A stretch of 23,012 nucleotides of DNA from a virus: positions 1-23,012 of IMG/VR virus record IMGVR_UViG_3300034082_002406; one strand, written 5' to 3'. A program made the position numbers and the translations under genes. The notes below the pieces were generated by a model that was given only the letters and a program-made list of their open reading frames with translations, ran no database searches and was not told where the DNA came from. Of this stretch, positions 1 through 23,012 are shown piece after piece; the first letter of the stretch is position 1; each line of letters begins with the position of its first letter.

Positions 1-85
1 TGATTTTATCGGTGACAGCCTTGCGGCCTCTCTGGCCGCAAAGTCAGATGCTTTCCTAGAACGTGTTATTCCAAGCGGGAGTTAA
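1..85 (+). CDS. 3' end of a head-region gene (portal expected)
   Basis: An open frame enters from the left edge and ends at TAA 83-85. The visible 27 residues end in DAFLERVIPSGS and are rich in alanine and serine, with no recognisable domain. In P22-type head modules the portal gene lies directly before scaffold and coat, which follow here on the same strand. Portal is therefore the best guess, made from synteny only. A head morphogenesis or other minor head protein is equally compatible. Its stop codon shares the palindrome TTAA (82-85) with the stop codon of the convergent minus-strand gene, so no room is left for a terminator between them. Confidence 0.5.
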   Translation, partial: DFIGDSLAASLAAKSDAFLERVIPSGS

Positions 86-246
86 CCCCGCTTTTTGGCC
101 CGCTGAGCCTGCGCGATGTTATCCACCGCGTTCGGATAGGGTCGGCCTGCCTTTTCAGCACGGCGCTTGGCTGCCGCTTTGTCTTGCGGACTAAGCGCCG
201 TGGATCGCTTGCGGGGGTTCTTCTTTTCCCAAAGTGGCTTGTCCAT
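82..246 (-). CDS. Small basic phage protein, 54 aa
   Basis: The frame runs from ATG at 246-244 to TAA at 84-82 and encodes 54 residues beginning MDKPLWEKKNPRKR. It is very rich in lysine and arginine, with a central AGRPYPNAVDNIAQAQ segment that I associate with small conserved proteins of phages and marine bacteria. No named function is known to me; the charge suggests nucleic-acid binding, which is inference. The ATG overlaps the stop of the upstream minus-strand gene by one base (TGATG), so the two are very likely translationally coupled and share the promoter at 660-688. The pair lies opposite to the flanking head genes. Confidence 0.75.
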   Translation of the reverse strand: MDKPLWEKKNPRKRSTALSPQDKAAAKRRAEKAGRPYPNAVDNIAQAQRAKKRG

Positions 247-626
247 CACTTCTTCCCCTTTTTATCAGCGGCTTCCATTTGCCGCACCAACTTACCAGAC
301 CACGCTTCGCCAGCACGCCCGCCCCAAAGATTGATAGCGATTGCTCGCGCACTAGGGCCACCATCGGCTGGTTTAGCTTGCGGCGCATTGCCGTGCCGGT
401 CAAAAAAGGCTTTCATACGTTTAGCCGTTTCGGGCGAAATATCCTTGCCTGCGGCCAATGTGGCAGCGCGGGCCACGCCAGAGCCAATGCCCTGCTTGCC
501 TGCTTCTGCGGTAGTCAGGCCACCGCGCCCATACTTACGGCGCTGTTCGAGCCCACGCTCAGCAGCGCTCTGCACGCCTTGCGGCGGCGTAAAATCAATT
601 TTCTCATACTTCTTCGGCGGAGCCAT
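246..626 (-). CDS. Conserved phage protein of unknown function, 126 aa
   Basis: The product starts MAPPKKYEKIDFTPP. It contains an RRKYGRGG-type segment, then a GVARAATLAAGKDISPETAK helix-rich segment (about residues 50-75) and a C-terminal NLWGGRAGEAW motif. That combination recurs as a small stand-alone or fused domain in environmental phage proteins, but I know of no established function. The start at 626 is chosen because GAGGGAAAAGCC lies just upstream of ATG. The longer ATG at 653 has no ribosome-binding site and coincides with the predicted transcription start of the 660-688 promoter. The gene is the first of a two-gene cassette oriented against the head operon. Confidence 0.75.
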   Translation of the reverse strand: MAPPKKYEKIDFTPPQGVQSAAERGLEQRRKYGRGGLTTAEAGKQGIGSGVARAATLAAGKDISPETAKRMKAFFDRHGNAPQAKPADGGPSARAIAINLWGGRAGEAWSGKLVRQMEAADKKGKK

Positions 627-659
627 GGCTTTTCCCTCATAAGGGTGTTGCATTTACCG

Positions 660-688
660 TATACAATGATCTAGGCACTAATAGTCAA
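660..688 (-). promoter_or_regulatory. Sigma70-like promoter for the opposite-strand gene pair
   Basis: On the minus strand the hexamers TTGACT (688-683) and TGTATA (665-660) are separated by exactly 17 bases. This is close to the TTGACA/TATAAT consensus and places the transcription start near 653, about 27 bases before the chosen start codon of the 126-aa gene. The remaining 627-755 intergenic region, read on the plus strand, holds two small hairpins (693-705, stem GCGGC/GCCGC; 714-734, stem ATCGCA/TGCGAT) ahead of the scaffold gene. I see no convincing plus-strand promoter there. Confidence 0.65.
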
Positions 689-755
689 CCGTGCGGCTGA
701 GCCGCGCCCGTATATCGCATCGGTTAACTGCGATCTCCTGTGGAGAGTTTTCAAC

Positions 756-1541
756 ATGTTTATCCGGTCCCTTCAGAACCAAATGAATTATAATGCAGAA
801 GGCGGTGGCGGTGCCCCCGATATTGCGGCTCTGGTTGCCGCTGAAGTGGTAAAGGCCACTCAAGGTCTTAAGTCAAAGAACGACGAACTTCTGAACGAGG
901 TTAAGGCCGAGCGCGAAAAGCGCAAGGCGTATGAAGTTCAGATTCAGAGCATGGGCAATCAAGAAGACAACAACAAGGCCCGCGAACTTATGGAGCGTAT
1001 GCAGGCCGATGCGGACCTTCGCATGATTGTGGAGGGTGGCAAGGCAGCGTTTGAGGACGTGCTTACTCGCCGCACTAAGTCCGTGGTCGGGGCTGAACGC
1101 GCCGCCAAAGAAGCCGCAGAGCGGGCAGCGCAGGAAGCCGCCGCACGGGCAGACGCCGCGCAAAACCGTTGGCGCTCTGAGCGGCTGAACTTTGAAGTGA
1201 CTTCCGCCGTCAGCAAGGCCAAGGCACTACCGGAGGCCGCCGAATATATCCGTATCAAGGCCGAGCAGATGTTCCACCTTGACGATGAAACGGGCAAGCC
1301 TGCTTTGCGAGAAGGCGTTGACGTGATCGACCGCAGTGGTAATCCTCATACGCTCGATACGTGGGTGGAGTCGCTACGCGATACCAACCCGTTCTTCTTC
1401 GGCATCCCCTCTGGCGGTGGCGCTGGTGGGGGCAATGGCCGAGGCGGCGACCGCGCTCCGGTTAGGATTAACGCCACTGACGCCAAGGCAATCAGCGGCA
1501 ATCTTGAAGCGATTGCGTCTGGCAAGGCAGTGGTCGCGTAA
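756..1541 (+). CDS. Scaffolding-like protein
   Basis: This 261-aa protein is predicted to act as the internal scaffold for procapsid assembly. The call rests on position directly before the coat gene and on composition. It has a glycine-rich N-terminus (residues 12-18), then a long charged, alanine-rich helical stretch (about 30-155) with coiled-coil character (EVKAEREKRKAYEVQ, AAKEAAERAAQEAA), and a flexible glycine-rich segment near residues 222-232. That is a typical scaffold or capsid-associated protein profile, but no specific motif proves it. GGAGAG (742-747) sits 8 bases before ATG 756, which supports this start over the internal ATG at 783. A strong hairpin follows the stop. Confidence 0.7.
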   Translation: MFIRSLQNQMNYNAEGGGGAPDIAALVAAEVVKATQGLKSKNDELLNEVKAEREKRKAYEVQIQSMGNQEDNNKARELMERMQADADLRMIVEGGKAAFEDVLTRRTKSVVGAERAAKEAAERAAQEAAARADAAQNRWRSERLNFEVTSAVSKAKALPEAAEYIRIKAEQMFHLDDETGKPALREGVDVIDRSGNPHTLDTWVESLRDTNPFFFGIPSGGGAGGGNGRGGDRAPVRINATDAKAISGNLEAIASGKAVVA

Positions 1542-1551
1542 GCAAAAACAG

Positions 1552-1582
1552 ATACCTACGGGGCCTAAAACCCCGTAGGTAT
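1552..1582 (+). terminator. Strong hairpin after the scaffold gene (partial terminator or processing site)
   Basis: A perfect 12-bp stem (1552-1563 with 1571-1582, core ACCTACGGGG/CCCCGTAGGT) encloses the 7-base loop CCTAAAA, ten bases after the scaffold stop. The following sequence TGACTTTG is only weakly T-rich, so full intrinsic termination is doubtful. A partial terminator or RNA-stabilising hairpin that lets scaffold and coat be expressed at different levels is more likely (inference). Confidence 0.6.
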
Positions 1583-1610
1583 TGACTTTGTAGTTTACTT
1601 TACCATAAGA
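1582..1610 (+). promoter_or_regulatory. Possible weak promoter for the coat gene
   Basis: TTGACT (1582-1587) is a good -35 hexamer. At 16 or 17 bases it is followed by CATAAG or ATAAGA (1604-1610), a poor -10 match. If used, it would start a coat-specific transcript with a leader of about 130 bases. The -35 hexamer overlaps the last base of the preceding hairpin. This is a low-confidence call made from spacing and hexamers only. Confidence 0.3.
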
Positions 1611-1631
1611 AAAGAGCGTTTACATTTCTTG

Positions 1632-1671
1632 CCCTTGTGGGGTCGAAATTAATTCCCGCCTCCCTTGTGGG
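1632..1671 (+). repeat. Direct repeat CCCTTGTGGG in the coat leader
   Basis: The decamer CCCTTGTGGG occurs at 1632-1641 and again at 1662-1671, exactly 30 bases apart. Each copy can fold into a tiny CCC-TTGT-GGG hairpin. It may be a protein-binding site or part of the leader RNA fold. Confidence 0.6.
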
Positions 1672-1713
1672 TTGTGCGCGGTTCGCGGAATCCTTCGGGT
1701 TTCAACGGCGGGA
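1654..1713 (+). promoter_or_regulatory. Folded 5' leader RNA of the coat gene
   Basis: The 206-base gap between the scaffold and coat genes contains a nested fold. An outer 7-bp stem pairs TCCCGCC (1654-1660) with GGCGGGA (1707-1713). Inside are the CCC-TTGT-GGG element (1662-1671), CGCG-GTT-CGCG (1677-1687), and GAATCC-TTCG-GGTTTC (1688-1703), a stem with one T-T mismatch closed by a C-UUCG-G tetraloop. The fold ends 24 bases before the AGGAGA ribosome-binding site (1737-1742), so it leaves the site open. A stabilising or control leader is plausible; I do not recognise it as a known riboswitch. Confidence 0.5.
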
Positions 1714-1747
1714 GTGCCGGTAAACCCTATAAGCACAGGAGATTACT

Positions 1748-2884
1748 ATGCCCAATAGTTTGTCAAACCTCATTCCCCGGCTTCTCGCTCGTGGTCTTCT
1801 TGCTCTACGCGAGCAGGCGATCATGCCGCGCCTAGTCAACCTTGATTATTCGTCTGAAGGTGCGATGCGTGGTTCCACCATCGACATTCCGATCAGCAAC
1901 ACCTTTACCGCCACCGACGTTGCCCCGTCCATGACCCCCGCTTCGGCTCAGGACAGCACCCCCGGCCTCGTGCAGATCGCCCTTGACCAGTGGAAGGAAG
2001 TTCCCTTCTTCATCACTGACAAGCAGCGTATGGAAATCATGGAGAGCGAATCCTTCCTCCCCATGAACGTCTCCGAGACTGTTCGTGCCCTAGCCAACTC
2101 CATGGACGGCTATATCCACAGCCAGTATGTGGACGTGTATGGCTACGTGGGCGTTGCTGGTCAGACCCCGTTCAGCACCATTGCTGACGTGGTGAATGCT
2201 CGTGCGGCTCTAAACCGCCAGCTTTCCCCCATGGGCAACCGCCGCATGGTCCTGAACCCGGATGCCGAGGCTCAGCTACTTCAGATTCCTGCTATGTCCG
2301 ATCTGGAAAAGACCGGCGATCAGGAAGTGAAGATCGAGGGTATGCTTGGCCGCAAGTTCGGCTTCGACTTCTTCCAGTCCACCAACGTCGTGACCCACGT
2401 CGCTGGCACCGCTGCAAGCATCACTGTGGCTTCCACCACGGCCCTTGGCGCTACCTCACTGGATATCATCGCCTCCGTGGCAGGCACCCTGCGCCGTGGC
2501 GACGTGTTCAGCATCGCTGGCAACACCCAGACCTACGTGGTGACTTCGGCTAACGCTACCTACACCAGCACCAAGACTGCTATCTCTATCAGCCCTCCGC
2601 TGGTGGCGATTGCGTCTAGCGGCTCTGACGTGGCCAAGCGCGCTTCGCATGTGGTCAACCTTGCCTTCCAGCGCGAAGCCTTTGCCTTCGTGAACCGTCC
2701 GCTGGCTGGTGTCGGTTCTGGCCCGGAACTCGGCTCGATCATCTCGCAGATGACCGATCCGGTGTCTGGCCTGACCATGCGTATGGAAGTGACCCGTCAC
2801 AACAAGCAAGAGCGCTTCGCTGTGGACGTGCTATACGGCGCCAAGGCAGTTCGTCCTGCCCTCGCCGTCCGCGTCGCTGGCTAA
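1748..2884 (+). CDS. Major capsid (coat) protein, P22 gp5-like
   Basis: This 378-aa protein is the main shell subunit. It matches the P22-type coat family in overall organisation: an N-terminal NLDYSSEGAMRGSTIDIPI stretch (residues 31-49), the PFFITDKQRMEI region (86-97), the MVLNPDAEAQLLQIP segment (167-181), and a GMLGRKFGFDFFQSTNV stretch (198-214). After that comes an inserted beta-rich domain (about 217-298, with LRRGDVFSIAG), in the place where P22 coat carries its I-domain. The C-terminal part (about 300-378) resumes the HK97-like core. AGGAGA lies 5 bases before ATG 1748. Expression is probably set by the upstream hairpin and folded leader, and a strong terminator follows. Confidence 0.85.
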   Translation: MPNSLSNLIPRLLARGLLALREQAIMPRLVNLDYSSEGAMRGSTIDIPISNTFTATDVAPSMTPASAQDSTPGLVQIALDQWKEVPFFITDKQRMEIMESESFLPMNVSETVRALANSMDGYIHSQYVDVYGYVGVAGQTPFSTIADVVNARAALNRQLSPMGNRRMVLNPDAEAQLLQIPAMSDLEKTGDQEVKIEGMLGRKFGFDFFQSTNVVTHVAGTAASITVASTTALGATSLDIIASVAGTLRRGDVFSIAGNTQTYVVTSANATYTSTKTAISISPPLVAIASSGSDVAKRASHVVNLAFQREAFAFVNRPLAGVGSGPELGSIISQMTDPVSGLTMRMEVTRHNKQERFAVDVLYGAKAVRPALAVRVAG

Positions 2885-2905
2885 AGCCAAGCGGCCTAAT
2901 ACAAG

Positions 2906-2937
2906 AAAGCCGGGCAGAAATGCCCGGCTTTTTTTTT
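2906..2937. terminator. Strong intrinsic terminator between convergent operons
   Basis: An 11-bp perfect stem AAAGCCGGGCA/TGCCCGGCTTT (2906-2916 with 2921-2931) with a GAAA loop runs into nine consecutive T (2929-2937) on the plus strand. Read on the minus strand it ends in CTTTCTTGT, which is weaker but usable. It therefore ends the head operon and probably also the leftward tail/lysis/tRNA transcript, which finishes just before it. Confidence 0.9.
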
Positions 2938-2939
2938 GT

Positions 2940-3026
2940 TGGTAGAGGCGGTGGGATTTGAACCCACAATGCCGTGAGGCCACCAGATTTTGAGTCTGAC
3001 GCGTATGCCAGTTCCGCCACGCCTCC
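2940..3026 (-). tRNA. tRNA-Leu(CAA)
   Basis: The minus strand folds into a complete tRNA. The acceptor is GGAGGCG/CGCCTCT with one terminal G-U pair, and the D-stem is GCG/CGC. The anticodon stem is TCAGA/TCTGG around loop CTCAAAA, giving anticodon CAA. A 15-base variable arm with a GCC/GGC stem is typical of leucine tRNA, and the T-arm is GTGGG-TTCAAAT-CCCAC. The discriminator A and the CCA end (2942-2940) are encoded. It reads UUG codons. The first base follows the stop codon of the deaminase gene with no gap, so maturation must cut the mRNA end off exactly. Confidence 0.93.
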
Positions 3027-3428
3027 TTAAAGGCATTCGTATCCCGTTTCGGTGGTATAGAACACCCGCTTTACCCCGAAGTCAGCAATGCACTTAGCGC
3101 AACCCATGCAGGGTTTAGCATTGCCCAAAATAAATTGCTCTCGTTTCGTGCTAGAATATTTGACCCGGCATACATATAGGTCCGCTTTTTTCAAGCTGTC
3201 TACGTCCACAACACGCAAAGCATTGAAAATGGCGTTTGTCTCTGCGTGCCAAAAAAGAGATTCAGGGTTTTTCCCAAATTTGGCTTGGAACGGATGCGTC
3301 CGCATCTGGTTAGCACCAAACGATATAATCTCTTTGCCACGCACGATAGCTGCCGTCATGCGTGAACTTTTAATCGGAGCTACGTCTACCGCAAGCACAC
3401 GCAACGTATTAAAAATATTCTCGTGCAT
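3027..3428 (-). CDS. Deoxycytidylate/cytidine deaminase-like enzyme
   Basis: This 133-aa protein shows the zinc-binding signature of the CDA fold: HAE at residues 61-63 (zinc ligand plus catalytic glutamate) and PCMGC at 106-110 (two cysteine ligands), followed by IADFGVKRVFYTT. In phages such enzymes usually convert dCMP to dUMP for dTTP supply. A cytidine or tRNA deaminase cannot be excluded, since substrate residues are not diagnostic by eye. The start at 3428 is chosen (AAAGG upstream); a longer frame from 3509 would run through the tRNA-Met gene and is not real. The gene sits between two tRNA genes and belongs functionally with the dNMP kinase upstream. Confidence 0.8.
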   Translation of the reverse strand: MHENIFNTLRVLAVDVAPIKSSRMTAAIVRGKEIISFGANQMRTHPFQAKFGKNPESLFWHAETNAIFNALRVVDVDSLKKADLYVCRVKYSSTKREQFILGNAKPCMGCAKCIADFGVKRVFYTTETGYECL

Positions 3429-3448
3429 TTTTTTTGTGCCTTTAGTTT

Positions 3449-3525
3449 TGGTGTAAGCGGCAGGACTCGAACCTGCACCCAGCCTGTTATGAGCAGGCCG
3501 CTCTACCAAATTAAGCTACGCTTAC
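3449..3525 (-). tRNA. tRNA-Met(CAT), possibly tRNA-Ile2
   Basis: The minus strand gives a 77-base cloverleaf. Its acceptor is GTAAGCG/CGCTTAC, its anticodon stem GCCTG/CAGGC has loop CTCATAA (anticodon CAT), and its T-arm is GCAGG-TTCGAGT-CCTGC. The discriminator A and CCA end (3451-3449) are encoded. A G1-C72 pair is present, so this is not an initiator tRNA. Elongator Met is the default call. A lysidine-modified tRNA-Ile reading AUA has the same DNA anticodon and cannot be ruled out. The 5' end overlaps the stop codon of the neighbouring 77-aa gene. Confidence 0.92.
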
Positions 3526-3755
3526 TCTTCATCATCCTCGTCGTCGTCTTCATGCTCGCCGTTCAACACAGCCATCTTGGCTTGTTCAAAAGCAAACACA
3601 AGCTCCATGTTGCTGATACCCCCCGCAAAGCACATACCCATGTCGCCGTCATTGTCGAAAAAGACAATGGCGGCCTTGGCAACGCCAATCTCAGCAAGGC
3701 GCTCTGCCTGCGCCATCAACTGCGACCTAGCGACTTCCTGCTTCTTGCGGGTCAT
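3522..3755 (-). CDS. Small protein with acidic tail, 77 aa
   Basis: The frame starts at ATG 3755-3753 behind GAGAGGATAACAT, a good ribosome-binding site. It begins with a basic segment (MTRKKQEVARSQ), has a middle part (AAIVFFDNDGDMGMCFAGG, residues 28-46) that may form a beta sheet, a helical segment, and a run of aspartate and glutamate at the C-terminus (HEDDDEDDEE). I do not recognise a family. The stop codon (3524-3522) lies inside the first bases of the tRNA-Met gene, so releasing the tRNA cuts this message. It lies 11 bases downstream of the kinase gene in the same direction. Confidence 0.75.
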   Translation of the reverse strand: MTRKKQEVARSQLMAQAERLAEIGVAKAAIVFFDNDGDMGMCFAGGISNMELVFAFEQAKMAVLNGEHEDDDEDDEE

Positions 3756-3766
3756 ATGTTATCCTC

Positions 3767-4408
3767 TCAGCGCGGCTTGTAGCCGCAGTCCCAAAGATAA
3801 GAGTCAATCTTATCCAGCGCATTCTTGGTGAATGCCTTGGAGTCAGAAAAGTCATTTACAAACGACAGGTCAAATTGCATTTTATTCAAGTTGCCTTCGC
3901 TTCGCGGCTTCTTGGCAAAGACTTTCCTCCACCAAGGCATATTGGCCTGTGGGTCTACATCTGGCCGAGTGACCTTAACCATAAGGCCCGCCGAGAACAT
4001 TTGCACCATATAATATTCGTTCTCAAACCGAATATCATCAATGACGACTGGAACGCCTGCGGCAATAGACGTGTGGATTTTGGAAGAAGCTACTTCCACC
4101 CAAAAGTCTTCACCCATGCAATCGCGCGCCCACTGCGTCCCTAGCGTCTGCATAGCGTAGCGCGGCGTGTGGCCTGAGAGCCAAGGTGAGGCTTCCCCCT
4201 TGGAAGAACCCTCAATGCGCCGAGTGATCCCTTCGTCGTCAAGGCCCTGATAAGCCAAAAGAGCCCTCAACATGGCCTTTAGGCCATCAGCCATCTTGAT
4301 CCGTGTGAAGCCTCGCTCATAGATCAGCGCCTCTGCAAGCGTGCTTTTGCCTGCTTGCATATAGGGGCTATAAAGACCGATGACCGGAATCGGCTTAAAC
4401 TTTTCCAT
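3767..4408 (-). CDS. Deoxynucleoside monophosphate kinase
   Basis: This 213-aa P-loop enzyme is predicted to phosphorylate dNMPs for phage DNA synthesis. Residues 10-23 hold the nucleotide-binding loop IGLYSPYMQAGKST. The segment MQTLGTQWARDCMGEDFWVEV (about residues 85-105) resembles the LQ-LGTE-GR-...-W motif of phage dNMP kinases such as T4 gp1 relatives. VVIDDIRFENE (about 121-131) fits the Walker B/lid region. The length suits the family. Its start overlaps the end of the metallophosphoesterase gene by 14 bases, indicating coupled translation. The deaminase downstream supports a nucleotide-supply role. Confusion with another small P-loop kinase is the main alternative. Confidence 0.8.
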   Translation of the reverse strand: MEKFKPIPVIGLYSPYMQAGKSTLAEALIYERGFTRIKMADGLKAMLRALLAYQGLDDEGITRRIEGSSKGEASPWLSGHTPRYAMQTLGTQWARDCMGEDFWVEVASSKIHTSIAAGVPVVIDDIRFENEYYMVQMFSAGLMVKVTRPDVDPQANMPWWRKVFAKKPRSEGNLNKMQFDLSFVNDFSDSKAFTKNALDKIDSYLWDCGYKPR

Positions 4409-5396
4409 AGTTTGCTCTCACCCTAACTCGTGGTTTATTTACAGCCACAGCGTCACCCCTAAACCAAGCAACGCCTGCGTCGTCTACTTCGACCAACTCA
4501 GGGGGTAATAGCACACCCCCACGCCATGTCAACACTGCAAACCCTGGCCGCGAATAGGAAGGCGCATCTTCAGCATATTCAAAGGCAGCATGGCGCTTGT
4601 GGCTCAGGAAGCCGCATTCTACGCCCCACCGACGCCCCCTGTAATCCTCAATGGGTGTCACTGTCAGGGCATGGGTATGCCCTGTCACCATGGTCACGCC
4701 AGCCACTACGGCGTTGTTGCGGGCAGCGCCTACGCCTTGGCGATGCTTGTGCTTGATAACCGTGTGCCCGCCAAGGACGTTTGTATTGACGTGTAGGGAC
4801 CACGACATTTTCCAATTCGGGAAATGATCGTGGAGGCGAAAGCCGCTGATACCCTTATAGTCTGAAGCCGTCAGAGCCAACTTATAATCAAATCGTCGGC
4901 AGTGGTTCCCGACCGTATAGAACTTAGGCGTTCCTGGCAGCAAAAGCCCTTCGATATTGGCAAGAACTTCTTGACAGGCTTCAAGTTCTGATTTCACATC
5001 AGGCTTGCGCTCCCAACCTAAAGGCGGATGGCGAGAAAGCCCGGCGCCGTCAAAGAGGTCGCCGTTCATCACAAAGAAGTCAGGCCGCAAGGTGGGCAAG
5101 AGGGTATAGAGGGCCGCTTCTGCGGCTGTCACCCCGTCCCCAGGCCACTTGTGGCGGTCGCTCACAATGACTGCGGTGCCATCTTCGATAAAGTGGTTTT
5201 CGCGCAAAGGGTATGCGGTGTCTCGTTCAGTCAAGTCATCCGTGATAGTGGGCAGCACGTAGCCTAAAGACTCAAGTCGGCTGCGCCTTGCGTGGACGTT
5301 GCGGATATGGATGCCAAGAGCTTTAGCCGTTTGGGTAGGAGAAAAACCATTTTCAACCCAAATGCGGGCGAAGTCTTCGGCTGACGTGACTTGCAC
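4395..5396 (-). CDS. Metallophosphoesterase with N-terminal helix-turn-helix
   Basis: The first 48 of 333 residues look like a helix-turn-helix of the Fis/HTH type (NGFSPTQTAKALGIHIRNVH). A calcineurin-like phosphoesterase domain follows, with SDRH (79-82), NGDLFD (111-116), GNH (163-165), HTVIKHKH (211-218) and GHTH (239-242), the metal ligands of that superfamily. Substrates may be DNA ends or nucleotides; nothing in the sequence decides. The DNA-binding head suggests a nucleic-acid target (inference). The start is a GTG at 5396 with AGGGG 7 bases upstream. It follows the endolysin gene by 15 bases and overlaps the kinase gene downstream. Confidence 0.8.
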   Translation of the reverse strand: MQVTSAEDFARIWVENGFSPTQTAKALGIHIRNVHARRSRLESLGYVLPTITDDLTERDTAYPLRENHFIEDGTAVIVSDRHKWPGDGVTAAEAALYTLLPTLRPDFFVMNGDLFDGAGLSRHPPLGWERKPDVKSELEACQEVLANIEGLLLPGTPKFYTVGNHCRRFDYKLALTASDYKGISGFRLHDHFPNWKMSWSLHVNTNVLGGHTVIKHKHRQGVGAARNNAVVAGVTMVTGHTHALTVTPIEDYRGRRWGVECGFLSHKRHAAFEYAEDAPSYSRPGFAVLTWRGGVLLPPELVEVDDAGVAWFRGDAVAVNKPRVRVRANYGKV

Positions 5397-5411
5397 TCAA
5401 AAACCCCTGTT

Positions 5412-5888
5412 TTACTTCAACATCTCTGCCGCATCAAAAGGCAACGACGCTAATCGCTTCGCCCATCCGCGACCGTGATTAGGCCACGTAGGCATTTTGG
5501 TCATTGCGTCAACGCGCATAGCATGGAAGCGTTCTGCCACGCCACTAGAAAACGACGCAGCGATGGTTTTGGGGCCAACCATGCCATCAACAGGCACATT
5601 CGCGGCCCCTTGAAGCCACCGAGAAGCAGCACCAACCCCGTTGTTTACTGCTGCATCAAAGACAAGAAGGGCTAAATCTGGCGGCAGTGAAGAACATTTT
5701 ACCTTGTCCCAATAATCAGTTTGGTAAATATCTTTAGCCTGAGCAAGTGTCAGATTAGCAATGTCGATATGCGGGTATGCCCGCTTGCTAATGCCATACT
5801 TGGTTTCACCACCTCTGTCGGCCAAATCATTTACATATCCACCTTCGTGGCCGATCAGAATCTCAAAAGCCTTATCAAATGCTGTCAT
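5412..5888 (-). CDS. Endolysin, GH108 family muramidase
   Basis: This 158-aa protein has the glycoside hydrolase 108 signature at its N-terminus: ILIGHEGGYVND (10-21), with Glu15 as the likely catalytic residue, then ADRGGETKYGISKRAYP (23-39) and DYWDKVKCSSLPPDLALLVFDAAVNNG (about 58-84). The C-terminal half (GMVGPKTIAA, about 102-111) matches the peptidoglycan-binding part usual in this family. It would cut the glycan strands of the host wall at lysis. No signal peptide is seen, so export depends on the holin. The ATG overlaps the stop of the holin gene (ATGA, 5885-5888). Confidence 0.88.
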   Translation of the reverse strand: MTAFDKAFEILIGHEGGYVNDLADRGGETKYGISKRAYPHIDIANLTLAQAKDIYQTDYWDKVKCSSLPPDLALLVFDAAVNNGVGAASRWLQGAANVPVDGMVGPKTIAASFSSGVAERFHAMRVDAMTKMPTWPNHGRGWAKRLASLPFDAAEMLK

Positions 5889-6190
5889 GTGATTTTAAGA
5901 GACTTACCCTCGTTGTAGCGCGATAGCATGATATCAATAATCCGAGGACCGGAATATGACACGGCGATGATGACTGCGAAATTTGGAAATCCGGTCAAAG
6001 CAAAATAGTCAGCGATGCCTTTACCAATAACGCCCATGGCAATAGCGAGAGGGACTTCCCAAAGTAGGTTCCAGCCGCTCGGCCTACGGGCTGAGGTAGC
6101 AAGGGCTAAAAGGCGACCCAGGATACCCATGGCCCCCGCAACTGCGCCATGCGTCGCCAAATCCCTTACTCCTAGATCATCAATAGGCAT
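5885..6190 (-). CDS. Holin, LydA-like (three membrane segments)
   Basis: This 101-aa protein has three hydrophobic stretches, at about residues 12-31, 42-62 and 66-84. The pattern GAVAGAMGILGRLL ... SGPRIIDIM is like that of LydA/superfamily III holins. It would form the membrane lesions that release endolysin. ATG 6190 is chosen because AAGGAG lies 9 bases upstream; a TTG at 6259 would add 23 residues without a ribosome-binding site. It overlaps the endolysin gene by 4 bases. The 81-base gap before the next upstream gene (6191-6271) holds no convincing gene. Confidence 0.75.
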   Translation of the reverse strand: MPIDDLGVRDLATHGAVAGAMGILGRLLALATSARRPSGWNLLWEVPLAIAMGVIGKGIADYFALTGFPNFAVIIAVSYSGPRIIDIMLSRYNEGKSLKIT

Positions 6191-6271
6191 GACGCTGCGC
6201 TCCTTGTTTGGCGACAAGCAAGGGATGCAGGTATAACCTAAAAGCGCAAGGCCGATCAATACGCGCGGGAT

Positions 6272-6499
6272 TTATTGGTTTTTACGGGCGTTGGCGTCAT
6301 CGAACACGGCTCCAAACACGTAACTACCTATGACCGCGCCTGACAAGCCGATCAAGGCAAGGACTGTCTGGTGCGTCAAGTTACTATCAGGGCTCCAAAC
6401 AGTCAACGCCGGGACGGCAAGGGCGCAATACGAAAGAGTGGCATGGATAATGCGGCGCCTACGCTTCCATTCCCCCGGCTTGGCAATCTCATTACTCAT
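6272..6499 (-). CDS. Small two-span membrane protein, candidate second holin or antiholin
   Basis: This 75-aa protein has a basic cytoplasmic N-terminus (WKRRRRIIH, 11-19), membrane segments at about 18-36 and 43-65, and a charged tail. Similar short proteins appear in lysis cassettes of alphaproteobacterial phages. Holin, antiholin or simple accessory roles cannot be separated by sequence. ATG 6499 is preferred; a TTG six bases upstream at 6505 is an alternative and would add Met-Leu. GGAG lies 10 bases upstream of the ATG. The start overlaps the end of the Rz1-like gene by 8 bases. Confidence 0.65.
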   Translation of the reverse strand: MSNEIAKPGEWKRRRRIIHATLSYCALAVPALTVWSPDSNLTHQTVLALIGLSGAVIGSYVFGAVFDDANARKNQ

Positions 6500-6743
6500 G
6501 AGCAAGAAGCTCCTTCACACGGATAAGTTTATCTCGGCATTCGGCAGCAACAGAGTTTAGTTCCAAAATCCAGTATGCGAGTTCGGTGTCAGACATGCGC
6601 TCAGCGGGTTTGGGAATATCAGGGCACGTGAGGAGGCTTGGGGGGATCGGCTGGCGTAGGAGAGCCTGTGGAGGCCCCGCGCAGGCCGTCAAGAGCAGCC
6701 CGCATAGCAGGAGAAGAAACACAGGAGACGGATTGTGGCGCAC
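6492..6743 (-). CDS. Rz1-like outer-membrane spanin lipoprotein
   Basis: The 83-aa product begins with a signal sequence (MRHNPSPVFLLLLCGLLL) ending in the lipobox LTAC, with Cys21 as the lipidation site. A short proline-containing mature part follows, with two further cysteines. It is the o-spanin partner of the protein encoded at 6619-6996, and its first half lies inside that gene in a different frame, the classic Rz/Rz1 arrangement. GTG 6743 is chosen because AAGGGG lies 6 bases upstream. The TTG at 6749 abuts the AAGGGG with no spacing and is less likely. Confidence 0.85.
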   Translation of the reverse strand: MRHNPSPVFLLLLCGLLLTACAGPPQALLRQPIPPSLLTCPDIPKPAERMSDTELAYWILELNSVAAECRDKLIRVKELLAHE

Positions 6744-6996
6744 GGGCAACCCCTTCTCGAATAACAGTCACAGCCTGTTGACGCTCTTGCTGGGTCTTAT
6801 GATAGGCTTCCAAAGTGATTTGGGATTCTTCCTGCAAGCGCGCTCTTTCTTGAGCGACTTGGACAGAAAGTTCAGCGGCATACTCGCGTCGGATAGCAGG
6901 TTCGTGGAGAAACTTGAGCCAAGAATAGCACCCCGCCATGATGCTGAGCGCCACGGTGGGGCCGAGAAAGGCGGGGGCGAGAAAGGCTGAGATCAA
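6619..6996 (-). CDS. Rz-like inner-membrane spanin
   Basis: This 125-aa protein has an N-terminal membrane anchor (about residues 5-24) and a charged helical periplasmic region with coiled-coil character (about 35-75, QVAQERARLQEESQITLEAY). It ends in a proline-rich tail. With the embedded lipoprotein gene this makes a two-component spanin that fuses inner and outer membranes in the last step of lysis. The start is a TTG at 6996 overlapping the stop of the upstream gene (TTGA). There is no clear ribosome-binding site, so translation is probably coupled. A later GTG or ATG would cut into the membrane anchor. Confidence 0.82.
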   Translation of the reverse strand: MISAFLAPAFLGPTVALSIMAGCYSWLKFLHEPAIRREYAAELSVQVAQERARLQEESQITLEAYHKTQQERQQAVTVIREGVARAPQSVSCVSSPAMRAALDGLRGASTGSPTPADPPKPPHVP

Positions 6997-7418
6997 CGGA
7001 GCACCGCTTGTTCAAAAATACTATCTAGGTCAGAGTCTGACATACCAAAGTGCTGTGCCATAGCGGCCACGAACGCATTGCTGCGTTCGATCACGGTCGC
7101 GTATTCCCACTCAATTTGCATTTCGGCGCCCGCCCCTTTCACGGCGGCTTCCACTTCAGAAAGAAGGCCGCGCGTCAACAACTCAAGACGCATCTGCCGC
7201 GCCGTGACGAGAAGCACTTTAAGCGTAGGATGCTCAACGTATGGCGCGATGGTACCATAGGCGCCGTCTAGCGCGTTTTGGTGGATAACAGGTCCATGTT
7301 CTGTCACGTCTTCGGAACTCGCAGTGAATGTGACGCGCGTGCCATCAGGCATGCTCGCTTCCACATCAATCGCGGCGTTGTTCCTAGTGTAGCGAGGAGA
7401 AGAAATGTTTGTCAGCAC
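6993..7418 (-). CDS. Small fibre-linked protein, possible tail fibre assembly factor
   Basis: The 141-aa product starts LTNISSPRYTRNNAAIDVEA. It has a beta-rich first half containing DGTRVTFTASSEDVTEHG, and a second half of helices ending in FGMSDSDLDSIFEQA. Proteins of this form often follow tail fibre genes. Chaperone or connector roles are suspected for them, but I know of no direct proof for this one. GTG 7418 is preferred: it overlaps the fibre stop codon (TAGTG) and has GAGGA 7 bases upstream. A TTG at 7436 would add six residues. Confidence 0.65.
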   Translation of the reverse strand: MLTNISSPRYTRNNAAIDVEASMPDGTRVTFTASSEDVTEHGPVIHQNALDGAYGTIAPYVEHPTLKVLLVTARQMRLELLTRGLLSEVEAAVKGAGAEMQIEWEYATVIERSNAFVAAMAQHFGMSDSDLDSIFEQAVLR

Positions 7419-8608
7419 TATGAAATCCTCAACCAAAGTCCGAAATCACCGGAAAAGACAGTGGCGCCCGTATTTGATGCCCCCATCAATTTCCAAGTCC
7501 CTGATTTTGTAGGTAAAAGGTTGCCGCCCGCCGTCGTTGCGTCAAGGGACACACCGCCGCCCCCATTATATTGTGCATAAGAGTATGTGCCAACAGCGCC
7601 GTGCGTCGTGGCAATGGAGAGCGTGACCACGCCACTTGTGCCCCCGCCCGTCAAGCCTGTGCCTACGCTGACTTGAGTGATAGTGCCTAGATTGCTGGTA
7701 AGGTCTGTTCCGTTGACAGAAGGTACCACTTTGAAATCAGCTTTACGAGTAGAACGCGTGACTTCAAACACGTCGCCTAACGATACTCCCGCATCACTGA
7801 ATGCTCGCAAGGCAAAGTTACTACCCGCGTTTGATCCCGACTCTGCTGCATTGGTAACTACAGCTTGGAACCGCGTGGTCGCGCCAGTTGCAAAATAAAC
7901 GCTGCGTTCTGTCGCTGAACTACCATATACATTCAAGTATGCCGCAACGGACAAAGCCCCCGACATAGCATCGCCTGTTCTATCCACCGCTCCTACGTTT
8001 GCGGCTGTAAGCGATGCCCAAGTGGGCGCAGAAGTAGACCCGTTCGTGCGGAGGACTTGCCCGCTCGTGCCATGACTATTATTAAATAAGGCGGCACCTG
8101 TTTCGTTAAATTCAAGTCGGCTAGAACCGTTTGTGGCGAGCGCCACACGGTTCGCCCCTGGAAAGAACAGGCCGGTATCGCGATCCGTGACCGGGGACAC
8201 AACCGTTGTGCTTTGGGAACCGCCACTTGCAAAAGCAACAAATGTAGAAACATACATCACACCGTCACTGTCATACATGACGAAGCGAGAAGCTGAAGGG
8301 GCGAAGAAAATAAATTTTGTGCCAGAGGACCAACTGACAGCCGAAGTGCCCCCCGTATTGTTGCGGACAATAAGTGTTCGACTTACGGTTGGCGTAGCCG
8401 CAGAGGTATAAGTGCCTTCGCCTATTTCAAAAAGCGAGGGGTTGGTGAGGCTATCTACAACTACGTAAGAAACACGAGAGCCGGAAACCACACCAGCTAA
8501 GGCAGGCGTCAGATACCCCGAAACCGCTGCCCCTAGATCATAAGTTCCCGTGCCCGCAGTGCTCGTTGCGACAAGAACTCGATCACCAACATTAACAGGG
8601 ACGCCCAT
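7418..8608 (-). CDS. Tail fibre protein
   Basis: This 396-aa protein is rich in Gly, Ser, Thr and Val. It carries motifs common in phage fibres: DRDTGLFFPGANRVALATNG (about 143-162), SGQVLRTNGSTSAPTWASL (about 180-198), VDRTGDAMSGALSV (about 208-221) and TQVSVGTGLTGGGTSGVVTLS (about 312-332). The N-terminal ~120 residues (VNVGDRVLVATSTAGTGTYDLG) probably attach it to the tail. No S74 chaperone domain is present. The C-terminal ~60 residues would form the tip and may bind the receptor. The start overlaps the stop of the upstream gene (TAATG). Confidence 0.82.
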   Translation of the reverse strand: MGVPVNVGDRVLVATSTAGTGTYDLGAAVSGYLTPALAGVVSGSRVSYVVVDSLTNPSLFEIGEGTYTSAATPTVSRTLIVRNNTGGTSAVSWSSGTKFIFFAPSASRFVMYDSDGVMYVSTFVAFASGGSQSTTVVSPVTDRDTGLFFPGANRVALATNGSSRLEFNETGAALFNNSHGTSGQVLRTNGSTSAPTWASLTAANVGAVDRTGDAMSGALSVAAYLNVYGSSATERSVYFATGATTRFQAVVTNAAESGSNAGSNFALRAFSDAGVSLGDVFEVTRSTRKADFKVVPSVNGTDLTSNLGTITQVSVGTGLTGGGTSGVVTLSIATTHGAVGTYSYAQYNGGGGVSLDATTAGGNLLPTKSGTWKLMGASNTGATVFSGDFGLWLRIS

Positions 8609-9390
8609 TAGTTATCTTCCTCAATCTGAAAATCGGTTGTCCACAAATCTTCCAATTCTCGATTTACCACAGGCACGTCCGAAAATTGACCAAATAACCC
8701 TTCGCCAAGATAGTCTTCTTCACGAGCAAAAAAGACTTGGCCTGTCGTTCCTACTTCACTTGAAGCTGTAATGATACTTGAGGCTTCGCTCTCAGTCAAA
8801 ATAGGGAAAGCAATCCGCTCTACGCGGTAAGGCAAACCTCGCGTGGCATAACGGACGCCGGTCAGCCCTGCCCTGCTTGAAAGGCCAGGATCACGGAAAG
8901 AGCGAGCATGGCCATAAGCGTAAGAGTCAGTAGTTACTAGGCCGTCGCCAACCCACAGTCTGCCAAGCTGCAAATAAGTGCTGCTCACTGTGCCTACAAA
9001 TGTCAAGCGCACATACCGCGCTGTGATGCCTGTTGCAGACCGCCAACCCCACACACCCCAAGGGTTAAGAGTGAAACTGGCCGCAGTAAGGTTAAGAGCG
9101 TCTGTGCCGCTTTGGCTAGAGACGCTGGCAGTAATAGCAACGGTAGCGCCAGTAGGGGGGAGTAGACCGTCGCGCGGTGCCGCAAAAGCAATGATTTTGG
9201 CTGCCCTGCTAGTCCCAAAATCAAGGTCAATAACGACGTTGGTAACGTTATTCCATGTGCCACTACGCCAATAGTTCTGCACCTGTGGCGTGAGCATACC
9301 GCGCGGCCCAAGCCCTGTGGCTTCGCTGGAAACAGTCAGCGAAGCGCCGCTTTGCTCCGCCCAATTTTTCCATGAGAGAACCGCGCCCAT
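8608..9390 (-). CDS. Tail protein with discoidin-like beta-sandwich
   Basis: In this 260-aa protein residues ~10-145 resemble an F5/8 type C (discoidin) fold: NYWRSGTWNNVTNVVIDLDFGT, WRSATGITARYVRLTFVGT, LQLGRLWVGDG. Such folds often bind sugars or build tail-tip adaptors. The C-terminal half (TRGLPYRVERIAFPILTESE, EEDYLGEGLFGQFSD) resembles a tail structural part and is acidic at the end. It lies between the putative hub and the fibre, so a connector role is likely (inference). ATG 9390 overlaps the upstream stop (TAATG); a GTG at 9399 is the alternative. Confidence 0.6.
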   Translation of the reverse strand: MGAVLSWKNWAEQSGASLTVSSEATGLGPRGMLTPQVQNYWRSGTWNNVTNVVIDLDFGTSRAAKIIAFAAPRDGLLPPTGATVAITASVSSQSGTDALNLTAASFTLNPWGVWGWRSATGITARYVRLTFVGTVSSTYLQLGRLWVGDGLVTTDSYAYGHARSFRDPGLSSRAGLTGVRYATRGLPYRVERIAFPILTESEASSIITASSEVGTTGQVFFAREEDYLGEGLFGQFSDVPVVNRELEDLWTTDFQIEEDN

Positions 9391-11027
9391 TAACCCCACA
9401 ACTCCAACTCAGCGTAGTCGCCTCTAGCAGAGATACCGCGCACAATAAAAGCCTTTCCGTTTGCCAACGTAGGGATGCCGGGCCACCTTAGCGTAACTGT
9501 CGTGCCTATTGGAATAGTCCACCAATTAAGGCCCCCCGCCCTAGGACCAACACGTGCGGACCATGTGCGGCGGGGCACTTTGTATATTTCTAGCAAAGAC
9601 TGCGCCAAAGTAGAGGCGGCGGTCTGGGATTCCAAAACCCCTGGTAATTCAGGACCATCAACCGCCAAGGGATACCTGGTTCTAACCGTAATATCAGAAG
9701 CAACAGCGAAGCGGCGTTTCTTCCCATAATACTCTTGTATATGGGTAGAAGCTGCTGCGGCTATATCCCCGCCTTCCTGCGTCGTCTCAATTTCTTGATA
9801 CGACACCTTTACCCGCCACCAAGGGGGCATAGAACCTGATGTTTCTTCTGGTGCGCTGATTTGCATATACGGCTCGATAGCGATAGTAGAAGTGGTGGCG
9901 ACAGGAGCGTAGATTATGCTGCCTTCAAACTGACCAAGCGTATTAGCGCCCCACCATGCGGAACCAAGGCCTGCGGCCAGTTGGTTCATAGCATCTTCGA
10001 CTGTGCCTTCCCGAACGATGATGCCTACCTCTTCTTGAGGCCATGCCGTAAACGAGGAAGCAGTCGCACTCGCCACCCCGCCGATCACTCGCAAGATTTG
10101 CGCGGCGACGTGGCTGGCAGTAGAGACGTAACCTCCGTCTTTTTCTCCACGCACGTCCGAAGTTAAGAATACAGGGTCGTCGTGGAGTTTGATAAATCCG
10201 CCGCCTTTATATGAAGCATATTTGCCAGATCCGGGGTTCTCCGCGACCAAGGAGGCGTATGAGCTTGCATCCGCGTGTAATATTAGATTGAGGCCGCCAT
10301 CTCGCACCGCTACAATTTGTTGAACCGCTCCGTCATGTAGTTGATATATTCGATTTACGTCATCTATCAGAACGGGCTGCATATTTCGCACAAAGCCAAA
10401 AATACGCGGCTTAGCCACGCCTTCGAGGCCTGTGCTTCCCTCTGTCCCGCCCGCCCCCGTGTAAAGGGTATTGGCAGTGGTCTGTAAGTCAGCAGCAGCC
10501 GAACGCAGCGGCATACGCAGGGTGTCAGTGCCCTCAAAGGCTTCTGAGGCGCGAAGGGAGGCGACCTCTACCCAAGTGGACCGTGGGGCGTGTGTGGGGC
10601 GCCTGTGGGGCGCCCTGGTTAGCTTGACCCGGCGCCCCGCCACCGCCCATTCGCCTGCAATGGTATCTAGCGCGCCATCCGTGTTCGAGAAACGCAGTTC
10701 GCCCGATTCGATTTGAGCGCGCCTGCCTTCTCCGGGGTAGACAGGGATGAAGCGTTCGACCGCAGGGGGTTCGAGCATACGGGGTGGATAGACGGCAATG
10801 GTGCCGGTGTCACCGGGTTCCTGCACCCAGCCACGATCAGAAGCCACGATAGTAGGCGCTGTGGCGACTGAAGAACCTCGTGTGTCTATCGCTGCCATAG
10901 GGGCACCGGAGGGCATAAATAAAGGGGGTGGACGAGGATCGCCAACGCCTTCAGGATCAGGGTTGATCTCAATAAGCCAAACAGACTCTTCAATCGCGGC
11001 GCTAGCCGCCGTAATAGTTACGCTCAT
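9390..11027 (-). CDS. Putative tail-tip (hub) protein
   Basis: This 545-aa protein follows the tape measure gene with an ATGA overlap. It contains GEGRRAQIESGELRFSNTDG (about 99-118), the stretch TGAGGTEGSTGLEGVAKPRI (about 188-207) and NMQPVLIDDVNRIYQLHDG (about 214-232). These resemble a tail protein I recall from alphaproteobacterial phages. A later part (WWRVKVSYQEI, about 398-408; WSARVGPRAG, about 488-497) resembles the beta-barrel arms of hub proteins. Position supports a distal-tail or hub role, but no Dit, Tal or gpJ signature is clear. The product is probably beta-rich and contains no visible enzyme motif. Confidence 0.55.
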   Translation of the reverse strand: MSVTITAASAAIEESVWLIEINPDPEGVGDPRPPPLFMPSGAPMAAIDTRGSSVATAPTIVASDRGWVQEPGDTGTIAVYPPRMLEPPAVERFIPVYPGEGRRAQIESGELRFSNTDGALDTIAGEWAVAGRRVKLTRAPHRRPTHAPRSTWVEVASLRASEAFEGTDTLRMPLRSAAADLQTTANTLYTGAGGTEGSTGLEGVAKPRIFGFVRNMQPVLIDDVNRIYQLHDGAVQQIVAVRDGGLNLILHADASSYASLVAENPGSGKYASYKGGGFIKLHDDPVFLTSDVRGEKDGGYVSTASHVAAQILRVIGGVASATASSFTAWPQEEVGIIVREGTVEDAMNQLAAGLGSAWWGANTLGQFEGSIIYAPVATTSTIAIEPYMQISAPEETSGSMPPWWRVKVSYQEIETTQEGGDIAAAASTHIQEYYGKKRRFAVASDITVRTRYPLAVDGPELPGVLESQTAASTLAQSLLEIYKVPRRTWSARVGPRAGGLNWWTIPIGTTVTLRWPGIPTLANGKAFIVRGISARGDYAELELWG

Positions 11028-14000
11028 TGCGCCCTCAGACGAGCCGTGCGGAGTTCTTCACGAAGCCCTCCCACCTGTACTCGAAGTTCGGCAATGGCTT
11101 CAACTAACCCTGTGCTTTCTTTGCTATCCGAATCCGCCGTAACCTCACGGAGCGAGACAATCTCATCGCGGACTGCGCGTAATTCAGAGACAACGGCGTG
11201 GTTATCGGAACCATTAACCTCAACGCCAAGGCGCCCATCGGAACCACGGCGCAAGGGCATAATGGCTTCGGGGCCTGCTTCGCCAAAGAGGGCCATAGGC
11301 GCAAGCGTGGGACTATTCACGTAGTCAGGGATGCCGCCGTTGGCGTAGGCCATGACGCGGCCATATTTCATGACGGCGCCTAGTGCGGCAGGCATCGCGC
11401 CCTGTGATTCTATGCTTCCACCGAAACTACCGCTCGAATTGGAATCTGGACCCGTATAATCCCCAAAACCTACGCTTCCTGAAGAAATTGATACGTTTTG
11501 GTTTGCCTGTTCCACCGCAGCTTGGATCGCCTCTGCAATTGGCAGCAATTCAGCCAACTTACTATCAAACCGCTTGGTGTATTCCGCAGTTTCGGCAATC
11601 GCGGCGTTGGTGCGTAGGTTGGTCATTTCAGCGACCAAGGGCACGCTCGCCAAGTCAGGAAGGCTCTGCTGCGAGATAGGCGTTGTCGAAAGAGATTCTA
11701 GGCCCGAGACAACACGGCCACGGATGTCGTGGAATCCGCCTGTAGAGGCATATACTTCGCGAGCTAGATTGAGGAGCGTGTCTGCCGATTGCGTGATGCG
11801 GTTGAGCGCATCCACGTTGCCCGTTTGGGCCTCCGCCAAGTCGCGGGTAAATAGTTCTTGTGCGGCGCCCAAGCGCCCCATGGTAGTTGTGCCTGACAGC
11901 GGGCTGCTGGTGCGAAGCGAATCAAGATAATCGCGGATATTCTTATTAGAATCCTTCAGAATCTTAACTCGTTCTGCGGCCTGTGTCCTTTCAAGTTCAA
12001 CAAGCAGTCGAGACTTTTCTCCCGCCGTGATCCCTAGCGCGTCAAGCGAGGCGGTGAAGGATTCAATTTCCTTCTGAGTCTTATAAGCAAGCTCGATGCG
12101 CTGCGCCTCTTGGTCCATGCCTTCCGCCATGAGACGGCGCACGTGCATTTCAAGGGCGGTGTCACGGATAGTCAGGCTGCGTTGTTCTTCCAGCTTGGCG
12201 ATTTGCTTGTCTCGTGCAGCCAAAAGTTCTTCTTCGCCAATGCCATACTCACGGGCTTTGGCTGTGGCTTGCGCGAAGGAGTCAATCAGCGCGTCCATCT
12301 GCTTCTTGAACTCAGGCACGGGGTCCGCAGTCAGGCCCTTAATGGTGTCTTGTAGGGCGATAAAGCCGTCCACAAACTCTTGCAGCTTTTCAGGACCGGC
12401 AAAGGAACGAGTTGAAAGCGCCTTATTCAATTCTTCGTTGGCCGTAGCCGCAAACTTTAGAGAACCGAGAGCTTCGTTGAAACTTGCCGCTTCGCCGTAG
12501 CCAAGGTTGCCCATGCCATATTTGTTGCCACCCACAGAGCGGGCGCCGGATACCGTGAGGCCACGTTGCTTTAGATAGGCGTTGATAGCCGGTATCTTAG
12601 CGTTTGCTTCTTCAAACTGAGCGCGACCTTGTTCATTGTAATATATGCCCTTCATGGCAAGTTGACCGTCCTGTGACTCCAGGCCGTAACTAAAGCCGTT
12701 GCTGGAAGGCTTGGGACCGAAGAGGCCGCCTAGACCGCCGCCCGCTGCGCCGCCAATGAGGCCGCCAAGCAAAGTGCCAACGCCGGGGAAGATGCTGCCA
12801 AGGATAGCGCCCGCACCAGCGCCAAGGCCGCTTCCCACCATACCGCCAGTCTGATTGCCGCCCAACAAGGAGTTAACGAACATGCCTGCGCCAAAACCTG
12901 CGCCCGCGCCACCAAGCAAACTACCAAGGGAGGCCCCTGATCCACCGAATAAACCGAGGCCCCCCGCTGCTTCAAGTTGCGCTAATGATGCAGGCCCATA
13001 GGCGCCCCCCATTGCGCCTAACGCAGAACTGGTAGAAGTGCCGATCCCTGGTATGATTGTAGAACTTAACAACCCACCAGAGCCAGTCAACCCCAACGAA
13101 CCAAAAATACCTTCCTTCGGGATAAGCGAAGATAGGCCCAACATCTGCATGATGCCGCCACCGCCACCCGCCGCAGCCCCCGCTGCCGCAGCGCCACCAC
13201 CACCCATGACTGATAGGCCCAATCCCAAAGTCGGGAGCATGGTGCCAGAGAAGATCGAATTGATGATCGGGTTTACGACGCCAAGGCGTAGGATAGATTG
13301 GACAATGGACGACATGACGCCACGGATGACGTTGCCAAAGTTAAGAGCGCGGATTTCACCCTTAGCAAAGGCTTCTGTAATGGCGTCGCCAACTTGCTCA
13401 AAGGCGCGAACGCCGATGTTGGCCATCTCTTTATAAGAGTTATCGAGTTGGTCAGTTTCTTGACGAATACGGACAATTTTACGGGCTTGGTCTTCTGCTG
13501 CTAATATAACGTCAGGAGCGCGGCCTTCAGCTTGCTGGCGAGCGCGGAAAGCGGCAAGCTCCTGCTCTCGCAGATTTATGTTCATTCCGATAAGGCTTCG
13601 CTCTTTTTCAAGTAGAGCGATTTCTTGCTCGCGCTGTTTGGTGTTGGCTTTTACCGCCTCGGTGTCTTTTTCTTGATCTGACCTTTGGCGCATCAGAGGC
13701 AAGATGGCCGCAAGTGCTTTTCTATATTCTTCGGAACCCTTGGTGCCGTAATCAAGCGCCTTGGTCTGCGCCTTGATCTGCACTTCCATATCGTCGCCAG
13801 CAAGCGTGCTTTGCTTGTAGGCTTCTAGGAGTCCTTGGTGCGTTGCTATTTCGATTTCTAGCGTTTCGGTGTATTTACGTAGGCTTTTTTCTGTGCCAGT
13901 TATCTTTTTGTCATTTTTGGCGAGTGCTTCGTCGTAATCTTTTAAGACACGAGCAGCATCTTGATCCCCCGCGTTTGCCCGAACTCTTACCGAAGCCAAA

Positions 14001-16612
14001 AAAGCGGTGGTGTCCGTAAGAGCCCTCGCGCTTCCCGTAACCTGCCGATATGCGTCTTGGAGGACTTTTAGACCTGCGTTTTGGTCCTGTATCGCCCGTA
14101 CGCTTTTATAATCTCGAAAATTAAACACAGGCCCTTGAATTGGTTCAGAAGGAGGAGGCGACGGAATACTGCCACCGCTCTCCAAGCCAGCCGCCTCTGC
14201 GCGCATTGCTGCCACTTGGCCCCTGGCGGTAATAATTGCGTTGGTCAATCCCGCAAACTGTTGGATTCCTTTTATAAGGCTTGTAGCGCTAAAATTTTCC
14301 GGGTTTGAGAGCAACGTGATAAGTTGGTTCGCGGGAGTAATCGCGCCTGAAAAACCACTAGTAAGTTTTTTTAGTTCATTAGAATATTCAACAAGGGTAA
14401 TATTTGAGGTCAAGAAACTTTCGTTCAATTGAGCAAAAGTCTCAAGCGCCGCAGGGTCTATAGAAAGTTTGCTATAAATTGCATTTATCTGATTAGCAAA
14501 ATTTGTCTGGAAATTATTTGTCAGACGCTCATAAGCAGCGTTTTCACTATCCTCCATCTTTTTAATTTCTTTTTCACGCTCGGCAGCGTTCGCTCTAAGC
14601 GCCTTGCCCAAAGCAACAGAAGCTGCAAATCCCATTTTCTCATAGGCTGCCGCAAGTTGTTCTAGATCGCTTTTAGCAGAGGAAGCCATATTGTTGACAC
14701 TGCTTGCAACCGCGTTATTAGCTGCCTCCACTTGGCTCTTGAGACGAGTATAGGTTTGCTCAAACGATTTAATATCCTGGTCGAAAAGTGCGAACTCCCG
14801 CTCTGGCGACCGGAATACATACGCGATAGCCACGCCAACCGCTGCGACCGCTGCCGCAACCGCGAGCCACTTAGAAGCAAGACCGATCAAAAGTCGCGTT
14901 GCGCCAACAAGTGCGAAACCAGAAAGCGCGCCAACAAGGAGGTCTACGTTGTTTGCCAAGAGCAAAGTCGCTTTGGCTAGTTCTTCTACAATCCCGCTCT
15001 CTCGCGCGGTTTTAATAAGTTCTCTAAATTGGTCGGTTGCGGAAATGATGGCTTGATCGAACCCTCCTTCCTTGAAAACCATATTTACACGAGTCAATTC
15101 AGTTCCGAGTCGCCCGAATGCGGCTTGGACAGATTGCGACGTTCTTCCGAGTGTGTCAGCACCACCAGACAGAAGATAAATTTGACGAACAAACTCAGTG
15201 CCGTAGCGGGCTACGTCGATTGAACCTTCTTCAAACCGCTTATTAAGGTCGCTTGTCTTTCCGTCTACCTTTGTGACCGCGCGCTCAAGTGCTGCCATAG
15301 CCACAGGAAGTCGGTCGCCCATCTGAAGACGAACTTCTTCTGCCATGAACTTGCCCTTAGACATGGACTGTTCAAGAGCGCGGATGACGCCCATCGTATC
15401 GGCGGAAGATAGGCCAAAGTTACGAGCGGCAGAAGTTAGGTTCGAGAAAACTTCTTGAGTTTGACCGCCTGTAAATCCCGCCCCTTTCATCGCCAACGAC
15501 AGCCGGGCAAAAGAGTTACCTACTTCACCAACAGCAAAGCCGACTCGGTCTGCTTCAGACATTAAGAAGTTTAGATTACGTTGGAAGTCCAGACTGCCGT
15601 TGGAAACAGTTTTAAGGCTATTGATAAACTTGTCAATTTCAAGACCCGCTTGAATGATTTCACGTAGACCAAGCGCACCAGACAGGGCGCTCAGTGCCGC
15701 AGTCGTACTAAAAACAACACGACTAAAACCACCCATAGACGCATTAGCAGCGCCAAAGGCGGCAGAAATTGTGCGGGCATTGTCACTGATACGAGGCAGA
15801 AGGCCCCCTAGTTTAGCGATGCTCCCGCTTGCCGCTTGCGTCGCACGATCAAACTCTCCTTTTGCCCTTGCAGCTTCAAGAGAATTGACGCCATATTTTT
15901 TAAGAACACCCGAATATCTATCTAGAGCCTGTAGCGATTGAGATGATATCCCAGATGCGATATCTACAGGCAACTGCCGTCCTGCGCGTCCTACAATACC
16001 CGCAATGCGACTTTGTGCCTGTTGCATGACCCGCTCAAGAGCAAGCGTGTCTTTGATTTCTTGTTGCCGCGCCTTCTCCGCCGATTTAGAAGCTCTTTCA
16101 GCAGATTTAGTTGCGGCGTCTTGCTCTCTTTCGCTTTTCCGTCTTTCTGCATTTCGTTGATTCTCAAGTCTAACTACAGCCTCAATACCTGTCTTAGTCT
16201 GCTCAATCGCTTGATTGTAGCGGCGCGTTGCCCGGTCTATCTGGATTGTAGTCGCGTTGACGTTGCTTGCCACGCGGTTATACTGCTCAAAAGCACGATT
16301 GACGCGGTTCATAGTATCCGCGCGCATACCTTCTGACAAAGCGTGTTTATTAACTAGACGGGTAATTTGTTCATACTTCTTAGCGCCGTCCTCAAGGCGC
16401 TTTTCCATTTTTGCAAACGCGCTCTCGCTCTTTGAAGCCCACTTTTCAAGCGACTGCGAGGACTGAGACTGTTTTGCAGACGCCGCGCCGATATTGCTTA
16501 CAGACTTCTCTACCTTAGCCGCAGTCGCAGCAAGCGCGTCAAGCGCCTTTACTGCGGCGCTGACCGACTTGGTATCGACTTTGACTGTAAGATTAGCAAC
16601 TGAATCCGACAA
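11024..16612 (-). CDS. Tape measure protein
   Basis: This is the largest gene of the window, 1862 aa. The N-terminal 300 residues are charged coiled coil. Residues ~310-510 form a typical tape-measure domain (IDKFINSLKTVSNGS, SLAMKGAGFTGGQTQEVFSN, ALEQSMSKGKFMAEEVRLQM). Hydrophobic helices lie at ~555-600. A long glycine/alanine-rich zipper region spans ~1134-1300. The C-terminus has FGEAGPEAIMPL (about 1770-1781), common in tape measures, and a final coiled coil. It sets tail length and probably helps DNA cross the membrane. The start is TTG 16612, with GGGGG five bases upstream; no better in-frame start is near. Confidence 0.93.
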   Translation of the reverse strand: MSDSVANLTVKVDTKSVSAAVKALDALAATAAKVEKSVSNIGAASAKQSQSSQSLEKWASKSESAFAKMEKRLEDGAKKYEQITRLVNKHALSEGMRADTMNRVNRAFEQYNRVASNVNATTIQIDRATRRYNQAIEQTKTGIEAVVRLENQRNAERRKSEREQDAATKSAERASKSAEKARQQEIKDTLALERVMQQAQSRIAGIVGRAGRQLPVDIASGISSQSLQALDRYSGVLKKYGVNSLEAARAKGEFDRATQAASGSIAKLGGLLPRISDNARTISAAFGAANASMGGFSRVVFSTTAALSALSGALGLREIIQAGLEIDKFINSLKTVSNGSLDFQRNLNFLMSEADRVGFAVGEVGNSFARLSLAMKGAGFTGGQTQEVFSNLTSAARNFGLSSADTMGVIRALEQSMSKGKFMAEEVRLQMGDRLPVAMAALERAVTKVDGKTSDLNKRFEEGSIDVARYGTEFVRQIYLLSGGADTLGRTSQSVQAAFGRLGTELTRVNMVFKEGGFDQAIISATDQFRELIKTARESGIVEELAKATLLLANNVDLLVGALSGFALVGATRLLIGLASKWLAVAAAVAAVGVAIAYVFRSPEREFALFDQDIKSFEQTYTRLKSQVEAANNAVASSVNNMASSAKSDLEQLAAAYEKMGFAASVALGKALRANAAEREKEIKKMEDSENAAYERLTNNFQTNFANQINAIYSKLSIDPAALETFAQLNESFLTSNITLVEYSNELKKLTSGFSGAITPANQLITLLSNPENFSATSLIKGIQQFAGLTNAIITARGQVAAMRAEAAGLESGGSIPSPPPSEPIQGPVFNFRDYKSVRAIQDQNAGLKVLQDAYRQVTGSARALTDTTAFLASVRVRANAGDQDAARVLKDYDEALAKNDKKITGTEKSLRKYTETLEIEIATHQGLLEAYKQSTLAGDDMEVQIKAQTKALDYGTKGSEEYRKALAAILPLMRQRSDQEKDTEAVKANTKQREQEIALLEKERSLIGMNINLREQELAAFRARQQAEGRAPDVILAAEDQARKIVRIRQETDQLDNSYKEMANIGVRAFEQVGDAITEAFAKGEIRALNFGNVIRGVMSSIVQSILRLGVVNPIINSIFSGTMLPTLGLGLSVMGGGGAAAAGAAAGGGGGIMQMLGLSSLIPKEGIFGSLGLTGSGGLLSSTIIPGIGTSTSSALGAMGGAYGPASLAQLEAAGGLGLFGGSGASLGSLLGGAGAGFGAGMFVNSLLGGNQTGGMVGSGLGAGAGAILGSIFPGVGTLLGGLIGGAAGGGLGGLFGPKPSSNGFSYGLESQDGQLAMKGIYYNEQGRAQFEEANAKIPAINAYLKQRGLTVSGARSVGGNKYGMGNLGYGEAASFNEALGSLKFAATANEELNKALSTRSFAGPEKLQEFVDGFIALQDTIKGLTADPVPEFKKQMDALIDSFAQATAKAREYGIGEEELLAARDKQIAKLEEQRSLTIRDTALEMHVRRLMAEGMDQEAQRIELAYKTQKEIESFTASLDALGITAGEKSRLLVELERTQAAERVKILKDSNKNIRDYLDSLRTSSPLSGTTTMGRLGAAQELFTRDLAEAQTGNVDALNRITQSADTLLNLAREVYASTGGFHDIRGRVVSGLESLSTTPISQQSLPDLASVPLVAEMTNLRTNAAIAETAEYTKRFDSKLAELLPIAEAIQAAVEQANQNVSISSGSVGFGDYTGPDSNSSGSFGGSIESQGAMPAALGAVMKYGRVMAYANGGIPDYVNSPTLAPMALFGEAGPEAIMPLRRGSDGRLGVEVNGSDNHAVVSELRAVRDEIVSLREVTADSDSKESTGLVEAIAELRVQVGGLREELRTARLRAQ

Positions 16613-16614
16613 CC

Positions 16615-17106
16615 CTACCCCCGTCTAGTCGATCTCTTTGGCGCAGGCATCTGTTCAGATTTCTTTGACGCATCTTTAGCGGCCCTGGCGGCTTTGGCGA
16701 GGTCGGCTTGGGCTTCAAGAAATGCGGTGTCAATTACTTTTATAGCGCGTATCTCATGCGGAAGCAATACGCGGCCTGATAGGCGGATATAGGCCTCTAT
16801 TTCTAAATAAGTGATCGGGTTTGACGAGAACCCATTTGACCCACGGGTTGATTGTAGGTCAACGAAACTCCCCCACGCAAAAGTAAATTCTTCTGGCATG
16901 GGTGGCAAGTCTAGCCGCGCCTCAATCTCAAGCCTCTGCTGCTTTGAGGCGCTATCCGTTCTGCGACTAACCGCAGATAGGGCGCGAGTGAGGCTATCCG
17001 CCTCACTCGACCCGTCTTCTTTCTTCAGATTAAGCGCGAAATAACGTTCCGCGTGTTCTTTGAGAAAAGTTAAGCTATCTTCAAAGAAACGTGGCGCGGT
17101 CGTCAA
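16615..17106 (-). CDS. Tail assembly chaperone, distal part (gpT-like)
   Basis: This frame of up to 163 aa contains PITYLEIEAYIRLSGRVLLP followed by HEIRAIKVIDTAFL (about 96-129), a pattern typical of the second tail assembly chaperone part. It ends in a lysine-rich tail. It directly precedes the tape measure gene and overlaps the first chaperone gene by 26 bases in another frame. The only start near its beginning is TTG 17106, with GAGG three bases upstream, which is poor. The frame is open upstream through 17083, so expression as a +1 frameshift fusion with the first chaperone (about 288 aa) is an attractive alternative. Confidence 0.75.
   Translation of the reverse strand: MTTAPRFFEDSLTFLKEHAERYFALNLKKEDGSSEADSLTRALSAVSRRTDSASKQQRLEIEARLDLPPMPEEFTFAWGSFVDLQSTRGSNGFSSNPITYLEIEAYIRLSGRVLLPHEIRAIKVIDTAFLEAQADLAKAARAAKDASKKSEQMPAPKRSTRRG
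17080..17086 (-). promoter_or_regulatory. Candidate +1 programmed frameshift site CTT-TGA-A
   Basis: The last sense codon and stop of the first chaperone gene read CTT TGA, followed by A. This is the same CUU-UGA slip site used in bacterial prfB (RF2), where tRNA-Leu shifts +1 onto UUU. A +1 shift here enters the second chaperone frame at GAA. The AGGGGG-like stimulator of prfB is missing; the nearest purine-rich element, AAGGAG, is about 36 bases upstream. The match is seen directly; its use is inferred from the G/GT system of other siphoviruses. Confidence 0.5.
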
Positions 17107-17482
17107 GCGCCTCGCTGACCTGCTCCTTGATCCACGAGAAGCGAAGGTCCGAGTAGATCGTGCGCGCAGTCGTATCGTTCAGCGGCGCGTTCAGCGGGCT
17201 ACCATCGAGTCCTACCAGATACCAGTCCTTCGTGGCGGCAACAAGTGCCTCAGCACGCTCAGCCTCAAGCTCGTCAGCGGTCATGGTGACGCGCCCACGC
17301 ATCTTCAGACGCTTGTTGAGTGCTGCCTTCTGCACCTTCTGCACTTCGGGGCTGTCAAGGCTGACCACGGAAATGAAGGCTTCCTTACCCGCAGCGTCGC
17401 GCAAAGGCTGGCGCGTCTTTGGGTGTAGGATGGTGATAGGGACGGCGTTGGAAACATCGACGGCGAGGGCGTCTAGTGACAT
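17081..17482 (-). CDS. Tail assembly chaperone, proximal part (gpG-like)
   Basis: This 133-aa protein starts SLDALAVDVSNAVPITILHP. It has a beta-rich first part (KEAFISVVSLDSPEVQK, about 33-49), a basic helix and a WYLVGLDGSPL region (about 88-98), then a mostly helical end. The order tail tube, this gene, overlapping second gene, tape measure is the standard position of the chaperone pair that coats the tape measure before tube polymerisation. ATG 17482 is chosen with AGGAGG 11 bases upstream. The frame upstream to 17536 lacks a good start. The 86 bases between this start and the stop of the tail tube gene hold no other gene. Confidence 0.75.
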   Translation of the reverse strand: MSLDALAVDVSNAVPITILHPKTRQPLRDAAGKEAFISVVSLDSPEVQKVQKAALNKRLKMRGRVTMTADELEAERAEALVAATKDWYLVGLDGSPLNAPLNDTTARTIYSDLRFSWIKEQVSEALDDRATFL

Positions 17483-17568
17483 GAGAAGCGAGACCTCCTG
17501 GGTCTTTTCAAGGTGGGACCAAAAGTGTTTTGGCAAAGGAACAACGCCAAGTCAAGCGCAAACGTATT

Positions 17569-20076
17569 TTAAGTCGTAAGAGCGCGTAATTCACTGTCAG
17601 AGTAAAAGTAGTTTGAGAGCGTAGCTGAGCGCGCCCAGCCTATGGTGTGGTTGAAGTTGCCCCAAGGAGCGCTTAACACTGCTACGATTGTCATAGCAGC
17701 ATAGCCTGCGCGTGCAAACGTAGATGCGGTAAGTGCTGCTCCGTTTATTGAATATCGGGCACCTGCATAATTGATTGAGGCGCCTATTTTATTGGTGGTG
17801 AAAGCGGGGCGTAGTTGAGCGGATATGTCGACGCCTGTGTTGTCAGATGTATTTACAATATAGGTAAAGGAAGGAGCAAAGTAAGATACATTGCTAAAAG
17901 AGCCCCCAGATGTCCCACCGAATACAGGGGAGCCGCCTTGCGAGTTGCTTGCAGACAAAAATTCAACCGAATACGTATATCCGTTGGGTGATTGGAACCA
18001 AGGTGCATTTGCACTTAGACTATAAGTTAAGCGGTCAGCAGCGCGAGTGACTGTTGCTCCTGAAGTCTTGATCGGGCTGGTGATCGTATTGCCTAGTTCT
18101 AGTTGTGGTAGGCCAAAACGCAACGTAAAGTCCCATGCTGTTGCTGATGGATTTATAACAAAACGCATTTGCTCGTTTGTTGTTCCTGCGTTTATATTTG
18201 TTCTTGATACAGTAACCCGCTGCGTTCGGAGCGCGGCGCCAGTTACTGTGCTTCTTATATCGACCGTAGTTTGAGAAACACCGGGGAACTCATAAACTCT
18301 CGGACCTATTGTCCCTAAACCTGTAAAAGAACCCGCGACTAATTTTAGAAAAACGGAGCCCACCCACACCTGCCCGTTTGCCGCAGAAGCATGAGTCCCT
18401 CCGTCTAGGACTAATTCAAATGCAGATTCTCCGCCGTTTCCCGCCCACCTTATATCAATATATTCGATACCGTCTTCTGTTCCGGTCCCCACGATTTGCC
18501 GAGTTACGCTTGAAGTTGTGCCTCCGCTCCAAGTCGTAGGTAGTGTCCCCGGCGTTCCTGCCACGGTGGCGCTAGCAATATTGTTGCGAACCCAATTTGT
18601 GCGGGAGGGTTCTAACGCCAAGCCTCGCAACGCCAAACCATTTGGGTCACAGTCTACCCGCGCAACATCCGCACTCGCAACAGTCAAAACACCTGAACTA
18701 TTGAAATACGTAGCGTTGCTGGCGCGGCTGTAGGTCCATCCTGAAGGCACGCCAGTTAGAAAACTAAAAGTCTGCGTCCTAGGGACTAAGTTGCTTGCTT
18801 GGATATAAATAGGCGCCGTGCCCTGTTGCGGATTTGCCGGAAGTGGTGTCAACGCCACAAATGGAAGTGAGACAGTAATCCCGCTATCCGAAGAAGTATC
18901 TACTTCCCCACCAGAATATTTTAGACGTGGAATGACGATGCTTATGAATTTTGTATCCGCGTCTAGGGCCTGTGTATTCTGCAATTGCAGTATAAGTTTG
19001 GATTCTGTCTCTTGAATAAACTTATCGAAAGCGGATGAACTTGAAAAAAGAACGCTAATCTGCCCCGTTACTTCTACAAATCGTCCGAAGAAGATATTAG
19101 ATACAGTTTCGGAGCCCACCGTCTGCGGCGCCAACATGCTGTTGTTGATCGAAATTTCAGCCGCAGTAACCACGCCAAGGACATTGCTGCCTTCAAAAAG
19201 TGTGCCATTTATGGCGGTGTAAGGCGTTGTTTGTTCGGTATCGGGTGGTGGATAGTTTTCGGTGATACGAAAATCACCGCTCTCACCTACCCTTATATCC
19301 CCGCTTTCTGTAACGCGGATTCCCGCGTATATGGCGCTTGTAGAGGAAAAAGAAGAAGCGTCTCGGCCTATGAGATTAAAAGAAAGAGTAGCGAGGCCAG
19401 AAGCGGGCACAGAGAACGTGGTTTGATTAACTCGGATACCCCTGAACTGCTGGTAGAGATTGAGGTCTGAAAGCCAACGTTCAATAGTAAAGGAATGATA
19501 CGTGCCTTCAAGAGATGCCTTGCGCCCTACTTCATATACGCGATTGACAGCCACACTCGAAGAAGTAAATGTAAGGGTTCCGGGCTCCACTTTGATTGTC
19601 GAAGAAGAAACGCTGACTGCGGTAAGGTAGACGCCTGTTATACCTGCCACTGGTCCGTTTGGGGAGGTAAGATAGAAAATCTCGCCTTCTCTGAAACCGT
19701 TAGATATCAGGTTATATCCCGCAGTGGCGCAAGTGATGCGGTTGTTCGTTGCATCAACACTCGCCGTAAACGCACTCGCAATAGGGGCAGCAGTTGCCCA
19801 TGTTCCGCCTATGGCCGCTTCAAGCAGATCGTCCCAAGACTGCTCTGAAATTTCGCCTAAAATGTCACCAGATACACTTTTATATCCGTGAAATAAATTT
19901 TGCCGCACGCGAGATGAGAGCCGTGCGTCCGGTTGCCTGATTTCTTTTTGAAGGTTGACGTTAAGATTTATATCGCGGATACGCTTAAACGGTTGGCCTA
20001 CAGGCGTAGAGCCAAAGACGCTTTCCGCGACATAACTGTATTCGGCAAGCGAGCCTGTTGCGATACTACCGCTCAT
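17569..20076 (-). CDS. Tail tube-like protein with long glycan-binding-like extension (copy 3)
   Basis: Residues 1-427 of this 835-aa protein match the neighbouring tail-tube copy. They include SEQSWDDLLEAAIGGTW (78-93), a beta insert at about 105-185, ERWLSDLNLYQQFRG (199-213) and IPRLKYSGGEVD (382-393). From about 430 an extension begins with SGWTYSRASNATYF, passes through LEPSRTNWVRNN (488-499) and GATVTRAADRLTY (about 684-696), and ends SDSELRALTT. These motifs are common in phage fibre and adhesin modules with lectin-like folds. Copy 3 alone has a repeat RVTESGD/RVGESGD at 254-268. It is presumably a decorated tube subunit; its amount in the virion is unknown. Confidence 0.75.
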   Translation of the reverse strand: MSGSIATGSLAEYSYVAESVFGSTPVGQPFKRIRDINLNVNLQKEIRQPDARLSSRVRQNLFHGYKSVSGDILGEISEQSWDDLLEAAIGGTWATAAPIASAFTASVDATNNRITCATAGYNLISNGFREGEIFYLTSPNGPVAGITGVYLTAVSVSSSTIKVEPGTLTFTSSSVAVNRVYEVGRKASLEGTYHSFTIERWLSDLNLYQQFRGIRVNQTTFSVPASGLATLSFNLIGRDASSFSSTSAIYAGIRVTESGDIRVGESGDFRITENYPPPDTEQTTPYTAINGTLFEGSNVLGVVTAAEISINNSMLAPQTVGSETVSNIFFGRFVEVTGQISVLFSSSSAFDKFIQETESKLILQLQNTQALDADTKFISIVIPRLKYSGGEVDTSSDSGITVSLPFVALTPLPANPQQGTAPIYIQASNLVPRTQTFSFLTGVPSGWTYSRASNATYFNSSGVLTVASADVARVDCDPNGLALRGLALEPSRTNWVRNNIASATVAGTPGTLPTTWSGGTTSSVTRQIVGTGTEDGIEYIDIRWAGNGGESAFELVLDGGTHASAANGQVWVGSVFLKLVAGSFTGLGTIGPRVYEFPGVSQTTVDIRSTVTGAALRTQRVTVSRTNINAGTTNEQMRFVINPSATAWDFTLRFGLPQLELGNTITSPIKTSGATVTRAADRLTYSLSANAPWFQSPNGYTYSVEFLSASNSQGGSPVFGGTSGGSFSNVSYFAPSFTYIVNTSDNTGVDISAQLRPAFTTNKIGASINYAGARYSINGAALTASTFARAGYAAMTIVAVLSAPWGNFNHTIGWARSATLSNYFYSDSELRALTT
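18650..18810. repeat. Diverged tandem duplication, best-conserved DNA segment (partner about 21412-21575)
   Basis: The segment coding for the junction between the tube domain and the extension is strongly similar at DNA level in both long copies. Stretches such as CGCACTCGCAACAGTCA and GAAGGCACGCCAG are shared almost in register. Much of the remaining sequence is similar only at protein level. This marks an old gene duplication with slower divergence, or recent gene conversion, at the domain boundary. Boundaries given are approximate, judged by eye. Confidence 0.55.
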
Positions 20077-20108
20077 CGCCTCGCTTTTTCACCCCATCAC
20101 TGAATAAG

Positions 20109-20387
20109 TTAAAACCAAAGCCTGCGTGGGTTTTGCGGGGAGACTTCCGAAGCCGCAAATACAGGGTTCATCTCGTTCTTCCAAGCCATGTTAACATGAT
20201 ATCCTGGCAGAACAATAGGGGGGCCATCTTCGCTCTCTTGGTCGATTAGAGTGCCGATGTCGTCAATAGCGTCGCCTTCATTCGGGCAAGGGACGCCTTC
20301 ATAGAATTGAAAACCTGCGTCGAGGCATGTTTGAAGAAAAGCATCTCTATCGTCAAAGCGATGGAAAGAGTAGATATATTTACTCAT
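20109..20387 (-). CDS. Small protein between two tail tube copies, 92 aa
   Basis: The product begins MSKYIYSFHRFDDRDAFLQT and has an acidic middle (about 39-54, IDDIGTLIDQESED). It ends with YHVNMAWKNEMNPVFAAS followed by EVSPQNPRRLWF, a C-terminal pattern I have seen in small proteins beside phage fibre genes. No function is established. Its ATG overlaps the stop of the upstream tail tube copy (ATGA). It ends 32 bases before the next copy. The position suggests a chaperone or connector for the extension-bearing tube proteins (inference). Confidence 0.75.
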   Translation of the reverse strand: MSKYIYSFHRFDDRDAFLQTCLDAGFQFYEGVPCPNEGDAIDDIGTLIDQESEDGPPIVLPGYHVNMAWKNEMNPVFAASEVSPQNPRRLWF

Positions 20388-22780
20388 GTGACTAGCGCTT
20401 TCAACTCTGCGTCTGAATAATAGTAGTTGCTAAGGGCGGCGCTACGTGCCCATCCTGCTGCGAAATTTGCGGCTAACCAAGGTGAACTTAACACAGCGAA
20501 AGTCGTCATCAAAGGATATCCCTGGTTGGGTACGAGGCGAGTATTGTTGTTAAGGCCGAATCTAGCACCGCTGTAATTTATAGAAACAGCCGCTCTATTT
20601 ATTTGAAGTTCAGTATTGAGCGATAAAGAGGCGCCTACGCCATTTGTGTTCACTCTATAGTTGAACGCACTTGTGAGATAACTCGTATTGTCGAACGATC
20701 CCGCCGCCATTCCAAAGAATACGGCGCCCCCTTGTGAATTGCTAGGCGATATAAAATCAAGAGAGTATGTATATCCGCTTGACGATTGAAACCAAGGCGC
20801 GTTGGCAGCGAGGTCGTATGTCAAACGATCAGCGGCGCGGGTTACAGTGGCGCCTGAAGTTCTAATAGGGCTTGTAGCGAACGAGCCCAATTCAAGTTGT
20901 GGAAGACCGACGCGAAGCGTGAAGTCAGCCACGCCGCTCGTTGTAATACGGGTAAGATTGCCGACAGATGTCGTAGTGCCGAGAACCCGTGCGTGAGTGA
21001 CACGCTGAGTTCTAAGTGCGGCATTAGTAGGGGTGAAAGCAGTAAAAGACGAGCCGCTGCTGTCCGTCACGCTAATCCGCATTTCAGATACGTTAGTAAG
21101 AGAACCACCTGCTAATTTGAAATAAGAGGCTGTTGTCCAGCTTTCTCCTGTAGATGCAGTAGTTGTATAGCCCCCCATCATGCTTATATCTATTATAGCG
21201 GCGCCAGAAGTTGTGAATCGGTAGTCAATAAACTCTATACCATCCTCTGTTCCTATAGAAACGATTGTTTTAAGGGTGACGTTACCGCCCGCGCCCGTAG
21301 TTGACCATCCTGTGGATGGGTCAGTGCCAGGAGTGCCTGCGACTGCGCCCACCATTGTATTGTTTCTGATAGAATTTACCCGGCTTGGTTCACAGAGCAG
21401 ACCTCGCACCGCCAACCCACTTGGGTCGTAATCAACTCGCGCCACACCCGCACTCGCAACAGTCAGAACACCTGTGCTGCTGAAATAGGTGGCGTTACTA
21501 GCGCGGCTGAAGGTCCAGCCAGAAGGCACGCCAGACAAAAAATTGAACACCTCAGTCCGAGGGACAACGTTGCTTGCTTGAATGAAAAGGGAAGTAGAAC
21601 CCTGCGCTGGATTAATTGATAGAGGGGCCAAGGCAATAAACGGCAAAGTCAGTGTCACACCGCCTTCTACACCGTCGTCAATATCGCCCCCGGAGTATTT
21701 GATACGCGGCAGAACGAGGTTGATGAATTGCGTGTCTTGGTCAAGCACGTCTTTATTTTGTAGGCGGATAACCAAACTAGATTCAACTTGGTCTACGAAC
21801 TTATTAAGTGCGCTTGCATCAGAGAAAAGAACCGTGATGGTCCCGGTCACGTCCGCGTATCTGCCAAACAAGATATCAGGAACGATGTTGGAGCCGACAA
21901 CTTGAGAAGAAGCCATGTTGTTGTTGAGGGTGATTTCCGCAGCCGTCACGAGGCCTAGAACCTGTCCTCCTTCAAACAACGCGCCATTTACCGCAGCAAA
22001 AGGCGTTGTCTGCGGCGCTTCTGAGTAAACTGAGGCAACCGTAGTAGAAGAAAATATGGTTGCGTCTTGCCCTAAAACACCAAAGGTCAAGGAAGCAAGG
22101 CCAGAGGCGGGGATAGAAAAAGTGACTTGGTTTATACGGACGCCGCGAAACTGCTGATATAGGTTCCTGTCAGTCAACCAACGCTCGAAGGTGAAAGAGC
22201 GGTATGTGTTGCCGATAGAAACTTTACGGCCTACTTCATAAATCCGAGCAACCGAGACAGATGCCGCCGTTGTCGTAATCGTATTTGGCTCAACTTCAAT
22301 CGTAGAAGCAGTGACACTCAATACTGTGAGGTATTCACCGCTAAAGCCAGAGACGGGACCGGGGTTTGTTACGACAAAAAATACGTCGCCAACCGTAATT
22401 CCGCTGGTAAGAAAATCAAAAGAAGAAGTTAGCGAAGTGATCTTATTGGCAGTAGAGTCGATGCTGATATTGAGGGTAGTAGACACAGGGGTAATATTAG
22501 CCCAAGTGCCCCCTATAACTGCCTCTAGGAAATCATCCCATGACTGCTCAGATATATCACCGTTCACTTCGCCAGCTACGGAGCGATACCCGTGCCTCGC
22601 GTCTTGGCGCATACGGTCTGTTTTACGTTCTTCGGATTGGTAAATTTCTTTTTGTAGGTTTAGTGAAAAGCCAACGTCGCGAACTTTTTTGAAAGCGCGG
22701 CCAGTTGGGGTCGAGCCAAAAACGACTTCAGACGTGTATCCGTATTCTACAAGTGATCCAGCCGCAATACTGCCACTCAT
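20384..22780 (-). CDS. Tail tube-like protein with long glycan-binding-like extension (copy 2)
   Basis: This 798-aa protein is paralogous to copy 3 along its whole length. Residues 1-402 are tail-tube-like: QSWDDFLEAVIGGTW (79-93), a GDVFF beta insert (131-165), ERWLTDRNLYQQFRG (199-213) and LPRIKYSGGDIDD (357-369). An extension with GWTFSRASNATYFSS, LCEPSRVNSIRNN and RAADRLTYDLAANAPWFQSS follows, ending SDAELKALVT. The N-terminal part should polymerise like other tube proteins, with the extension outside, as C-terminal Ig-like domains do in lambda gpV. The ATG has TAGGA close upstream. It comes directly after the hairpin behind copy 1. Confidence 0.75.
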   Translation of the reverse strand: MSGSIAAGSLVEYGYTSEVVFGSTPTGRAFKKVRDVGFSLNLQKEIYQSEERKTDRMRQDARHGYRSVAGEVNGDISEQSWDDFLEAVIGGTWANITPVSTTLNISIDSTANKITSLTSSFDFLTSGITVGDVFFVVTNPGPVSGFSGEYLTVLSVTASTIEVEPNTITTTAASVSVARIYEVGRKVSIGNTYRSFTFERWLTDRNLYQQFRGVRINQVTFSIPASGLASLTFGVLGQDATIFSSTTVASVYSEAPQTTPFAAVNGALFEGGQVLGLVTAAEITLNNNMASSQVVGSNIVPDILFGRYADVTGTITVLFSDASALNKFVDQVESSLVIRLQNKDVLDQDTQFINLVLPRIKYSGGDIDDGVEGGVTLTLPFIALAPLSINPAQGSTSLFIQASNVVPRTEVFNFLSGVPSGWTFSRASNATYFSSTGVLTVASAGVARVDYDPSGLAVRGLLCEPSRVNSIRNNTMVGAVAGTPGTDPSTGWSTTGAGGNVTLKTIVSIGTEDGIEFIDYRFTTSGAAIIDISMMGGYTTTASTGESWTTASYFKLAGGSLTNVSEMRISVTDSSGSSFTAFTPTNAALRTQRVTHARVLGTTTSVGNLTRITTSGVADFTLRVGLPQLELGSFATSPIRTSGATVTRAADRLTYDLAANAPWFQSSSGYTYSLDFISPSNSQGGAVFFGMAAGSFDNTSYLTSAFNYRVNTNGVGASLSLNTELQINRAAVSINYSGARFGLNNNTRLVPNQGYPLMTTFAVLSSPWLAANFAAGWARSAALSNYYYSDAELKALVT

Positions 22781-22811
22781 TTCCTACTCCCCGCATCCCG
22801 CCACTAAGCCC

Positions 22812-22847
22812 TGTCGATGGCAAAGAGTTGCCCCTTTGCCATCGACA
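22812..22847 (-). terminator. 14-bp hairpin between tail tube copies 1 and 2
   Basis: A perfect 14-bp stem (TGTCGATGGCAAAG at 22812-22825 with CTTTGCCATCGACA at 22834-22847) with an 8-base loop lies 9 bases after the stop of copy 1. Downstream on the minus strand there is no T-run, so it is more likely a 3'-end stabiliser or partial attenuator. It could make copy 1 the abundant subunit and lower the expression of the genes after it (inference). Confidence 0.6.
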
Positions 22848-22856
22848 AGAACCCCA

Positions 22857-23012
22857 TTAGGCATTACCGCGTTGAATAGAAATAGACGAAGTGCCCTGCG
22901 TGACATTGGCAGCGATAGGCTTCAGCGCCACGAAAGGCATGGTCACTGTGATGCCAGTATCAGGGCTGTCATCAACGTCACCGCCGCTATACTTGATACG
23001 GGGCAACACGAT
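22857..23012 (-). CDS. 3' end of short tail tube protein (copy 1, probable major tail protein)
   Basis: The window shows the last 51 residues, IVLPRIKYSGGDVDD through VALKPIAANVTQG to SISIQRGNA and a TAA stop. They align with residues ~355-403 of copy 2 and ~380-428 of copy 3, but the protein ends exactly where the other two begin their extensions. It is therefore the plain form of the tube subunit and the best candidate for the major tail tube protein. The start lies outside the window. A strong hairpin follows its stop. Confidence 0.8.
   Translation of the reverse strand: MVLPRIKYSGGDVDDSPDTGITVTMPFVALKPIAANVTQGTSSISIQRGNA

Follow-up and report, generated by a model that had tools for sequence, protein, structure and literature searches.

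What does a phage gain from keeping several tail tube genes side by side, two of them drawn out by some 400 residues? For long-tailed phages, the determinants of host specificity are as a rule looked for at the tail tip. In the DNA analysed here, the 23,012-base IMG/VR virus record IMGVR_UViG_3300034082_002406 (hereafter the window), fast-changing and probably glycan-binding modules are carried on tail tube paralogs, in separate genes. All genes concerned lie on the minus strand and, counted from the right end, follow each other in the order copy 1, copy 2, a 92-aa ORF, copy 3, two chaperones and the tape measure gene, with the following features.

22857..23012, minus strand: copy 1, represented by the final 51 aa of an unextended tail tube protein (IVLPRIKYSGGDVDDSP...QRGNA, then stop)
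20384..22780, minus strand: copy 2, tube paralog with predicted adhesin extension, 798 aa
21581..22780, minus strand: tube domain of copy 2, residues 1-400 (PF18906, E 1e-32; phrog_290, E 3e-55)
20906..21373, minus strand: cassette V1 of copy 2, approximately residues 470-625, allele A, CBM-like jelly roll (NF048003; CBM4/16/28/61 folds)
20387..20782, minus strand: cassette V2 of copy 2, approximately residues 667-798, allele a, LamG/ConA-like domain (fold model; Laminin_G_3)
20109..20387, minus strand: 92-aa partner ORF (phrog_18574, E 1e-6)
17569..20076, minus strand: copy 3, tube paralog with predicted adhesin extension, 835 aa
18802..20076, minus strand: tube domain of copy 3, residues 1-425 (PF18906, E 9e-26)
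17572..18801, minus strand: extension of copy 3, residues 426-835, V1 allele B and V2 allele b
17081..17536, minus strand: tail assembly chaperone 1 (phrog_313; synteny)
16615..17106, minus strand: tail assembly chaperone 2 (Phage_TAC_18; synteny)
11024..16612, minus strand: tape measure protein (TMP_3; synteny)

Elsewhere in the window, scaffold-like and P22-type major capsid genes occupy the plus strand (756-2884), the tail genes being on the minus strand, and a dCMP-deaminase-like gene lies between tRNA-Leu(CAA) (2940-3026) and tRNA-Met(CAT) (3449-3525).

An earlier sequence-only reading had described three tandem tube genes. Within the window copy 1 is reduced to its C-terminal 51 residues, but the gene is complete in another IMG/VR contig (L002, 3300044546_000409), where copy 1 has 399 aa, ends in QRGNA and carries no extension. 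As L002 is 99.8% identical to the window across 10.6 kb, it was not counted as an independent case. Copy 2 begins 76 nt after the stop codon of copy 1, and copies 2 and 3 are both complete ORFs with their own starts; extensions made by frameshifting, of which there is no sign, were therefore rejected, in agreement with the separate genes proposed in the earlier reading. End to end, the two extended copies share 52% identity, including the common motifs, such as SRASNATYF, that this reading had listed. It had overlooked the 92-aa ORF (20109-20387), which shares 4 nt (ATGA) with the end of copy 2 and precedes copy 3. Further downstream, the two chaperone ORFs have 26 nt in common, read in different frames (window 17060-17160), and may be joined by a classical programmed frameshift.

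The suggestion to look for the same three-gene layout in related genomes proved fruitful. Three tube genes arranged as in the window were found in L002, L003, L004 and L011 and, cut by contig ends, in L005, L007 and L012, which makes six additional contigs, all of other metagenomic origin, when L002 is set aside; because of this recurrence an assembly artefact was rejected. Two tube genes, with the 92-aa ORF between a plain and an extended copy, are present in L006, L008, L009, L010, L013, L045 and the cut L033, and a single tube gene of 398-399 aa in L014-L019, L032, L034 and L036. The available sequence of the one-gene contigs, which may be fragmentary records, contained no adhesin module. 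Wherever the locus is complete a plain tube copy of 398-400 aa was found, and its constant presence points to the plain copy as the major subunit. Chaperones and tape measure followed the tubes in all checked contigs that reach that far. The tape measure gene (L002 14200-16800) falls to ~50% identity against L003 and L011, while neighbouring tail genes remain at 94-100%.

The N-terminal parts of copies 2 and 3 were correctly recognized as tail tube homologues. PF18906 (Phage_tube_2) matches residues 8-383 of copy 2 (114 bits, E 1e-32) and residues 8-408 of copy 3 (92 bits, E 9e-26) over model positions 1-266, against a curated cut-off of 27 bits. The tubes of the window belong to PHROG 290 (phrog_290) and have no match to phrog_2645, and PDB chain 8xan_B, ‘Major tail structural protein’, is found with E 3e-41 by a tube-domain profile and with E 1e-35 by copy 1 alone, the window family having an extra insert at approximately residues 98-183 relative to that chain. 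A full-length AlphaFold model of copy 2 (30 close rows) reached a mean pLDDT of only 39.8, with most of the tube part below 50, so that the assembly competence of the tube parts rests on homology. In addition, copy 3 of the window and L002 carries a short tube-domain insert at residues ~248-275 (~19250-19335) with an imperfect repeat (IRVTESGDIRVGESGDFRITEN); it is missing from copy 3 of L006, and the lengths of other copies suggest its gain or loss among relatives.

The tube domains of the three copies differ mutually by ~38-47%, and the duplications must thus be old. Within each copy the differences between contigs are mostly synonymous (pN/pS 0.16 for copy 1, 0.12 for copy 2 and 0.13 for copy 3). 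The tube parts are therefore under strong purifying selection and all three are being kept functional; decaying duplicates were rejected on the ratios of 0.12-0.13. On the other hand, identity with copy 1 in the tube domain is only 53-62% for copies 2 and 3, and these two may not co-assemble freely with it. A profile search of 84,980 prokaryote genomes gave no relatives of the tube. Among deposited phages the Phage_tube_2-type family was found at 690 places in 687 records, with almost always one per record, and a cultured phage arranged exactly like the window was not found.

Folding the extension separately, with 66 diverse rows, gave a model that is rich in beta strands throughout (mean pLDDT 88.4, pTM 0.86). 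In this model the extension is composed of two predicted beta-sandwich domains, one CBM-like and one resembling LamG/concanavalin-A lectins. V1 was confident even within the poor full-length model of copy 2, and its fold matches CBM families 4, 16, 28 and 61 as well as a Klebsiella phage tailspike; the fold of the complete extension is similar to that of CBM22 and LamG domains in tandem. In a viral fold library the full extension was matched by lectin-like and tail-fibre phage proteins, with query TM-scores of 0.70-0.75 for several of the best, whereas single-domain-normalised TM-scores against PDB entries were moderate (~0.5) and thus identify the class of fold, not the ligand.

Sequence comparisons led to the same type of protein. 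The close extensions gave no significant Pfam match, and among the 66 diverse homologues Laminin_G_3 was present in eight and CBM_4_9 in one; no catalytic family was detected by Pfam in the extension or its homologues. Both copies exceed the cut-off of 36 bits for NF048003, the ‘phage head spike fiber domain’ (GTA_spike_fiber), with 51.2 and 47.8 bits, and a match of 56 bits was located at 18037-18615 in the copy 3 extension. As NF048003 also matches prophage-bearing control genomes, it marks a module family and not gene transfer agents (GTAs). A profile of the 66 homologues recovered the RcGTA head-spike fibre Rcc01080 with E 1e-10 (profile positions 3-248), and other relatives include gp49 of Azospirillum phage Cd, proteins of cyanophage S-CAM4 and a Vequintavirus lateral tail fibre. 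The lectin-like character that had been proposed for the extensions is supported by their lectin and carbohydrate-binding-module folds and by homology to a capsule-binding fibre; nothing found here pointed to the binding of mucus that had also been suggested. This relationship to the RcGTA head spike, the shuffling of cassettes and the partner ORF go beyond the earlier reading.

The tube DNA of copy 2 in L003, L004, L005 and L011 shares 98-100% identity with that in L002, whereas in the extension the identity drops abruptly, to lowest values of 51-59% in L004, L005 and L011 and of 63% in L003, and then recovers at the 92-aa ORF. The divergence falls into two cassettes with a conserved linker between them. 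V1 (156-161 aa) exists as alleles A, B and C, and V2 (132-139 aa) as alleles a, b and c; the two cassettes are combined in copy 2 as Aa in the window, Ac in L011, Ba in L004, Bc in L005 and Ca in L003, while copy 3 carries either Bb or Ab. Alleles A and B of V1 each occur on both paralogs, although the underlying tubes are only 54-57% identical, and the copy 2 extension of the window, for example, matches copy 3 of L003 and L006 at ~82% of DNA positions. Alleles common to both paralogs, together with such cross matches, show recombination between phages as well as between paralogs. Third codon positions of copies 2 and 3 are ~60% alike around SRASNATYF as compared with ~30% in the tubes, as expected if this stretch was exchanged more recently. 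The extensions are a recombination hotspot, their cassettes moving from phage to phage and from one extended copy to the other. Recombination of cassettes is a common behaviour of host-recognition modules.

Where might such modules come from? A scan with the module revealed ~70 further loci, none of them with a fusion to a window-type tube. At many of these loci the module is a stand-alone protein of ~390-430 aa that has a short segment at its N-terminus; such genes often stand in tandem, and some lie close to portal or major head protein genes, suggesting that the stand-alone modules are head-spike fibres in many uncultured phages. The corresponding scan of prokaryote genomes gave five distant loci only, in Sterolibacterium, a Comamonadaceae member, Noviherbaspirillum, an unplaced proteobacterium and Pseudoroseomonas. 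Tandem sets of two or three stand-alone modules were seen in L084, L088, L100, L103, L122 and L126; a portal gene lies near the module in L093 and L101 and a P22-like major head gene in L126.

The family of the 92-aa ORF was present at 56 of 71 module loci elsewhere, mostly just downstream of the module and at a distance of no more than 11 nt, the 4-nt overlap being often repeated. This link was established with an iterated profile, the first pass of which gave seven ORFs with E < 1e-3 (best 3e-5). A frequent neighbour of the module, the 92-aa protein is possibly its chaperone or binding partner. The simplest reading, in which we infer the direction of transfer, would be that a duplicated tube gene captured a cassette of module plus partner.

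Taken together, we consider it likely, with a probability of roughly two in three, that copies 2 and 3 are functional minor tube subunits bearing outward glycan-binding adhesins, whose cassettes recombine to change specificity. Copy 1 would be the major tail tube subunit, and copies 2 and 3, as ancient functional paralogs, would co-assemble as minor subunits in its tube, with their two-domain C-terminal adhesins of ~400 residues sticking out from the exterior of the tail shaft. Each adhesin, composed of a CBM-like V1 and a LamG/ConA-like V2, would belong to a family of stand-alone proteins of the head-spike-fibre type, and would hold surface glycans, either capsule or O-antigen, by reversible binding of high avidity that precedes receptor engagement at the tip. 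Exchange of V1 and V2 by homologous recombination at their conserved flanks, within and between paralogs, would renew the glycan specificity on an unchanged tube. The tube homology, the fold and homology of the extension, the purifying selection on the tubes and the shuffling at the hotspot are shown; what we infer for copies 2 and 3 is that they co-assemble, face outward, bind glycans and have a role in host range. The tube proteins of lambda, T5 and YSD1 have their C-terminal domain on the outer side of the tube (PMC9022992), and hence the extensions should likewise be displayed outward; the mixed tubes of the 936 phages and the capsule binding of Rcc01080, both described below, argue by analogy for minor subunits with multivalent shaft adhesins. 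A bolder version of this scheme, in which the shaft is a platform for interchangeable adhesins, each tube paralog offers two cassette slots and a single virion shows several glycan specificities along its length, must be regarded as tentative. If it were true, phage populations would rebuild their adhesin set by recombination, and glycan specificity would be encoded partly by the tube and not by the tail tip alone.

Among other readings, the best-surviving, though still rather improbable, is that of dedicated rings built from copies 2 and 3 at set places next to the tail tip or the neck, with one or two adhesin crowns in place of a scatter along the shaft. Tube paralogs of fixed sequence and two distinct extended copies per genome would fit specialised rings, and distal tail proteins elsewhere are indeed tube-fold homologues with sugar-binding inserts (PMC7291167). 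However, distal proteins are usually encoded after the tape measure gene, whereas copies 2 and 3 stand beside the major tube gene and upstream of the chaperones, and in the mixed tube of the 936 phages the extended subunits spiral along the whole tail (PMC4759559). It is less probable again that the tube-like N-terminal domain of copies 2 and 3 is no tube subunit and serves only to attach adhesin fibres to the tail or the baseplate, an option of a kind that the sequence-only reading had also raised and that would suit the label of PHROG 290, minor tail protein; a complete and strongly conserved tube domain has been kept in both copies, yet for many stand-alone relatives a short N-terminal segment suffices. 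That the extensions are depolymerases and not adhesins, as multi-domain glycoside hydrolases among the fold matches might imply, is very unlikely, since these matches are partial and come together with CBM and LamG domains in isolation, both domains of the extension are beta sandwiches and no catalytic family was found.

Under the preferred reading, that of minor subunits with outward adhesins, the window has several partial counterparts, and the uniqueness implied earlier does not hold: 936-type phages and SPP1 build mixed tubes by frameshifting, and in actinobacteriophages such as Microbacterium phage Damascus the major-tail genes stand in tandem, one of them bearing a long extension. Lambda gpV, T5 pb6 and the tube protein of YSD1/Chi resemble copies 2 and 3 in their C-terminal surface domain but are encoded by one gene, all subunits are decorated, and the domain is small and Ig-like. 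SPP1 assembles two tube subunits, gp17.1 and gp17.1*, one with a surface domain, in a ratio of 3:1 (PMC8718954); there the longer form is a frameshift product with a small FN3 domain. Lactococcal 936 phages combine plain with CBM-extended subunits in a mixed tube, which in some phages shows up as spirals, and the extension of MTP-TpeX binds host cells specifically (PMC4759559, PMC6669499). The likeness lies in a long, variable C-terminal carbohydrate-binding extension and a plain form alongside, although the MTP-TpeX extension arises by a +1 frameshift at the end of a single tube gene, is a BppA-type module and belongs to phages of a Gram-positive host. The carbohydrate-binding type of extension in the SPP1/936 systems is matched in the window by fold and homology.

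Damascus gp17, gp19 and gp20 (L140, 4785-8874) are likewise three tandem tube paralogs encoded by separate genes before the tape measure gene. Only one of them is long, the middle gp19 (609 aa), whose C-terminal extension of ~390 aa has a relative in a minor tail protein from phage MementoMori. The Damascus tubes match phrog_2645 (511 places in 275 actinobacteriophage records), a family unrelated to that of the window by profile search, and the tandem set is apparently an independent case, for which the papers found contain no functional study.

For the module itself, Rcc01080 of RcGTA is the relevant comparison. It binds the capsule of R. capsulatus (PMC10218006, PMC7296036) and, like NF048003, is a homologous, beta-rich, two-domain adhesin module (E 1e-10). 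Unlike the window module, which starts where a complete tube domain ends and is fused to tube subunits, it is anchored to the head by an N-terminal peptide of ~10 residues (PMC7296036). We found no papers in the open-access literature on head-spike-type adhesins on tube paralogs or on cassette shuffling between them. Mixed tubes with sugar-binding extensions are already known, and the notable points here are the source of the module and the swapping of its cassettes. GTA head spikes and tail decorations are thereby linked as versions of one movable adhesin cassette, and since a deletion of the extended copies could leave the essential tube intact, the role of tail-shaft decorations becomes directly testable in a system where the shaft probably carries changeable host-grabbing modules.
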